Origin: Acidobacteriota bacterium
Lineage (GTDB): Bacteria; Acidobacteriota; Vicinamibacteria; Vicinamibacterales; UBA2999
Length of the DNA: 64,000 bases
Assembly: GCA_947482665.1 (NCBI GenBank)
Contig: CANKJK010000011.1
Span: forward strand, 1 to 64,000
Reading direction: 5' to 3'
Shown piece by piece: positions 1-64,000 of the stretch; the first letter of the stretch is position 1; each line of letters starts with the position of its first letter. The position numbers and the translations under genes were made by a program. Under the pieces are notes generated by a model. It saw nothing but the letters and a program-made list of their open reading frames with translations, did not search any database and was not told where the DNA came from.

Positions 1-1808
1 AAGAAGCCAAGTCCCTTGTAGACGTGTGCCCGGATGCCCACGGCCTCGAGCGCCGACTCAAACGCGCGATGGCTGTCGCGCGACCGGAACAGGATGGCGA
101 TGTCCCCGGGCCGTGCCTGCCGCGCCAGGCCCGTCTCGCGGTCCCGCACCGTGGCGTGGGTGAGCAGATGCCCGATCTCGGCGGCCACATCAGCCGCGCA
201 CACCTCGGGCGTCTCCGCGGCGAGGAGGCCCAGCGAAGGTTCCTCGCCATCGGGCTCGGCCCCAAGAGGGAACCGGTCGGCTTCGTCGTACCGGAAGCCG
301 TCGCGCGCCGTCTCCGAGCCGCCCGCCATCTCCGCGCAGAGGTCGTTGACGAAGGCCAGCACCGCCCGCACGGACCGGAAGCTGCGTGAGATGGATTCGC
401 GGACGCGGTCGCGCGGCCGGAGCCCCTCCATGAACCGCGCCGCATCGTGAAGAATCGCCGGGTCGGCGTCGCGGAAGCCGTAGATCGACTGCTTCGGATC
501 GCCCACGATGAAGATCGAGGGCTCGAGGGGACCGGTCACCGCCACGCCCGCACCTTCCCGCCACGAGCGGATGAGCAGGGAGACCAGCTCCCACTGCGCA
601 TGGCTCGTGTCCTGGAACTCGTCCACGAGGATGTGGTGATAGCGGCCTTCGAGGCGGAAGCGGCTCTGCGCGAACTCGTCCATCTGCCGGAGGAGGTCGC
701 AGGCGCGCTCCAGCACGTCCGGAAAATCCAGGACGGCGTGGGCCTCCAGCGTGCGGCGATACTCGCTGCGGGCGATCTGGAAGAGCCGCCGGACGCCGCT
801 GGACGCCACCTGGTTCACGGCAGCGCGATGCCGCAGCAGCGCGTCGCGCACGGCCGGCGCCAGCGTGACGACCATCTCCTTGTGCCGGCGGAAGAGCGCG
901 TCGGTGGCGAAGTCGTCTTTGCGGAACACGAATCCGCCGCGGCGCGGCTCCCCCTCCTGCGTCAGCATGTAGTCGGTCAGCGCCGCGACCAGCGCCGGGA
1001 GCGGTACGGCCTCGGCGTGGTCGGACTGACCACCCACGTGCGCGGCAAGGCCCATCCGCAGCAGCGCGCACGGGCGCGTGTCCGGCGCGCAGGCGAGGAA
1101 GGCGTCGAGCCCCCCGGGCACGCCCTCCCAGGCCGCCCGCAGATCCGCCACCAGGCGATCGGACGCCTCGGCGGCGGTCACGGTGCCACCCGCGAGGAAC
1201 CGGTCCAGCAGCGACGGCGCCACGAGCCGTCGTGCCAGCAGCGCCGAGAGCCCCTGGCGGACGCGGCGGTCGCCCAATTGACGGAACACGATCGCGACAC
1301 CCTCGTCCTCGCGCGCCAGCGACCGGCCGATCCGCAGCGTGCGATCGATCGCCTCGTCCATCAGCCGGGGCACTTCGGTGTCGTCGGCCATGCGGAAGCC
1401 GGGGTCGAGATCCGCTTCGAGCGGGAACTCCCGCAGGAGCGAAAGGCAGAACGCGTCGATGGTGCTGATGGCGATGTCCGCCAGCCGATCCCGCAGGGCC
1501 GCCCAGCGCGAGGCCGGCAGCTCGCCGCGCTCCGCGGCGACCCGCAGCGTCGTCACGATGCGCTCCCGCATCTCCGCCGCGGCCTTGCGGGTGAAGGTGA
1601 TGGCGAGGATGTTCGCGGGGTCCACGCCCGCCTGGAGCAGGTTGACGAAGCGATCGACGAGGACCTTCGTCTTCCCCGTCCCGGCCGAGGCCTGGAGCGC
1701 GACGTTGCGGCGCGGATCCACCGCGGCCCGGCGCGCGGCTGCGTCCTGCTCCACCACCGGAACCACCGGGTCCGGCGCTGCATCACACGGCAGAGACCCG
1801 CTAGACAT
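1..1808 (-). CDS. addA: AddA-like UvrD-family helicase/nuclease (C-terminus beyond window)
   Basis: This is the N-terminal ~602 residues of a UvrD/RecB-family superfamily 1 helicase, the motor subunit of an AddAB double-strand-break end-processing complex that feeds RecA. Visible motifs are Walker A ASAGTGKT at residues 40-47, followed by ITFTRKAAAEM (motif Ia), a Walker B region LVDEFQDTS, motif III VGDPKQSIYGFRDAD, and later DIAILFRSRD near the window edge. The reading frame stays open to base 1, so the C-terminal helicase part and the expected RecB-type nuclease domain lie outside. The ATG at 1808 overlaps the addB stop codon by 8 nt (ATGTCTAG), so the two subunits are translationally coupled. 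Assignment as AddA rather than another UvrD paralogue rests on this pairing with the Fe-S nuclease subunit upstream. Confidence 0.9.
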   Translation of the reverse strand, partial: MSSGSLPCDAAPDPVVPVVEQDAAARRAAVDPRRNVALQASAGTGKTKVLVDRFVNLLQAGVDPANILAITFTRKAAAEMRERIVTTLRVAAERGELPASRWAALRDRLADIAISTIDAFCLSLLREFPLEADLDPGFRMADDTEVPRLMDEAIDRTLRIGRSLAREDEGVAIVFRQLGDRRVRQGLSALLARRLVAPSLLDRFLAGGTVTAAEASDRLVADLRAAWEGVPGGLDAFLACAPDTRPCALLRMGLAAHVGGQSDHAEAVPLPALVAALTDYMLTQEGEPRRGGFVFRKDDFATDALFRRHKEMVVTLAPAVRDALLRHRAAVNQVASSGVRRLFQIARSEYRRTLEAHAVLDFPDVLERACDLLRQMDEFAQSRFRLEGRYHHILVDEFQDTSHAQWELVSLLIRSWREGAGVAVTGPLEPSIFIVGDPKQSIYGFRDADPAILHDAARFMEGLRPRDRVRESISRSFRSVRAVLAFVNDLCAEMAGGSETARDGFRYDEADRFPLGAEPDGEEPSLGLLAAETPEVCAADVAAEIGHLLTHATVRDRETGLARQARPGDIAILFRSRDSHRAFESALEAVGIRAHVYKGLGF

Positions 1809-4713
1809 CGGCGACGTAGTCCTTTCGGCAGACCGACGCGTAGCCGCAGTAGCGGCACGCCATCAGGTCGTGGGGCCGGACCGGGAACTCACCCGCGGCA
1901 ATGCGGTCCAGCATGTCGAACGTGCGCGTGCGGGCGTCGTCGAGAATCGCGGCCGCATCCCGCGAGCCGGGCTTGATCACCGGCAGCACGGTGCGCTTCC
2001 CCGTGAAGGCCACGTAGCCCGCTTCTTCGACAGTCCACGGCGGGCCGCCGTCCTCCTGCGCGAGGCGCTCGGCGGCAAACAGCGCGTAGATGGGCGCCTG
2101 CAGCGCGCGCCTGGGCTGTGGGCCCGTGCCGGATTTGTAGTCCACGACGCGCAGGCGCCGCCCGGACAACAGGTCCACGCGGTCCACCATGCCCTTCAGC
2201 TCCACGGTGCGCTCGGCACTGCCCAGCGTGAACGCACCCTCAAGCCTCCGCTCAAGCCACCGGCCCTGGGCCGGTTCGGCACGGCTTGTCTCCAGACGCA
2301 GCAGCACGTCGATGATGCCTGGGGCCACCGGGGATCCGAAGAACCGGGCGCGCTCGAGCACTTGGTCCGGAAGCGGGAGCGCCGCCAGGGCCTCGTCGAC
2401 GACCACGCCGAGGTGGCGCCGGGCAGCCATCACGGCCGAGGGTGTGAACGCGAGGCCGGTCTGGTCCCACTCCTCGAAAAAGCGCTGCAGCACCGCATGA
2501 ATCAGCGTGCCCCGCGCTTTCGGCGTGAGCGCGGACTGGTCCTCGGGCGGCTCGTCGATGCGCAGGATCTCGCTCGCGAAGAACTTGAAGGGGCAGTCCT
2601 GGTAGCGCTCCAACGCACCGACGGCGTAGGCGCGAAGCGTCACGGCAGGTCGTCGCGCGTCCTGTGCCGGGCGACCGCGTCGACACGCGAGCCACGCCGC
2701 GCGGTCGGCCGAGCCGTCCGGCACGGTCGGCTCGACGCTCATCAGCGCCTCGTCGAGGCCCACGCGCAGCCGGGCGAACTCGGGCGCGCGCGCCGTGGGC
2801 AGCACCTCCAGCAGGTCTGCAAAGGGCGACACCGTCACCAGCGCGTCGTCCTCCAGATGGAAGGCCGAGGCGGCGAGGTGGCCGCGCGAGAGCCCCACGA
2901 GATCGGTCATCAGGGCACGCTCCCCTGCCACGCGATCGCGATCCCCGGGCCAGCCCAGGTCCTTGAGCAGACCGGCCGGATAGAAGATGCCCGCCGCCGG
3001 ACGCTGTGGCCACTCGCCATCCACGAGCCCGGCCACCTGTACGTCGTCGAAGGTGCCGAAGAGCGCGCTCTCCGCGTCTACCAGATGCACGCCACCATCA
3101 CCGGTGCGGGGCGCGAAGGTGTGACGCTCCACCCATTGCTTGATCACGGCGTCGACATCGGCAAAGGCGACCGGCGCGGGATCGTGCTGCGCAAAGGCCT
3201 GCTCCATCGCGGCCAGGCCGTTCAGCACGGCGGCCCTGGCCCTGGCAAACCGAAGGCCTGCCTCATCGGGCACGGCGGAGGTGGCGTGGCGGGCCAGAAA
3301 CGCGCGCAGCGTCGCGAGGTGGACGGCGGCCGGCGCCACCTCGTTGAGCGGCGCCAGTTCCTCCATCACACCACGCGCCAGACGTCCCGCCGCCGCCAGA
3401 CCCGCGCGCTCCGGAGACGCGTCCCACGCCTCGATGAGTGGTCCGAGCGCCTCGGCTCCGCCCAGAAAGCCCACCTCGTGGAGCGCGCGATCACACGCGG
3501 CCAGCATCCGGCGGCCGCTCCCCTCGAAGACCAGGAGCGGCGAGGTCAGGAGCGCCATGAGCGTGGCGCGTGACCACAGCGCGCCCACGGCGGCCGCGAC
3601 CAGATCGAGTGCCGCGGCGAACGGCTCGGCCGCCAGCGGGAGCGCATCAGAGAGCTGGCACGGCACGCCCGCGTTCGCCAGCACGGCCCGCGTCAGGTAG
3701 ACATAGGGCAGCGGCCGGCGCACGACCAGGGCGATGCGATCAAGTGGGACGGGCGCCGATCCCCGCGCCTGCACCTTGATACGCCGCGCGAAGTCGCGCA
3801 CTTCATCCTCCCGGTCTCGGGAGAGGTGGAGCCGTGGGTCCGGACCGGTGTGCCCGGGTGCCGGAGCCGGCACGAGAAGCACGGGACCTGTCCTGTCTTC
3901 GGCAGGCGCCACAACCTCGTCGGCGCCTGGGAGCCACCGCTGCAGGCGCTCATGGAGTTCGCCGGCGAGGGCGGCTTCCGTCACCACGACGTCGAGCCGC
4001 TCGAGGCCAGGAACGCGAGTCAGCAGGTCGTAATCAGCCGGCCACAGCCCCTGGGCGCTGGCAAAGACATCGCGGCTCGCCATGATCACGTGCCGCCACG
4101 GGCGCACGGCCGGCTGTTCCCGAGCGGCGTCCCGGAGCCCATGCTCGTCGGGCCGGCCCGCCTCGGCGATGGCCTGCTCAAAGGCGCGGAACGCCGCGGC
4201 AAGAAAGCGCGTCTGGCGAAGCAGCCGCTCGGCGCCGCGGTCAATGGCCGATTCCGGCTCGAGCGAGCCGGTGGTCAGCCGCTCGAAGGCCTCGACGGTC
4301 TGCCCGAGACGCCGGAGGCCGTCGTAGAACTCGACCATCGATGCCACGAGGCCGGCACGAAGCCGGAAGGGAGGCTGGGCCCCACGCGCGACCGCCGCCC
4401 GGCAGGCGGCGCCCATCAGGATGTCGCGCTCCATCGACGTGAACGGACGGGGGCCCCGGGGCAGCCGGCTGGCGAACGCGTCGACCAGCTGGGAGCGGGT
4501 CACCATGCCGGGCATCAGGAGCGCACCGTCGGCGCCGAGCGCCTGAGCCTCACAGGCGCGCCGGAGATGCAGGGCGGCCGATTGGGTTGGCAGCACCACC
4601 AGCGTGTCGCGCACCACCAGCGGATCAGTCGCGCGCAGCAGCTCGCCGATGGCACCGGAGAGGTCGCGGCTACCGCGAACCCGCACCAGCCGTGTGGCGC
4701 GGGGCGTAATCAC
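1801..4713 (-). CDS. addB: AddB-like PD-(D/E)XK nuclease subunit with Fe-S cysteines
   Basis: 970-residue protein, somewhat shorter than Bacillus AddB. The C-terminal third carries a RecB-family PD-(D/E)XK nuclease with the VVDYKSGTG motif near residue 858 and GMVDRVD upstream of it. Four cysteines frame this domain in the pattern of AddB iron-sulfur nucleases: one in YQDCPFKFF (C707) and three at the extreme C-terminus, CRYCGYASVC (C953, C956, C962). The N-terminal two thirds looks like the inactivated helicase-like half of AddB, with no intact Walker A that I can see. The start is GTG at 4713, overlapping the upstream gene's TGA (GTGA). It is co-transcribed with addA. Predicted role: cleaves one strand during DNA end resection and stabilises the complex. 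Confidence 0.88.
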   Translation of the reverse strand: MITPRATRLVRVRGSRDLSGAIGELLRATDPLVVRDTLVVLPTQSAALHLRRACEAQALGADGALLMPGMVTRSQLVDAFASRLPRGPRPFTSMERDILMGAACRAAVARGAQPPFRLRAGLVASMVEFYDGLRRLGQTVEAFERLTTGSLEPESAIDRGAERLLRQTRFLAAAFRAFEQAIAEAGRPDEHGLRDAAREQPAVRPWRHVIMASRDVFASAQGLWPADYDLLTRVPGLERLDVVVTEAALAGELHERLQRWLPGADEVVAPAEDRTGPVLLVPAPAPGHTGPDPRLHLSRDREDEVRDFARRIKVQARGSAPVPLDRIALVVRRPLPYVYLTRAVLANAGVPCQLSDALPLAAEPFAAALDLVAAAVGALWSRATLMALLTSPLLVFEGSGRRMLAACDRALHEVGFLGGAEALGPLIEAWDASPERAGLAAAGRLARGVMEELAPLNEVAPAAVHLATLRAFLARHATSAVPDEAGLRFARARAAVLNGLAAMEQAFAQHDPAPVAFADVDAVIKQWVERHTFAPRTGDGGVHLVDAESALFGTFDDVQVAGLVDGEWPQRPAAGIFYPAGLLKDLGWPGDRDRVAGERALMTDLVGLSRGHLAASAFHLEDDALVTVSPFADLLEVLPTARAPEFARLRVGLDEALMSVEPTVPDGSADRAAWLACRRGRPAQDARRPAVTLRAYAVGALERYQDCPFKFFASEILRIDEPPEDQSALTPKARGTLIHAVLQRFFEEWDQTGLAFTPSAVMAARRHLGVVVDEALAALPLPDQVLERARFFGSPVAPGIIDVLLRLETSRAEPAQGRWLERRLEGAFTLGSAERTVELKGMVDRVDLLSGRRLRVVDYKSGTGPQPRRALQAPIYALFAAERLAQEDGGPPWTVEEAGYVAFTGKRTVLPVIKPGSRDAAAILDDARTRTFDMLDRIAAGEFPVRPHDLMACRYCGYASVCRKDYVADV

Positions 4714-6107
4714 TTCGAGGGAAATCCGTCGACGAACGCGCGGTGCTCGCGCTGCGCGTTCCGAATCAGCAGCAACGCACCCGACGCGGCAGACGCAGCC
4801 TCACCCGCCAGCGCCGTGCTGCCCTGGGCCACAGCAGACTGCCGCGTGCGCAATGCCTGCTCCGCGAGATGCCAGGCCCCCACGAGCATGCCGTGCGATC
4901 CGGCAATGCCGTCAGGGGCGCGCTGTGCCTCAAGGAGCCGGCCGCCGCCTGCCAGTGTGTTCAGCCAACGCCCCAGCTCTGACGGCGCCGGACCCTCCTG
5001 GCGGCGAATGGATTCGAGCACGGGCTGCAGCCGATCGATCTGCGCAAGCATCGGCCCCACGGACCGTTCGTACTGCGCGTAGAGGCCCCGGTTCATCTGT
5101 CGACGGTCGCGCTGCAACCGGACCGCACTCGCTTCAGTCGCCTTCACCTGCACGGCAGCCAGAAGGGCGCCGACGACTTCCGGCCGCCCCTGCCCGAGCG
5201 TGCGGTCCTCCTCAATCACGCGGGTCGCGATGGCCTGGGCATCGCCGGCCTTGCCACGCGCGGCTGCCGCGCGCGCCTGTTTCAGCAGACCGGCTGACCA
5301 CTTCGCATAGCGGGCGTCGGTCTGCTGCTCGGTCCGCACCTGCGCGCGCAGCGACGCCTTCATCGCCGCCCCCTCCCGAGCGGGCAGCACGTGTCGCGCG
5401 TCGTCGAGGTACCGGAGCGCCGCCTGCAGCAGCACCATCCGATCCGCGGCCCGTGGCGAGATGCGCGCGCCCGCCAGAATCCCGTTCAGCACATCGAGCG
5501 GCGTCAAGGCCGTCGGCGGGAGCCCGAGCGGTGCACTCGCCGTGTGGGTCGAGAGCGACACATCGAACGCGCCCACACCGAGCTTCGCCCGGAGCGCACC
5601 GATGGATTCGTCCAGCAGCCAGACGATTTCCTCGACATCGGCTGCGCGGTAGTCGTAATGATCCCCGGGCCAGCGCAGCAGGGCCAGACGCGCGGCGCTC
5701 GCCAACTGAAGCGCCTGCACGGGCTCGGTCGTCGACGCGACGCGATTGAGGGTCCGCGCCACCTCCTCCGTCAACTGCTGGAACTCCGCCTCGCCTCGTG
5801 TGGAGGCGTAGTGGTGATACCGGGCGGTCGACGCATATCCCTCGGTGCGCAGCCAGTCGATGGCGGTCGTCGGAAGGGAGACGACCTGCACCTGGGGCTC
5901 AGCAAGCGGCCCACCGACGGGCATCGCGAACACGACCAGGTCCGGCGTGCGCGTGTACTCGCCATAACTCAGGAGTGTCCCGCCTTCGTTGAGAAACAGA
6001 CGCAGCAGCAGCGGAGTCTGGATGGTCCCTGCCGAAGCCGGCAGCCCGCACAGCGCACCCAGCACGAGCGCCAGGAGGCCCCGGAAACACGCGCGCGTCA
6101 ACGGCAT
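4710..6107 (-). CDS. Secreted protein of unknown function coupled to addB
   Basis: 465 residues from the ATG at 6107; an in-frame TTG at 6113 is the alternative. The N-terminus is a typical Sec signal peptide: basic start, hydrophobic stretch LLALVLGALCGL, then a likely signal peptidase site after PASA. I do not recognise a catalytic domain. The mature part is largely helical with many Ala/Leu/Arg/Gln residues and a conserved-looking RYHHYAST stretch near residue 97. It is probably periplasmic. Its stop overlaps the addB start (GTGA), so it is the first gene of an addBA transcript. There is no obvious functional link between an exported protein and DNA repair, so the coupling may be only transcriptional. 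A TACAAT box lies 15 nt upstream of the ATG. Confidence 0.75.
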   Translation of the reverse strand: MPLTRACFRGLLALVLGALCGLPASAGTIQTPLLLRLFLNEGGTLLSYGEYTRTPDLVVFAMPVGGPLAEPQVQVVSLPTTAIDWLRTEGYASTARYHHYASTRGEAEFQQLTEEVARTLNRVASTTEPVQALQLASAARLALLRWPGDHYDYRAADVEEIVWLLDESIGALRAKLGVGAFDVSLSTHTASAPLGLPPTALTPLDVLNGILAGARISPRAADRMVLLQAALRYLDDARHVLPAREGAAMKASLRAQVRTEQQTDARYAKWSAGLLKQARAAAARGKAGDAQAIATRVIEEDRTLGQGRPEVVGALLAAVQVKATEASAVRLQRDRRQMNRGLYAQYERSVGPMLAQIDRLQPVLESIRRQEGPAPSELGRWLNTLAGGGRLLEAQRAPDGIAGSHGMLVGAWHLAEQALRTRQSAVAQGSTALAGEAASAASGALLLIRNAQREHRAFVDGFPSK

Positions 6108-6122
6108 CCTCAAGTCGAGGCG

Positions 6123-6128
6123 ATTGTA
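6123..6128 (-). promoter_or_regulatory. -10-like box upstream of the secreted protein/addBA unit
   Basis: TACAAT read on the minus strand, 15 nt upstream of the ATG at 6107. I see no convincing -35 hexamer at 16-18 nt. It is one of several such boxes close to start codons in this window. Confidence 0.4.
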
Positions 6129-6230
6129 CAGCCCGGGTCTGGACAGACTGGGTCACGGCGCTGTGGAAAACGTGTGCATGCGAAGTGGAAATCATGTGGA
6201 CCGGCGCGCGGTTTCAGTTTTTTTTGCGCC

Positions 6231-6246
6231 AGATCGCTGGCGATCT
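6231..6246. repeat. 16-bp inverted repeat next to a T8 tract
   Basis: Perfect palindrome AGATCGC-TG-GCGATCT, preceded on the plus strand by eight T residues at 6218-6225. It lies in the 244-bp divergent spacer between the secreted-protein gene and the small gene at 6352. The order (T tract before the hairpin on plus, A tract after it on minus) does not fit a Rho-independent terminator on either strand. It could be an operator for either divergent gene. No function is demonstrated. Confidence 0.35.
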
Positions 6247-6351
6247 CCTCCAGATCGCGACTGTGCACGGCTGTTCGTGTCGCGCTTCGCTTGATCGCCA
6301 GCGCCAGGTCACTAAGATCAACGTTTCCAAGTTCACAGAGACCGGCGGGAA

Positions 6352-6579
6352 ATGAGCGGAGCGGCACAGCAATTCGAGGAAGTCATCGGGGGACGCACCT
6401 TTCACATTGAGGTGTCCCGGGTGACAGGCACGCCAGCACGATGGCGGGCCCAGATCCAGCGGGCGGCGGGCATGCCGACGGCGATGATGCCGTTCTATGG
6501 CCAGACGCCGGACGAGGCGGCACAGGGGCTCAGCCGATGGCTGACCCTTGTCTACAGCGCCGCGACCCCGGTCTCGTAA
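6352..6579 (+). CDS. Small conserved-looking protein of unknown function
   Basis: 75 residues, ATG at 6352 preceded by GGCGGGAA as a plausible ribosome-binding site. The sequence reads as a compact alpha/beta domain: a beta-rich start (GRTFHIEVSRV, RWRAQI), a PTAMMPFYGQTP turn and a helix ending GLSRWLTLVYSA. The strand-strand-helix order is loosely like HicB-type or dsRBD-like folds, but I see no diagnostic motif and no HicA partner beside it, so no function is assigned. It stands alone between the divergent addBA unit and tRNA-Ala, with 49 nt to the tRNA. The coding call rests on the sensible composition, the start and RBS, and the absence of any competing gene. Confidence 0.6.
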   Translation: MSGAAQQFEEVIGGRTFHIEVSRVTGTPARWRAQIQRAAGMPTAMMPFYGQTPDEAAQGLSRWLTLVYSAATPVS

Positions 6580-6628
6580 CCAATCGACCGGCGGGGCCGT
6601 GTTAAGATGCTCGAGTCGTCGTCGACGT

Positions 6629-6704
6629 GGGCCTGTGGCGCAGCTGGGAGCGCGCATGAATGGCATTCATGAGGTCACCGGTTCGATCCCGGTCAGGTCC
6701 ACCA
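6629..6704 (+). tRNA. tRNA-Ala (anticodon GGC)
   Basis: A complete cloverleaf can be drawn. The acceptor stem GGGCCTG/CAGGTCC has 7 pairs with one G-T, the D stem is GCGC/GCGC, and the anticodon stem CATGA/TCATG encloses loop ATGGCAT, giving anticodon GGC. The variable loop is AGGTC and the T arm is ACCGG-TTCGATC-CCGGT, followed by A and an encoded CCA end. GGC reads GCC and GCU alanine codons. Reading through this gene on the opposite strand gives a familiar spurious Arg/Asp-rich peptide, which is not a real protein. Confidence 0.97.
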
Positions 6705-6870
6705 ACTTCTTCCCCGCGACGTCCCGGCCTCACGTAGGTCACTGACAACCCCCTCCGGCCGCTCACATCTCTGGTGCGGCATTGGCGCATACCCGAACAG
6801 ACTGGCGACAGGCCCGTGGCATGTGTCGTTCGGCACGCGTTGCCGCAATGGACACACGCTGGCCTCGAGC

Positions 6871-9072
6871 TCAGCGCGCCGCCGCGGCCCCGGGCAGTTG
6901 ACCATCGAGCAACGCTGCCGCCTTGACGGGATCGGCCGTCGGCAACCGGCAGACGTAGTTTTCGCAGAGATAGAGCGTGGCCCGGCCGCCGATCCGCTTC
7001 ATCGGCGCCACCGTCGGAAGCCACCGGGCCAGCTGACGCTGCCCGTCACCCCCATCCGCCAGCAGCACGACCGTCGCAGGCAGGAAACGCGCATGGACGA
7101 GGCGGAGCATCGCGCGCGTATCCGGCGCGCCAGGCTGGCCCGCGACAACGATCTGCTTCGGTGTCGACAGACTGAAGTCGAGTGCCGCCGCGAGTGAGGG
7201 CACGGAGGAACCGGCGCGCGTGAGCTGCGGCGAGAACGCCCGGAAGAGCGCATCCGCCCGGCTCCGCCACTCCTTGCGGTCGGTGACCTGCCACAGGCGC
7301 AGGAGATTCATCGCCGACACGGAGCTTGCCGCCGGCTCGGCGCCGTCGTAGTCGTCCTTGAAACGGGCCACCACGTCGGTGGCCAGCGCCGTGGTCGAGA
7401 AGTAGCCACCGGAGGCGGCGTCCCAGAAGAGACGGTCCTGCCGCTCCTGCAGGTCCACGGCCCAGGTCAGCCACTCGACCTCGAAGCTCGCTTCGTAGAG
7501 ATCAAGGAGGCCCGCGATGAGGCACGCGTAGTCCTCGGCGAGCGCCTCGATCTCGATCTGACCTCCGAGTGATCGGCGGCGCAGCCCTCCCGATGGGCTG
7601 TCCATCCGCGTCTTGATGAAGCGGGCGGCGGCACGCGCCGCGTCCAGATAGCGGGGCTCATCAAACGCCTGGGCCGCGCGCGACAGCGCGGTGATCGTCA
7701 GGCCGTTCCACGCCACCAGCACCTTCTCGTCCCGCGCGGGCCGCGCCCGCGTGCGTCGCGCCGCGGCCAGGGCCCGCATGGCCGAGGCGAGGCGCCGGCG
7801 GACCTCGGGCACGCCGAGGTGCATCCGGCGAGCCAGCTCCGCGTCCGTCACATGCAGCGCGAGCACGTTCTGCCCGGCCAGCTCGCCCTGGATGTCGAGT
7901 GCCGCGGGAACGTTCCCGGCCTCCTCGATGCCGAAGCGCGCCGCGATCAGCGGAAACGACTCGGTGCCAACAACCCGCCGCAGCTCCTGCGCGGTCCAGG
8001 TGTAGTAGGCCCCTTCCACATGCCGGCCATCGGCACGCGCGCTATCGGCATCCTCGGCCGCGTAGAATCCGCCGTCACGATCCCGCAGGTCACCAAGCAC
8101 GTAGTCCAACGTCTCGCGTGCGACGGTGCGAAAGAACGGATCGCGGGACACCTGGAACGCTTCGACGTAGGCCGACGCCAGCTGCGCCTGGTCGTAGAGC
8201 ATCTTCTCGAAGTGCGGCACGCGCCAGGCCTGGTCCGTGGCATAGCGGTGAAAGCCTCCGCCGACGTGGTCGCGGATGCCGCCCCGCGCCATCCCGCGAA
8301 GCGTCCCAAGCGTGGCGTCGAGCGCCGGCCGGGCACCGGTGCGCGCGTAGTAGCGCAGGAGGAACGTCAGGGTCACGGGGCGTGGAAACTTCGGCGCGCC
8401 GCCGAAGCCGCCCCACGTCGGGTCATAGGCCCGGCGCATCGAGGCGTACGCGGCATCGAGGGCCGTGCGATCCGCCCCGCCGACCGGCGTGAGACCGCGT
8501 GCGCGCGACTCGATCAACTCGCGGCTCTCACGCGATGCTTTGAGCAGCGTCGCACGGTCGGCCACCCACATCGTGCTGAGACTCGTCAGGATGGTACGGA
8601 AGCCCGGTTGCCCACTGCGGTCGTCGGGCGGCGCGTAGCTGATGCCGAAAAACGGATGCAGATCCGGCGTCAGGAACACGTTCGCCGGCCAGCCGCCCCC
8701 TGACACCGACGTCAGGTACGCCATGTAGACGCGGTCGAGGTCGGGCCGCTCCTCGCGGTCCACTTTGATCGCAATGAAGTTCTGGTTGAGCAGTTCGGCG
8801 ATGGCCGGGTCGCTGAAGGACTCTGCCTGCATCACGTGACACCAGTGGCAGGTTGAGTAGCCGATGGACAGGAAGATCGGCTTCTGCTCGCGGCGCGCCC
8901 GCTCCAGCGCGGCCGGCGACCAGGGATACCAGTCCACCGGGTCGTGCGCGTGCATCTGGAGATACGGGCTGGCCGACCCGGCCAGATGGTTCGTCCGGCC
9001 CTGCCCGGAGACGGCCACCCAGGGGCCGCACACCGCGGCGAAGAGCAGGAACGCCACCACCCGCCTCGTCAT
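6871..9072 (-). CDS. Exported DUF255/YyaL-family thioredoxin-like protein
   Basis: 733 residues. An N-terminal signal peptide (residues ~1-24) is followed by the DUF255 thioredoxin-like domain with hallmark NHLAGSASPYLQMHAHDPVDWYPW and a redox-type CHWCHVM motif (C75, C78). The rest is an (alpha/alpha)-barrel-like domain of the N-acylglucosamine 2-epimerase/cellobiose epimerase type (GGFHRYATDQAWRVPHFEKM and similar). The family includes bacterial YyaL and animal SPATA20; its biochemical role is not established. The signal peptide is notable because many homologues are cytosolic. The ATG at 9072 overlaps the TGA of the upstream nucleotidyltransferase (ATGA), so the two are expressed together. 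It ends 166 nt from tRNA-Ala, and I see nothing else in that gap. Confidence 0.88.
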   Translation of the reverse strand: MTRRVVAFLLFAAVCGPWVAVSGQGRTNHLAGSASPYLQMHAHDPVDWYPWSPAALERARREQKPIFLSIGYSTCHWCHVMQAESFSDPAIAELLNQNFIAIKVDREERPDLDRVYMAYLTSVSGGGWPANVFLTPDLHPFFGISYAPPDDRSGQPGFRTILTSLSTMWVADRATLLKASRESRELIESRARGLTPVGGADRTALDAAYASMRRAYDPTWGGFGGAPKFPRPVTLTFLLRYYARTGARPALDATLGTLRGMARGGIRDHVGGGFHRYATDQAWRVPHFEKMLYDQAQLASAYVEAFQVSRDPFFRTVARETLDYVLGDLRDRDGGFYAAEDADSARADGRHVEGAYYTWTAQELRRVVGTESFPLIAARFGIEEAGNVPAALDIQGELAGQNVLALHVTDAELARRMHLGVPEVRRRLASAMRALAAARRTRARPARDEKVLVAWNGLTITALSRAAQAFDEPRYLDAARAAARFIKTRMDSPSGGLRRRSLGGQIEIEALAEDYACLIAGLLDLYEASFEVEWLTWAVDLQERQDRLFWDAASGGYFSTTALATDVVARFKDDYDGAEPAASSVSAMNLLRLWQVTDRKEWRSRADALFRAFSPQLTRAGSSVPSLAAALDFSLSTPKQIVVAGQPGAPDTRAMLRLVHARFLPATVVLLADGGDGQRQLARWLPTVAPMKRIGGRATLYLCENYVCRLPTADPVKAAALLDGQLPGAAAAR

Positions 9073-9674
9073 CGTCCACGTGCTCCGGCGTAATCCTCTG
9101 GCGTATCGAGGTCCACGAACGCGCCGTCATCGTCCACCGCCACATGCTCGATGGCAGAGGCGTAGCCGCGCACCACGGGCTTGGCGCCCTGCTCGAGCGG
9201 GGCGGACCGCAACGCCTCGAAGGTTCGTCGATCGAAGACCACCGGGTGCCCGTGCACGTCGCCCCGGGCGGGCCGCGCGATGGGCGGCCGGGCCTGTTCC
9301 CAGGCCTCCATCACAGCGCGCACCGTCGCCGTGGTGACAAACGGCACGTCGACCAGCGTGACCACCAGCGCATCGACGTCACCCGCGGCCTCGAGCCCAG
9401 TCAGGAGCGAGGAGAGCTGTCCGCGATCGGGATCCTCATTCACGAGCAGTGTGACGCCACTGTCCGGCCCGAGTTCCGCGAGGGCGGCCGCGATGGCGTC
9501 TCGCGTCTCTGGCCGGGCGACCACCATGACGGGATGCGCACCGGCCACACGCAGCGTGCGCGCGGCGCGAACGACGAAGGGCGTGCCGGCGCCGTCGGGG
9601 AGCAGGGCCTTCGGGCGTCCCATGCGCGAGGAGCGGCCCGCGGCCAGCACGAGTCCGGCGATCCGTGGAGACAT
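9069..9674 (-). CDS. MocA-like nucleotidyltransferase
   Basis: 201 residues from the ATG at 9674. The open frame continues upstream but that part is not protein-like, and the promoter of a divergent gene lies there. The signature LAAGRSSRMGRPK (residues 10-22) is the nucleotide-binding loop of the NTP_transf_3/MobA-like family. The PVMVVA, LVTLVDVPFVT and GHPVVFDRRTFEAL motifs match molybdenum cofactor cytidylyltransferase (MocA) homologues, which convert Mo-molybdopterin to its CMP dinucleotide form. A role in another nucleotide-sugar or cofactor reaction cannot be excluded because no xanthine dehydrogenase-family gene is nearby. moaE/moaD at 21 kb and fdhE at 14 kb show that molybdenum cofactor use is likely in this organism. 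Confidence 0.8.
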   Translation of the reverse strand: MSPRIAGLVLAAGRSSRMGRPKALLPDGAGTPFVVRAARTLRVAGAHPVMVVARPETRDAIAAALAELGPDSGVTLLVNEDPDRGQLSSLLTGLEAAGDVDALVVTLVDVPFVTTATVRAVMEAWEQARPPIARPARGDVHGHPVVFDRRTFEALRSAPLEQGAKPVVRGYASAIEHVAVDDDGAFVDLDTPEDYAGARGR

Positions 9675-9716
9675 GGCGCGGCCAGTGTCGCACGCATGCG
9701 GGCGAAGGGCAGACGG

Positions 9717-9722
9717 TACAAT
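9717..9722 (+). promoter_or_regulatory. -10-like box for the zinc-ribbon gene
   Basis: TACAAT ends 9 nt before the ATG at 9732, leaving room for only a 2-4-nt leader. No clear -35 is present. It lies in the 57-bp divergent spacer shared with the MocA-like gene. Confidence 0.45.
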
Positions 9723-9731
9723 GACCGCAGC

Positions 9732-9950
9732 ATGTCCGACGCCGCACTCCAGATTCGCTGCCAGCGCTGCGGCGTGCAGATGGATCTGGTCGATCCGGCG
9801 CCCGGTCAGCCGTGGCCGCCCCAGCAGTACTGGGTCTGCCCCACCTGCGGGCGCCACTTCTGGAGCACCTACGCCGGTCCCACTGGACGGGCTCCGGCGG
9901 CGTCGTCGGTCCCTGCGGCGGACGCCCCCAAGCCCCCTGTCCAGGCCTGA
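9732..9950 (+). CDS. Small zinc-ribbon protein
   Basis: 72 residues starting at ATG 9732. Two CxxC knuckles, CQRC (C10, C13) and CPTC (C36, C39), separated by ~22 residues form a classic zinc ribbon, with aromatic residues (QQYWVC, RHFWSTY) around the second knuckle. The C-terminal 20 residues are Ala/Pro-rich and probably disordered. The open frame extends about 880 nt upstream, but that part lies antisense to the mocA-like and DUF255 genes and is not real. Zinc ribbons of this size often bind nucleic acid or protein partners; no specific function can be assigned. Confidence 0.7.
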   Translation: MSDAALQIRCQRCGVQMDLVDPAPGQPWPPQQYWVCPTCGRHFWSTYAGPTGRAPAASSVPAADAPKPPVQA

Positions 9951-9962
9951 CTCCACCATTTG

Positions 9963-9992
9963 TTGACTTCCTGATCGGTAAGTCCCTACACT
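9963..9992 (+). promoter_or_regulatory. Sigma-70-type promoter of the cold-shock gene
   Basis: TTGACT (9963-9968), an 18-bp spacer, and TACACT (9987-9992). Transcription would start near 9999, giving a leader of roughly 120 nt before the csp ATG at 10120. Long leaders are typical of cspA-type mRNAs, where RNA folding adjusts translation with temperature. It is the clearest -35/-10 pair I found in the window. Confidence 0.65.
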
Positions 9993-10119
9993 TGCGCCAG
10001 TTTTGACGGGCGGGCCACAGCCGCTGGTTTCCACCGGCCTCATTCGCTCGCGTTTGTAACGCGGCTCGTGGCACTGTGGGGACTCCCTCAGGGGCGTGAC
10101 GCATCGGAGGACAGGGGTT

Positions 10120-10326
10120 ATGTCAAGCGGGACCATCGCACGTCTCCTCATCGACAAGGGCTTCGGCTTCATTCGTGATGAGGGCGGTATCGAGCACTTC
10201 TTCCATCGGAGCGCCATTCGCGGCGCAGTCTTCGAACTGCTGCGGGAAGGCCAGCGTGTTGAGTTCTCGGTGGAGGAATCCGCCAAGGGCCCGCGTGCCG
10301 GCGATGTTCGCCTGATCGAAGGCTAA
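10120..10326 (+). CDS. Cold-shock domain protein (CspA family)
   Basis: 68 residues forming a single OB-fold cold-shock domain. RNP1-like KGFGFI lies at residues 13-18 and RNP2-like HFFHRS at 26-31. The family binds single-stranded RNA/DNA and acts as an RNA chaperone. The start is ATG 10120 with a strong ribosome-binding site (CGGAGGACAGG) 7-13 nt upstream; an in-frame ATG at 10096 lacks one and would add eight non-conserved residues. The RNP1 motif begins with LLIDKG rather than the usual VKWFNAEKG, so this is a divergent Csp. It is transcribed from the promoter at 9963-9992 with a long leader and followed by a GC-rich hairpin. Confidence 0.9.
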   Translation: MSSGTIARLLIDKGFGFIRDEGGIEHFFHRSAIRGAVFELLREGQRVEFSVEESAKGPRAGDVRLIEG

Positions 10327-10340
10327 GCCATCTTCCGGGT

Positions 10341-10362
10341 CCGGCCCTGGCGGCAGGGCCGG
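10341..10362 (+). terminator. GC-rich hairpin after the cold-shock gene
   Basis: CCGGCCCTG-GCGG-CAGGGCCGG forms a perfect 9-bp stem with a 4-nt loop, starting 14 nt after the csp stop codon. No T tract follows, so it may act as a weak or Rho-assisted terminator or as a 3' stabilising stem. The next gene starts only 8 nt later. Confidence 0.5.
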
Positions 10363-10369
10363 ATGTCCA

Positions 10370-11008
10370 GTGTCTGCCCACCGGTTCCGCCCTCGCGGCC
10401 TTCCCCGACTTCTCTTCGGATGTGTCGCACTGGCACTGCTGGTGCTGGCTTTCGTCCGCCTGGGCTCGTTCTTCTGGCGCAGCGACCCCCTCGAACACGC
10501 CGACGTCATCCACTCCCTTGCGGGCTCGCGCATGGAACGCCAGCTTGAGGCCGGTCTTCTCTACAAGGATGGCTGGGCTCCGCTGATCCTCTTCACCCAG
10601 GAGCAGTTCGACCTGGCCGAACGCCACTTGCAGCGTCTCGGCATCCAGCCGGTCACCGGCGCTGAGACAGCCAGACGACAGCTGATGCAGCTGGGCATTC
10701 CGGCTTCGGCCTTCCTGATTCCACCCGAACTGCACGACAACACTGCGGAGGAAGCCGCGACGCTCCGGCGTCTGGCGGTCTCCCATCACTGGCGAACGGT
10801 GATCCTGGTGACCTCCGGCTACCACACCCGGCGGTCGGGCTACGCCTTCGAACGGGCGCTGCGCGGCACGGGGGTGCGACTGATCGTGCGGCCCTCACGG
10901 TTTGACGACGGCCATCCCGCACGCTGGTGGCGCTTCCGCTCCGACATCCGCTGGATCCTGAGCGAAGGCCCGAAGTTCGCGTCCTATCTCTTCGGTCTCG
11001 CCGAGTAA
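10370..11008 (+). CDS. YdcF-like (DUF218) membrane-anchored protein
   Basis: 212 residues from GTG 10370. One transmembrane segment (residues ~13-32, LLFGCVALALLVLAF) anchors a DUF218/YdcF-type Rossmann-like domain with ADVIHSLAGSRMERQLEAG, later DNTAEEAATLRRL, and the characteristic VILVTSGYHTRRSGYAFERAL. Family members include E. coli YdcF, which binds S-adenosylmethionine, and SanA/ElyC-type envelope proteins; the activity is not settled. The usual first motif of the family is modified here to HSLAGS. The domain probably faces the periplasm. The gene follows the csp hairpin closely and may depend on read-through. It is convergent with the ABC-like gene 16 nt downstream. Confidence 0.75.
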   Translation: MSAHRFRPRGLPRLLFGCVALALLVLAFVRLGSFFWRSDPLEHADVIHSLAGSRMERQLEAGLLYKDGWAPLILFTQEQFDLAERHLQRLGIQPVTGAETARRQLMQLGIPASAFLIPPELHDNTAEEAATLRRLAVSHHWRTVILVTSGYHTRRSGYAFERALRGTGVRLIVRPSRFDDGHPARWWRFRSDIRWILSEGPKFASYLFGLAE

Positions 11009-11024
11009 GTCCTGCCGGCTGCGG

Positions 11025-11738
11025 CTATCCGCGCCGGAACCAGGACGACCAGCCCCCGACCTCGCGGACATCACCAGTGGCCGGGTCCAGACGCCGCACC
11101 TGTTTCGCCGTCGCGCGGGCAAAGCCCTCGTCGGCCGTCAGCACCAGCAGCGTCAGGGCGCGGACCTCGACGACCCGGGAGAGCGCCTCCGCCACCCCCG
11201 TGACCGACTCAGCAGGCACGAGGGCATTGGGATGCTCAGCCAGCAGGAGGGTCGGTTTCAGCGCGAGTGCCCGGCCAAGCCGCAGCCGCAGTTGCGCCAG
11301 CGGATCCAGCGTGGCGGCCATGCGGACCAGGTCAGGCTCGGCGAGTCCCACATCATTTGCCAGCGCGGTCACCTCCGCCAGGATCGACGGCGGAATCGGA
11401 TTGAGCTCCAGCGAAAACGGGAGTGCCAGATTCTGCGCGGCGGTCATAGCCTCAAGCAGCACCGCGCGGGGACTCAGCATCCCGAATCGGTCGAGCAGTG
11501 CGAGCCACGCCCCCCCGTCAGGGACGGAGGATGTGGGCGCCCCGAACACCTCCACCTCGCCCCGATCAGGCAGCGCGGACCCGGTGATGAGATCGACGAG
11601 GACCTCGGCTGCCGGACCATCGACGCCCGTGAGCGCGAGCGTCTCGCCCTCATGGAGCGTGAGTTCCCGCACACGCAAAGGCCGCAGACCGCCATACGCC
11701 TTCTCGACATCCCGCAGCCTGAGCAGGACCGGCGGCAT
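11025..11738 (-). CDS. Degenerate ABC-type ATPase domain protein
   Basis: 237 residues from ATG 11738. The ATG overlaps the PHP gene's stop as TGATG; an in-frame start at 11792 is less likely. Overall layout matches an ABC transporter ATP-binding subunit: LRLRDVEKAYGG at the start, a D-loop-like HPNAL and a RALALKPTLLLAE segment. Every catalytic motif is changed, however. Walker A is GVDGPAAEV instead of GxxGxGKST, with no lysine. The signature region is LDPLAQLRLRLGRAL instead of LSGGQ. Walker B is LLLAEHPN instead of LLLDEPT. The H-loop reads LLVLTADE with no histidine. It is therefore probably a non-hydrolysing pseudo-ATPase. No permease is adjacent. It is the last gene of the erpA-Fur/rubrerythrin-PHP operon. 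Confidence 0.7.
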   Translation of the reverse strand: MPPVLLRLRDVEKAYGGLRPLRVRELTLHEGETLALTGVDGPAAEVLVDLITGSALPDRGEVEVFGAPTSSVPDGGAWLALLDRFGMLSPRAVLLEAMTAAQNLALPFSLELNPIPPSILAEVTALANDVGLAEPDLVRMAATLDPLAQLRLRLGRALALKPTLLLAEHPNALVPAESVTGVAEALSRVVEVRALTLLVLTADEGFARATAKQVRRLDPATGDVREVGGWSSWFRRG

Positions 11739-12550
11739 CAGCGGAGCCGGGCGCGCAGCGCGGTCCACACGGCATCCGGCACGCGCGAGCACCCGGGCAT
11801 GCGTGCCTGCTCGGGGTCGCCATGGTAGTCGGAGCCACCCGTCATGAGCAGGCCGTGCTCCTCGGCAAACTGACGGTAGCGGTCACGCACCGAGGGTGAA
11901 TGGTCAGGATGAAACACCTCGATGGCCGGCAACCCGTCTTCCACGAAGGCCCGGAGGCGCGCATCGATGCCGGCCTTGCCCGGATGGGCGAGCGCCGCAA
12001 GGCCTCCGGCGCGGCTGACCACGGCCACCACATCGCGGACCGGTGCCCCTTCACGGGGCACGAAGGCCGGACACCCACCGGCCAGCCAGCGGTCAAAGGC
12101 CTCAGCCATCGAGCGCACATGGCCCGCCGCGACCAATGCGCGCGCGATATGGGGCCGCCCCACGGAACGACCAGCCGGCACCCCGTCCATCACGGCGTCC
12201 ACATCGATCGGCACGCCGAGCTGCGCGAGCCGCGCGCCGATCTGGTAGGTCCGCTCACGCCGGGCGGCCATCTGACTCGTCAGGAACACCTGGAGTTCGG
12301 GATACTCGGCGTCGAAGCCGTAGCCCAGCACGTGGACATCCCGGCCCTCTTCCACCGCGGTGATCTCGATGCCAGTCAGCACGGTCAAGCCGCGCGCGGC
12401 TCCCAAGGCGGCAACCTCCTCGTACGCCGCCACGGTGTCGTGGTCGGTCACGGCCATCACGCGGATGTCCGCCGCCGCCACCGCATCGACCAGTTCGGCC
12501 GGCGTCGAGCGACCGTCGGACGCGGTGGTGTGGAGATGGAGATCGATCAC
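11738..12550 (-). CDS. PHP-domain phosphoesterase (RNase AM/YciV-like)
   Basis: 270 residues, essentially one PHP domain. All expected metal-binding motifs are present: DLHLHTTASDG at residues 3-13, TDHDT at 35-39, GIEIT, ALAHPGK in the second half, and GGSDYHGD near the C-terminus. The same architecture is found in E. coli YciV/RNase AM, a 5'-3' exonuclease and 3',5'-nucleotide phosphatase, and in Chromobacterium TrpH-type enzymes that hydrolyse pAp. The likely reaction is therefore removal of phosphate from short nucleotides such as pAp. The start is GTG 12550, overlapping the Fur/rubrerythrin stop (GTGA); it is followed immediately by the ABC-like gene (TGATG). Confidence 0.88.
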   Translation of the reverse strand: MIDLHLHTTASDGRSTPAELVDAVAAADIRVMAVTDHDTVAAYEEVAALGAARGLTVLTGIEITAVEEGRDVHVLGYGFDAEYPELQVFLTSQMAARRERTYQIGARLAQLGVPIDVDAVMDGVPAGRSVGRPHIARALVAAGHVRSMAEAFDRWLAGGCPAFVPREGAPVRDVVAVVSRAGGLAALAHPGKAGIDARLRAFVEDGLPAIEVFHPDHSPSVRDRYRQFAEEHGLLMTGGSDYHGDPEQARMPGCSRVPDAVWTALRARLR

Positions 12551-13536
12551 GCGCGGCGACCCTGGCGGGTGCCTCGGGCGGCGGGCACACCCGCCCCCTT
12601 CCGTGGGCGACGCCCCTGGCGCTTCACGAGCGCACGGTACTCGCGCATGAGCAGGTCGAGATGCTCCCGCTCCTCGCTGGCAAACTCGAGAAAGATTTGC
12701 TTGCCCTCGGAGTCTTCGAATCGTTCGCCGTACTTCTTGAAGAACTGGTGCGACCCGCGTTCGCAGCGAATGCCCACCAGGAGCGCCTGCTGATCGTCCA
12801 CGCCCTGGAGCAGGCGATCCGCGCCTTCCGCAAACAGGCCGTGCGCCGCACCTTTGAAGAAGAGAAAGGTGGGCCGCGTCTCGAGCTCAGGGTCACGCTT
12901 GAGCAGTTCCGCGTAGCGCCCCTCGAGTGTGCCGAGGTGGTGACGTTCCTCCTCGGCGAGCTTCTGGAAGATCGATCGTCCGCGAGCGTCTTTCGTCAGT
13001 CGCGCCGCGCGGGTGTAGAACTCCAGCCCGCTCCGCTCGGTGGCGATGGCCATGCGGAGTGCGTCACGCGCAAACAGCAGGTCCGTCAGGCCATGGTCCG
13101 ACCCGGCGGGCCGGCCGTGCTGACAGTCCTCGCACACACCGTGAATCTGCACCACGGTCTGCGAGGCCGAGAACCCCCGCGACGCGGCCACCTCGTCGAC
13201 GAGCTGCTCGATGTCCGAGCTCATGAACTCGAACGAGCGATGACACTTGTTGCAGATGAGATGGTTGTGGCGGGGGTGGTGATACGAGCGCTCGTAGCGC
13301 GCAAGGCCATCGCCGAAGTCGACCCTGCTGGCAATGCCCGCGTCCACCATCCACTGGATGGTCCGGTAGACGGTGGCGCGGCTGACGCGCCGATCGTCGC
13401 GCTGGACGCGCGAGACGAGTTCCTCGGCCGTGAGGTGCCCCTCTTCGTTCAGAAAGACGTTGAGGATCTGCTCCCGCTTGCTCGACCGCTTGCCGCCGGC
13501 GGGCTTGAGATCACGAACGTCGGGAAGAGTGGACAC
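12547..13536 (-). CDS. Fur-family regulator fused to a rubrerythrin-like diiron domain
   Basis: 329 residues with two domains. Residues ~15-140 are a complete Fur/PerR-type repressor: winged helix with VSRATVYRTIQWM (52-64), metal-sensing SYHHPRHNHLIC (84-95), and the structural zinc cysteines CNKC (C95, C98) and CEDC (C135, C138). Residues ~150-305 are a ferritin-like four-helix bundle of the rubrerythrin (COG1633) type, with the expected ligand pattern: E167, ExxH in LAEEERHH (196-200), E259, and ExxH at E289/H292. The C-terminal tail is Arg/Gly-rich. No frameshift is needed; the fusion is one continuous frame. A metal- or peroxide-sensing repressor carrying its own diiron site is the obvious inference. 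GTG start at 13536, 38 nt after erpA, coupled by GTGA to the PHP gene. Confidence 0.9.
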   Translation of the reverse strand: MSTLPDVRDLKPAGGKRSSKREQILNVFLNEEGHLTAEELVSRVQRDDRRVSRATVYRTIQWMVDAGIASRVDFGDGLARYERSYHHPRHNHLICNKCHRSFEFMSSDIEQLVDEVAASRGFSASQTVVQIHGVCEDCQHGRPAGSDHGLTDLLFARDALRMAIATERSGLEFYTRAARLTKDARGRSIFQKLAEEERHHLGTLEGRYAELLKRDPELETRPTFLFFKGAAHGLFAEGADRLLQGVDDQQALLVGIRCERGSHQFFKKYGERFEDSEGKQIFLEFASEEREHLDLLMREYRALVKRQGRRPRKGAGVPAARGTRQGRRA

Positions 13537-13574
13537 GGCAGACGAAGACGGCCGGCCCGGAGGCCGGCTCGTTC

Positions 13575-13934
13575 CTAGTGCTGGTGACCGTGGTCGCCGC
13601 CGCCTTCGCCCTCGACGCTGAAGGACGAGCCGCAGCCGCAGGTGGAGGTGGCGTTCGGGTTCTTGATGGTGAAGCCGCCGCCGGTCACCGTGTCGACGAA
13701 GTCGACCTCGGCGCCCTTCAGATAGCTCACGCTGACCGGGTCGACGAACAGCCTGATGCCGTTGGATTCAAACACCTGGTCACCGGCGCCGCCGGCTTCC
13801 TCGATCATCAGGCCGTACTGGAACCCGGAGCAGCCGCCGCCCTGAACGAAGACGCGAAGACCGCTGCCGGTCTTGCCCTCTTCCGTCAGAAGTTCTGAGA
13901 TTTTCGTTGCAGCAACCGGAGAGACGTTAATCAT
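13575..13934 (-). CDS. erpA: A-type iron-sulfur carrier protein (ErpA/IscA family)
   Basis: 119 residues from ATG 13934. The HesB/IscA fold is clear: VSPVAATKISELL at the start, and the three cluster-binding cysteines in QGGGCSGFQYGL and near the C-terminus in TSTCGCGSSF. A-type carriers receive 4Fe-4S clusters from the assembly scaffold and pass them to apoproteins. The C-terminal tail after CGCG is acidic and ends in GGDHGHQH, an extra metal-binding-like extension. The longer frame starting at 14009 is rejected because a TATAAT box and a good ribosome-binding site (GAGGAG) both lie in front of the ATG at 13934. It heads the operon with the Fur/rubrerythrin fusion. ErpA versus IscA is not decided by sequence alone. 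Confidence 0.9.
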   Translation of the reverse strand: MINVSPVAATKISELLTEEGKTGSGLRVFVQGGGCSGFQYGLMIEEAGGAGDQVFESNGIRLFVDPVSVSYLKGAEVDFVDTVTGGGFTIKNPNATSTCGCGSSFSVEGEGGGDHGHQH

Positions 13935-13964
13935 GGGTTCTATGGCTCCTCGTGGGATGGCTGA

Positions 13965-13970
13965 ATTATA
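13965..13970 (-). promoter_or_regulatory. -10 box of the erpA operon
   Basis: TATAAT on the minus strand, 30 nt upstream of the erpA ATG. It leaves a ~24-nt leader with a GAGGAG ribosome-binding site, unlike most other boxes in this window, which sit almost on the start codon. No strong -35 is visible. This would be the place to look for Fur-type control. Confidence 0.5.
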
Positions 13971-14026
13971 TCCCAGCCGTTCTCTTGCGGCCGGAGCCGG
14001 GAGTGCCATAACCTCGGGACCCGGTC

Positions 14027-14941
14027 ATGTTGTCTCCGTTATCCCAGCGCCTGCACGACCGGCTCCTCGAAATCCACGCGGATCGGCCCGATTTGGCCGC
14101 CGCGCTCGATCTGCAGCGAAATCTGCTCTCCCGGGAACTCGAGCTCCTCGAGATGTTCCTCGCCGGGGGCCTCCCGCGGCTGTCGCTCCCTGGCCGATAC
14201 CTGGCCACCAAGCTGCGCGACGGCATTCCCGCCCTCTTTTCGGAGCCGGTCCCGCTCCCCCAGCACCTGCTGACGCTGGCGCTCCGAGACTTCTGCGGAC
14301 GGCTCGCCACGGGCCGGACTGAGGCAAGCGCGCGGGCCATCCAGACCGCGTTCGATGGCCCGCTCCCACCGGCCGCCGTCATCTCAGCCTGCTTCGGGAG
14401 AGACCAGACGCAGGTGCGAGCGCTCGCCCAGCACGCGTCGGTTGCCCCGGACCTCCTGTGGCTCATCGCCGAGCTGACGGTCGCGCCCCTGGCGCACTTG
14501 CTCCAGCGACAGCTCTTCGAGGGCGCCAGTGCGGCACCGGGTACGCCCCTGGCCGAGGCGGTCGCGCAGTGGGACCGCGGGTTCTGCCCCGCGTGCGGGT
14601 CCTGGCCGGCGCTGCTCGAAGCGGGCGAGGCCGGACATACGCTGCGGTGCTCCTTCTGCGCGCTGGGCTGGGTGATGGCGAGTTATCGCTGCATCTACTG
14701 CGGCAACGACGGAGAGTCCTTCCTGACGGCGAGGCCGGACCCGGAACACCCCGGCCGGCGGCTGCAGTTCTGCGGCGAGTGCGGCGGCTACGCGAAGGTG
14801 TTGGACCTGGCGAGGCCCACCGAGTTCCCCCTCGTCGCGATCGAGGACCTCGCCTCGCTCGACCTCGACATGATGGCCATCGAGCGCCAGTACGGCCGGC
14901 CGGCCCTGCCGACGATCACGCGCCGGCCCGCGCGCGGCTGA
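14027..14941 (+). CDS. fdhE: FdhE-like formate dehydrogenase accessory protein
   Basis: 304 residues, the usual length of FdhE. Four CxxC pairs in the C-terminal half form two rubredoxin-like iron sites: CPAC (C187, C190), CSFC, CIYC (in YRCIYCGNDGE) and CGEC. FdhE binds formate dehydrogenases and supports their maturation. The N-terminal half is helical (DLAAALDLQRNLL, ELELLEMFL), as in the family. It is divergent from erpA with a 92-nt spacer. No formate dehydrogenase structural gene is present in the window, so the partner must be elsewhere. The 164-nt gap that follows contains a small hairpin at 14947-14961 (GTCTCA/TGAGAC) and nothing else I can support. Confidence 0.85.
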   Translation: MLSPLSQRLHDRLLEIHADRPDLAAALDLQRNLLSRELELLEMFLAGGLPRLSLPGRYLATKLRDGIPALFSEPVPLPQHLLTLALRDFCGRLATGRTEASARAIQTAFDGPLPPAAVISACFGRDQTQVRALAQHASVAPDLLWLIAELTVAPLAHLLQRQLFEGASAAPGTPLAEAVAQWDRGFCPACGSWPALLEAGEAGHTLRCSFCALGWVMASYRCIYCGNDGESFLTARPDPEHPGRRLQFCGECGGYAKVLDLARPTEFPLVAIEDLASLDLDMMAIERQYGRPALPTITRRPARG

Positions 14942-15105
14942 CGTACGTCTCATCCTGAGACAGTCGAGACATCTCAAAGGGCGCGTGGCGCCCGCGGGCC
15001 GGCCCTTCCCCTCGAAATCGCACCAGAATCCTGGCGGCATGAATGGTGCTCTGGTGAGGTGCGACTCGCATACGGCGGGCGACATCAACCATCGAGGAGA
15101 GAGAC

Positions 15106-15717
15106 ATGGACGCGAGCACCACAGCCCTGATCCTGGTCGGATACCAGAACGACTACTTCGCCAAAGATGGCATCCTGCGGAGCGTCGTCCAGGAGCCGAA
15201 TCGCGTGGACCACGTCCTGTCCAATACGATCGCCTTCATCGAGGCGGTGGCGAAGACCCCGATGACGATCATCTCGACGCCAATCGTTCTCGAGCCGAGT
15301 TACCGCGCCCTCGCGAGCCCTGTGGGGATCCTCAACGCCATCAAGGAATCGGGCGCGTTCAAGGCCGGGAGCTCCGGCGCCGAGACGATTCCCGAACTGC
15401 TCGCCTTTGGCGACAGGGTTCTCTATGTCACCGGCAAGGTCGGTTTCAACGCGTTCTCGGACACCACCCTCGAGACCGTGCTCAAGGAGCGGGGCATCCG
15501 GAACGTGCTGGTGGCCGGCATGGTCACCTCGCTCTGCATCGATTCGACAGGGCGGGCGGCCTACGAGCACGGCTACAGCGTCACGGTGCTCTCTGATTGC
15601 ACGTCGGCGCGGACACCAGACGAGCAGGACTTCTTCTGCCAGAACATCTTCCCGCTGTATGGCGGGGTCGCGGCAAGCTCGACGCTGGCGTCAGACCTCG
15701 CTCCCGCGGCCGCGTAA
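15106..15717 (+). CDS. Isochorismatase-fold cysteine hydrolase-like protein lacking the catalytic Asp
   Basis: 203 residues with the isochorismatase-like fold. The family's Asp-Lys-Cys triad is only partly present. Lys (K111 in TGKVGFNAF) and Cys (C144 in GMVTSLCIDST) are there. The N-terminal motif, normally VIDMQNDF, reads LVGYQNDYF, putting G12 where the catalytic Asp belongs. This suggests altered or lost hydrolase activity. A ribosome-binding site GAGGAGAGA precedes the ATG. The gene sits 13 nt upstream of a hybrid histidine kinase and almost certainly shares its mRNA, so a role in sensing or in producing or removing a signal is plausible. I cannot name a substrate. Confidence 0.8.
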   Translation: MDASTTALILVGYQNDYFAKDGILRSVVQEPNRVDHVLSNTIAFIEAVAKTPMTIISTPIVLEPSYRALASPVGILNAIKESGAFKAGSSGAETIPELLAFGDRVLYVTGKVGFNAFSDTTLETVLKERGIRNVLVAGMVTSLCIDSTGRAAYEHGYSVTVLSDCTSARTPDEQDFFCQNIFPLYGGVAASSTLASDLAPAAA

Positions 15718-15730
15718 ACGGCGTACCGCC

Positions 15731-17743
15731 ATGAGTCACTCCCCTCACCACGCCACCGAGCTCACCGACCTGCACGTCGAGGCGACCTACCGGCTGACCG
15801 AGGCGCTGGTTGACGCGGAAGCCAGGATGCGCAGGCGCGTGGAGCTGCTGTCGGAGGTCGTCTTCGAGACCGACGCGGCAGGGCGCCTGGTCTTTCTGAG
15901 CGGCGCGTCGGTGAGAACGCTGGGTTACGAGCCGGAGGCCTGCCTGGGTCAGCGGCTGCAGCACTTCATCGTTGAAGAGGACTGGCCGCTGCTCGAGCGG
16001 GGGATGCGCGAGGCCGAGGAGACGCTGTCCGCGGACCCGCTGATCCGGGTGCGGCAGCGGAACGGCGCCATCGCGTGGGTCGAAGTCTCGCTGGCCCGGA
16101 TCGGTGGCGGCGGCGTGGTCGGCGCGCTCCACGACGTCACTCAGCGCAAGCTGGCGCAGGACGAGCTGGCCAAGCTGTCACTGGTGGCCAGCTACACGGA
16201 CAACATGGTCCTCATCACCGACCGGAACGGCTTGACGGAGTGGGTCAACGAGGCCTTCACCAAGCGGACCGGATACGTCCTGGCGGACCTCGCGGGACGA
16301 AAGCCAGGCGAGGTCTTGCAGGGGCCACAGACCGACCGGGGGGTGGTGACGCAAATCGGCGAGAACGTTCGGGAGGGACACTCCTTCAGGGCGGAACTGC
16401 GGAACTACACGAAGCGGGGCGAGCCCTACTGGGTGCAGTTCCAGATCTCACCCATCCGTAATCAGCAGGGCGACGTTGAGCGGTTCGTCTCGATTCAGAC
16501 GGACTCGACGGAGTTGCACCAGACGCAGGAAGCGCTGGAGGCTGCCAGGGAACATGCCGAGGCGGCGAACGACGCGAAGACGCAATTTCTGGCCACCATC
16601 AGCCACGAGATGCGGACGCCGCTCAGCGCGATCATCGGATCGGTCGCGCTCGCGCTGGACGACGCGGCCGGGCTGCCGGAGGCACGGACACACCTGGCGC
16701 GCGTCAACGAGGGTGCCGAGATCCTGCAGCGCCTCATCAGCGACGTACTGGACGTGGCAAAGATCGAGGCCGGCCAGATTGACGTCGAGTGCGCCCCCGT
16801 CACCATTCGCCGGTGCCTGCAGACAGCCGTCGCACCGGTGGCGGACCGCGCGCGTGCGAAGGGGCTTGAGTTCAGGCTGATGGTGGATGAGTCGCTGCCG
16901 GCCGAGATGATGGGCGATCCTGATCGGATGCGGCAGATCGTGACCAACCTCGTCGAGAATGCGGTCAAGTTCACCAACACCGGCCATGTGCGGGTCGAGG
17001 CATCGCTCCTCGACCGATCCGAACTGGGTCTGGCCGCACTTGAGATTCGAGTCATCGACTCCGGCGTCGGTATTCCGCTTGAGGCCCAGACACGCATCTT
17101 CGAGCGCTTCGTCCAGGGCGACAGCTCCACGACCCGCCGGAACGGCGGTGCCGGCCTGGGCCTGAGCATCGTGAAGTCGCTCGCCGAGGCGCTCGGCGGC
17201 GCCGTGAGCGTGCGGAGTCGCATCGGGGAAGGGGCCGACTTCCGCGTGACGCTGCCGCTCGTGCCGGTCTCGCTGCCGCCCTCCGCGGCGGCCGCCGAGC
17301 CCACCGTGGTCGCGCGGCCCGAATTGCGGGCAGTGCGGCCCACGGCCCGCATCCTGGTGGCCGAGGACAACGACATGAACTTCGCGGTCATGCAGAGCTG
17401 CCTCAAGCAGGTCGGCTACACCGTCGAGCGGGCGCTGGATGGACGGGCAGCTGCCGCGGCCGCATCGCGCTGCGACTTGATTCTCATGGACGTGGAAATG
17501 CCCGAGGTGGACGGCGTAGAGGCGACGCGCCGGATTCGCGCGTGGGAGCGCGAGAACGGCCGGGCACCCGTCCCCATCATCGCCCTCACCGCTCACGCCA
17601 TGCAGGAGTACCGGGCGCGGACCCTCGCCGCTGGATGCACCGGCTACCTCACGAAGCCCTTCCATCCGCGCGCGCTGCAGGACGCGGTCGCCGCGGCGCT
17701 CGACCACGAGCGGGAGGCGGAGCGCGTGGCGCCCGCGAGCTAG
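15731..17743 (+). CDS. Hybrid sensor histidine kinase with two PAS domains and receiver
   Basis: 670 residues from ATG 15731; the open frame extends further upstream only through the preceding gene. Domain order: PAS (~35-140, ETDAAGRLVFLSGAS), PAS/PAC (~150-270, ITDRNGLTEWVNEAF, ending QFQISPIRNQQG), HisKA with FLATISHEMRTPLSAIIG (phospho-His near residue 291), HATPase_c with NLVENAVKFTN, DSGVGIP and GAGLGLSIVKSL, then a receiver domain with LVAEDNDMN, phospho-acceptor in LILMDVEMPEVDG (near residue 586), and TGYLTKPF. No transmembrane segment is visible, so it senses a cytoplasmic signal. No DNA-binding response regulator lies beside it. It follows the isochorismatase-like gene by 13 nt. 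Confidence 0.92.
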   Translation: MSHSPHHATELTDLHVEATYRLTEALVDAEARMRRRVELLSEVVFETDAAGRLVFLSGASVRTLGYEPEACLGQRLQHFIVEEDWPLLERGMREAEETLSADPLIRVRQRNGAIAWVEVSLARIGGGGVVGALHDVTQRKLAQDELAKLSLVASYTDNMVLITDRNGLTEWVNEAFTKRTGYVLADLAGRKPGEVLQGPQTDRGVVTQIGENVREGHSFRAELRNYTKRGEPYWVQFQISPIRNQQGDVERFVSIQTDSTELHQTQEALEAAREHAEAANDAKTQFLATISHEMRTPLSAIIGSVALALDDAAGLPEARTHLARVNEGAEILQRLISDVLDVAKIEAGQIDVECAPVTIRRCLQTAVAPVADRARAKGLEFRLMVDESLPAEMMGDPDRMRQIVTNLVENAVKFTNTGHVRVEASLLDRSELGLAALEIRVIDSGVGIPLEAQTRIFERFVQGDSSTTRRNGGAGLGLSIVKSLAEALGGAVSVRSRIGEGADFRVTLPLVPVSLPPSAAAAEPTVVARPELRAVRPTARILVAEDNDMNFAVMQSCLKQVGYTVERALDGRAAAAAASRCDLILMDVEMPEVDGVEATRRIRAWERENGRAPVPIIALTAHAMQEYRARTLAAGCTGYLTKPFHPRALQDAVAAALDHEREAERVAPAS

Positions 17744-17887
17744 CGCCGGACGGCACCGCACTCACAGTCTCCCGCGATCTCCGGAGACCGCGACGTTCTC
17801 ATCCAGGCTGAGCGCGAGACACCCTCCGCTGGCCGGATCGTCTACGCGCCCGGGAATGGCTCAGCGCGCTGACGGTGTAGGCCGTAC

Positions 17888-19417
17888 CTATGACTTCGCC
17901 GTCGCCAGCCCCGCCAGCTCCTGGCCCGACGCCGTCTCGACATCCTTGTGCAGGCTGTTGCCGTGGCTGTCCATCGTCACGATGGCCGGGAAGTCCTCGA
18001 CGTGCAGGTGCCACATGGCCTCGGGTGACCCGAACTCCATCAGCGACACACCGTCTACGCGCGTGATGGCCTTGGCGTAGAACTGCGCTGCGCCGCCGAC
18101 GGCGTTCAGATACACCGCGCCGTGCTCCTTCAGGCCGGCCAGGGTCTTGGCGCCCATCCCGCCCTTGCCCATGACCGCGCGGATGCCGTACTTGCCGATG
18201 ATGTCGGCCTGGTAGGGTTCCTCGCGGATGCTCGTGGTCGGGCCCGCGGCCGTCACCGTCCAGCCCTCGCCCTGCTTCGCCACCACGGGCCCGCAGTGAT
18301 AGACGATGCCACCGCGCAGATCGACGGGCGGCTCGTGCTGCATCAGGTGATGGTGTACGGCGTCTCGGCCGGTATACATGCGGCCCGAGATCAGCACCAC
18401 GTCGCCGACCTTGAGCGAGCGGATCTGCGCCTCGCTGATGGGCGCCTGAAGCCGGACCTCGCGGCCCGTACGCTGCACACCGGCCTGGGCGGCCATCGCA
18501 GCGGCGGGATTGGACGGATCACAGTAGAGCCAGCGCTTGATCGCGCCGGTGGTCGCATCGAGCACGACGCCGAGACGCCGGAACGCCCAGCAGTCGTAGG
18601 CGACCGAGACGAAGAAGCTTGCCGGCAGGCGGTTGAGCACACCGACCTTGCAGCCGATGAGCGACACACGGCCGCCGAAGCCCATCGTGCCGATGCCGAG
18701 GCCGTTGACAGTGCCCATGATCTGCGCCTCGAGCTCGGCAAGCCGCGGGTCCGGGTTCACATCGTCGAGCGTGCGGAACAGCTGTTCCTTCGCGTGGGCA
18801 TATCCGGAGGTGCGGTCACCGCCGACACAGACGCCGAGGGCGCCCGGCGCGCAGCCCTTGCCCTGTGCCTGCCACACGGCGTGCAGGATGCACTTGCGCA
18901 CGCCCTCAAGCGAGCGGTCCGCGCGTCCCAGATGCGGCAGTTCCACCGGCAGCGCGTACTGCGCGTTGGTGTTCTCGCAGCCGCCGCCCTTCAGGATCAG
19001 CTTCACCTCGATCTCGTTGTCGCTCTCCCACTGGTGGAAGTGGATGATCGGGGTGCCGGGTCCGAGGTTGTCGCCGGAGTTGGCGCCGGTGAGGGAGTCC
19101 ACCGAGTTGGACCGGAGCTTCCCGCGCTTCGTCGCCTCGGCGATCGCCTCGCGGATCTGCTTCGCCATCACGATCTGATTGGCGCCAACGGGCGTCTTCA
19201 CCTCGAAGGTGGGCATGCCGGTGTCCTGGCAGATCGCGCCTTCACCCTCGGCGGCCTGGTCGATATTGACCGCGATAATCTGCAGCGCCTGTCCCGACTG
19301 CGTGGCCGGATCCTCCTTGGCCATGGCCACTTTCATGGCCGCCCGGACGTCGGGTGGCAGGTCCGTGGAGGTCTTGACGATGAGGGAGAGGACGCTGTCG
19401 AAGAAGGCTGCCGGCAT
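17888..19417 (-). CDS. Class I fumarate hydratase (single-chain, 4Fe-4S)
   Basis: 509 residues, the length of one-chain class I fumarases (FumA/FumB type) that join the alpha and beta halves. It catalyses reversible hydration of fumarate to malate. Likely cluster cysteines are in GAICQDTGMP, KGGGCENTN and the VCVGGDRTSG region. Other hallmarks are SVDSLTGANSGDN, GTPIIHFHQWE, the C-terminal-half GGIVYHCGPV and GPTTSIREEP, and GKGGM. The start is ATG 19417. Its promoter is back to back with that of the exported methyltransferase, only 23 nt separating the two start codons. The 144-nt spacer to the histidine kinase on the other side is convergent and shows no clear terminator. Confidence 0.93.
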   Translation of the reverse strand: MPAAFFDSVLSLIVKTSTDLPPDVRAAMKVAMAKEDPATQSGQALQIIAVNIDQAAEGEGAICQDTGMPTFEVKTPVGANQIVMAKQIREAIAEATKRGKLRSNSVDSLTGANSGDNLGPGTPIIHFHQWESDNEIEVKLILKGGGCENTNAQYALPVELPHLGRADRSLEGVRKCILHAVWQAQGKGCAPGALGVCVGGDRTSGYAHAKEQLFRTLDDVNPDPRLAELEAQIMGTVNGLGIGTMGFGGRVSLIGCKVGVLNRLPASFFVSVAYDCWAFRRLGVVLDATTGAIKRWLYCDPSNPAAAMAAQAGVQRTGREVRLQAPISEAQIRSLKVGDVVLISGRMYTGRDAVHHHLMQHEPPVDLRGGIVYHCGPVVAKQGEGWTVTAAGPTTSIREEPYQADIIGKYGIRAVMGKGGMGAKTLAGLKEHGAVYLNAVGGAAQFYAKAITRVDGVSLMEFGSPEAMWHLHVEDFPAIVTMDSHGNSLHKDVETASGQELAGLATAKS

Positions 19418-19426
19418 AGGAAGCTC

Positions 19427-19434
19427 AGTATAGT
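19427..19434. promoter_or_regulatory. Overlapping divergent -10 boxes between fumarase and methyltransferase
   Basis: The 8-bp core AGTATAGT contains TATACT on the minus strand (19432-19427) and TATAGT on the plus strand (19429-19434). The fumarase ATG is at 19417 and the methyltransferase GTG at 19441, so each box ends 6-9 nt from its start codon. Both mRNAs would be leaderless or nearly so. Each -35 region would fall inside the coding region of the other gene. Confidence 0.5.
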
Positions 19435-19440
19435 TTGGAC

Positions 19441-20148
19441 GTGCGCTCCTCTCACTCCCGCGTCGCCGCCGCCGCGCTCCTCGCCGGCATGCTCGGTCTG
19501 GGGCTGACCGCGACGGGCACCGCCGCGCAGCGCCCCGACGCGCCGGCCCGCGCCAGGCTCTTTCCGCCGATCGACCTCGGCCTGCTGGAGCCGCCGGACC
19601 GGGATGCGTGGCAGCAGCCCGACCAGATCATGGACACGCTCGGCGTGGCGGATGGGTCCGTCGTGGCGGATATCGGCGCGGGCGCGGGCTGGTTCACAGT
19701 GCGGCTGGGCACACGCGTGGGACCTCGCGGCCTCGTCTACGCACAGGATGTGCAGCGTCCCGTGCTCGACGCGATCCGTCGCCGCACCGAACGCGAGCAT
19801 CTGCAAAACGTGCAGACACGCCTCGGCATGGGTGACAACCCGAACCTCCCGGCCGCCGCGCTTGACGCGATCCTCATTGTCGATGTCTACCCGGAGATCG
19901 ACGACCGGGTGTCCTTCCTCCGCAGCCTCGGTCGGTCGTTGAAGCCGACCGGGCGGATCGGCATCGTGAACTACAAGCCGGGCGAGGGCGGACCAGGGCC
20001 GGTGGCCCGGCTCGGCGAGGGCGAACGCGTCGCGCAAGCCATCGTCGAGTCGGACGTGGCGGCCGCGGGCCTGACCCTCGTGCCGGTCCGACAGTTCTTG
20101 CGCTACCAGTACCTCGTGGTCGCGATGCGGCCAGGGTCGGCGCGATGA
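19441..20148 (+). CDS. Exported class I SAM-dependent methyltransferase-like protein
   Basis: 235 residues from GTG 19441; an in-frame TTG at 19435 is the alternative. The N-terminus is a clear signal peptide ([14 protein letters not shown] then TATGTAAQ). The mature part is a Rossmann methyltransferase fold with motif [16 protein letters not shown], motif [10 protein letters not shown], and [12 protein letters not shown] as motif IV, ending in QYLVVAMRP. Exported proteins of this kind, often annotated as methyltransferases, are common in Acidobacteria and Proteobacteria. As S-adenosylmethionine is not expected in the periplasm, their real activity is unclear. The gene overlaps thiD by ATGA, which may only reflect gene packing. 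Confidence 0.8.
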
Positions 20149-20942
20149 GTGCGCCGGCTGTTGCGCTCACCATCGCCGGATCTGATTCCGGAGGGGGCGC
20201 TGGTATCCAGGCGGACCTCAAGACCTTTGCCGCGCATGGGGTCTACGGCGTCAGTGCCATCGCCGCGCTGACCGCGCAGAGCACGCTGGGCGTCCAGCGC
20301 GTGGCGCCGGTGGAGCCTGCCATGGTGGCCGCGCAGATCGCCGCCGTCGCCGAGGACTTCACGATTGCGGCGGCCAAGACCGGCATGCTCGGCACCGCCG
20401 CCATCGTGGCCGAGGTCATCGACAGCATTCGGCGTTTTGCCATCCCGAATCTCGTCGTCGACCCGGTCATTCAGTCGTCGAGTGGCACCCACCTGCTCGA
20501 CACCGCGGGTGTGGACCTGCTGCGGACGGCCCTGCTGCCATTGGCGACGGTCGTGACACCAAACTGGGCCGAGACCGAAGCCCTCACCGGCATCCGCGTC
20601 GCCAGCGCCGCCGATGCACGGCTCGCGGCCAGCGCGCTGCTCGGACTCGGTCCGCGGGCGGTCATTGTCACCGGCGGGCATGGCACTGGCAGCGACATCA
20701 TCGACGTGCTGGTCACCGTGGATGGACTCTACGAATTCCGGGCCAGCCGTGTGACCGGCCGGTCAACACACGGCACCGGCTGCGCCTTTTCCGCCGCCCT
20801 CACGGCACACCTCGCACTCGGGCGCCCGCTGGATGACGCCGTTGTGCTGGCACAGGGCTACGTGGCGGACGCGATCCAGTGCGGCTTCGAGCTTGGCTCC
20901 GGACCGCATGGCCCGATGAACCACCTCACGGCCACGCGGTAG
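20145..20942 (+). CDS. thiD: Hydroxymethylpyrimidine/phosphomethylpyrimidine kinase
   Basis: 265 residues, the usual ThiD length. It phosphorylates HMP and HMP-phosphate to HMP diphosphate for thiamine synthesis. The ribokinase-like family is shown by [20 protein letters not shown] near the N-terminus, AAKTGMLG in the middle, [12 protein letters not shown] (the usual form is VVMVATSG), and the anion-hole/catalytic loop [13 protein letters not shown] near residue 210. The ATG overlaps the preceding stop (ATGA). No other thi gene is in the window. It is followed by moaE after a 35-nt gap containing a -10-like box. Confidence 0.92.
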
Positions 20943-20965
20943 ACGGCCCGCCGTCGACCCACCGC

Positions 20966-20971
20966 TATACT
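20966..20971 (+). promoter_or_regulatory. -10-like box for moaE-moaD
   Basis: TATACT, ending 6 nt before the moaE ATG at 20978. No recognisable -35. It would give a leaderless moaED mRNA. Confidence 0.45.
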
Positions 20972-20977
20972 CGCCTC

Positions 20978-21460
20978 ATGACGGCCCCGCTGGTTGCCAT
21001 CACCGCCAATGTGCTCGACGCAGCCACCCTGACCGCCGCGGTCTCTGAGGACGGAGCGGCACTTGGCGCAGTCACCACCTTCATCGGACTCGTGCGGGAT
21101 CACAACGTGGGGCGCCAGGTCCGCTTTCTCGACTACGAGGCCTACGACACGATGGCCCTGGGTGTGATGCAGACCATCCTCGCGGAAGCCGCCGAGCACT
21201 GGCCAGGCATCCGGCTCGGCATGCACCACCGCATCGGACGGCTGGCGATTGGCGAGGCAAGCATCGTCATTGCGGCCGCGTCGGCCCATCGCACCGATGC
21301 CTTCGCCGCCTGCCGCTATGCCATCGAACGCGTGAAGCAGATTCTCCCGGTGTGGAAGCACGAGCATTTCGAGGGCGGCGACGTGTGGCTCGAGGGCGCG
21401 ACCGTCCACCCGGACGACGCCGAGGCCCGCCGGAAGGCGCACGCGATCGCATGCGCGTAA
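20978..21460 (+). CDS. moaE: Molybdopterin synthase catalytic subunit
   Basis: 160 residues from ATG 20978; the longer open frame starts inside thiD. MoaE is the large subunit of molybdopterin synthase and moves sulfur from the MoaD thiocarboxylate to cyclic pyranopterin monophosphate. Hallmarks are GAVTTFIGLVRDHN, LDYEAYDTMA, HHRIGRLAIGEASIVI, AHRTDAFAACRYAIERVKQ and the active-site lysine region PVWKHEHFEGG. It overlaps moaD by 10 nt, an unusual MoaE-before-MoaD order. Confidence 0.94.
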   Translation: MTAPLVAITANVLDAATLTAAVSEDGAALGAVTTFIGLVRDHNVGRQVRFLDYEAYDTMALGVMQTILAEAAEHWPGIRLGMHHRIGRLAIGEASIVIAAASAHRTDAFAACRYAIERVKQILPVWKHEHFEGGDVWLEGATVHPDDAEARRKAHAIACA

Positions 21461-21696
21461 CCATCCGCCTGTTCGCGCGGCTCCGGGACCTGGTCGGTCA
21501 GGCGGAGTTCACGCGCGAGGTCACGGCTCCAGCGACGGTGTCGTCGGTGTGGAACGTGCTCATCGCCGAGTTTCCCGCCGCGCGCGACTACGAGCGCACG
21601 ATGTCGGTAGCCGTCAACGCCAACTACGCACGGCTCCACACGCCGGTCGCCGAGGGCGACGAGGTCGCCTTCCTTCCGCCCGTCTCCGGCGGATAG
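21451..21696 (+). CDS. moaD: Molybdopterin synthase sulfur carrier subunit
   Basis: 81 residues, a ubiquitin-like beta-grasp protein. It begins MRVTIRLFARLRDLVG, contains the conserved VNANYA segment, and ends FLPPVSGG; the C-terminal Gly-Gly is where the thiocarboxylate forms. The ATG at 21451 lies inside the end of moaE (10-nt overlap), so the two subunits are coupled for 1:1 production. Confidence 0.94.
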   Translation: MRVTIRLFARLRDLVGQAEFTREVTAPATVSSVWNVLIAEFPAARDYERTMSVAVNANYARLHTPVAEGDEVAFLPPVSGG

Positions 21697-21742
21697 GCCG
21701 GGGCGGCTCCGCGTCGTGGGCGGCAGAAGTCCCCCACGCGAA

Positions 21743-21962
21743 CGGAGGTTCGTGAGTCCGCGGTTCCGAGCCTGTGGAGCATGCCGTCATGGAAGCGCGA
21801 CAGGCGCACCGCCGGCGCCGGGTGGGGTGTCATCGGTGGGACCCGTCGAAGGAACACGCCGACGGGCGATGACGGGGCCCTGCACGGATGCGACAGGTCC
21901 GCCAGAGGTGCGGCTGTCCGGCATGCGGAACCGGACCGGACCCGCGGACTCACGAACCTCCG
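21743..21962. repeat. 220-nt foldback element in the prfA upstream region
   Basis: The 333-nt gap between moaD and prfA holds no gene but one large imperfect palindrome. The outer arms are perfect 21-bp inverted repeats at 21743-21763 and 21942-21962 (CGGAGGTTCGTGAG... and its complement). Further in, GCATGCCG (21779-21786) pairs with 21919-21926, a 12-nt arm at 21799-21810 pairs with 21907-21918 with one mismatch, GTCATCG (21829-21835) pairs with 21867-21873, and CCCGTCG (21842-21848) pairs with 21860-21866 around an 11-nt loop. The nested order fits a single long hairpin. It could be a MITE-like mobile element, a structured RNA or a leader of prfA. I see no second copy in the window and no clear target-site duplication. 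Confidence 0.7.
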
Positions 21963-22029
21963 GTCACGGGCGCCGCAAACTCCGCTAAACTCGTAGGGTT
22001 CGCCGCCCTGGGCGCGCGACCCCACTCCC

Positions 22030-23099
<1,070 letters not shown>

Positions 23100-23103
<4 letters not shown>

Positions 23104-23948
23104 CCCTCCAGGACGCACTGGCCGCGGCCCGTGCGCGACTGGTGGCGGCCCGCATCTCGACGGATGAGGCCACGGTGGACGTGGACCTCTTCGCCCGCCG
23201 GATCCTCGGCTGGGACCGCGCGCGCCTGCTCACCGAACTCCGCGGGAGCGTCCCGACGGGGCTGGAGCCGCAGTTCACGGCGTGGGTGGATCGCCGTGCT
23301 GCCCATGAACCGAGCGCCTATATCATCGGCGTCCGCGAGTTCTGGTCGTTGGAATTCGCCGTCACGCCGGCCGTTCTGATCCCGCGCCCCTGCACCGAGC
23401 TCGTCGTGGAGGAGGCCGTGGCGCTCCTCTCCGAGCACCCGGCGTGGCGTGTCGCCGAGATCGGCACGGGAAGCGGCTGCATCGCGGTCTCCGTGGCGCA
23501 CAGCGTGCCAGGAGTCCGGATCGTGGCCACGGACCTTTCGGCTGACGCGCTCACGGTGGCGCAGGGCAATGCCGCCCAGTTCGGCGTCGCGGACCGCGTC
23601 ACGTTCGTGGAGACGTCCTACCTGGACGGCATCGCGGGGCCCTTCGAGCTGCTGCTCGCGAACCCCCCGTATGTGCGGGCGGGTGATCGGCCCGGGCTCT
23701 CCCGCGTCGTGCAGCACGAGCCGGACGTGGCACTGTTTGGAGGCGAGAGCGGCCTCCGGGACATCACCGGCGTGCTGGACGCGGCCGAAGCCACGCTCAC
23801 CACAGGGGGCTGGCTCGTGATGGAGTTTGGCTACGGCCAGGAGCAGGACGTGCGCGAGCTGGTAGAGGCACGCGCCGGCTTCGAGGTCGTCCGCGTCCGC
23901 GACGACATCGAAGGCATCGCGCGTACAGCGGTCATCGCCCGCACCTGA
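23100..23948 (+). CDS. prmC: Release factor glutamine methyltransferase
   Basis: 282 residues. PrmC (HemK) methylates the glutamine of the GGQ motif in release factors using S-adenosylmethionine. The N-terminal helical domain ([15 protein letters not shown]) binds the release factor. The Rossmann domain has motif [17 protein letters not shown] and the glutamine-binding [20 protein letters not shown] and [13 protein letters not shown] are family hallmarks. The TTG start at 23100 overlaps the prfA stop (TTGA). Confidence 0.95.
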
Positions 23949-24010
23949 CGGCCCCAAGGCCATCACCAACAAGAACGTCGGTGGGCGAAGTCCCCATGCG
24001 AGGATGGGAT

Positions 24011-26650
24011 ATGCCCGAGGATCCCCACAAGCCGCTCAGAGATGACGTGAGGCTCCTCGGCAGCCTCCTCGGAGAAACGCTCCGCACGCAGGACGACGGG
24101 ACGCTGCTGGCGACCGTCGAGCGCGTCAGAGCCAGGGCCAAAGTGGCGCGCACGGGTGTGCCGGGCGAATTCGAACGACTGGCCGCTGAGCTGGCGGCGC
24201 TTCCGGTTGATGCCGCGCTCCCCGTGGCGCGTGCCTTCGCCCACTTCCTCACACTGGCCAACATCGCGGAGCAGCACCACCGCGGTCGCCGGCGCCGTGA
24301 ACACCGCCGCGGGCCCGGCGCGCCCCAACGGGGCTCCTGCGAAGAAGCCTTCCAGCAGTTGATCGCCGGAGGACTCGCTCCGGCCCTGCTGCACAAGGCG
24401 GTCTGTGCGCTGCAGATCGAACTGGTACTGACCGCACACCCCACGGAAGTCTCACGGCGCACACTCGTCGAGAAACACAATCGCATCGCGGCTCTGCTGG
24501 ACACGCGCGACCACACGGATCCGGCCGACCCGGCGCACAACGAGATCGTCCAGGCGCTGGGCCGGGAAATCATGACGGCGTGGGGCACCGACGAGGTGCG
24601 GTCGTCGCGCCCGTCGCCCCTCGACGAAGTGCGTGGCGGACTCGTCGTGTTCGAGCAGAGCCTGTGGCACGCGCTGCCCCGGTATCTGCGCGGTGTCGAC
24701 ACAGCGCTCACCGCCGCCACCGGAGAGGGGCTGCCGATCAATGTCGCACCCATCCGTTTCGGGTCGTGGATGGGCGGCGACCGCGACGGCAACCCGTTTG
24801 TGACGCCGGACGTCACGCGCCAGGCCTGCCTGCTGGCACGGTGGACCGCGGCCGATCTCTATCTCCGCGAAATCGACGCGCTCAGGGGCGAGCTCTCCGT
24901 CACCGCGGCCAGCCCGGCACTGCGTGCGCGCGCGGGGGACGCGAGAGAGCCGTACCGGGCACTGCTCCGCGGTGTCCGCACGCGGCTCGCGGCGACTCGC
25001 GCCTGGACCGAACGCGCACTCGTCGAAGACATCCCAGCGCCGGCCGAGGCCTACATCGATGCGGCCGAGTTCGATGCCCCGCTCGCCCTCTGCGATGCCT
25101 CGCTCCGGGAAACGGGACAGGGCGCGATCGCCGACGGGCGCCTGACGGACCTCAGGCGTCGCGTGGCCGCCTTCGGCCTCACGCTGACGCGGCTGGATAT
25201 CCGGCAGGACTCCGCGCGCCACACCGAAGCGCTCGGCGCCATCACGGCGGCCCTGGGCCTGGGTGCGTACGCGGACTGGGACGAGGACGCGCGACTCGCC
25301 TTCCTCATACAGGAGCTGGCCAACCCCAGGCCACTCATCCCCGACGCACTCATCACCACACCGGAGGTGCAGGACACGCTCGACACGTTCCGCGCGCTCG
25401 GCCGAATTCCCCGGACCTCGCTTGGGGCCTACGTCATTACGATGACCAGCCGCGCGTCCGATGTGCTGGCCGTGGAACTCCTGCAGAAGGCGTGCGGCGT
25501 TGGCGTGCCGTTGCGCAGCGTGCCGCTCTTTGAAACCTCGAGAGATCTGGGCGAGGCCGGCGGGATCGTCGACCGGCTGCTGGCCATCCCCTGGTACCGC
25601 GACCGCGTGGCCGGCCGCGTCGAGGTGATGGTGGGCTACTCCGACTCCGCCAAGGACGTCGGCCGCATGGCCGCCGGGTGGGACCTCTATCGCGCCCAGG
25701 AGGCGATTGTCGATGTCTGCCGGCGCCACGGCGTAGCCATCACGCTCTTCCACGGGCGCGGTGGCAGCGTCGGCCGCGGAGGTGGCCCCACGCATCTCGC
25801 CATTCGCTCGCAGCCGCCGGGATCCGTGGACGGCACGCTTCGCGTCACCGAGCAGGGCGAAATGATTCAAGCCCTCTTCGGCCTGCCGGAGATCGCGCTC
25901 AGGACGCTCGAGGTCTACACGAGCGGCACGCTCGAAGCGTGGCTCACGCCGGAGCAACCCGCACCCGAGGCGTGGCGGACCCGGATGGAGGCACTGCGCA
26001 ACCGGGCCTGCGCGAGCTATCGCCATCTCGTGTACGAGCAGCCGGATTTCTGGGACTACTTCCACTCCGCGACGCCCGAGGCGGAACTGGCCGCGCTCAA
26101 TATCGGCAGCCGCCCGGCACGCCGGGCCGCAGCCACTGGCGTCACGGGCCTGCGTGCGATCCCCTGGCAGTTTGCCTGGACCCAGACCCGCCTCATGCTC
26201 GGAGCCTGGCTGGGCCTCGAGGACGCCCTGGCCGAGGCGTTCGAGGGCGGCCATCGGGAGGAACTGCGCCTGATGTACCGCGAGTGGCCCCACTTCCGGA
26301 GCGCGATGGACCTCACCGAGATGGTGCTCGCCAAGGCTGACGGCCACATCGCCGCGGAATATGACCGTCGCCTGGTGCCGCCCGCCCTCCAACCGCTGGG
26401 GGCTGAGTTGCGTGAGCGCCTTGATCGCGCGATCGCGCTGGTGCTCGAGGTGACCGGGTCGGCCACGCTCCTAGAATCGAACCCGGTCCTCCGGCGTTCC
26501 ATCGACGTCCGGAATCCCTACGTGGACCCTATCAACCTTGTGCAGATCGAGCTGCTGTGCCGCGTGCGGGCCGGAGGCGACGAGCGCGTGCAGTCGGCTC
26601 TTCTGGCCACCATCAACGGCGTCGCCGCAGGCATGCGCAATACGGGGTAG
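24011..26650 (+). CDS. ppc: Phosphoenolpyruvate carboxylase
   Basis: 879 residues from ATG 24011, chosen because AGGA lies 6 nt upstream; in-frame starts at 23981 and 23996 would add 5-10 unconserved residues. The enzyme carboxylates PEP to oxaloacetate, replenishing the TCA cycle. Conserved motifs are LTAHPTEVSRR with the catalytic histidine, MGGDRDGNPFVT, YSDSAKDVGRMA, FHGRGGSVGRGGGPTH, and FAWTQTR. The usual C-terminal QNTG is RNTG here. Residues ~98-116 contain an Arg/Gly/His-rich insertion (HHRGRRRREHRRGPG). It stands alone, 62 nt after prmC. Confidence 0.95.
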   Translation: MPEDPHKPLRDDVRLLGSLLGETLRTQDDGTLLATVERVRARAKVARTGVPGEFERLAAELAALPVDAALPVARAFAHFLTLANIAEQHHRGRRRREHRRGPGAPQRGSCEEAFQQLIAGGLAPALLHKAVCALQIELVLTAHPTEVSRRTLVEKHNRIAALLDTRDHTDPADPAHNEIVQALGREIMTAWGTDEVRSSRPSPLDEVRGGLVVFEQSLWHALPRYLRGVDTALTAATGEGLPINVAPIRFGSWMGGDRDGNPFVTPDVTRQACLLARWTAADLYLREIDALRGELSVTAASPALRARAGDAREPYRALLRGVRTRLAATRAWTERALVEDIPAPAEAYIDAAEFDAPLALCDASLRETGQGAIADGRLTDLRRRVAAFGLTLTRLDIRQDSARHTEALGAITAALGLGAYADWDEDARLAFLIQELANPRPLIPDALITTPEVQDTLDTFRALGRIPRTSLGAYVITMTSRASDVLAVELLQKACGVGVPLRSVPLFETSRDLGEAGGIVDRLLAIPWYRDRVAGRVEVMVGYSDSAKDVGRMAAGWDLYRAQEAIVDVCRRHGVAITLFHGRGGSVGRGGGPTHLAIRSQPPGSVDGTLRVTEQGEMIQALFGLPEIALRTLEVYTSGTLEAWLTPEQPAPEAWRTRMEALRNRACASYRHLVYEQPDFWDYFHSATPEAELAALNIGSRPARRAAATGVTGLRAIPWQFAWTQTRLMLGAWLGLEDALAEAFEGGHREELRLMYREWPHFRSAMDLTEMVLAKADGHIAAEYDRRLVPPALQPLGAELRERLDRAIALVLEVTGSATLLESNPVLRRSIDVRNPYVDPINLVQIELLCRVRAGGDERVQSALLATINGVAAGMRNTG

Positions 26651-26662
26651 ATACGGGTTCGC

Positions 26663-26668
26663 TACAAT
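26663..26668 (+). promoter_or_regulatory. -10-like box for the HIT-protein gene
   Basis: TACAAT, ending 11 nt before the ATG at 26680 and starting 12 nt after the ppc stop codon. No clear -35. Confidence 0.45.
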
Positions 26669-26679
26669 CGCGCCTGACT

Positions 26680-27021
26680 ATGAGCTGCCTCTTCTGCAAG
26701 ATCGCCGCGGGCGAGATCCCGGCCACCCTCGTGTATCAGGACGACACGCTGGTGGCCTTCAAGGACATCAATCCGCAGGCCCCGCTTCACGTTCTCGTGA
26801 TTCCGCGCCGGCACGTGGCCACACTGAATGACCTCAGCGCAGGAGACGACGCCCTCGTGGGATCCATGCAGCGCGCGGCGGCCGCCATCGCGAAGGAACA
26901 CGGCTACGCCGAGCGCGGCTTCCGCACCGTGATGAACTGCAACGCGGAGGCAGGGCAGACCGTGTTCCACATCCATCTGCACTTGCTCGCCGGCCGCGGC
27001 CTCGTCTGGCCTCCGGGGTAG
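26680..27021 (+). CDS. HIT-family (HINT-like) nucleotide hydrolase
   Basis: 113 residues from ATG 26680. It begins with the HINT signature CLFCKIAAGEIPA and ends with the histidine triad QTVFHIHLHLLAGR. HINT proteins hydrolyse adenosine phosphoramidates and related nucleotidyl conjugates through the central triad histidine. IPRRHVATLNDL is the usual mid-domain motif. The longer open frame beginning within ppc is rejected. It is a single-gene unit with its own -10-like box. Confidence 0.93.
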   Translation: MSCLFCKIAAGEIPATLVYQDDTLVAFKDINPQAPLHVLVIPRRHVATLNDLSAGDDALVGSMQRAAAAIAKEHGYAERGFRTVMNCNAEAGQTVFHIHLHLLAGRGLVWPPG

Positions 27022-27134
27022 AAACGGAACGGCCACGGCCGCGCCAATCGCCAGGCCGTGAGACGGCACTCCCCCAGTTCCGGTAGTGACATCTCGCGCG
27101 CTGGTCCCGTACGCTTGCGGACTGGCCTATTCGC

Positions 27135-29396
27135 ATGCTCACACCCACGGTCTCAAGGCGCCTGCTCGCAGTCATCCTCCTCGTCGTTGCCCCCGGCTTC
27201 GTCCACGCCCAGGAGGCGTCCATGGGCGCCCAGGCGCGATTCGCCGCCCCTCCGCCCCCGGAAGCACCCGAGGTCATCAACCGCGGGTCGAACGGGCAGG
27301 CGACGCTGCGTGCGACTCGTGTTCCGTCCCTCAAGATCGATGGGCGGCTGGATGAGGACGTGTACCGGACGGTGAAGTCCATCAGTGACTTCGTCCAGAC
27401 GATTCCAGACAACGGCAAGCCGGCCACCCAGAAGACAGAAGCGTGGGTGTTCTTCGACGACAAGAACCTCTACATCTCCGGACGCTGTTTCGACACGCGC
27501 CCGCCGGAGAAGTGGCTCGCCAACGAAATGCGGCGTGACGTGGGCACGGCCCAGGACGACTTCGGCATCGGCCTGGATACCTTCCACGATCGGCAGAACG
27601 GCTATCAGTTCTATACGAACGCGCTCGGCCGCCGGACTGAGCAGGAGATCACCAACGAGAAGCAGGTGAACGCCGACTACAACCCGGTGTGGGTCGTCCG
27701 GACGGCGCGCTTCGAGGGGGGCTGGACGGTGGAGATCGCCATCCCGTTCAAGTCGCTTCGGTATGCGGCTGGACGCCATCAGGAGTGGGGTCTGCAAATC
27801 CGGCGCACGCTCCGCGACCGGAACGAGTGGGCGTTCATCACCCCGCTGCCCATTTCGATGCTCACGACCGGCAACCTCAAGCAGTCCACGTTTCCGACGC
27901 TGGTGGGCCTGGAGACGCCGGCTGGGGGCAGCAAGCTGGAGCTCAAGCCGTATGTCACCTCCAGCATCGTGACGGACCGGCTCGCCCGGCCGCCCTACTC
28001 CAACGACCTGAAGGGAGACGGCGGGCTGGATCTGAAGTACGGGGTGACACAGAACATCACCGTCGATGTGACCGCGCGCACGGACGTGGCGCAGGTGGAG
28101 GCCGACGATCAGCAGGTGAACCTCACCCGCTTCAACATCCAGTTCCCGGAGAAGCGCGAGTTCTTCCTCGAGGGGCAGAACCTCTTCACGCCAGCCTCGG
28201 TCGGCAGCGGCACGCCCAATCTCTTCTACAGCCGGCAGATTGGTCTGCAGGCAGGCCGCGTGATTCCGATCCAGCTCGGTACCCGCGTCCAGGGCAAGGT
28301 GGGACGGACGGCCTTCGGGGCGATGAACATCTTCACCGGCGACGAGGCCGTCAGTGGCGCGCGGGACACGGCCTTCACGATCGGACGCGTGAAGCGGGAC
28401 GTCTTCCGCCGGAGCAGCATCGGCGTGCTGGCGACGAACCGCTCGTCATCCCTCCGCCAACCCGGGCGGTCCAGCGCGATGATCGGCATCGATGGCGCCT
28501 TCGGCTTCTTCCAGAACCTGACGATCACGACGCTCTACGCGAAGTCCACCGCGCCCAAGGTCGCCAGCTCAAACGATACCTACGGCGCCCAGTACGCCTA
28601 TTCTCACGACCGCTACGGCCTGACGGCGGGCTACCTCTACGTGGCCAAGGGCTTCACCCCGGAGGTCGGCTTCGTCGCCCGGGACGACCTCCGGCAGACG
28701 ACGGTGTCGGGGCGCTTCTCCCCGCGTCCGAAATCGATCCCGAAGGTGCTCCAGTTCTCGTGGACCGGCAGCGAGACCTACACGGCCAACGCGGCGAACC
28801 TGCTCAGGACGCGGGTCGAGAACGCCGGGTTCGACGTGACACTCAAGAACACGCAGTCGGCAGGCGTGGACATCACGCACACCCACGACATCCTGGAGCG
28901 GACCTTCCAGATCGTGTCGGCGGTGGGTATTCCGGCAGGCGCCTACGACTACACCACCTTCGGCGGCAACTACACGTTCGCACCGGCCAAGCGCGTCTCG
29001 GGCACAATCTCGGGGACGACGGGCAGCTTTTATGGGGGCACCGACCGGTCGACGACCTACGGTGGCCGCGTCGTGGTCACGCCGCAATTCGCCGTCGAGC
29101 CGAATGTGACGTTCCGGTGGACGGACCTGCCGCGCGGGTCCTTCACGACCCAGCAGTACCGGGCCCGGGTGCTCTATTCGTTCACGCCGCTGATGTTCCT
29201 GTCGGGTCTCGTCCAGTACAACACCAACAGCCACATCGTCAGCACGAACCTGCGGCTGCGCTGGGAATACAGGCCAGGCAGCGAGTTGTTTCTCGCCTAC
29301 AACGATGAACGAACGGCCGACAACCCGCTGGCTGCCGTCCAGGGACTCCGCAACCGGACGCTGGCGTTCAAGGTGAACCGCTTCGTGCGGTTCTAA
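27135..29396 (+). CDS. DUF5916 outer-membrane protein with family 9-like carbohydrate-binding domain
   Basis: 753 residues with a signal peptide ending near FVHAQ. Residues ~55-245 match the CBM9-like domain found at the start of DUF5916 proteins (LKIDGRLDEDVYRTV, WVFFDDKNLYISGRCFD, FGIGLDTFHDRQNGYQFYTN, WTVEIAIPFKSLRY). The rest is the DUF5916 region, with QVEADDQQVNLTRF, FPEKREFFLEGQNLF and a C-terminal series of amphipathic strands ending in FVRF, a C-terminal phenylalanine typical of outer-membrane beta-barrels. It probably forms a barrel whose soluble domain binds a glycan or similar ligand. The family is abundant in Acidobacteria and Bacteroidetes but uncharacterised. ATG at 27135, monocistronic as far as can be seen. 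Confidence 0.85.
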   Translation: MLTPTVSRRLLAVILLVVAPGFVHAQEASMGAQARFAAPPPPEAPEVINRGSNGQATLRATRVPSLKIDGRLDEDVYRTVKSISDFVQTIPDNGKPATQKTEAWVFFDDKNLYISGRCFDTRPPEKWLANEMRRDVGTAQDDFGIGLDTFHDRQNGYQFYTNALGRRTEQEITNEKQVNADYNPVWVVRTARFEGGWTVEIAIPFKSLRYAAGRHQEWGLQIRRTLRDRNEWAFITPLPISMLTTGNLKQSTFPTLVGLETPAGGSKLELKPYVTSSIVTDRLARPPYSNDLKGDGGLDLKYGVTQNITVDVTARTDVAQVEADDQQVNLTRFNIQFPEKREFFLEGQNLFTPASVGSGTPNLFYSRQIGLQAGRVIPIQLGTRVQGKVGRTAFGAMNIFTGDEAVSGARDTAFTIGRVKRDVFRRSSIGVLATNRSSSLRQPGRSSAMIGIDGAFGFFQNLTITTLYAKSTAPKVASSNDTYGAQYAYSHDRYGLTAGYLYVAKGFTPEVGFVARDDLRQTTVSGRFSPRPKSIPKVLQFSWTGSETYTANAANLLRTRVENAGFDVTLKNTQSAGVDITHTHDILERTFQIVSAVGIPAGAYDYTTFGGNYTFAPAKRVSGTISGTTGSFYGGTDRSTTYGGRVVVTPQFAVEPNVTFRWTDLPRGSFTTQQYRARVLYSFTPLMFLSGLVQYNTNSHIVSTNLRLRWEYRPGSELFLAYNDERTADNPLAAVQGLRNRTLAFKVNRFVRF

Positions 29397-29425
29397 GTCA
29401 CCGTTGGCGCATTCGAGGCAACATC

Positions 29426-29845
29426 GTGTGCAAGACCATCACACAGCGCGTCACGTTCACGGCCCCGCCAGACGTGGTCTACGAGCTACTCGCTGACTCG
29501 CAGAAGCACTCGGCGGTGACCGGCCAACCGGCCCAGATCAGCCGCAGGATTGGCGGGACCTTTTCAACCAGCGGGAACGAGGTCTCAGGGATCAACGTCG
29601 ATCTCGTCCCGGGTCAGCGGATCGTGCAGGCGTGGCGGCATCGGCGATTCCCTGAGGGCGTCTTCTCGATGGCGGCGGTCACGCTGACGCCGACGGCCGG
29701 TGGCGGCACGGCGCTCGTGCTGACGCATCGCGGCGTCCCGAAGGATCTGATTCCGGAGACGGAGCGAGCGTGGCGTGAGCGCTACTGGACGAGGCTCAAG
29801 GCGTATCTGGCGAGCGCTGGCAGCGCGCCATCGCCGATCAGGTGA
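29426..29845 (+). CDS. SRPBCC (START-like) domain protein
   Basis: 139 residues, GTG start at 29426. The AHSA1-type SRPBCC fold is suggested by ITQRVTFTAPPDVVYELLADSQKHSAVTG at the N-terminus and a terminal helix TERAWRERYWTRLKAYLASA. VDLVPGQRIVQAWRH and GTALVLTHRGVPK are the expected beta-strand pairs. These proteins bind hydrophobic ligands; the specific ligand is unknown. Its TGA overlaps the GTG of the next gene. Confidence 0.82.
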   Translation: MCKTITQRVTFTAPPDVVYELLADSQKHSAVTGQPAQISRRIGGTFSTSGNEVSGINVDLVPGQRIVQAWRHRRFPEGVFSMAAVTLTPTAGGGTALVLTHRGVPKDLIPETERAWRERYWTRLKAYLASAGSAPSPIR

Positions 29846-30645
29846 AGACCGTGGGTGAGGTCATCGGACCCCGCGTCGAATTCGAGGAGACGTTGCCCGA
29901 CGTCACGCCTGGCGCGCGAGCGGCGGTGGTGCTCGGCGGGTCGGGCTCCGTTGGTTACGCGTTGGTCACTGCGCTCATTCGGAGCGGCGCCTTCTCGCCT
30001 GTCGTCACTGTGGTCCGCCGTTCCCAGCCGGAGCACGTGACCCTGGTCCTCGACGCGGGCGTGACGCTGCGCGAGACGCTCGTTCCGACGATGGACCCAG
30101 CCAGCCTTGAAGCTGCGACGACGGCGGCCGTGCGATCGCTCCAGGGGGCGGCCGTGGGTTTCAGCGTGCTCGGCATCGGAGCCGGTACCGCGAAGCTGAC
30201 GATCGACGAGCATCGGGCGGTCGACGTCCGGCTGAATGCGGCGTTCGCGCGCGGACTGAAGGCGTCCGGCCGGGTAACGCACCTGGCATTCATGTCCGCA
30301 GCGGGAGCCAACCCTGCCGGCGCCACCACCGGATCCGGCGCGGCGGGAGCACCGCGCTACGCCCGTGTGAAGGGCGAGTCCGAGGAGGCGGTCACGGCGA
30401 GCGGACTGGCCGTCGTGAGCATCATGCGTCCGGCGATGATCCTCGGATCGCAGCACACGCCGTGGCTGCTTGAGAGGCTGCTTCCGCTGTTCTCGTTCGT
30501 CACGCCCGCCAGGTACCGATCGATCACCGTCGGCCAGATCGCCGACGCGATGGTCGCGCTGGCGTTGAACACGCCCGCGCGGTCGGGCGTCTATCACTAT
30601 CCGGAGATGATGACGTTGGGGTCCGCCCACGCGAAGAAGGAGTAG
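29842..30645 (+). CDS. NAD(P)-binding Rossmann protein (atypical SDR/TIP30-like)
   Basis: 267 residues from GTG 29842. The dinucleotide-binding motif VVLGGSGSVGYALV is at residues ~29-42, and an MSAAGANPAG segment followed by YARVKGESEEAV contains the Tyr-x-x-x-Lys pair. Proteins of this build (HTATIP2/TIP30 and atypical SDRs) bind NADPH, often without proven enzymatic activity. GIGAGTAKLTIDEHRAVDV is the usual middle segment. It is coupled to the SRPBCC gene by GTGA and followed after 10 nt by the VOC gene. Confidence 0.8.
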   Translation: MKTVGEVIGPRVEFEETLPDVTPGARAAVVLGGSGSVGYALVTALIRSGAFSPVVTVVRRSQPEHVTLVLDAGVTLRETLVPTMDPASLEAATTAAVRSLQGAAVGFSVLGIGAGTAKLTIDEHRAVDVRLNAAFARGLKASGRVTHLAFMSAAGANPAGATTGSGAAGAPRYARVKGESEEAVTASGLAVVSIMRPAMILGSQHTPWLLERLLPLFSFVTPARYRSITVGQIADAMVALALNTPARSGVYHYPEMMTLGSAHAKKE

Positions 30646-30648
30646 ACT
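30643..30648 (+). promoter_or_regulatory. -10-like box for the VOC-protein gene
   Basis: TAGACT overlapping the stop codon of the preceding gene and ending 7 nt before the ATG at 30656. It may allow separate transcription of the VOC gene. Weak evidence taken alone. Confidence 0.3.
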
Positions 30649-30655
30649 CTCGCGC

Positions 30656-31681
30656 ATGATGCAGCGTCTCCGCGGCTCCGTCCTCGTCCTTGCAGGTGTC
30701 CTCGCCCTGGTGTCGGCCACGACCCGCGTCGTGTCCGTGCAAAGCGAGGCGCCGCTCGCTGGCGCCCCCATCACGCACCTTGGCATCGTCGTCCCCGACC
30801 TGGCTCGCGTGGCGGCAGGCTACGCGGACGCCTTCGGAGAAGAGGTCTCACCCATTCGGACCATCGCGCTCGATCTACCGAACGGGAAGAAGGCAGCGGT
30901 GAAGGTCGTCTATGTGCCGCTGCCGAACTTCTACCTGGAGATCCTGGAGCCGGTCACGAAGGCAGGGCCGATCTATGAGCACCTGCAGAAATACGGGCGC
31001 GGCGTGCATCACTTTGGCCTCGGCGTCGATCAGAACATCGACGCGGTCCGCACGACGCTCGAACAGCGCGGCGGCACGTGGACCGCTGGCAAGAAGGGCG
31101 GAAACCTGGCCTACGTCGACTTCCGCCGGTCGCCCTTGGGCGCCACGATCGAAGTCGGCCCGTCGGCACGGCCCGACATGCCGGCCGCGCCATCAAAGGA
31201 GACCTCGTTGTTCGGGGGAAAGCGGCTCGGCCACTTCGGGTTCTGCGTGACGGACATCGACGCATCGCTGAAGGGCTACATTGATCTGCTGGGGCTCACG
31301 CGCGTCGAACCCAGGCGATGGCCGCCGGAGGGCACGTTGATGGAGAACCCCTCGATGGGGCCGGCTTTCCCGCCCGGAAACAAGTACGACCCCGACAGCT
31401 ACGTGCGCACGATGATGATGCAGGCGAAGGGTGTGGACGGGAAGACCTTCGGATTCGAGCTGATTCAGCCGATCGGTGGCGCGACGCCGTGGGGCGATCA
31501 CATCAAGAAGCAGAAGGGTTCGTCGATCAACCACATCGGCGTCGGCCGTGGAGCCTGGGATCGCGATGACTGGGTCAGAGCGGCGCAGGCGAAGGGTGCG
31601 GAGTGGACGCTCGGCGGTCCGCCGCCGGACAAGAAGGTCTATCTCGACTTCAGCGCCACCCTTGGGTTGACCGTCGAATGA
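30656..31681 (+). CDS. Exported double VOC (glyoxalase-fold) protein
   Basis: 341 residues. A signal peptide (LAGVLALVSATTRVVS) is followed by two vicinal-oxygen-chelate modules. The first (~40-170) begins ITHLGIVVPDLARVAAGY and has YLEILEPV and HHFGLGV. The second (~185-340) begins LGHFGFCVTDIDASLKGYIDLLG and has FGFELIQP and INHIGVGR. Metal-ligand candidates are the His of THLG, the Glu of LEILE, the His of GHFG and the Glu of FELIQ. Two-module VOC proteins include extradiol dioxygenases and glyoxalase-type enzymes; the reaction here is unknown, and export is unusual. Confidence 0.82.
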   Translation: MMQRLRGSVLVLAGVLALVSATTRVVSVQSEAPLAGAPITHLGIVVPDLARVAAGYADAFGEEVSPIRTIALDLPNGKKAAVKVVYVPLPNFYLEILEPVTKAGPIYEHLQKYGRGVHHFGLGVDQNIDAVRTTLEQRGGTWTAGKKGGNLAYVDFRRSPLGATIEVGPSARPDMPAAPSKETSLFGGKRLGHFGFCVTDIDASLKGYIDLLGLTRVEPRRWPPEGTLMENPSMGPAFPPGNKYDPDSYVRTMMMQAKGVDGKTFGFELIQPIGGATPWGDHIKKQKGSSINHIGVGRGAWDRDDWVRAAQAKGAEWTLGGPPPDKKVYLDFSATLGLTVE

Positions 31682-31737
31682 GATAGAGCCAACTCGTCGA
31701 AGCGTGCATCCCGGAATCCGGCGGCCACGTCCTGGCG

Positions 31738-34378
<2,641 letters not shown>

Positions 34379-34519
34379 CGCCGGTCCGGCCCGGCAGGGT
34401 GCTTGCACTTGACCGAGTGCGTGCCAGGGCTGAAGATAGAGCTAACCCGTTCTGCTGCAACTGCTTGCGCAGATTCACCCATCGATGGGTTCGGGCGGCA
34501 CCGCGTCATTCTTTCCGAG

Positions 34520-37195
34520 ATGACTGACCAGGCTCCCCACATCGACGGTAAGTTCCTCCGAGTCGGAGGCCAGCGTTTTCTGGTCAAAGGCGTCACCTAC
34601 GGCACCTTTGCGCCGGACGCTTCCGGCCATCAATTCCCCGACATCGACCGCGTCCGTGCTGACTTCCGCCAGATGGCGGAGCACGGCTTCAACACGGTCC
34701 GCGTCTACACCCCGCCGACCGAGGCGTTGATGGACGAGGCCGCGCTCGCGGGCCTCAAGGTGATGGTGGGCCTCCCCTGGGCGCAGCACGTGGCGTTTCT
34801 GGAGCGGGAGAGCGAGGCCAGGGCTATCCGGCAGGATGCGGCCGAGGCCGTCCGCCGTCTGGGCGCCCATCCGGCGGCACTCCTCTTTGCGGTCGGCAAC
34901 GAGATCCCGCCCTCGGTGGTCCGCTGGTACGGCGCGGCACGCGTCGAGCGATTTCTCCGCGACCTCTATGACGACGCGAAGGCTGCCTCGCCCGAGAGCC
35001 TGCTGACCTACGTCAACTTTCCGCCGACCGAGTTCCTCGACATCGACTGCTTCGACGTCTGCGCCTTCAACGTCTACCTGCACAAGGAGAGCGAGCTGAA
35101 GGCGTACCTGGCGCGGCTCCAGCACCTCGCGGGCAACAAGCCGCTGCTGCTCGCGGAAGCGGGCGCGGACAGCATCCGCGAGGGGCTCCACGGCCAGGCC
35201 CGCATCACCTCCCAGCACATCCGCACGGCCTTCGCCGAAGGCCTCTGCGGCGCGGTCGCCTATGCGTGGACCGACGAGTGGTGGCGCGGCGGAGACACGG
35301 TGTCGGACTGGGCCTTCGGCCTCGTCGACCGCGATCGCCAGCCCAAGCCCGCGCTGGCCGCTGTCAGCGCGGCGTTCGCGGAGGCGCCGTTCCCGGCATC
35401 GGTCCAGGCCACCTGGCCGCGTGTGTCGGTGGTGGTCTGTGCCTACAACGCCGGTGACACGATCGACGACTGCCTGCGCTCACTCGCGGACCTCACCTAT
35501 CCGAACTTCGAGGTCATCGTCATCAACGACGGCTCGCGCGACGGCACGGGCGCGATCGCCAAGGGGCACGCGGAGCTCTGGCCCGCCCTGCGCGTCATCG
35601 ACATTCCGAACGGCGGCCTCAGCGCGGCGCGGAATGTGGGACTGGCGCACGCCACCGGCGAGATCGTGGCCTACACGGATGCGGACGTGCGCGTCGACCA
35701 GGACTGGCTGACCCATCTGGTGCAGCCCATGATCGGCACCGACCTGGCCGGCTCGGGCGGCCCGAACGTGGTGCCCACCGATGACCCCTGGGTGGCGCAG
35801 GCGGTGGCCCGTGCGCCGGGCGGCCCCACCCATGTGCTGTTTGACGATCGCCTCGCCGAGCACGTCCCGGGCTGCAACATGGCCTTCAGACGGGAAGCCC
35901 TGCTCTCAATCGACGGCTTCAATCCGGTCTATCTGCGCGCCGGCGATGACGTGGACGTGTGCTGGCGCCTCCATGGCCGCGGCCGCAAGATCGGCTTCGC
36001 GCCCTCTGCGCTCGTCTGGCATCACCACCGCTCCACTGTGAAGGCCTACTGGCGACAGCAACTGGGCTACGGCGAGGGAGAAACCTGGCTGGCCGCCCAC
36101 CACCCGGAGAAGTTCGTCAACGGCCAGATGCTCTGGCACGGCCATATCTACAGCCATCTGCCGTTTGTGCGCTCGCTGACGACGCGCAGCGTGAACACGG
36201 GCGTGTGGGGCACGGCCGCGTTTCCGTCGGTCTATTCCACCGACACCAATCCGCTGCAGTTCCTCCCCCACTCGACGCTGTGGATGGTGGTCAGCACGAT
36301 TGCCCTCCTCGCCGGCAGTGCCTTCGCGGCGGACGGCTTCCGGCTGGGTCTGCTGGCGGCACTCATCGGTCTCGCGGGCTGGGGCACCACGGTGGCGCGC
36401 TGCGTGCGCTTCGCTCTCAAGTCGGATCTGACGGGACTCCAGCCCTTCGAGGGCCGGACCCTGGCGCAGACGCACCGTCGCTACCGGGCACTCATCGCCT
36501 GGCTCCATCTTCTGCAGCCCCTCGCGCGACTGCGCGGGCAGATTCGCGGCATGTCGTATTCGCCACAGGTCACGACATCGCACGTGACGCGGCTGCCCTG
36601 GAACATGCCCGTACCCACCTGGCGCGACGCGTGGTCGGCGGTCAGCCTCTTCCGGGGCGATGAACGGGAGCGGACGTTCTGGAGCGAGGCATGGCTCTCG
36701 CAGACCACCCTGCTGACTGAACTGGTCGGCGTGCTGCGCGCCTCGCGCCCCACGCAACTGGTGGATCTGGGCGACGGCTGGCACAGTGATCGCGACCTGC
36801 GCCTCTCAATCGGCAGCTGGGGCTGGCTGAGCGTCAAGACGCTGGTGGAGGAACACGCGAAGGGCCGGTGCCTCCTGCGCGTGTCGACACAGCTCCGGCC
36901 AAGCTTCGTGGGCCTGCTGCGCGCGCTCGGATTCGTCGTCATCCTGGCGGTGATCGCGCGAGTCACCTCGGCGCTCTCCTTCCGCGGAGGCTTTTCTGTG
37001 GTGGCCTCCGTGCTCGGCGCGACCGTGCTGCTCATCGCGCGCGGTGCCTGGCAGTCGGCCCGCACGGCCGCCGTGTTCGACCGCGCCCTGGCGCGCGTCA
37101 CCCGCGACGCCAGCCTGATGCCGCTGGATCGCCAGGCCGCGCCAGAGCCGACGTCACCGACGCCAAGCGACCTTCAGCCCGCGCCGGGAGCCTAG
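34520..37195 (+). CDS. Fusion of a glycoside-hydrolase-like TIM barrel with a family 2 glycosyltransferase
   Basis: 891 residues from ATG 34520 (ribosome-binding site-like CCGAGATG; a frame start at 34403 is less likely). Residues ~10-285 resemble the TIM barrel of GH2/GH5-type hydrolases: FLVKGVTYGTFAP, MAEHGFNTVRVY, VGNEIPP (candidate acid/base Glu near 127), LLLAEAGADS (candidate nucleophile Glu near 212) and AYAWTDEWW. Residues ~300-560 are a GT2 domain: VSVVVCAYNAGDTIDDCL, VINDGSRDGTG, TDADVRVDQDW (metal-binding DxD near 386), PGCNMAFRREAL and DVDVCWRLHGRG. Three to four hydrophobic helices follow, so the protein is membrane-bound. It heads a six-gene operon with an ABC exporter 7 nt downstream. 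Confidence 0.88.
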   Translation: MTDQAPHIDGKFLRVGGQRFLVKGVTYGTFAPDASGHQFPDIDRVRADFRQMAEHGFNTVRVYTPPTEALMDEAALAGLKVMVGLPWAQHVAFLERESEARAIRQDAAEAVRRLGAHPAALLFAVGNEIPPSVVRWYGAARVERFLRDLYDDAKAASPESLLTYVNFPPTEFLDIDCFDVCAFNVYLHKESELKAYLARLQHLAGNKPLLLAEAGADSIREGLHGQARITSQHIRTAFAEGLCGAVAYAWTDEWWRGGDTVSDWAFGLVDRDRQPKPALAAVSAAFAEAPFPASVQATWPRVSVVVCAYNAGDTIDDCLRSLADLTYPNFEVIVINDGSRDGTGAIAKGHAELWPALRVIDIPNGGLSAARNVGLAHATGEIVAYTDADVRVDQDWLTHLVQPMIGTDLAGSGGPNVVPTDDPWVAQAVARAPGGPTHVLFDDRLAEHVPGCNMAFRREALLSIDGFNPVYLRAGDDVDVCWRLHGRGRKIGFAPSALVWHHHRSTVKAYWRQQLGYGEGETWLAAHHPEKFVNGQMLWHGHIYSHLPFVRSLTTRSVNTGVWGTAAFPSVYSTDTNPLQFLPHSTLWMVVSTIALLAGSAFAADGFRLGLLAALIGLAGWGTTVARCVRFALKSDLTGLQPFEGRTLAQTHRRYRALIAWLHLLQPLARLRGQIRGMSYSPQVTTSHVTRLPWNMPVPTWRDAWSAVSLFRGDERERTFWSEAWLSQTTLLTELVGVLRASRPTQLVDLGDGWHSDRDLRLSIGSWGWLSVKTLVEEHAKGRCLLRVSTQLRPSFVGLLRALGFVVILAVIARVTSALSFRGGFSVVASVLGATVLLIARGAWQSARTAAVFDRALARVTRDASLMPLDRQAAPEPTSPTPSDLQPAPGA

Positions 37196-37202
37196 CGAGC
37201 CC

Positions 37203-39026
37203 GTGTCGATGTTCGCCTGGAGCCTCGCGCACCTGAAGCCCTACCGGGGGCGTGTCGTCGCGGCTGCCCTGCTCTCGCTCCTCGAAATCGGACTGGCCGC
37301 CCTGGGACCCTGGCCCTTGAAGCTGGTCGTGGACAACGTCCTGGGGACCCATCCGCTGCCGGCGCTCGTCGCCCGCGCGCTCGGCCCTCTGGCGGAGCTG
37401 GGCGTCGTGACGCTGCTCGTCACCATCGTCGTGGCCGGCATGCTCGTGCAGGTGCTCACCGAGCTGGTGCGCGTGGCCCACACCCAGCTCCAGGTCGAAA
37501 TGGGGCAACGCGTGGTCTACGACCTCAGAGCCCGGCTTCTGGCGCACCTGCAGGCCCTGCCGCTCGAGCACCACATCCGCGCGCGCACGGCCGACTCCGT
37601 CTATCGGCTCGACGCCGACGCCTACTGTGTCAACGATCTGATCATCGGCGGCGCGTTCCCGCTCACGATGGCGGCACTGAACCTGACGGTGATGTTCATC
37701 ATCCTGGTGCGGCTCGATGCGGCACTGGCCCTGCTCTCACTGGCCGTGGCGCCGTTTCTCTACCTCAGCCTGCGCTACTACTCGCGGCGGATGACGGACC
37801 GCGCCGAGCGGGTCAAGGAGCGGGAGTCCTCGCTCGTCGAGCGGGCCTACGAGATCCTGTCGTCCATCGGTGCCATCAAGAGCTTCACGCGCGAACGGCA
37901 CGAACTGGACCGCTTCGTTCGCATTGGCGACGAGACGATGCAGGCGCGGCTGCGTCTGACCTGGCAGGAATCCCTCTTCTCCGTCTGCGTGACCGTCATC
38001 ACGCTGGCCGGCACGGCGCTGGTGCTGACCATGGGAGGTCTGCACGTCCTCCATGGGACGCTGACCGTGGGCAGCCTGCTCGTCGTCACCGCCTATCTGG
38101 CCGCTGTGTACAACCCGTTGAGCTCGATCGCGCACACGACCGGGTCACTGCAGCACGCCTTCGTCAGCGTGCGGCGGGTGCGTGAGATCCTCGCGCTCGC
38201 GCCAGAGCCCTTCGACGAACCAGGAGCCATTGAGGCCAGCACGATCCGCGGCGAGATCACGTTCGATCACGTGGGGTTTGCCTACGATGACTCCCGCGCG
38301 GTTCTGACTGATGTCAGTTTCACCGCGAAACCCGGCGAGATGGTGGCGCTGGTGGGGCTCACAGGCGCCGGCAAGACGACGGTCGTCAACCTGATCCCCC
38401 GGTTCTTCACGCCCACGAGTGGCCAGGTTCTGATCGACGGTGTGGAGGTCGTCCGCTACGGACTGCGGTCCCTGCGAGAGCGCATTGCGATGGTGCCGCA
38501 GGAAGCCGTCCTCTTCAACGGCACCATTGGCGACAACATCCGCTACGGCCGGCCCGACGCCACCGACGAGGAGGTGCGGGCCGTGGCGAAAGCCGCGCAC
38601 GTGACGCCCTTCGTGGACCGGCTCCCCCACGGCTACGACACGCCGGTGGCCGAAGCGGGCGCCTCGCTCTCCGGCGGCGAGCGTCAGCGGCTTGGCCTGG
38701 CCCGGGCGCTCCTCAAGCAGGCGCCGATCCTGATTCTCGACGAACCCACCTCGGCACTCGACGCGATCTCCGAGGAGGCCGTCTTCGATGCCCTGCGAAC
38801 GCTGCGCGAAGGCCGCACGACCATCGTCATTGCGCACCGGCTCTCCACGATCCGCGACGCCAGCCGCATCCTCGTCCTGCATGAGGGGCGCCTCATCGCC
38901 CAGGGGACGCATGACGAACTGATGGCGTCCTCCGAGCTCTACCGGCGGATGTGCGCGCGCCTCTCGGTGGGCCGGTCGCTGGATGAGCCCGAGTCGGTGG
39001 ACGAGATGCTCAAGGCCCTCGCATGA
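37203..39026 (+). CDS. ABC exporter, MsbA-like (fused membrane and ATPase domains)
   Basis: 607 residues (GTG 37203; ATG 37209 also possible). The membrane domain (residues ~1-320) has six expected helices, for example AALLSLLEIGLAALGPW and VTLLVTIVVAGMLV. The ATPase domain is fully intact: Walker A GLTGAGKTT, signature LSGGERQRLGLARALL, Walker B ILILDEPTSALD and the H-loop IVIAHRLSTIRD. A single chain with both domains is the MsbA/lipid- or glycolipid-exporter type, working as a homodimer. Its position directly after the GH/GT2 fusion and its ATGA overlap with the next glycosyltransferase suggest that it flips or exports the product of this operon. Confidence 0.92.
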   Translation: MSMFAWSLAHLKPYRGRVVAAALLSLLEIGLAALGPWPLKLVVDNVLGTHPLPALVARALGPLAELGVVTLLVTIVVAGMLVQVLTELVRVAHTQLQVEMGQRVVYDLRARLLAHLQALPLEHHIRARTADSVYRLDADAYCVNDLIIGGAFPLTMAALNLTVMFIILVRLDAALALLSLAVAPFLYLSLRYYSRRMTDRAERVKERESSLVERAYEILSSIGAIKSFTRERHELDRFVRIGDETMQARLRLTWQESLFSVCVTVITLAGTALVLTMGGLHVLHGTLTVGSLLVVTAYLAAVYNPLSSIAHTTGSLQHAFVSVRRVREILALAPEPFDEPGAIEASTIRGEITFDHVGFAYDDSRAVLTDVSFTAKPGEMVALVGLTGAGKTTVVNLIPRFFTPTSGQVLIDGVEVVRYGLRSLRERIAMVPQEAVLFNGTIGDNIRYGRPDATDEEVRAVAKAAHVTPFVDRLPHGYDTPVAEAGASLSGGERQRLGLARALLKQAPILILDEPTSALDAISEEAVFDALRTLREGRTTIVIAHRLSTIRDASRILVLHEGRLIAQGTHDELMASSELYRRMCARLSVGRSLDEPESVDEMLKALA

Positions 39027-40144
39027 AGATCGTCGTCGCGGGCATCATCGCCAGGTATCCCTTCGGCGGCGTGACGTGGTGCTCGCTGATGTATCTCATC
39101 GGCCTGCGCGACCTCGGGCACGATGTGATCTACATCGAGGACACGGGCGAGTGCGTCTACGACCCCGAGCAGAACGCCATCTCCGAGGACCCGGGATACG
39201 GCACGCGCTATATCCACGCAGCCCTCGAACCGCACGGCTTCGGAGACCGGTGGAGCTTCGTCAATTACGACGGACAACACCACGGCATGACGAAAGAGGC
39301 CGTCGCCGCCTTCTGCGCGGACGCGGAGCTCTTCATCAACCTCTCGGGCGGGTCGTGGTTCTGGCGCGACGCCTACGCCCGGATCCCGCGCAAGATCTTC
39401 ATCGACACGGACCCGGTCTTCACGCAGCTCGCCATCGCCAAGGGCGAGACCTGGTATGTCGAGTTCTTCCGGCGCTTCGACCGCCTGTTCACGTTCGGCG
39501 CGAACATCGGCACGCCGGCCTCGGACGTGCCGACCGGCGAGTTCTCGTGGCACCACACGTGGCAGCCGGTCACGATGCGCCACTGGGAAGTCAGCGGCCC
39601 ACCAGCCCTCGACCGGTTCACCACGGTGATGACCTGGAAGACGCAGAGCTTCACCGACGTGGACGGCAACAAGGATCGGGAATTCGTGAAGTTCATCGAC
39701 CTGCCGCAGCAGTTGCCCGGCCGCTTCCAGCTGGCGGTCAACGGACCTGATGGCCTTCTCCGGGACCGCGGTTGGGACCCCGTGGACGCCATGGCGGCCT
39801 CACGCACGCCGGAGGCCTACCGGCAGTTCCTGCAGCGTTCCAAGGCGGAGTTCGGCGTCGCCAAGCACGCGTATGTCTCGCGGCGGTCAGGCTGGTTCAG
39901 CGACCGGACCGAGTGCTATCTCGCGGCGGGCCGCCCGGCCGTCGTGCAGGACACGGGCTGGAGTGCGCACCTGCCCCACGACGCGGGGCTCCTGCCCTTC
40001 TCCACGCCGGAGGAAGCCGTTGAAGCCGTGCGCCGCGTCGAGCAGGAATACCCACGGCACGCGGCCATGGCGCGCGAGGTGGCCCGCGCCCACTTCGACG
40101 CCAGCGTGGTCCTGCCCTCGCTCCTGACCCGCGCCCTGGCGTAG
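39023..40144 (+). CDS. Putative GT-B-fold glycosyltransferase
   Basis: 373 residues. The N-terminal half starts with MKIVVAGIIARYPFGGVTWCSLMYLIGLRDLGHDV, the usual GT-B opening with a Gly-rich loop. The C-terminal half has KHAYVSRRSGWFSDRTECYLAAGRPAVVQDTG, which resembles the donor-binding region of GT-B enzymes. The E-x7-E of GT4 is not obvious, so the family is uncertain. Homologues are usually annotated only as hypothetical or glycosyltransferase family 1. The start overlaps the exporter stop (ATGA), and the next glycosyltransferase begins 11 nt after its stop. Confidence 0.75.
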   Translation: MKIVVAGIIARYPFGGVTWCSLMYLIGLRDLGHDVIYIEDTGECVYDPEQNAISEDPGYGTRYIHAALEPHGFGDRWSFVNYDGQHHGMTKEAVAAFCADAELFINLSGGSWFWRDAYARIPRKIFIDTDPVFTQLAIAKGETWYVEFFRRFDRLFTFGANIGTPASDVPTGEFSWHHTWQPVTMRHWEVSGPPALDRFTTVMTWKTQSFTDVDGNKDREFVKFIDLPQQLPGRFQLAVNGPDGLLRDRGWDPVDAMAASRTPEAYRQFLQRSKAEFGVAKHAYVSRRSGWFSDRTECYLAAGRPAVVQDTGWSAHLPHDAGLLPFSTPEEAVEAVRRVEQEYPRHAAMAREVARAHFDASVVLPSLLTRALA

Positions 40145-40155
40145 CATCGGCGCCG

Positions 40156-41199
40156 ATGTCCCGTCCGCTTCGCATCGCCCAGGTCGCCACGGTCGCGCTG
40201 CCGATTCCTCCCCCGCTCTCGGGCTCGATCGAGACGATGACGTCGCTCCTCACGGAAGGCCTCATCGCCCGGGGACACGACGTCACGCTCTTCGCGACTG
40301 GCGAGTCGAGGACCGCCGCGCGGCTCCATGCCTCCTTCCAGAAGGGCTACAACCAGGACGTCTCCATCTATCCGTGGGAGCTGTGCGAGCTGATCAACAT
40401 CGCCGCGGCCATCGAGCGGGCGGACCAGTTCGACATCATCCACGTGCAGGCCGAGTTTGCTCCGCTCGCCCTGACCTTCACCCGGCTCGCCCCCGTCCCC
40501 GTGCTGCAGACCGCCCACCACGCGCCCAGCGAGGCGGAGGTCCAGCTGTGGTCCCGCTATCCGGAGGCGCCCTTTGTCGCCGTCTCACACGAGCAGGCGC
40601 GCCGCATGGCCGGTCTGAATGTCGTGGGAACCGTGCACCATGCCCTGGATATCTCCGCCTTCGCCTTCCGCGCGCATCCGGACGACTACCTGCTGTTTCT
40701 CGGGCGCTTCACGGCGGGCAAGGGCGTGCTGCAGGCAATCGAAATCGCGAAGCGGGCCGGCATCCGGCTCCTGCTCGCCGCCGCGGAGAACGACTACTAC
40801 CGTGAGTGCGTGCTCCCCCACGTGGACGGCCGCACCGTGACATTCGTGGGCGAGGTGGACCAGGCGGAGAAGGTGCGACTCCTGGGCGGCGCCAGGGCGC
40901 TGCTCTATCCGGTTCAGTCCGCGGAGTCGTTTGGGCTCGTGCTGACCGAAGCGGCCGCTTGCGGGACCCCCACCGCCGCGCTCGACTGTGGCCCGGTTCG
41001 CGAGATCGTGAAAGCCGGCGTGTCCGGCGGCGTATTTGCGAATGTGGACGACCTGGTGGCCGGCCTGCCCGCGGTGCTCGCGCTGGACCGGCACGCGGTC
41101 AGGGCCCACGCCGTGTCCTACTTCGGCGTCGACCGGATGGTGGACGAGTACGTCGCGGTCTACCGGCGGGTCATCGATGGGCAGGGTTCACGGTCGTGA
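40156..41199 (+). CDS. Family 4 glycosyltransferase
   Basis: 347 residues. It starts PLRIAQVATVALPIPPPLSGSIE, typical of the GT4 acceptor domain. The donor-binding signature E-x7-E is clear in ESFGLVLTE, followed by AAACGTPTAALDCGPVREIV. FLGRFTAGKGVLQAIEIAK is the conserved start of the second Rossmann domain. Retaining GT4 enzymes use nucleotide sugars. Its stop overlaps the GTG of the PIG-L deacetylase gene (GTGA). A GT4-deacetylase pair is also the logic of mycothiol (MshA/MshB) and bacillithiol (BshA/BshB) synthesis, though no thiol-forming ligase is present here. Confidence 0.88.
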   Translation: MSRPLRIAQVATVALPIPPPLSGSIETMTSLLTEGLIARGHDVTLFATGESRTAARLHASFQKGYNQDVSIYPWELCELINIAAAIERADQFDIIHVQAEFAPLALTFTRLAPVPVLQTAHHAPSEAEVQLWSRYPEAPFVAVSHEQARRMAGLNVVGTVHHALDISAFAFRAHPDDYLLFLGRFTAGKGVLQAIEIAKRAGIRLLLAAAENDYYRECVLPHVDGRTVTFVGEVDQAEKVRLLGGARALLYPVQSAESFGLVLTEAAACGTPTAALDCGPVREIVKAGVSGGVFANVDDLVAGLPAVLALDRHAVRAHAVSYFGVDRMVDEYVAVYRRVIDGQGSRS

Positions 41200-41981
41200 C
41201 GCCTGCGAACCGCGACCGGGACTTCACCGGCCGGACGCTGTTGGCGGTCTTCGCCCATCCCGATGACGAATCCATCACATGCGGTGGGCTCCTGGCGGCC
41301 TGCAGCGACGGTGGGGCGTTCGTGGCGCTACTGTGCCTGACTCGGGGGGAGGCCGGCCCGGCCACGGCCACGGCGCCTGCGGCGCTGGCCGCGACGCGCA
41401 CCACGGAAATCGGAGAGGCCGCGACACTCCTCGGAGTCCGGGACGTCGTGGTGACGGACCATCAGGACGGCATGCTGCCCTGGACCGACGCTGCAGTGGT
41501 GGAGCGGGACATCCGAGCCGCGATCGCACGGCTGCGGCCGGACGTCGTCGTCACCTTCGGCGCGGATGGCCTCTACTGGCATCCGGACCACATCGCCGTC
41601 CATGAACGCGTCGCGGCGGTCGTGAGCACGATGGCGGACCAGGCGCCCGCCCTCTATTTCGCCACGATGCCCCCGGGCGCCGTCCGCGCCGTGTTCGACC
41701 GTGCCACGGCACGCGCGCGTGCGGCCGGATCGACCGCGCCACGCCAGGTGCTCGGCATCGCCGACCCGGATGCATGGGGCGCACACGCGGCACCGCCCAC
41801 GCTGGTCGTCGATGTGCGGGCCCAGGCCAATCGGAAGCTCGCCGCGCTGCGTCGCCACGCCACACAGCTCGACCACGACGCGCTCTCGTGGCTCACCGAC
41901 GAGGACGCCTCGCTCCTCGGCACGGAGCACTTCCACCTCGCGGGCACCCGCTCTGGCTTCATTGAGAGGCTCGGCGCATGA
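41196..41981 (+). CDS. PIG-L-family N-acetylsugar deacetylase
   Basis: 261 residues from GTG 41196. The zinc site is intact: AHPDDE at residues 20-25 and WHPDHIAVHE in the middle, the standard ligands of LmbE/PIG-L deacetylases. LCLTRGEAGP and TRTTEIGEAATLLG are further family motifs. The expected reaction is removal of the acetyl group from an N-acetylglucosamine-type residue in a glycoside or glycolipid. Coupled on both sides (GTGA with the GT4 gene, ATGA with the methyltransferase gene), so it very likely acts on the product of the glycosyltransferases in this operon. Confidence 0.92.
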   Translation: MTPANRDRDFTGRTLLAVFAHPDDESITCGGLLAACSDGGAFVALLCLTRGEAGPATATAPAALAATRTTEIGEAATLLGVRDVVVTDHQDGMLPWTDAAVVERDIRAAIARLRPDVVVTFGADGLYWHPDHIAVHERVAAVVSTMADQAPALYFATMPPGAVRAVFDRATARARAAGSTAPRQVLGIADPDAWGAHAAPPTLVVDVRAQANRKLAALRRHATQLDHDALSWLTDEDASLLGTEHFHLAGTRSGFIERLGA

Positions 41982-43204
41982 CGGCCGGTTCGCTGCGCTG
42001 TCCGTTCTGCGGCACGCCTGCCGCGGTGCAGGACAGCCCCGTCACCGAGTGGCGGGGTGACGAACTCCTCTGGGGAGTGCTCGGGTGCGAATGTTGCGCC
42101 TATCCGGTGGTGGACGGCATTCCCGTCATGCTGGCGACCGACGAGGCTCGCGAGTCCCTGCAGTTGCTCGAGGCCGGCCAGCGGGACGAAGCGCTCCTCC
42201 GGTGCCTGGGTCTCGACGCCACCCGTGCATCGGCCTTCCACCGGCTCGTGGAGCAGGACACCGCCACATACCGAGAACTGCTGGCAGTGCTGAGCCCGGA
42301 CGCTGAGGGCACGTATTTCCTGTACCGGTTCTCCGATCCGACCTTCGTGATGGCCGAGGCACTCATCCGCGCCGTCGCCCAGGCGCCGGGGGTGTTCGAC
42401 GGTCCGGTCCTCGATGTGTGCGGCGGGTCGGGGCACCTCACGCGGGTCCTCGCGAGCCTGTCGCGTGGGCCGGTCTTCCTCGCCGACATGTTCTTCTGGA
42501 AGCTGTGGCTGGCGCGGCGGTTCACCGTGCCGGGAGCCCAGGCCGTCTGCTGCGACGCGAATCAGCCGCTGCCCTTCGCGCGCGACTACTTTTCCGCCGT
42601 GCTGCTCTCGGATGCCTTCCCGTATATCTGGCAGCGGCGGATGCTCGCGGGCGAACTGATGCGGACCGTGCGGCCTGATGGCGTGGTGCTGATGCCGCAC
42701 CTGCACAGCGCACTGGGATTCAACTATTCGCCGGGCATGCCGCTGACGCCGGCGGCCTATGCCGACCTCTTCGCGCCCATGCATCCACGCCTCTTCAGCG
42801 ATGCGGCGCTCTTCGATCAGGCCGTCTCGGGCGCGACACTGGATCTTGCGGGTGATCGAACACCTGAGGCGCTGGGCGAGGAACCGTCTGTCTCCTTGAT
42901 CGCCTCCGCCGGCGACGCGGTGTTCCGACAGCGGAGCGTCACGATGCCGGCATCACCCGCTGGCGTGCTGCGCCTGAATCCGCTGTACACGGTGACGCCG
43001 CACGGCCATGAGTGGGTCTGCACGCTTGCCTTCCCGACCGAGGAGTACGCGGACGAGTTCAGCGCCGTCCGCCGCTACCTGCCCGAGACGTGGTCGACGC
43101 CCATCGACGTGCGAGGCGTCGTCGATGCGGCCGCCTTCGGCGACGCGCTGCCGGACCTGCGGCGACGGCGAATCCTCGTCGACGTGCCGCCGCGCTATCT
43201 CTGA
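41978..43204 (+). CDS. SAM-dependent methyltransferase with N-terminal zinc-binding segment
   Basis: 408 residues. The N-terminal ~50 residues hold CPFC (C8, C11) and CECC, a Trm112-like zinc segment with YPVVDGIPVML. A Rossmann methyltransferase follows with motif I LDVCGGSGHLTRVLAS and VFLADMFFWKLWLARRF, and CDANQPLPFARDYFSAVLLSDAF as the acidic and catalytic region. The C-terminal third has no recognised domain. It probably modifies the glycan or aglycone made by the preceding genes. It is the last gene of the operon and overlaps the convergent sulfatase-like gene by 10 nt at its stop. Confidence 0.85.
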   Translation: MTAGSLRCPFCGTPAAVQDSPVTEWRGDELLWGVLGCECCAYPVVDGIPVMLATDEARESLQLLEAGQRDEALLRCLGLDATRASAFHRLVEQDTATYRELLAVLSPDAEGTYFLYRFSDPTFVMAEALIRAVAQAPGVFDGPVLDVCGGSGHLTRVLASLSRGPVFLADMFFWKLWLARRFTVPGAQAVCCDANQPLPFARDYFSAVLLSDAFPYIWQRRMLAGELMRTVRPDGVVLMPHLHSALGFNYSPGMPLTPAAYADLFAPMHPRLFSDAALFDQAVSGATLDLAGDRTPEALGEEPSVSLIASAGDAVFRQRSVTMPASPAGVLRLNPLYTVTPHGHEWVCTLAFPTEEYADEFSAVRRYLPETWSTPIDVRGVVDAAAFGDALPDLRRRRILVDVPPRYL

Positions 43205-44838
43205 CCCGCGGCTCCGGCCGATGGCGCGCTGAAGGCGCCGAGCAACGTCTGCAGCAACCCGTCCATCGTCGTCGTCGCCGGCCGCGAGGGGGAGAGACCA
43301 TCGCGGAACCCGCGTGCCTTGAGCCCCTCGAGCACCGCCGGGCGGGACGCAATCACGTGGACGGGCACATCCCACGGCGCGCCTTCTCCGCTCACGAAAG
43401 CCGCCGGCTGGTGATCGCCGATGAGGACGATCACCATGTCCCGGTCCGCACGATGCCGGAGATATCCACCCAGCACCTTGTGGTCGTAGTTGAGCGCCTC
43501 GGCGTAGCTGGGGGTGAGGTTCGTCCAGTCCGGCGGCACGGCGTACGCCGCGTCCAGTGCAGATTGGTCGTAGGGCGTCGGCGTGAGCACCTTGGCCCAG
43601 TCGGGCTGATACGGGGGAGCCGGGGTGAACGGCGCATGACTGCTGATCGTCGGGAAGAAGGCAAAGACAGGGCGCCGTTCCGGATTGGCGAGCTCAAGCT
43701 CATCGAGACGAGCCAGCGTGAACTGGTCCGTCAGGTCCCACCAGCTGAAGGGAGGGCCCTGGTAGTTCAGCTCCTTCGTCCCATAGATCTGCTGGAAGCC
43801 ATAAAAGGCGCCCTCCGGCCAATTCATCTGCAGGCCGGGCATCGCGGCCACGGTCCGGAAGCCCCGGCGGCCGAAAGCCTTCACCAGCGTGTCCCGACCC
43901 CGCTCGCGCATCAGGCGGGCATTCATGTCCGGGTTGCGCACCGCCGTCCCCGACATCAGGCTGATGTGCGCCAGCCAGGACTCGCCGCCGAATGTCGTCG
44001 ATTCAACCGTGGCCGAGACCACGCCCCGGCCGGTCTCACGGATATCCCTGGCCAGATCCGTTCGGGTGGCGGCCAGTTCACGGACCAGTTCCGGCTTGTC
44101 CCAGGCCACGACCCCGTAGGCCTCCAGGAAGATGAGCAGCACATCGGCACCCTCGACCCGCGCGAGGTTGGCGTCCATCAGAGGAGCCGGGGGCAATGGC
44201 TTGCGCCCGATGCCACTCGCTTCGTAGACGACCTCCGCGGCTTCCGTGGCGTAGGCGAAGGAGACCGGTCGCAGGACCCGGGGCGCATGCGGGATGGGCC
44301 ACCCGAGCACCTGGGGCGCGCCCAAGAGGAGCACGCCCGCGCCGACAGCCGTCATCACGCCTCTGGCCGCGGGAACGACCGTGGCGGCGGCCACGCGCCG
44401 GACAGCCCATCGCACGGGGAAGGCCAGCAGCCACGGCACCAGCACGACGGCGACGACCACGGCCGCCACCAGCGCCACGTTGGCCACCGAGACGAACATC
44501 GCGCTGACGTTGGGCATCAGCTTCAGGTCCCAGTACAGGTTGACGTCTCGCCCGTAGAGGGACCTGGCCGTGGCGTCGACGTAGTGGCCGACCGCCAGGA
44601 ACACCCACCCCCAGGTCAGCCGTCTCATCACGCGCGGGGACGGCGGCTGGTGGGTCCGCCCATGGAGCCACACGACGGCCAGCAGAGCCACCGCCAGTTC
44701 GGCCGACAGGTCACCCTTCCAGGTGATGCCCAAAGTCGGCCAGACGTTTGCAAACGCCAAGGCGATGTTCAGTAGCCCGATCGCCGCAACTAGCGATATC
44801 CAAAAGGGAAATCCCGTGCGGTTTGACACCTCAACCAT
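43195..44838 (-). CDS. Membrane sulfatase-like (alkaline phosphatase superfamily) enzyme
   Basis: 547 residues. The first ~200 residues contain about five transmembrane helices, and the rest is an extracytoplasmic alkaline-phosphatase-superfamily domain. Candidate metal ligands and nucleophile match LtaS/phosphoethanolamine-transferase-like proteins: LLIFLEAYG (Glu), a Thr in ESTTFGGESW, and the C-terminal GDHQP. FFPTISSHAPFTPAP is the usual substrate-side motif. Such enzymes transfer phospho-groups onto lipids or glycans outside the membrane. A ribosome-binding site AAGAGGG precedes the ATG at 44838. It lies between the glycan operon (convergent) and the GTP cyclohydrolase cluster (divergent), so it could serve either. 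Confidence 0.85.
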   Translation of the reverse strand: MVEVSNRTGFPFWISLVAAIGLLNIALAFANVWPTLGITWKGDLSAELAVALLAVVWLHGRTHQPPSPRVMRRLTWGWVFLAVGHYVDATARSLYGRDVNLYWDLKLMPNVSAMFVSVANVALVAAVVVAVVLVPWLLAFPVRWAVRRVAAATVVPAARGVMTAVGAGVLLLGAPQVLGWPIPHAPRVLRPVSFAYATEAAEVVYEASGIGRKPLPPAPLMDANLARVEGADVLLIFLEAYGVVAWDKPELVRELAATRTDLARDIRETGRGVVSATVESTTFGGESWLAHISLMSGTAVRNPDMNARLMRERGRDTLVKAFGRRGFRTVAAMPGLQMNWPEGAFYGFQQIYGTKELNYQGPPFSWWDLTDQFTLARLDELELANPERRPVFAFFPTISSHAPFTPAPPYQPDWAKVLTPTPYDQSALDAAYAVPPDWTNLTPSYAEALNYDHKVLGGYLRHRADRDMVIVLIGDHQPAAFVSGEGAPWDVPVHVIASRPAVLEGLKARGFRDGLSPSRPATTTMDGLLQTLLGAFSAPSAGAAGQR

Positions 44839-44902
44839 GCCCTCTTACGATAACCTTTCACCCGGGACATTCCCTACCAAGGGAGTTTTGGGCAGAACTT
44901 AC

Positions 44903-45553
44903 ATGGGCTCCTGGTTCAGTCGACAAGTAGCACGGACGCTGGACGCCTTTCGGGGGCGGCCATCGGTGACCCGCGCCGCCACGGCCCGGCTACCTACCGA
45001 GTTCGGCGACTTCAACATCCACGTCTACGAGATACCCTCGACCGGCGAGACCCACGTGGCCCTGGTCAAGGGCGAGATTGGGGACGGCGAGAAGGTGCTG
45101 ACGCGCGTCCACTCGTCCTGCGTCACGGGCGACATCTTCCACTCCGCCCGCTGTGACTGCGGCCCCCAGCTGCACCTGGCGATGAAGCGCGTGTCGGACG
45201 AGGGCCGTGGCGTGATCCTGTACCTCTACCAGGAGGGGCGAGGGATCGGACTGGCCAACAAGATCCGGGCCTATGCCCTCCAGGAACAGGGCTTCGATAC
45301 GGTCGAAGCCAATGAGGCCCTCGGCTTCGAGGCCGACTCGCGCGACTACACCGTCGGCGTCCAGATCCTGATGGACCTGGGTGTGAAGTCGACCAGGCTG
45401 TTGAGCAACAACCCTCTGAAACTCTCGGGGGTCACCGGCGACGGCCTCTCGGTCACCGAGCGGCTCCCCATCGAGATTCCCGCTTCAGAGTGGAATACGC
45501 ACTACCTGAAGACCAAAAAAGAAAAGATGGGCCACCAGCTCACGTCGCTGTAG
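44903..45553 (+). CDS. ribA: GTP cyclohydrolase II (RibA)
   Basis: 216 residues from ATG 44903; in-frame ATG 44837 and TTG 44888 are alternatives, none with an ideal ribosome-binding site. RibA opens the imidazole ring of GTP to give 2,5-diamino-6-ribosylamino-pyrimidinone 5'-phosphate, formate and pyrophosphate. The three zinc cysteines are intact (C73, C84, C86 in SSCVTGDIFHSARCDCG), as are YQEGRGIGLANKIRAYALQ, EANEALGFEADSRDY and LLSNNPLKL. No ribB, ribE or ribH lies nearby. Instead it is next to pterin- and RibD-like genes, a glycosyltransferase and methyltransferases, so it may serve a secondary pathway rather than riboflavin. It is convergent with the next gene (14-nt overlap). Confidence 0.92.
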   Translation: MGSWFSRQVARTLDAFRGRPSVTRAATARLPTEFGDFNIHVYEIPSTGETHVALVKGEIGDGEKVLTRVHSSCVTGDIFHSARCDCGPQLHLAMKRVSDEGRGVILYLYQEGRGIGLANKIRAYALQEQGFDTVEANEALGFEADSRDYTVGVQILMDLGVKSTRLLSNNPLKLSGVTGDGLSVTERLPIEIPASEWNTHYLKTKKEKMGHQLTSL

Positions 45554-46265
45554 GTAGCGGCAGGCACCGTCCCCGCCAGAGCCGCCGCACATCAAGCCCG
45601 AACGACCACGCCAGGCCCAGCAAGGTCAGTCCGGCCGCCCACGTGCCGAGGGGCGCGGGCACGAACGGTCCAAGCGCCACCAGCAGCCCCACCATCTGCA
45701 CCACCGCCATCGTCTTGCCTCGCCGTGTCGGCGTGAGCGGCGCGCGCATCCAGGGCAGCAGCCAGCCTGCGGCCACGAACAGATACCTGAGGCTGCCGGC
45801 CAGGAGAATCCACGGGCCGGCCGCGCCGCTTACCCAGACGAGCGCGGAGAGGACCAGGATGAAGAATGCATCCGTCTCCATATCGAACCGCGCACCGAAA
45901 TCACTCGCGAGGCCCGTCCGGCGTGCAAGCTGACCATCGGCTCCGTCGAGCACGGCGGCCGTCGTGCCAAGGCCGATCGCCGTCCACGCCACGGCGCTGG
46001 ACGGCACCTCCCGAATCAACGCCGCCATCAGCGCGACGAGGGCGGCGCGGCCGAGCGTGACGAGGTTCGCGGGCCCCAGCCAGGCGTGCGGATGCCGCTC
46101 TTCGACGCTCTGCAGCGCGATGAGGACCTTCGCCGCGAGGACCAGCATCGCGACGGCGGGAAAGAGCACGTCCAGTCCAAGGAACAGGCCGAGGCCTCGT
46201 GCAGCAACGAATGTCAGGCCGATGGCGGCAACACCCGACAGCAGCAGCTGGGCTCGTGGAGACAT
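45540..46265 (-). CDS. CDP-alcohol phosphatidyltransferase family protein
   Basis: 241 residues from ATG 46265; the longer frame to 46376 has an atypical Cys/Arg-rich start. The catalytic motif D-x2-D-G-x2-A-R-x8-G-x3-D-x3-D is complete: D107, D110, G111, A114, R115, G124, D128, D132. Six or so membrane helices surround it. The family moves a phosphoalcohol group from a CDP-alcohol, for example to inositol, glycerol phosphate or choline. The substrate cannot be read from sequence. Its location inside the RibA/pterin-like cluster suggests that the final product may be attached to a lipid or phospho-alcohol. Confidence 0.88.
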   Translation of the reverse strand: MSPRAQLLLSGVAAIGLTFVAARGLGLFLGLDVLFPAVAMLVLAAKVLIALQSVEERHPHAWLGPANLVTLGRAALVALMAALIREVPSSAVAWTAIGLGTTAAVLDGADGQLARRTGLASDFGARFDMETDAFFILVLSALVWVSGAAGPWILLAGSLRYLFVAAGWLLPWMRAPLTPTRRGKTMAVVQMVGLLVALGPFVPAPLGTWAAGLTLLGLAWSFGLDVRRLWRGRCLPLPTAT

Positions 46266-46358
46266 GGCGACTCGTATTCTCCCTTCCCCGCGGCAGATTG
46301 ACGAGCGCAACCCCGGAATGCTGCAGCCAATCCGACAGCTACGGCAGAATAGGCAGGC

Positions 46359-47327
46359 ATGGCGACCACGGCACACGCGTTCTGGACCACGGCTCCGGGC
46401 CGCGGAGAGATTCGCGAGCAGGCGTTACCGACGCGCGCCGACGGAGACGTGCTCGTCCGCACCTGCTGGACCGGCATCAGCCGCGGCACGGAATCATTGG
46501 TCTACAGCGGCCGGGTCCCGGAGAGTGAATGGGGCCGCATGCGCGCCCCCTTCCAGGAGGGCGACTTTCCCGGACCGGTGAAGTACGGCTATGCGAACGT
46601 CGGCGTGGTCGAGGAAGGCCCAGCGCGCCTGCTCGGCCGTCACGTGTTCGCGCTCTATCCACACCAGACGCACTATGTGGTGCCAGCGGAGGCGGTCCGC
46701 CTCGTGCCAGCCTCCGTGCCGCCGCCGCGCGCCGTGCTCGCGGCGAATCTCGAGACAGCCGTCAACGGGATCTGGGATGCGGACGTGCGGACCGGCGACC
46801 GCGTCGCCGTCATCGGGGGCGGCACGGTCGGCTGCCTGGTCGCCTGGCTCGCGGGCCGAATCCCGGGCTGCGAGGTCACGCTGGTGGACGTCAACCCCGC
46901 GCGAGCCGTGGTGGCGGACACGTTGGGCGTGCGCTTCGCCGTCACGGCGACCGGCCTTGAGGCCGATGTGGTGCTGCACACGAGCGGCGCACCCGCCGGC
47001 CTCGTCTCGGCACTGGACGCCGCCGCCCTCGAGGCGCGGATCATTGAAATGAGCTGGTTCGGCGACCAGTCCGTCGCCCTGCCGCTGGGCGGCGCGTTCC
47101 ACGCACGCCGGCTCTCGATCATCTCGTCGCAGGTGGGTCGCATCGCCCCCTCGCAACGCACGCGCTGGTCCTATGCCCGGCGCATGGAACTGGCGCTGCA
47201 CCTGCTGGAGGACGCACGCCTCGATGCCGTCATTACTGACGAAAGTCCGTTCGCTGAGCTGCCCGGTGTCATGAACCGGCTGGCGGCCGCGCCCGGCAAC
47301 ACCATCTGCCACCGTATTCGATACTGA
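46359..47327 (+). CDS. MDR-family dehydrogenase without the catalytic zinc motif
   Basis: 322 residues. Medium-chain dehydrogenase/reductase layout: a GroES-like N-terminal half (VLVRTCWTGISRGTESLVYSG, GYANVGVVEEG) and a Rossmann half with VAVIGGGTVGCLVAWLAG near residue 148. The GHE motif and the zinc cysteine of alcohol dehydrogenases are missing; the ISRGTE motif is that of a distinct MDR group. It probably oxidises or reduces an intermediate using NAD(P)H. AGGCAGG precedes the ATG. It is followed after 33 nt by the pterin-synthase-like gene and lies 93 nt from the divergent CDP-alcohol transferase gene. Confidence 0.8.
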   Translation: MATTAHAFWTTAPGRGEIREQALPTRADGDVLVRTCWTGISRGTESLVYSGRVPESEWGRMRAPFQEGDFPGPVKYGYANVGVVEEGPARLLGRHVFALYPHQTHYVVPAEAVRLVPASVPPPRAVLAANLETAVNGIWDADVRTGDRVAVIGGGTVGCLVAWLAGRIPGCEVTLVDVNPARAVVADTLGVRFAVTATGLEADVVLHTSGAPAGLVSALDAAALEARIIEMSWFGDQSVALPLGGAFHARRLSIISSQVGRIAPSQRTRWSYARRMELALHLLEDARLDAVITDESPFAELPGVMNRLAAAPGNTICHRIRY

Positions 47328-47360
47328 CCGGCGCCTCCGGCGCCTGAGGAGTCCTCGTCC

Positions 47361-47762
47361 ATGTACACCGTGACCGTCCGTGACCACGTCATGATTGCCC
47401 ACAGCTTCAAAGGCGACGTCTTCGGCCCTGCGCAGAAGCTGCATGGCGCCACGTATGTCGTGGACGTCGAGTTCCGTAGGCCGGACCTGGATGCGGACGG
47501 CATCGTGGTCGACATCGGCCGCGCGACCGACACGCTGAAGCACGTCCTCGGCGCCATCAACTACCGGAATCTGGACGAGGTCCCGGTCTTCGCCGGACGG
47601 AACACGACCACCGAAGTGGTGGCCCGCCATGTGTTCGACGAGTTCGCCAAGGCCATCACAGCCGGGGAGCTCGGCCCCGGAGCTTCAGCCATCTGCGAGA
47701 TTCGGGTGATCCTCCACGAATCGCACGTCGCCTCGGCCGGCTACGAAGGCCGCCTCGCGTAG
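47361..47762 (+). CDS. 6-pyruvoyltetrahydropterin synthase/QueD homologue with lost catalytic residues
   Basis: 133 residues, the normal length of PTPS/QueD. The T-fold is recognisable: VMIAHSFKGD (zinc His H14), QKLHGATYVVDV (zinc His H28), VDIGRATDTLKHVL and TTEVVARHVFDEFAKAI, and the late RVILHESHVASAGYEG with the substrate-anchoring Glu. Compared with E. coli QueD, the catalytic Cys is A24, the HGH motif is HGA (third zinc ligand lost at A30), and the Asp-His pair falls on INYRN. It is therefore unlikely to be a standard 6-carboxytetrahydropterin synthase and may bind or convert a related pyrimidine or pterin. The GT4 gene begins 4 nt after its stop. Confidence 0.85.
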   Translation: MYTVTVRDHVMIAHSFKGDVFGPAQKLHGATYVVDVEFRRPDLDADGIVVDIGRATDTLKHVLGAINYRNLDEVPVFAGRNTTTEVVARHVFDEFAKAITAGELGPGASAICEIRVILHESHVASAGYEGRLA

Positions 47763-47766
47763 AGTT

Positions 47767-48864
47767 GTGCCTTTCTCACGGCCGGGACAGCCGCTTGCCT
47801 TCGTAGTGCCCGGCCGGCTGGATGCCCGGAGCGGCGGGTCCATCTACAACCGGTGCATGGTTGACGGCTTGAGAGCCGTGGGCCGCCAGGTCATGGCGAT
47901 CGAGGTGCCCGGCGACTTCCCCGCCGCACCGCCACCGGCCGCAGCAGCTCTCGATACCGCGCTGGCGGGCATTCCGGATGGCACGACGACCGTCGTCGAC
48001 GGCCTGATCTTCGGTGCTGTCCCAGACGTCGCTGCCCGGCACGCCACCCGCCTCCGCCTCATCGCGCTCGTCCATCTGCCGCTTGCGGCGAACCCCGGGC
48101 TGGCGCCGGTCATGGCGGACACCTTCCGTGAGTCGGAGACGCGCGCCCTCGCGTCGGCCGCGCACGTGGTCATCACTGGGCATGCGACGCGCGCCTTGCT
48201 GGACGGGTACGGCGTCGCAGCCTCTCGACTGGCGCTGGTCGAGCCCGGGACGACTCGGCCCTCAACCGCGCGCCTCGCGGCTGCACGCGCGTGGCGCGGC
48301 GAACGGGCCCACACCCCCGGGGCGGTGCGCGTCCTGAGTGTCGGCACCATCAATCCGGGCAAGGGCCACGCGCGGCTGCTCCGGGCGCTGGTCGCGACAG
48401 GCGTCACCGACTGGCACCTCACGTGCGCCGGCAGCCTGACGCATCGGCCCGACACCGTGACGGCGCTGCGCGCCCTCGTGCACGACCTCGGCTGCGAGTC
48501 CCAGTTGGAGCTGGCGGGCGACCTTCCTGAGGCGGCGCTCGCCGACGCCTATGCCAGTGCAGACGTGTTCGCACTCGCCACCGAGCGGGAAACCTACGGC
48601 ATGGCTGTCGCAGACGCCCTCGCATGGGAGCTCCCCGTGGTCAGCACGAGGACCGGCGCGATTCCTTCACTCGTGGGCGACACGGCCGGCATCGTCACGC
48701 CCGTGGGCGACAACGAGGCGCTCACGACGGCCCTGCGACGCGTGCTCGGTGACAGCGACCTGCGGCGTTTGTTGGCAGCCGGCGCGGCCCGCGCGGCCGA
48801 ACGGCTCCCCTCGTGGCAGGATCAGGTGGCCACCTTCGCTCGTCTGCTCGATTCCTTCGCATGA
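47767..48864 (+). CDS. Family 4 glycosyltransferase of the pterin-like cluster
   Basis: 365 residues from GTG 47767. GT-B fold: PGRLDARSGGSIYNRCMVDGLRA at the N-terminus, VRVLSVGTINPGKGHARLLRAL at the start of the second domain, and FALATERETYGMAVADALAWELPVVST with the E-x7-E signature (ERETYGMAVADALAW region). A retaining nucleotide-sugar-dependent transferase is expected. It begins 4 nt after the PTPS-like stop and overlaps the methyltransferase by ATGA, so it belongs to the same operon. Pterin glycosyltransferases are known from cyanobacteria and green sulfur bacteria; whether this enzyme has such a role is only inference. Confidence 0.87.
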   Translation: MPFSRPGQPLAFVVPGRLDARSGGSIYNRCMVDGLRAVGRQVMAIEVPGDFPAAPPPAAAALDTALAGIPDGTTTVVDGLIFGAVPDVAARHATRLRLIALVHLPLAANPGLAPVMADTFRESETRALASAAHVVITGHATRALLDGYGVAASRLALVEPGTTRPSTARLAAARAWRGERAHTPGAVRVLSVGTINPGKGHARLLRALVATGVTDWHLTCAGSLTHRPDTVTALRALVHDLGCESQLELAGDLPEAALADAYASADVFALATERETYGMAVADALAWELPVVSTRTGAIPSLVGDTAGIVTPVGDNEALTTALRRVLGDSDLRRLLAAGAARAAERLPSWQDQVATFARLLDSFA

Positions 48865-49775
48865 CCACATCGAATCCAACACCAAACGCCGAACTCTCCG
48901 GCTGGCTCAAACTGCGTGAAGCTGCGGATGCCGCGTCACGCTCGAACGCACTCACGGCAGTCGCGGCCGGGGCGGCGCGAGCGGCAGCCGACGGGGCACC
49001 GGTCCGCGTGCTCGACCTCGGCACCGGTGCGGGCTCAAACCTGCGCTTTCTGATTCCTCACCTCGGCCCGCGGCAACACTGGCTCGTGGTCGACCGCGGT
49101 GAAGACTTGCTCCACGACCTGCTCATGCGAACGGCGCCATGGGCCGCATCCCGGGGCCTCAGCGCAGCAATCGCCGCCGGGCGGCTCACGATCGCGGGTT
49201 CCGACCTGGAGTGCGTCGTTGAAACGACGGCGATGGACCTGGGGCCGCTGGCCGACCGCTCCATCTTCGAAGACCGTCAGCTCGTGACCGCCTCAGCTCT
49301 CCTCGATCTCGTCTCGCCATCGTGGCTGCGCACCGTGGCGGGCGAGTGCCGGCGCCATGGTGCGGCCGCGCTCTTCACGATCATCTACAACGGCCACAAC
49401 GCCTGTGCGCCAGAAGACACCGCCGACGGACGCGTCCTGGCACTCTTCAACGAGCATCAACGCACGGACAAGGGCCTGGGCGGTCCCGCGGCAGGTCCCA
49501 GCGCGACCGAGGCCGCGCGGTTGGCGTTCGAGGCTGAAGGCTTCACCGTACGGAGCGAGCCGGCCGACTGGGCGATTGGTCCCGATTCCGCCGAGATGCA
49601 GCGCTACCTGATTGATGGATGGGCCGGAGCGGCACGCGAGGTCTCCCCTGACGACGCGGCCGTGATCGAGGCCTGGCGTCTACGGCGGCTCGCGGTGGTG
49701 GAGGCCGGAGCGTCGCACCTCGCGGTCGGCCACTTCGATCTCGTGGCCACGAGGTCGTCCCAGCCGAACGGCTAG
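48861..49775 (+). CDS. Class I SAM-dependent methyltransferase
   Basis: 304 residues from ATG 48861. Motif I is VLDLGTGAGSNLRFL near residue 52, followed by HWLVVDRGEDLL and LVTASALLDLVSPSWL. The protein begins ELSGWLKLREAADAASRSNALT, typical of a group of uncharacterised methyltransferases. It is coupled to the GT4 gene by ATGA. Its stop shares the tetranucleotide CTAG with the stop of the convergent RibD-like gene. Confidence 0.85.
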   Translation: MTTSNPTPNAELSGWLKLREAADAASRSNALTAVAAGAARAAADGAPVRVLDLGTGAGSNLRFLIPHLGPRQHWLVVDRGEDLLHDLLMRTAPWAASRGLSAAIAAGRLTIAGSDLECVVETTAMDLGPLADRSIFEDRQLVTASALLDLVSPSWLRTVAGECRRHGAAALFTIIYNGHNACAPEDTADGRVLALFNEHQRTDKGLGGPAAGPSATEAARLAFEAEGFTVRSEPADWAIGPDSAEMQRYLIDGWAGAAREVSPDDAAVIEAWRLRRLAVVEAGASHLAVGHFDLVATRSSQPNG

Positions 49776-50707
49776 ATCACGCGCATCACGGCGGGGCCGC
49801 CAGCCGGGTCGGACTCGGTGGCGTGCAGGTCGCAATCGAACAGCACGTCGCTCCCCATGCGGAACACGCGGTAGCTGGGCCGGCGGCAATCACTGAGGCT
49901 GGCCTGCGGCGCGAGGCGGATCGCGGGGCGGCCGTCGCCAATCAGCAGCGGCGCGATGGCAATCTGCAGCCGATCGAGCAGGCCGGCTTCGAGAAATGCC
50001 GACACCGTAACGCCGCCACCTTCCACAAAGATCCGGTAGCAGCCGCGCGCGCGCAGCAGGGCCATCAGCTGCGCCATCGCACCACCCCGGTCATCGTCGA
50101 GGCCCACGACCTCGGCTCCGCCGAGCCGGGTCTCGCCGGGGGCGATCTTCGACGCCGTGCAGGCATAGAGGGTCGGCGCCGCGCCGTCCAGGAAGAGCCG
50201 CGCCGAGGCGCTGACGCGCCGCGCCGGATCGAAAACGACCCGCAGCGGGTTGGGACCGTCCACCAACCGGGTGGTGAGCTGCGGATTGTCGGCAGCCACA
50301 GTGCCCGCACCGACGACGACGGCATCACACAGCGCGCGCATCCGGTGCAGGTGGACCAGATTCTCCTGGCCGGTCACAAACTGCGAGTCGCCCGAGGGCG
50401 TGGCGATGAATCCATCCAGACTCTGGCCCAGATGCCCGACGGTGATCGGCCGCTCGGGCGTGGCGTTGAGCAGCGGCAGATAGAGATCGAGGAACGCCGC
50501 GCGCGCGTCGTCCGCGGACAACCGGGACGACCACCCGTGATCCGGATGCCAGGCAAGAGCGGCATGCTCAGCCAAGGCGGCCACGAGGTCGCTTGTACCG
50601 TCAGGCAGGCTGAACGCGCCCGGGCGCGCCGCACGCTGCAGTTCCGCGGTCTTCCGGACGGCGGCGCGAATCAGGGCCCAGGCGGACGAGGAGACGGCGG
50701 CGGACAT
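49772..50707 (-). CDS. RibD C-terminal-type reductase with N-terminal extension
   Basis: 311 residues from ATG 50707; GTG 50719 is an alternative. Residues ~90-300 are the RibD_C/dihydrofolate-reductase-like domain: VGHLGQSLDGFIAT, LHRMRALCDAVVVGAGTVAADNPQLTTR, PLRVVFD, and RIFVEGGGVTVSAFLEAGLLDRL. This domain in riboflavin synthesis reduces the ribosyl chain with NADPH. The N-terminal ~90 residues lack the deaminase zinc motifs (HAE, PCxxxG), so this is not a bifunctional RibD. Together with RibA, the PTPS-like protein and the MDR dehydrogenase, it suggests processing of a GTP-derived pyrimidine. Confidence 0.88.
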   Translation of the reverse strand: MSAAVSSSAWALIRAAVRKTAELQRAARPGAFSLPDGTSDLVAALAEHAALAWHPDHGWSSRLSADDARAAFLDLYLPLLNATPERPITVGHLGQSLDGFIATPSGDSQFVTGQENLVHLHRMRALCDAVVVGAGTVAADNPQLTTRLVDGPNPLRVVFDPARRVSASARLFLDGAAPTLYACTASKIAPGETRLGGAEVVGLDDDRGGAMAQLMALLRARGCYRIFVEGGGVTVSAFLEAGLLDRLQIAIAPLLIGDGRPAIRLAPQASLSDCRRPSYRVFRMGSDVLFDCDLHATESDPAGGPAVMRVI

Positions 50708-50720
50708 CGGGACGGCCACT

Positions 50721-50740
50721 ACTATCGCACGGCGGATAAT
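50721..50740. promoter_or_regulatory. Back-to-back -10-like boxes between the RibD-like and methyltransferase genes
   Basis: GATAGT on the minus strand (50726-50721) faces the RibD-like ATG at 50707, and GATAAT on the plus strand (50735-50740) faces the methyltransferase GTG at 50748. The two start codons are only 40 nt apart, so both mRNAs would have very short or no leaders. Confidence 0.45.
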
Positions 50741-50747
50741 CGTGGCT

Positions 50748-51632
50748 GTGTCAGACCCCGTGGCCCCTCCACCTGAAAACGCGTCAACGACTGGCCGCCA
50801 CGCGCCGGACCTCGATGCCGTCCGGCGTTTCTACGACCGCAATACCGCCGCCTTCGTCACACTCGGCCAGGGCCACGACGTCGGGGCCATCCACCGCGCG
50901 GTCTGGGGACCTGGCGTCACCACGGAGGCGGGTGCGTTTCACTTCGTCGAAGACGCGATCGCCAAGGCCCTCCGTGGACTGGCTGCGCCGGACCCCCTCC
51001 GCGTGATCGACCTCGGCTGCGGGATCGGCGCCAGCCTGACCTACCTCGCAGGGCTCGTACCGCTCAGAGGCACGGGCGTCACGCTGAGCCCCGTGCAGGT
51101 GCAGGCCGCAACCCGCCGCATCGCGCAGCTCGGTCTCTCCGACCGGGTACGCGTCATCGAGGGCAGCTACACGGCGCTCCCCCTCGACACCGCCGACGCG
51201 GCCTACGCCATCGAGTCTTTCGTGCACGGTCCTGACGCCGCACGGTTCTTCACCGAAGCGGCACGTGTCATCCGGCCGGGTGGTCTGCTGGCAGTCTGCG
51301 ATGACTTCGTGCGCCCATCGGATGCCCCCTCGGCGCGGCGGACGCTGGCCCGTTTTTGCCGTGGATGGCATGTGCACTCGCTCGTCACGGCGGCCACGCT
51401 CCATCGTCTGGCAGACGATGCGGGCTTCACGCACCTCTCCACGACAGACCTCACACCCTGGTTGCAGCTTGGGCGGCCACGCGACGTGCTGATCGATCTG
51501 CTGCTGCCGCTGGTCGGGTGGCTCCCGCTCCAGGACACGCGCCTCGGCCACCTCGACGGCGGGCGTGCGCTGCAGCGGGCCTTGAAGCGGGGGTGGCTGG
51601 GCTACGACCTCGTGCTGTTCACGCGACGCTGA
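50748..51632 (+). CDS. Class I SAM-dependent methyltransferase (small-molecule type)
   Basis: 294 residues from GTG 50748; GTG 50742 is in frame two codons earlier. Motif I VIDLGCGIGASLTYLAG, then GVTLSPVQVQAATRRI, VIEGSYTALPLDTADAAYAIESFVHG and PGGLLAVCDDF resemble the cyclopropane-fatty-acid/sterol/ubiquinone-type small-molecule methyltransferases. LDAVRRFYDRNTAAFVTLGQG is the usual N-terminal helix. It is divergent from the RibD-like gene and is the last member of the cluster; it converges on the metalloprotease gene after 21 nt. Confidence 0.87.
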   Translation: MSDPVAPPPENASTTGRHAPDLDAVRRFYDRNTAAFVTLGQGHDVGAIHRAVWGPGVTTEAGAFHFVEDAIAKALRGLAAPDPLRVIDLGCGIGASLTYLAGLVPLRGTGVTLSPVQVQAATRRIAQLGLSDRVRVIEGSYTALPLDTADAAYAIESFVHGPDAARFFTEAARVIRPGGLLAVCDDFVRPSDAPSARRTLARFCRGWHVHSLVTAATLHRLADDAGFTHLSTTDLTPWLQLGRPRDVLIDLLLPLVGWLPLQDTRLGHLDGGRALQRALKRGWLGYDLVLFTRR

Positions 51633-51653
51633 CGGCCCACGAACCGAGCCGCG

Positions 51654-54230
51654 TCAGTTCGTGATGGCGTAGTCGGGCCAACACACCTCCGGCTGGAGTC
51701 CGTCGGGATCGTCCTCGACGCCCAGCGCCGGCCTCGGCGCCCCAGTGGCAGCAGGAGCCGGGACCGCAGCGGCAGCCGGATCCAGCGCCTTCGCGATTTG
51801 TGCCCGGGCGTCCTCGAGGTGAAAGAGGGTCTCGCGGTCAACTGTCCTGCCGCGTGCGAGCCGCAGGTCGGCATCCAGCCTCCTCAGCTCGCCGCGGAAG
51901 AACGCCCGCACGTCGTCCGGTGCGGCGAGCCGGCCGCTGACCCGTTCGGCCATCAGGTCGATGTGCGCACGCTGGAGGTTGCGCCTGAACGCATCCACCT
52001 TGGGTGCCGCCGTGCCGTAGACCTCGCTCCACAGGCCCTTGCGAAGGTCGTCCAGAAACGCCGTGGGTGCATAGGCCTCCGCCCCGTCGAGCGCTTCCTG
52101 TTCGGCGAGGCGGATGACCCGGGAACTGCCCAGCAGGTTCTCGAGCACGCGCATCTGCGCGTTGCGCATCCGGCCAAGGGCACCGGCGGGCTCGATGCGG
52201 CGCAGGAGGTCTGACGACAGGAACATCGCCGGGACGTGGAAGGCGTGCTCGACCAGAAACGCCGTGGCCGCGGCCTGCCGCACTCGGGGCACTGGCGAGA
52301 ACCGGACTCCTGCCTGCCCGTTGTGCCGCTGCTGAGACTTCACGCCGCCCACCAGCGCGGCGACGTGGTTCATCTCCAGCGTCCACTGCCCCAGCATGCG
52401 GCCGTAGAGCTCGTTCAGGTTGTCGTACGCCTCACCGGGCTCCGCGGCCGTACCAATGAGCATGGTGGACACCCGCGCCAGATTCTTCAGCCCGGCACGT
52501 GTGGAGGCCACGGCGTCCTCGTCACCGATGGCCTCGCTCTGATCCTCGGGATCCGTGCCCCGTTCGTCGGGCGTTGAGAATCGCAACCAGGGCGTCGCAT
52601 CCTGCTCTCGGGCCCAGGTGTCCAGCGTCGGTCTCTCCGCATCGGCGTTGCCCGCCCCAGGCAGCGGCGTATATCCCCACTTGATCGCCCAGGTGTCATA
52701 GGGGCCAATACGCGGGACGAGCTCCTCGGGCTCAAACCCATCCTCCGGCTGCGCGACGTAGTTCATCCGCGCGTAGTCCATGATGCTCGGCGTAAAGCCC
52801 ATCTTCTTCACCCAGGCCTTGTCGTGCAGCTTCGCCGCGGGATACATGGCGCTTGCCTTCATGTTGTGCTGCAGACCGAGGGTGTGACCGACCTCGTGGC
52901 TGACCACCATCTGCACCAGATGGCCCATCAGGTCGTCTGGCAGCGGCAGCCGCTTCGCGCGCGGGTCAAGCCCACCGACCTGGATCACATACCAGTCGCG
53001 CACCATGTTCATCAGGTTCTGGTGCAGCTGGATGTCGGCCTCCAGAATCTCCCCGGTGCGCGGGTCGTGGATGTGTGGGCCGTACGCGTTCTCGACCGTG
53101 GAGGGCAGCCACCGGATCACGGAATACCGCGAGTCCTCCGGGCTCCAGTCGGGGTCCTGGGCCGGCGTGGGCGCGTCCTTCGCCACGATGGCGCCCTTGA
53201 AGCCCGCGGCCTCGAACGACGCCTGCCACGCCTCGACCCCGCGCTTCACCCAGGGCACCCACTTCGTCGGCGTCGCCGGGTCCACGTAGAAGGTGATCGG
53301 GGTGACCGGTTCCGAGAGCGCGGCAGCCGGGTCCTTCTTTTCCAAACGCCAGCGCCTGATGTAGCGGCGGATGGGCGCGCGATGTTCGTCCTTGCCGTAG
53401 TCGAGCTGCCGCAGGTTGAAGAAGCCGACACGCTCATCGAAGAGTCGCGACTGCATCGGCTTCTCGGGCAGCAGCACCATGCTGAAATGCATCACCACGC
53501 TGGCACTGCCCACGCGGACGGGCGGCCCGGTTGTTGGCGCCGGGACATCCGGCGGGTTGTTGAAGGTGTGCGTCGCTTCGACTTCGATGTTGCGGGGAAA
53601 CGAGGAGGCGCGCTCCACGAAGGAGCGCGAGACATCGAAAACCCGCGCCCGTAACTGCTGCCGCGCGCTGATCTCGGGCACGTCCGTCGTGAAGAGCCGC
53701 GAGACGTCGATCACGGCGGCGTCCTCCTTGCCGAGCGCCAGGACCGGGAACGACATGATGATCGCGTCGTTGTTGGCGGCCTGCACGGCGCGCGCGATGG
53801 GTGCAGCCGGGTCCGCCACGATCCGGTAGGAGATGCCCCGCAGAAGGATCCGCTCGCCCTGCCGGCTCCACTTCACGACCCGGCTGCTGACCTCCTGCCC
53901 GCCATACCCGGCCCCTTCGGTCGTCCGCGCCACCTGCGTGACCAGCAGGAACTCGCGGTCGAGCAGACTCTTCGGGATCTCGTAGAGCAGCCGCTCCCGG
54001 ATCCGGTGCACGAGGAAGACGCCGTCATGCGACTTCGCGTCCTTCGTGACGACGCGCTCGTAGGGCCGGATCGAGGTGTCGGTACCGCCGTTTGCGCCAC
54101 CCGCGGCCGGGGTCGCCGGAGCGGCCGGAGCCTGCGGCTCCTGCGGCGCAGGCACAGGCGCTGGCGGGTCCTGCCCAAACGCGGGACCGGCAATCAGAGT
54201 GGCGAACAGCACGGCGGACAGCAGACGCAT
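51654..54230 (-). CDS. Secreted zinc-dependent metalloprotease (DUF4953/DUF5117 type)
   Basis: 858 residues. A signal peptide ([17 protein letters not shown]) is followed by a Pro/Ala-rich linker, then DUF5117/5118-like beta-rich segments. The metzincin-type zinc site is [12 protein letters not shown] near residue 447, preceded by [12 protein letters not shown] and followed by the [10 protein letters not shown] Met-turn region. The C-terminal part is helical. Such proteins are abundant in Acidobacteria and Bacteroidetes and presumably act in the periplasm or outside the cell. A TATAAC box (54261-54256) and a GAGGAG ribosome-binding site lie upstream of the ATG. Confidence 0.88.
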
Positions 54231-54332
54231 GCGGACTCCTCGGGTGGTTGGCTGAGTTATAGCACCTGGGGCACGACAACGAGTTCGGTCAGGGGCACTG
54301 TGCCGGGCGCGGCCGACTGCCTCCGCGGGGAG

Positions 54333-54338
54333 TAGGAT
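54333..54338 (+). promoter_or_regulatory. -10-like box for the coiled-coil/dioxygenase pair
   Basis: TAGGAT, ending 6 nt before the ATG at 54345. It is the same arrangement as at several other starts here. No clear -35. Confidence 0.35.
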
Positions 54339-54344
54339 CGACGC

Positions 54345-54647
54345 ATGACCGATGGCAAGGGACTCAAGAGCCGCATGGACCTGCTGATGGAGCGCCTCGC
54401 GAAAGAGGATGCGGACGGCGGCGCCGTGCAGGCACTGACCGACGCCCAGCGCGTCGCCATCACCGAAATCAAGAGTGTGTTCGAGTCCAAGGTGGCCGAA
54501 CTCGACATCCTCAACCAGAGCAAGCTCGCGGGCGTCTGGGATCCGGAAGCGCGGGAACTCCTGCAGGGTGAGCTGCGGCGCGAGAAGGAGCGGCTCGCCA
54601 GCGATCGCGACGCGAAGATTGCAAAGGTGAAGTCCGGTCCGGCATGA
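54345..54647 (+). CDS. Small coiled-coil protein of unknown function
   Basis: 100 residues, mostly charged helix ([58 protein letters not shown]), consistent with a coiled coil. There is no signal peptide and no recognised domain. The ATG overlaps nothing upstream, but its TGA overlaps the start of the LigB-type dioxygenase gene (ATGA), so the two are co-expressed. Real by composition and coupling; no function is assigned. Confidence 0.7.
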
Positions 54648-55459
54648 CCACGGCCACGACGGCGCGCATGCCGGTGGCCTTCGTGCCCCATGGCGGTGGT
54701 CCGTGGCCCTTCGTGGAGATGGGTCTCGACCCGGTCGAACGGGACACCTTGATCACGTACCTGCAGTCCCTGGCGCAGCTGCCTCCCGAAACGCCGCGGG
54801 CCCTGCTGGTCGTCTCGGCCCATTGGGAGGAGCAGGTGCCCACGCTGATGACGGCGCAGCGCCCACCCATGTTCTACGACTACTACGGCTTCCCGGAGGC
54901 GTCGTACCAGATCACGTGGCCCGCACCAGGCGCCCCGTGGCTGGCGCCGAGGGTCAGGGAGCTGCTGGCGCAGGCAGGCTTCGATTCCGCCGAAGACCCT
55001 GAGCGCGGCTACGACCATGGCACGTTCATTCCGCTGAAGGTGACCTACCCTGAACCCGCGATCCCCGTGCTGCAGCTCTCGCTCAAGGCGGGACTTGATG
55101 CGGCGGAGCACCTCGCACTCGGCGCCGCGCTGGCGCCCCTCCGGGATGAGGGCGTGTTCATCGTCGCGAGCGGCGTGTCGTTTCACAACCTTCGACTCTT
55201 CCGCGACCCGCGGGCCGTGCCCATCGCCGAGGTGTTCGACGCCTGGTTGCGCGACGTGATGGCGAAGGATGCGGCAGGTCGTGCAGAGGGTCTCATCCAG
55301 TGGGAAGCCGCGCCGCTCGCTCGCACGGCCCATCCCCGGGAAGAACACCTGATTCCGCTGATGGTGGCCACGGGCGCCGCAGGGTCAGACGCCGCCGCGC
55401 TCGCCTTCAACGGGACGTTCAGCGGCCTGCGGCTCTCGGCCTTTCACTTCGGCGCCTAG
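54644..55459 (+). CDS. LigB/DODA-family extradiol dioxygenase
   Basis: 271 residues, the length of E. coli YgiD-type 4,5-DOPA dioxygenases. The metal ligands are the His of VPHGGGPW at the N-terminus and of VSAHWEEQ in the middle, with further conserved [13 protein letters not shown] and [16 protein letters not shown] in the C-terminal third is the catalytic His region. The family cleaves catechol-type rings or acts on DOPA-like compounds; the real substrate is unknown. Start ATG 54644, coupled to the coiled-coil gene. Confidence 0.88.
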
Positions 55460-55463
55460 CCGG

Positions 55464-55916
55464 TCAGCGCGACGACGGCCTCTTCCTCGCGGCGAGCCCG
55501 GCACGTGTCGGCCGCTGCCGGGGTTTGACCGGAACGGACTGCGCCACGGCGATGGCGGTCCGGGCCCAGACGAGAAGCTCGTCGGCGTCCTCAAGCACGT
55601 CCGCGGGCACGTCCCAGTAGCTCATCGTGAACGGCCGGTCCGCCTGAGGCCTGAAGGGAGCGCTCCCGGCGCGCTCGAACCGGGCCCGGTTGCTATCGTC
55701 CACCTTCAGATACAGCCGATCGCGAGCCACCAGGCCGAAGAACACACCGTCCGCGTAGAGGCCGAGGCCCCCGAACATGGGCTTCGGTATCAGGTCCCGC
55801 AACCCTGAGAGCTGCTCGAGGATGAACGCGCGGCTACCCTCGCTGGACCGCAGCGTGACGCGCCGCTGGCCGGAGCCGGACTCACGGGGCAGCCTGCTCG
55901 ACGGAGACTTCGCCAT
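55464..55916 (-). CDS. TfoX N-terminal domain protein
   Basis: 150 residues. The TfoX/Sxy N-terminal domain spans residues ~35-125: KPMFGGLGLYADGVFFGLVARDRLYLKVDD, then FTMSYWDVPADVLEDADELLVWARTAI. The C-terminal domain of full TfoX is absent, as in many short homologues. TfoX-type proteins act in competence regulation in Gammaproteobacteria, but the short forms have no defined role. A basic N-terminus and C-terminus (RQRPTRAGLAARKRP) flank the domain. It lies 19 nt after the ABC-F gene and may be its co-transcribed neighbour. Confidence 0.83.
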   Translation of the reverse strand: MAKSPSSRLPRESGSGQRRVTLRSSEGSRAFILEQLSGLRDLIPKPMFGGLGLYADGVFFGLVARDRLYLKVDDSNRARFERAGSAPFRPQADRPFTMSYWDVPADVLEDADELLVWARTAIAVAQSVPVKPRQRPTRAGLAARKRPSSR

Positions 55917-55935
55917 CGTGGCCGGGCCTCGTGTC

Positions 55936-57573
55936 TCAGGAGTGGACGCCCGGCGCCTCGTGCCCGGTGCGCTGCACGTACTCGACGTAGGAGCCGGTAT
56001 AGAGGTGCGGCTGCGCCTCAGTGCCAGATTCGCCCCCGAGCTCCAGCACGCGGTTGCTCAACTCACGCAGAAAGCTCCGGTCATGCGAAACAAAGAGCAT
56101 CGTGCCCTCGAACTCGCGGAGCGATTTCACCAGCATCTCCTTGGTGGCGAGATCGAGGTGGTTCGTCGGCTCGTCGAGCACGAGGAAGTTCGGCGGGTTG
56201 AGGAGCATGCGCGCCATCACGAGGCGTGTCTTCTCGCCACCGGAGAGCACCTTGATCTTCTTCTTGGTGTCGTCGCCGGAGAACTGGAATGCGCCGGCCA
56301 GGCTCCGCAGGACGCCGATGGATTCGGCCGGGAAGTCGTTCGCGAGCTGCTCCTCGATGGTGCAGTCCGCGTTGAGCACGTCGAGTGCCTGCTGCGAGAA
56401 GTAGCCCATCTTGAGCGAGGCGCCAAGCGTGACCGCGCCCGAGTCGGGCTCCAGCGCCCCGGCCACCATCTTGAGCAGCGTCGACTTGCCCGCGCCGTTC
56501 TTGCCCATCACACACCAGCGCTCGCCCCGGCGGATGGTCATGTTCAGGCCGTCGTAGATCACGCGTGAGCCATAGGCCTTGCGGAGATCCTCCATGACGA
56601 CCACCTGGTCACCAGAACGCGGCGGCGTGCGGAAGTCGAAGTCCACCACCTTGCGGCGGCGCGGCGGCTCCACCTTCTCGATCTTCTCCAGAGCCTTCAC
56701 GCGGCTCTGCACCTGGGCGGCCTTGGCGGCGTGCGCGGCGAACCGCTCGATGAAGCGCTGCTCCTTCGCGAGCATCGCCTGCTGCCGGGCATAGGCCGCT
56801 TCCTGATTCGTCTCGCGAATGGCGCGTTCGCGCAGGTAGAAGTCGTAGTCGCCCGAGTAGACCGTGATCTCGCCGCCGTCGATCTCGGCAATCTTCGACA
56901 CGACCCGGTTCATGAACTCCTTGTCGTGCGAGGTCATGAGGAGCGAGCTGCTCAGGCCCGAGAGAAACCGCTCGAGCCAGACGATGGACTCGATGTCGAG
57001 GTGGTTCGTCGGCTCGTCCAGCAGCAGCACATCCGGCTTGGAGAGGAGGATGCGCGCCATCTCCACGCGCATCTTCCAGCCGCCAGACAGGGCGCCGACG
57101 TCGCCGTCAATCCTGGCGTCGTCAAAGCCGAGCCCGTGCAGCACTTCGCGCGCCTGGCTCTCGAGCGCGTAGCCGCCGAGATGCTCGTACTCCTCCTGCA
57201 CCTCGCCGAAACGTTCCAGCGCGGCGTCCAGCTTGTCGGCCTGGTCCGGGTCCGACATGGTGTGCTGCAGCGCTTCCAGTTCATGATGCAGGTCGCCGAC
57301 GCGGCCACTGCCCGCGATGGCTTCATCCAGCACCGAACGGCCCGACATCTCGCCGATGTCCTGACGGAAGTAGCCGATCGTGGTGCGCTTCGGCACCGAG
57401 ACCTCGCCTTCGTCGGGCGATTCCTCGCCCACGATCATCCGGAAGAGCGTCGTCTTGCCGGCCCCGTTCGGACCGACCAGCCCGACACGTTCGCCGGGAT
57501 TCAGCTGGAAGGAGGCATCAACGAAGAGAACCTGGCGGCCGTGCTGCTTGCCGATGCGCGAGAGAGAAATCAT
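55936..57573 (-). CDS. ABC-F family ATPase
   Basis: 545 residues with two ABC ATPase domains and no membrane helices. Domain 1: GLVGPNGAGKTTLFRM, LSGGWKMRVEMARIL, LLLDEPTNHLDIESI. Domain 2: GKNGAGKSTLLKM, LSGGEKTRLVMARMLL, LVLDEPTNHLDLATKEML. The linker between them (AAYARQQAMLAKEQRFIERF, KAAQVQSRVKALEKIEKVEPPRR) is the charged P-site interaction motif of ABC-F ribosome-binding proteins (EttA, Uup, YbiT type). ABC-F proteins act on stalled or antibiotic-bound ribosomes. The ATG overlaps the YeeE-like stop (ATGA). Confidence 0.94.
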   Translation of the reverse strand: MISLSRIGKQHGRQVLFVDASFQLNPGERVGLVGPNGAGKTTLFRMIVGEESPDEGEVSVPKRTTIGYFRQDIGEMSGRSVLDEAIAGSGRVGDLHHELEALQHTMSDPDQADKLDAALERFGEVQEEYEHLGGYALESQAREVLHGLGFDDARIDGDVGALSGGWKMRVEMARILLSKPDVLLLDEPTNHLDIESIVWLERFLSGLSSSLLMTSHDKEFMNRVVSKIAEIDGGEITVYSGDYDFYLRERAIRETNQEAAYARQQAMLAKEQRFIERFAAHAAKAAQVQSRVKALEKIEKVEPPRRRKVVDFDFRTPPRSGDQVVVMEDLRKAYGSRVIYDGLNMTIRRGERWCVMGKNGAGKSTLLKMVAGALEPDSGAVTLGASLKMGYFSQQALDVLNADCTIEEQLANDFPAESIGVLRSLAGAFQFSGDDTKKKIKVLSGGEKTRLVMARMLLNPPNFLVLDEPTNHLDLATKEMLVKSLREFEGTMLFVSHDRSFLRELSNRVLELGGESGTEAQPHLYTGSYVEYVQRTGHEAPGVHS

Positions 57574-57998
57574 GAGAGGGGTGGAAGGCCGAGCGGTCGT
57601 TGTAGACGTGGATAGAGCGCCCCGAACAGCGCGGCACCCGTGAAGGCTCCGGCAAGCGCGCCGAGCGCATAGAGCTTGCCCTCACCGAGATTGACCAGCA
57701 TCGGGCCCGGGCACATGCCCGCGATCGACCAGCCGATGCCGAAGAGCATGCCGCCGATCACGGTGCCGCGATTCAGAACCTTGCGTTCAAAGGCGATCCG
57801 CGCGCCTGTGGCCGAGCGGCCGTGGCGCGTGATCCACCAGAGCCCGGGCGCCGTGAGCACCACGGCCGTTCCGATGATGCCGTAGAGCTGGAGGTTGCTG
57901 AACAGGAACATGCCCTGAATGAAGTCGTAGTCCGCGGCCCCTGAGCGGCTCAGCACGAAGCCGAACACCGTGCCCGCGACGATGTAGAAGATCGGCAT
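57570..57998 (-). CDS. YeeE/YedE-like half-transporter, second subunit
   Basis: 142 residues, four hydrophobic helices. The GIGWSIAGMCPGPMLVNLGEG segment carries the family's Gly-rich, Cys-containing pore motif. YeeE/YedE proteins take up thiosulfate or related sulfur compounds; in the split form (PmpA/PmpB type) two short proteins make one channel. This is the DUF6691-type partner. It begins 3 nt after the first subunit's stop and overlaps the ABC-F start by 4 nt. Confidence 0.85.
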   Translation of the reverse strand: MPIFYIVAGTVFGFVLSRSGAADYDFIQGMFLFSNLQLYGIIGTAVVLTAPGLWWITRHGRSATGARIAFERKVLNRGTVIGGMLFGIGWSIAGMCPGPMLVNLGEGKLYALGALAGAFTGAALFGALYPRLQRPLGLPPLS

Positions 57999-58001
57999 CG
58001 G

Positions 58002-58508
58002 TTACCTCAGCACCAGTCGATAGAGCACCTGGGTCGTCACCAGGCCGCTGCCCATGAAGCACAGCGTGGCCACCAGGCTCGGCCACTCGAAGTTGGAAAG
58101 GCCGAAGATGCCGTGTCCGCTCGTGCAGCCGTTGGCGAGGCGCGTACCGAACCCGACGAAGAGGCCGCCGACGAACATCCAGACCAGCTTCGCCGCCGGC
58201 GAAAGGCCCAGGGCGGCATCGAGCATGCCCGCGGACCAGGTCGGCGCCCATCCCCCGCCAAGCTGGGCCGACAGCAGCCCGCCAAGGAAGAGTCCGGCCA
58301 GGAACGGCAGGCGCCAGCGGCGGCCTTCCAGCGTGCGGCCCCTGCGAAAGTAGGACGAGGACAGCACGAGGCTGCAGACGTCGTCAAAACCGCTGGAGAT
58401 GCCAAGACGGCGGTTCCCGATGAAGAGCAGCAACAGCGTGACGGCGGCGATGGCCGCCCCGGAGACCGCCCAATGAAGGGCCGGCAGGCCGTTGAGGATC
58501 AGTGGCAC
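58002..58508 (-). CDS. YeeE/YedE-like half-transporter, first subunit
   Basis: 168 residues from GTG 58508, about four membrane helices. The family motif ANGCTSGHGIFGLSNF contains the conserved Cys thought to pass the sulfur compound. SGFDDVCSLVLSS and the FLGGLLSAQLGG helix are typical. Together with the next gene it forms a complete split YeeE/YedE unit. A TAGGAT box at 58519-58514 lies 5 nt upstream of the GTG, so the pair may be transcribed separately from the HAD gene, whose stop is 16 nt away. Confidence 0.87.
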   Translation of the reverse strand: MPLILNGLPALHWAVSGAAIAAVTLLLLFIGNRRLGISSGFDDVCSLVLSSSYFRRGRTLEGRRWRLPFLAGLFLGGLLSAQLGGGWAPTWSAGMLDAALGLSPAAKLVWMFVGGLFVGFGTRLANGCTSGHGIFGLSNFEWPSLVATLCFMGSGLVTTQVLYRLVLR

Positions 58509-58524
58509 GTGTCCATCCTACCGT

Positions 58525-59205
58525 CTAGAGCCAGGTGGAGAGTTCGACGAGCCCGCCGATCACGGGCACATCCATCTGGGCTGGCGGCACGCCGCCCGGG
58601 GTTCGCCGCAGCAGCACCGCCCGCATCCCCACGCCACGCGCGCCGGCGATGTCGTGGGCATAGCTGTCGCCGACCATGACGGTTTCACCGGCAGTCGCCC
58701 CGAGGCGGGTCAGTGCCGCCTCGAAAATGCTGGGGTGCGGCTTGAGGTAGCCATGGTCCGAGGACGACACCGCCGCCTGGATGACATCGGCCAGGCCGAA
58801 GTGCGTCTGAAACGTCTCGAGGCACCGGTGGGAATTGGAGATGAGCCCGATCCGGATGCCAGCCTCCGCGAGCGCGCGCAGGACCGGCTCGGCGTCGTCA
58901 TAGAGATGAAAGTGGTGGCAGAGCGCCCACTCCTCGTACATCTCACGGGCGCAGGCATCCAGCGTGGCGCCGCGGCCGCCCATGCCCTCGATGATGGCTC
59001 GGGTGTAGCGCACGAAGAGGTCGTCGCTGTATCGGCTGTCCGGCGCGTCCAGCAGCGGCAGCGCGCCGGCGACGGCCGCATCAAAGGCGCCCGGGTCCAC
59101 CTGGATGCCGTGGGCGCGACAGAAGTCCGCGTAGCCTTCACCCTGAAAGGTCCGCCCGGGATAGATGAGCGTGAAGTCGACGTCGAAGAGCACGGCTTTC
59201 GTCAT
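58525..59205 (-). CDS. HAD-family hydrolase
   Basis: 226 residues from ATG 59205, which overlaps the M16 stop as TGATG; GTG 59208 is an alternative. Motif I is LFDVDFTLIYP, with the nucleophile in DVD and Phe where Gly is more usual; motif II is LISNSHR; motif III is the Lys in LKPHPSIF; and motif IV is MVGDSYAHDIAGARGVGM. A phosphoglycolate-phosphatase/haloacid-dehalogenase-like cap is expected from residues ~20-90. It probably acts on a small phosphorylated metabolite; the substrate is unknown. Confidence 0.88.
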   Translation of the reverse strand: MTKAVLFDVDFTLIYPGRTFQGEGYADFCRAHGIQVDPGAFDAAVAGALPLLDAPDSRYSDDLFVRYTRAIIEGMGGRGATLDACAREMYEEWALCHHFHLYDDAEPVLRALAEAGIRIGLISNSHRCLETFQTHFGLADVIQAAVSSSDHGYLKPHPSIFEAALTRLGATAGETVMVGDSYAHDIAGARGVGMRAVLLRRTPGGVPPAQMDVPVIGGLVELSTWL

Positions 59206-60470
59206 CACGCCTCGCAGGCACCCGCGATCACGACGGCGGCGCGCGACGGATCGAGCCAGCGGCGGGCCGCCTCGTGGACGTCCTCCCGCGTGACGCCGCG
59301 CAGGTGATCAGCCATCCGCTGGTCATAGTCGAGGCCCAGACCGAAGAACTCCGCGGTCTGCAGGAAGTGGGCGATCTTTGCGTTGGTTTCGAGCGTGCGT
59401 GGAAGCGAACCGATGAGATACCGCTTCGTATCCTCCACTTCCTGTTCGGTCGGTCCGTCCGCGGCAAATCGCGTCAACTCCTCGTCGATGGCCGCGACCG
59501 CACGCTCAACATTCGCCGCATTCACGCCCGCCCGGATGGCCAGCGGCCCCGGGACGACGTTGGCATCAAGCCCACTGAAGACGTAATAGGCGAGACCTTC
59601 CCGCTCGCGAATGCGGTCACCGAGCCGTCCGCCGAGGGCGTAGCGGCCGAGAATGACCTCCATCACCCAGCAGGCGTAGTAAGTGGGATCGGAACGCAGG
59701 ATCGTTGTGAAGCCGTACGCGATATCGGCCTGCGGCGTGCCAGGCACGGGAACGATCAGGCGTTGCCGCTCACGGGCTTCGACCACGGCAGGCAGGCGCG
59801 GTGCAACCGGCGGAGCCGCCACCCAGGACGACAGCGCCCGCGAGGCGGCGGCGACGGCGGCTGGTGCCTGCACGTCACCCACGACGACGAGCGAGCACCC
59901 GCCTGGGGTGACGTGGTCGCGATGAAAGCGCCGAATCATGTCGGGCGTCATCGCTTCGACGTCTCCGACCGACCCTCTGGGCCGGCGGCCATAGGGGTGC
60001 CCTGGGTAGAGCAGGCGGAGCAGCCCTTCGTTCGCCATCGTGGCGGGGTTGTCTTCGTCCTGCTGGATGGCGGTCACGATCTCGGACCGGCGCTTCACCA
60101 CATGGTCGTCCGGATGCGAGGCGTGCACGAGCAGATCGGCCACGAGCGCCAGCGTCGGCTCGAAGTCGTCGGTCAGGCACTGGCACGTCAGCGACAACAC
60201 ATGCCGGTTGATCGCGACCGAGAGCGACACGCCCCGACTATCGAGATCGAGGGCGATCGCATCGGCGTCACGCGTGCGCGTGCCACGGTCCATCGTGCGC
60301 GAGACGAAGTGCGCCAGACCCGGAAGGCCGTCCGGGTCGAAGACCGAGCCGGCCTGGACGACAGCACTGATAGCCACCGCCGGAATGGCGCGGGTCTCGG
60401 CCACGGTGACCACGGCGCCATTGGCGAGCACGTCGCGAACGGGCGCCACGCCCTTCCTCGCGCGACCCAT
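59205..60470 (-). CDS. M16 peptidase-like subunit, catalytically inactive type
   Basis: 421 residues from ATG 60470 (TGATG with the preceding gene; GTG 60473 also possible). It has the pitrilysin/M16 fold (FDPDGLPGLAH, HPYGRRPRGSVGDVEAMT, DHVTPGGCSLVVVGDV). The zinc motif HxxEH is destroyed: the corresponding residues are H54-F-V-S57-R58. A C-terminal M16_C domain is present (GLAYYVFSGLDANVVPGPLAI). It pairs with the active subunit upstream, as in the mitochondrial processing peptidase and other two-chain M16 enzymes, and presumably contributes the substrate-binding half. Confidence 0.9.
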   Translation of the reverse strand: MGRARKGVAPVRDVLANGAVVTVAETRAIPAVAISAVVQAGSVFDPDGLPGLAHFVSRTMDRGTRTRDADAIALDLDSRGVSLSVAINRHVLSLTCQCLTDDFEPTLALVADLLVHASHPDDHVVKRRSEIVTAIQQDEDNPATMANEGLLRLLYPGHPYGRRPRGSVGDVEAMTPDMIRRFHRDHVTPGGCSLVVVGDVQAPAAVAAASRALSSWVAAPPVAPRLPAVVEARERQRLIVPVPGTPQADIAYGFTTILRSDPTYYACWVMEVILGRYALGGRLGDRIREREGLAYYVFSGLDANVVPGPLAIRAGVNAANVERAVAAIDEELTRFAADGPTEQEVEDTKRYLIGSLPRTLETNAKIAHFLQTAEFFGLGLDYDQRMADHLRGVTREDVHEAARRWLDPSRAAVVIAGACEA

Positions 60471-61789
60471 CACGCCGGCCTCTCGGACACGCCTGTCAGA
60501 GGTTCGAACCAGCCGACGGTCCGCCGCTGCGGCTCCAACCGAGCCGCCGCCACGCGGCGGACATCAGCCAGCGTCACGGCCTCGATCCTCGGCAAGAGCT
60601 CACCAAGGAGACGCCAGTCCGCCACCGTATCGAAGTAGCCGAGCTGATGACCGAGATTGGTCACGCTGTCGGCATCGAAGACCAGCCGGGTCCGCAGTTG
60701 GTTGCGGGCAACGACCACGTCTTCCTCCCGCACCTCACCGGCACGGACGTGATCCAGTTCGCCCAGCAGCCGCGCCTCGGCGGCGGCGAGACTGACGCCC
60801 GCGTTCACGGTGACCGAGAGGATGTAGAGGAACGGGTCTGCGGTCGCGACGAGCAGCCCCTGGACGCTCGACGCCACGCCACCGTCCACGAGGGCCCGGT
60901 AGAGCCGAGCCGTGCGCTGTGGGGGCGGTGTCCGGAAGCTGGCCCAGAGACTGAGGCCCTTCGCCCCGGTCAGGACCGCGTCGAGGACCAGTATCGGGAA
61001 GAAGTCGGGCTCGGTGACCGCCGGCGCGTGGTACGCCACCTTCAGATAGGACGTGGCCCCCTCACGCGACACCGCGACCCGGCGTTCCCCTCGCTGCTCA
61101 GGCTCGGAGGCGCGGCTGGCAACCGGGAGGGCGCCGTTGGGGATCGCGTCAAAGTAGCGATGCACACGGGCCAGCACGTCGGCTTCGTCCACGTCTCCCA
61201 CGACCACCAGCGTGGCGTTGTTCGGCAGATAGTGACTGCGGTAGTGGCTGTGGAGGTCATCACGGCTCATCGATCGCAGGTCGGCGATCCGGCCGATCGT
61301 CGGGTGCCGGTAGGGGTGGGTCGTCAGGGCGGTCTCGACCACGTGCTGGTCCAGGAGCTGGTCCGGATCGTTTTCTCCGCCCTCCAGCTCTGAAATGATA
61401 ACGGTCCGCTCCGACGCCACGTCATCCGGGTGATAGAGGCACCCGGACATGCGCTCTGCCTCGATGAAGAGCATCCGGTCGAGGGCCTCGGCGCTCGCGG
61501 TTTCCACGTAGGTCGTCATGTCGATCCACGTGTAGCCATTCCAGAAGCCCCCGAACGGCTCGATGATGCCCTTCACCTGGTCGCGGGGGATGTTGGTGGT
61601 CCCCTTGAAATTCATGTGCTCGCACCAGTGCGACACCCCCGTGAGGCCCGGGCTTTCGTCACGCGAGCCGACGCGGTACCAGCACCAGACCGACGCCAGC
61701 GGCGCCGTGTGTTCCTCCCGGATCAGCACTTTGAGACCGTTGGCGAGCACATGCTCGCGAACGCCGTCAATGGGGTTGGACCGCGCCAT
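60470..61789 (-). CDS. M16 zinc peptidase, active subunit
   Basis: 439 residues from ATG 61789. The zinc site is intact: inverted motif HxxEH as H54-W-C-E57-H58 (in GVSHWCEHMNFKGT) and the third ligand in ERTVIISELEGGEND about 75 residues later. WNGYTWIDMTTYVET and the C-terminal M16_C segment are normal. No signal peptide is visible, so it is cytosolic or in a two-chain complex with the next gene. The longer frame to 61813 is rejected because a TAGAAT box lies at its N-terminus. Confidence 0.92.
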   Translation of the reverse strand: MARSNPIDGVREHVLANGLKVLIREEHTAPLASVWCWYRVGSRDESPGLTGVSHWCEHMNFKGTTNIPRDQVKGIIEPFGGFWNGYTWIDMTTYVETASAEALDRMLFIEAERMSGCLYHPDDVASERTVIISELEGGENDPDQLLDQHVVETALTTHPYRHPTIGRIADLRSMSRDDLHSHYRSHYLPNNATLVVVGDVDEADVLARVHRYFDAIPNGALPVASRASEPEQRGERRVAVSREGATSYLKVAYHAPAVTEPDFFPILVLDAVLTGAKGLSLWASFRTPPPQRTARLYRALVDGGVASSVQGLLVATADPFLYILSVTVNAGVSLAAAEARLLGELDHVRAGEVREEDVVVARNQLRTRLVFDADSVTNLGHQLGYFDTVADWRLLGELLPRIEAVTLADVRRVAAARLEPQRRTVGWFEPLTGVSERPA

Positions 61790-61796
61790 CCCTCGC

Positions 61797-61814
61797 ATTC
61801 TAGCGGGGTACAAT
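61797..61814. promoter_or_regulatory. Back-to-back -10 boxes between the M16 peptidase and ileS
   Basis: TAGAAT on the minus strand (61802-61797) faces the peptidase ATG at 61789, and TACAAT on the plus strand (61809-61814) faces the ileS ATG at 61822. Each box ends 7 nt from its start codon, and the two start codons are 32 nt apart. Separate 5' leaders cannot fit, so both mRNAs are predicted to be leaderless. Confidence 0.55.
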
Positions 61815-61821
61815 CGCTCAC

Positions 61822-64000
61822 ATGCCCGAGTGGAAAGATACGGTCAACCTGCCCCGCACGGACTTCCCGATGAAGGCCAATCTCCCGACGAGCGAACCAG
61901 CCACGCTGGCGCGCTGGGCGGAGATGGATCTCTATGGCCGGATTCGCGCGGCGCGGGCCGGTTCCACGAAGTTCATCCTGCACGACGGCCCTCCCTATGC
62001 GAACGGCCACATCCACATCGGGCACGCGCTCAACAAGATCCTCAAGGACATCGTCGTCAAGAGCCGCACGATGGCGGGCCAGGACGCGCCGTACGTGCCG
62101 GGCTGGGATTGCCACGGCCTGCCCATCGAACTGAACGTCGACAAGGAACTGGGACCGAAGAAGAAGACGCTCTCGGCAGCCGACTTCCGGCGCGAATGCC
62201 GCAAGTACGCGGAGAAGTTCGTCGCCATCCAGCGCGAGGAGTTCGAACGGCTCGGGGGCCTGGGCGACTGGGACACGCCGTACCTCACGATGAACTACGG
62301 CTACCAGGCGGCCATCGTGCGGGCCCTGGGCAAGTTCGTCGAGCAGAAGCTCGTCTACAAGGGCAAGAAGCCGGTGCACTGGTGCATGCACTGCCGGACG
62401 GCACTGGCCGAGGCGGAGGTGGAGTACGAGGACCACACGTCGCCTTCGGTCTACGTCGAGTTCCCGCTGTCGCCCGTGAGCGCCGCGCCGTTGGCTGCGG
62501 AGGTGCCCGAACTGGCAGGCCGGGCGGTGTCGGTCCTCATCTGGACGACGACCCCCTGGACCCTGCCGTCCAATCTGGCCGTTGCCTTCAACCCGGACTA
62601 CATTTACGGCGCCTATCCCTCGGGGGATTCGATCGTCATTCTGGCCGAAGGCCTGGCGGAGACGGTGGCGGCGGCCACGGGCAGAACGCTCGGCGAACCC
62701 GTCGCGAAGTTCGCGGGCAAGGTGCTTGAAGGTACCGTGTTCCGCCACCCGCTCTACGAGCAGGATTCCGTCGGCGTCCTCGCCGACTACGTCACGCTCG
62801 AGCAGGGCACCGGCGTCGTGCACACCGCGCCCGGACACGGTGTGGACGACTACCACACGGGTCTCCGCTACGGGCTCGAGATCTATGCGCCTGTCGGCCC
62901 CGGCGGTCACTTTCTCGACACGGTGGAGCTGTTTGCCGGGCTGCGCGTGTTTGACGCGAACCCCGTCATCATCGAGGCGCTCCGGGAACGGGGCCGCCTC
63001 TGGAAGCACGAAAACTACGGGCACTCCTATCCACATTGCTGGCGCTGCCACCACCCGGTCATCTTCCTGGCCACGTCGCAGTGGTTCATCGCGATGGAGA
63101 AGCAGCGCCTGCGCCAGCGGGCCCTGATGGAGATCGATCAGGTCAACTGGATCCCGGCCTGGGGACGCGACCGCATCTACAACATGATCGCGTTCCGTCC
63201 CGACTGGTGCATTTCGCGCCAGCGCACCTGGGGCGTGCCCATTCCGGCCATGGCGTGCACCAGCTGCCAGACGCCGGTGCTGACCGCCGCCCTCACAGAC
63301 CGTGCGGCTGACGTCTTCGAGCGCTACGGGGCAGACGCCTGGTATGAACGGCCGATCGAGGAGTTTCAGCCGGAGGATCTCGCCTGCCCGTCCTGCGGGG
63401 GCACGTCGTTCGAGCGCGAGTCCAACATCCTCGATGTCTGGTTCGACTCGGGGTCGAGCCACGAGGCCGTGCTGCCGCCGCACGACGACCTGCAGTGGCC
63501 CGCGGATCTCTATCTCGAGGGCAGTGACCAGCATCGCGGCTGGTTCCACAGTTCGCTGCTCATCGGCATCGGGACGCGCGGCAAGGCACCCTTCCGCGAT
63601 GTACTCACCCACGGGTTCGTGGTGGATGAGAAGGGTCGCAAGATGTCCAAGTCGGTCGGCAATACGATTGCCCCGCAGGATGTGATCAGCAAGAGCGGCG
63701 CCGAGGTGCTGCGCCTGTGGGTCTCGATGGTGGACTACGGCGAAGAGGTCCGGATCGGACCTGAAGTGCTCGCGCGCACGATCGAGGCGTACCGGAAGAT
63801 CCGCAACACGATTCGGATCCTGGCGGCCAACCTCTATGACTTCGACCCGGCCCGCGACAGCGTGCCGCTGGCCGAGATGGAGGAAATCGACCGCTACATC
63901 CTGGCGCGGTTCGCGGAGACCGCGCAGAAGGTGCGGCCCGCCTACGAGCGGTATCAGTTCCAGACCATCTTCCAGGCGCTGAACCAGCTCGTCACGGTGG
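61822..64000 (+). CDS. ileS: Isoleucyl-tRNA synthetase (C-terminus beyond window)
   Basis: The first ~726 residues of IleRS; the frame is open to the window end. It begins [21 protein letters not shown], the usual bacterial IleRS start. The class I HIGH motif is in [18 protein letters not shown] (near residue 64), and KMSKS is in [12 protein letters not shown] (near residue 608). The editing (CP1) domain has [16 protein letters not shown]. The zinc-ribbon of the catalytic core is CTSCQTP and CPSCGG. Charges tRNA-Ile and edits valine. No T-box is seen upstream, only a -10 box 7 nt from the ATG. Confidence 0.96.

Follow-up and report, generated by a model that had tools for sequence, protein, structure and literature searches.

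A Fur-Type Regulator Fused to a Ferritin-Like Diiron Domain Is Conserved in Vicinamibacterales and Is a Candidate Two-Input Repressor of Iron Uptake

Introduction

Few bacterial regulators have been studied as thoroughly as Fur, and a survey of 761 genomes in 2018 found it to be a "monolithic" family with few architectures (PMC5882156). The protein described here contrasts with this reputation. In the Vicinamibacterales, an order of soil and water bacteria, a Fur domain and a ferritin-like diiron domain form one conserved chain. Like the Fur proteins of E. coli, B. subtilis and M. gryphiswaldense, the fusion has the whole Fur domain with its Cys4 zinc site and S2 ligands, carries the Fur-type residues R58 and E103, and is associated with a predicted 7-1-7 operator near iron-uptake genes. 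Unlike these proteins, it has an additional C-terminal ferritin-like diiron domain of about 160 residues. PerR shares the fold and most ligands of the regulatory site but has Asn61 and Asp104 where the fusion has invariant Arg58 and Glu103, and peroxide sensing by the fusion, if any, would be expected at the diiron site.

The second domain resembles COG1633 proteins and rubrerythrin (2oh3, 2fzf, 1vjx, 1ryt) in its four-helix bundle with the E...ExxH pattern occurring twice. In contrast to these proteins, the bundle is joined to a DNA-binding repressor. A ferritin-like domain placed C-terminal to another module is also found in the DJ-1/ferritin-like protein Ava_4496 (3fse; VIA-align Z 13.8), which, unlike the fusion, has no DNA-binding domain. 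As functional analogues, plant BRUTUS (BTS) and animal FBXL5 combine a diiron helical bundle and an iron-uptake effector in one chain, but these proteins belong to the hemerythrin superfamily, are eukaryotic, and act via protein degradation and not via DNA binding. In BTS, the diiron centres show reactivity towards O2 and H2O2, and their reduced form is labile (PMC12022348).

A diiron-gated Fur would be a bacterial counterpart of the hemerythrin-based sensors FBXL5 and BRUTUS, and a possible analogue of the iron sensors with diiron sites found in animals and plants; throughout a bacterial order, one protein would then adjust iron uptake to both iron and oxygen. How iron sensing is linked to oxygen sensing becomes directly testable within a single polypeptide, and a defined operator with a target set (FTR1, feo, TonB receptors) becomes available for a poorly studied environmental lineage. 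An earlier reading of the locus, made from the DNA letters and here called the sequence-only reading, knew of no characterised protein of this architecture. Our own search of 5.4 million open-access papers likewise revealed no account of a protein that joins Fur to rubrerythrin.

Results

Domain Architecture and Genomic Neighbourhood

The features of the locus are listed in Table 1; the window is the whole stretch of acidobacterial DNA analysed, 64,000 nt in length.

Table 1. Features of the fusion locus, with positions in the window. TGAGACTNAGTCTCA is the palindrome described under the operator sites.
Feature	Position	Strand	Evidence or remarks
Fur-diiron fusion gene	12547..13536	minus	329 aa, GTG start
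Fur domain, residues 14-140	13117..13497	minus	Pfam PF01475, conservation, structure
Ferritin-like four-helix diiron domain, residues 151-308	12613..13086	minus	Pfam PF02915, AlphaFold2 helices, VIA-align, profile
erpA-like A-type Fe-S carrier gene	13575..13934	minus	PF01521, E 3e-19; synteny
PHP-domain phosphoesterase gene	11738..12550	minus	PF02811; coordinates; synteny
ABC-transporter ATPase-like gene	11025..11792	minus	PF00005; synteny
erpA/fdhE divergent intergenic region	13935..14026		TATAAT-type promoter, without TGAGACTNAGTCTCA-type box

The fusion gene is one open frame from start to stop. Pfam placed the FUR family at residues 14-131 of 329 (E 2.8e-27; 95.7 bits versus a cut-off of 23.1) and found Rubrerythrin above its cut-off in two stretches, the best of which spans residues 158-211 (E 6e-11). 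An AlphaFold2 model built from a 45-sequence alignment (mean pLDDT 88, pTM 0.81) predicted a Fur fold and, C-terminal to it, four long helices (151-180, 184-214, 248-272 and 277-308). The top-ranked Foldseek matches of this model were Fur structures, with solved Furs at roughly 25-39% identity. VIA-align superimposed residues 6-139 onto Francisella Fur (5nhk; Z 13.2, 2.0 Å) and residues 151-309 onto the COG1633 protein 2oh3 (Z 15.1, 3.2 Å, 139 residues aligned). The bundle was also aligned to rubrerythrin 1ryt with a Z of 14.1, and the scores ranged from 13.9 to 15.1 across 2oh3, 1ryt and 2fzf. The reading frame, Pfam, AlphaFold2 and VIA-align thus agree with the sequence-only reading, which had proposed a single 329-residue frame consisting of a Fur repressor and a rubrerythrin-like domain.

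The erpA gene lies 38 nt upstream in the same direction, and the fusion is the second gene of an operon that begins with an iron-sulfur carrier gene, as had been stated before. Wherever a Vicinamibacterales locus extends far enough, erpA and the fusion gene are adjacent in essentially every case. The order of genes in these loci is erpA, fusion, usually then the PHP gene, and often the ABC ATPase gene. The GTG start of the PHP gene overlaps the stop of the fusion gene by 4 nt, and the two are therefore probably co-translated. Divergent from erpA, an arrangement common to many relatives, is an FdhE-like gene (14027-14941, plus strand), and the two promoters consequently share less than 100 nt. 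Overlapping inverted TATAAT/TATACT elements stand between erpA and fdhE in some relatives. The sequence-only reading had suggested looking for Fur-like boxes upstream of erpA. None was found, and a matrix scan of this region performed no better than on shuffled sequence. Autoregulation via such a box was rejected; the only shared elements are sigma70-like TATAAT. Further away, a gene on the minus strand (6871-9072) encodes a DUF255/YyaL-type thioredoxin-domain protein (PF03190) of 733 aa.

Distribution of the Fusion

Searching 84,980 species genomes with the window protein as query yielded 71 loci. Fusions with 57-75% identity accounted for 69 of these, a few of them broken or truncated at contig ends, while two loci had one domain only. 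The genomes were nearly all titled Acidobacteria, Vicinamibacteria or Luteitalea. Bins titled Acidimicrobiia, Bifidobacterium breve or Woeseiaceae also carry the fusion (L005, L007, L049, L054, L061); they are probably misnamed or mixed, since Vicinamibacterales gene order surrounds their fusions. Full-length fusions from independent assemblies, 66 with that of the window included, align end to end in one frame.

Among 396 acidobacterial genomes, the fusion was present in 41 of the 42 sampled genomes of Vicinamibacterales and in none of four sampled members of other orders of the same class. The one sampled genome of the order that lacks it (G341, 100% complete) carries a single Fur-family gene, which is of another type, and is free of the strict-form operator box (see below). 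Diverged fusions with roughly 32-42% identity occur in about 28 genomes of ten other acidobacterial families; their surroundings differ from those in the order, and no constant gene partner was seen among their neighbours.

In the genome of the window (97% complete) the fusion is the sole Fur-family gene. Counting the window genome, 28 sampled genomes of its family and order have at least one Fur-family gene, and in 18 of these the fusion is the only one. Some genomes of the diverged clade have the fusion alone and others have one to three extra Fur-family genes.

The Fur Half

The full Fur domain with zinc cysteines and regulatory histidines proposed by the sequence-only reading is present. 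The zinc site (C95/C98/C135/C138) is invariant in the 66 fusions save for C95 and C98, each of which is masked in one sequence, and the S2 regulatory site (H34/E82/H90/H92/E103) is essentially invariant. All nine residues are invariant in the 45 aligned fusions. The fusions of the order differ from Fur proteins in the HHDH motif, where the first His is replaced by R89 and the Asp mostly by F or Y at position 91 (N91 in the window); the diverged fusions mostly keep His at position 89. In other Furs, the first His and the Asp of this motif belong to the S3 site.

The same reading had left the type of the domain as "Fur/PerR", and of these the Fur part stands. Asn61 and Asp104 distinguish PerR from Fur (PMC8638851, PMC4866751), while Fur has an Arg in helix 4 and a Glu at the position of PerR D104 (PMC8638851). 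The fusion has R58 in helix 4 and E103 at the D104 position, in 66 of 66 fusions of the order and in 15 of 15 diverged fusions. Because both residues are invariant, the Fur half is of the Fur type, and a PerR identity was rejected. With these residues, H2O2 sensing is not expected at the Fur site of the fusion (PMC4866751).

The Diiron Half

The four predicted bundle helices carry E167, E197/H200, E259 and E289/H292, i.e., one E and one ExxH on each half of the bundle, as in ferritin-like/COG1633 proteins. Each of these six putative diiron ligands is present in 66 of 66 fusions of the order. Among 15 diverged fusions, E197, H200, E259 and H292 were found in all and E167 and E289 in 14. The ligand list proposed earlier was right for E167, E259, E289 and H292 but off by one for the second pair: in the sequence EEERHH the conserved ExxH is E197-x-x-H200 and not E196/H199, and position 199 is His in only 12 of the 66 fusions. 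Compared with the Fur half, the diiron half is better conserved (mean identity to the window residue 0.78 versus 0.64). The strict conservation of the ligands favours a working metal centre, and the bundle is very likely, judged by these residues, to bind two irons.

A profile of the diiron domain matched known ferritin-like proteins and designed diiron proteins that share its E...ExxH pattern, and its ligand positions coincide with those of the designed proteins. Across 199 genomes, all matches to E 5e-31 were fusion loci, and the best stand-alone protein scored 1.5e-26. Profile scores set the diiron domains of the fusions apart from the separate ferritin-like proteins.

Calling the domain "rubrerythrin-like" holds at the level of the fold and fails for the classical peroxidase rubrerythrin. 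A rubredoxin Cys4 domain is absent, as the window protein has no Cys after C258 and ends in a basic C-terminal tail. The seventh ligand of classical rubrerythrin is a Glu three residues past the helix-3 Glu (E97 in D. vulgaris). The corresponding position E259+3 is S262 in 66 of 66 fusions of the order and A, S, N or T in the 15 diverged ones. Since there is no rubredoxin domain and Ser stands at E259+3, the site rather resembles the ferritin/COG1633 type, which is symmetric and has six ligands.

C258 (12760-12768 region, minus strand) adjoins E259, is invariant in the 66 fusions of the order, in contrast to COG1633 proteins and rubrerythrin, and is absent from the diverged fusions; a redox role of this residue is possible. 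One diverged fusion (L106; G203 C30, 5305-6261, minus strand) has lost two ligands (E167Q and E289A). Its genome holds three further Fur-family genes, and it offers a natural "dead site" for comparison.

A Palindrome at Iron-Uptake Genes

A palindrome was first spotted by reading upstream of feoA in relatives. The pattern TGAGANNNNNTCTCA gave 64 matches in 31 genomes, and the reversed control gave none. Its five free middle bases are CTNAG-like, so that the operator can be written as the 7-1-7 palindrome TGAGACTNAGTCTCA. A 7-1-7 site is bound by a single Fur dimer at feoAB1 of M. gryphiswaldense (PMC11353095). According to Pfam, the 98 genes flanking 59 sites include 11 TonB plugs, 10 FeoB_N, 4 FeoA, 5 PepSY_TM and 3 FTR1, and none of the listed families is a peroxide-defence family. 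As for Fur proper, 7-1-7 operators thus stand at iron-uptake genes, and the fusion can be inferred as the binding protein; we consider it very probable that it binds TGAGACTNAGTCTCA.

Only two sites are found in the window genome. One is located 16 nt before an FTR1 permease gene, with TGAGATTGCTTCTCA as predicted operator (consensus TGAGACTCAGTCTCA), and the other adjoins a TonB receptor gene. A clear FeoB was not found in this genome. Allowing 3 mismatches gave no excess of operator sites (26 versus 29 in the control), and we therefore claim no further targets there. The E. coli-type Fur box TGATAATNATTATCA was also considered and rejected: the window genome has none at up to 2 mismatches, and the eleven sites with 3 mismatches lie mostly within reading frames and none by an obvious iron gene.

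The strict form TGAGAYTNARTCTCA was present in 21 of 42 genomes of the order versus 34 of 354 elsewhere (Fisher p 1.6e-9). Acidobacterial genomes without the fusion also have the box, which rules it out as a strict marker of the fusion. As it is present elsewhere, including at feoB in three loci of other families (L221, L224, L225), the TGAGACTNAGTCTCA-type box looks like a phylum-wide Fur box.

Discussion

A Repressor with a Possible Second Input

We consider it probable that the fusion is the housekeeping iron repressor of the lineage and that the diiron bundle adds a second input. The role as repressor of iron uptake is well supported by inference, and the role of the diiron half is a hypothesis that builds on the invariant ligands. 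A dimeric, Fe(II)-activated repressor would bind TGAGACTNAGTCTCA at iron-uptake genes, with the ferritin-like diiron domain sitting behind the dimerisation domain of Fur. Once H34, E82, H90, H92 and E103 have bound Fe(II), the Fur half would be locked on DNA. A second input would come from the diiron site at the C-terminus, which would fill with Fe(II) or be oxidised by O2 or peroxide; its state would alter repression, so that iron uptake would track both iron level and oxidant load. Since the fusion is the sole Fur in many genomes, iron uptake there is probably governed by a repressor that has a second sensor, for iron, oxygen or peroxide, in the same chain. BTS of plants demonstrates that diiron bundles can read iron via O2/H2O2 redox chemistry and lability (PMC12022348). 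For the fusion, it is a hypothesis that the diiron site itself senses iron, oxygen or peroxide. That the bundle modulates repression, rather than merely protecting or stabilising the protein, appears somewhat favoured. The chances are even for the more specific proposal of a one-chain, two-input repressor, in which the Fur site responds to Fe(II) and the diiron site to oxidant load (O2/H2O2) or to a second range of iron.

Alternative Explanations

The strongest competitor of the sensor reading is that the bundle protects the Fur half. A protective or storage-like bundle would keep the Fur half working in oxic cells by scavenging peroxide, or by oxidising Fe(II) and holding it near the Fur half, and would give no conformational signal. 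The fold family of the bundle includes ferroxidases and peroxidases, the diiron ligands are invariant, and H2O2 is not expected to affect the Fur-type site itself (PMC4866751), all of which would suit such a function. A regulator is, however, far too scarce to buffer the iron or peroxide of the cell, and the bundle has no rubredoxin domain and no obvious electron donor. The window genome encodes a separate rubrerythrin and a bacterioferritin-like protein, and this argues against bulk detoxification. Altogether we regard a purely protective role as unlikely, though to be taken seriously.

Another regulator might own the operators. DtxR-family genes occur in 28 of 31 sampled genomes, that of the window included, and for this reason TGAGACTNAGTCTCA is not assigned to the fusion beyond doubt. 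If the sites belonged to a DtxR/IdeR-family regulator, the fusion would control, e.g., Fe-S or oxidative-stress genes; the lack of a box at its own operon is in line with this. The distribution of boxes at the feoAB loci of relatives speaks against it: seven loci that adjoin a dtxR-family gene have no TGAGACTNAGTCTCA box (L121, L123, L124, L126-L129), whereas eight others have the box and no dtxR nearby (L130, L133, L134, L136-L140). This suggests that the two kinds of locus are two separately regulated importers of ferrous iron or manganese. Known DtxR boxes look different from TGAGACTNAGTCTCA, which has the Fur-like 7-1-7 form, TGA...TCA, and other acidobacterial families also have it at feoB. 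We therefore judge DtxR control of the sites improbable and retain the fusion as the candidate repressor.

The bundle could also be a structural or oligomerisation module with a relic metal site, leaving a plain Fur. Ferritin-like bundles often dimerise, and the diverged fusion with E167Q and E289A would fit a dispensable site. A structural role would not, however, hold six ligands invariant in 66 fusions and nearly so in 15 diverged ones, and we find this explanation quite improbable.

A PerR-like sensor, in which H2O2 inactivates the repressor and derepresses peroxide-defence genes, has very little probability. The fusion does belong to the Fur superfamily, and PerR regulates rubrerythrin genes in other bacteria. 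Against this, every sequence has the Fur-type R58 and E103, and the boxes stand mainly at iron uptake.

That two genes were joined by a sequencing or assembly artefact has practically no probability: a frameshift is refuted by the 66 full-length orthologues, which come from independent assemblies, share the fusion in one frame and keep the surrounding gene order. Neither of the two outcomes that the sequence-only reading had named as speaking against it, a frameshift and the absence of the fusion from relatives, applies.

Origin of the Fusion

In a tree of the Fur domain, the fusions of the order and the diverged fusions formed two clades, and a single clade was not rejected (AU p 0.27). A tree of the diiron domain placed every fusion on one side of a branch, which was unsupported (66/28). 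A single old origin of the fusion would fit both domain trees, without being proven by them. In one diverged fusion from a single-contig genome (L105; G156 C1:1260000-1271500), the Fur half lies inside a run of N, and annotation of this locus would show the diiron half alone.
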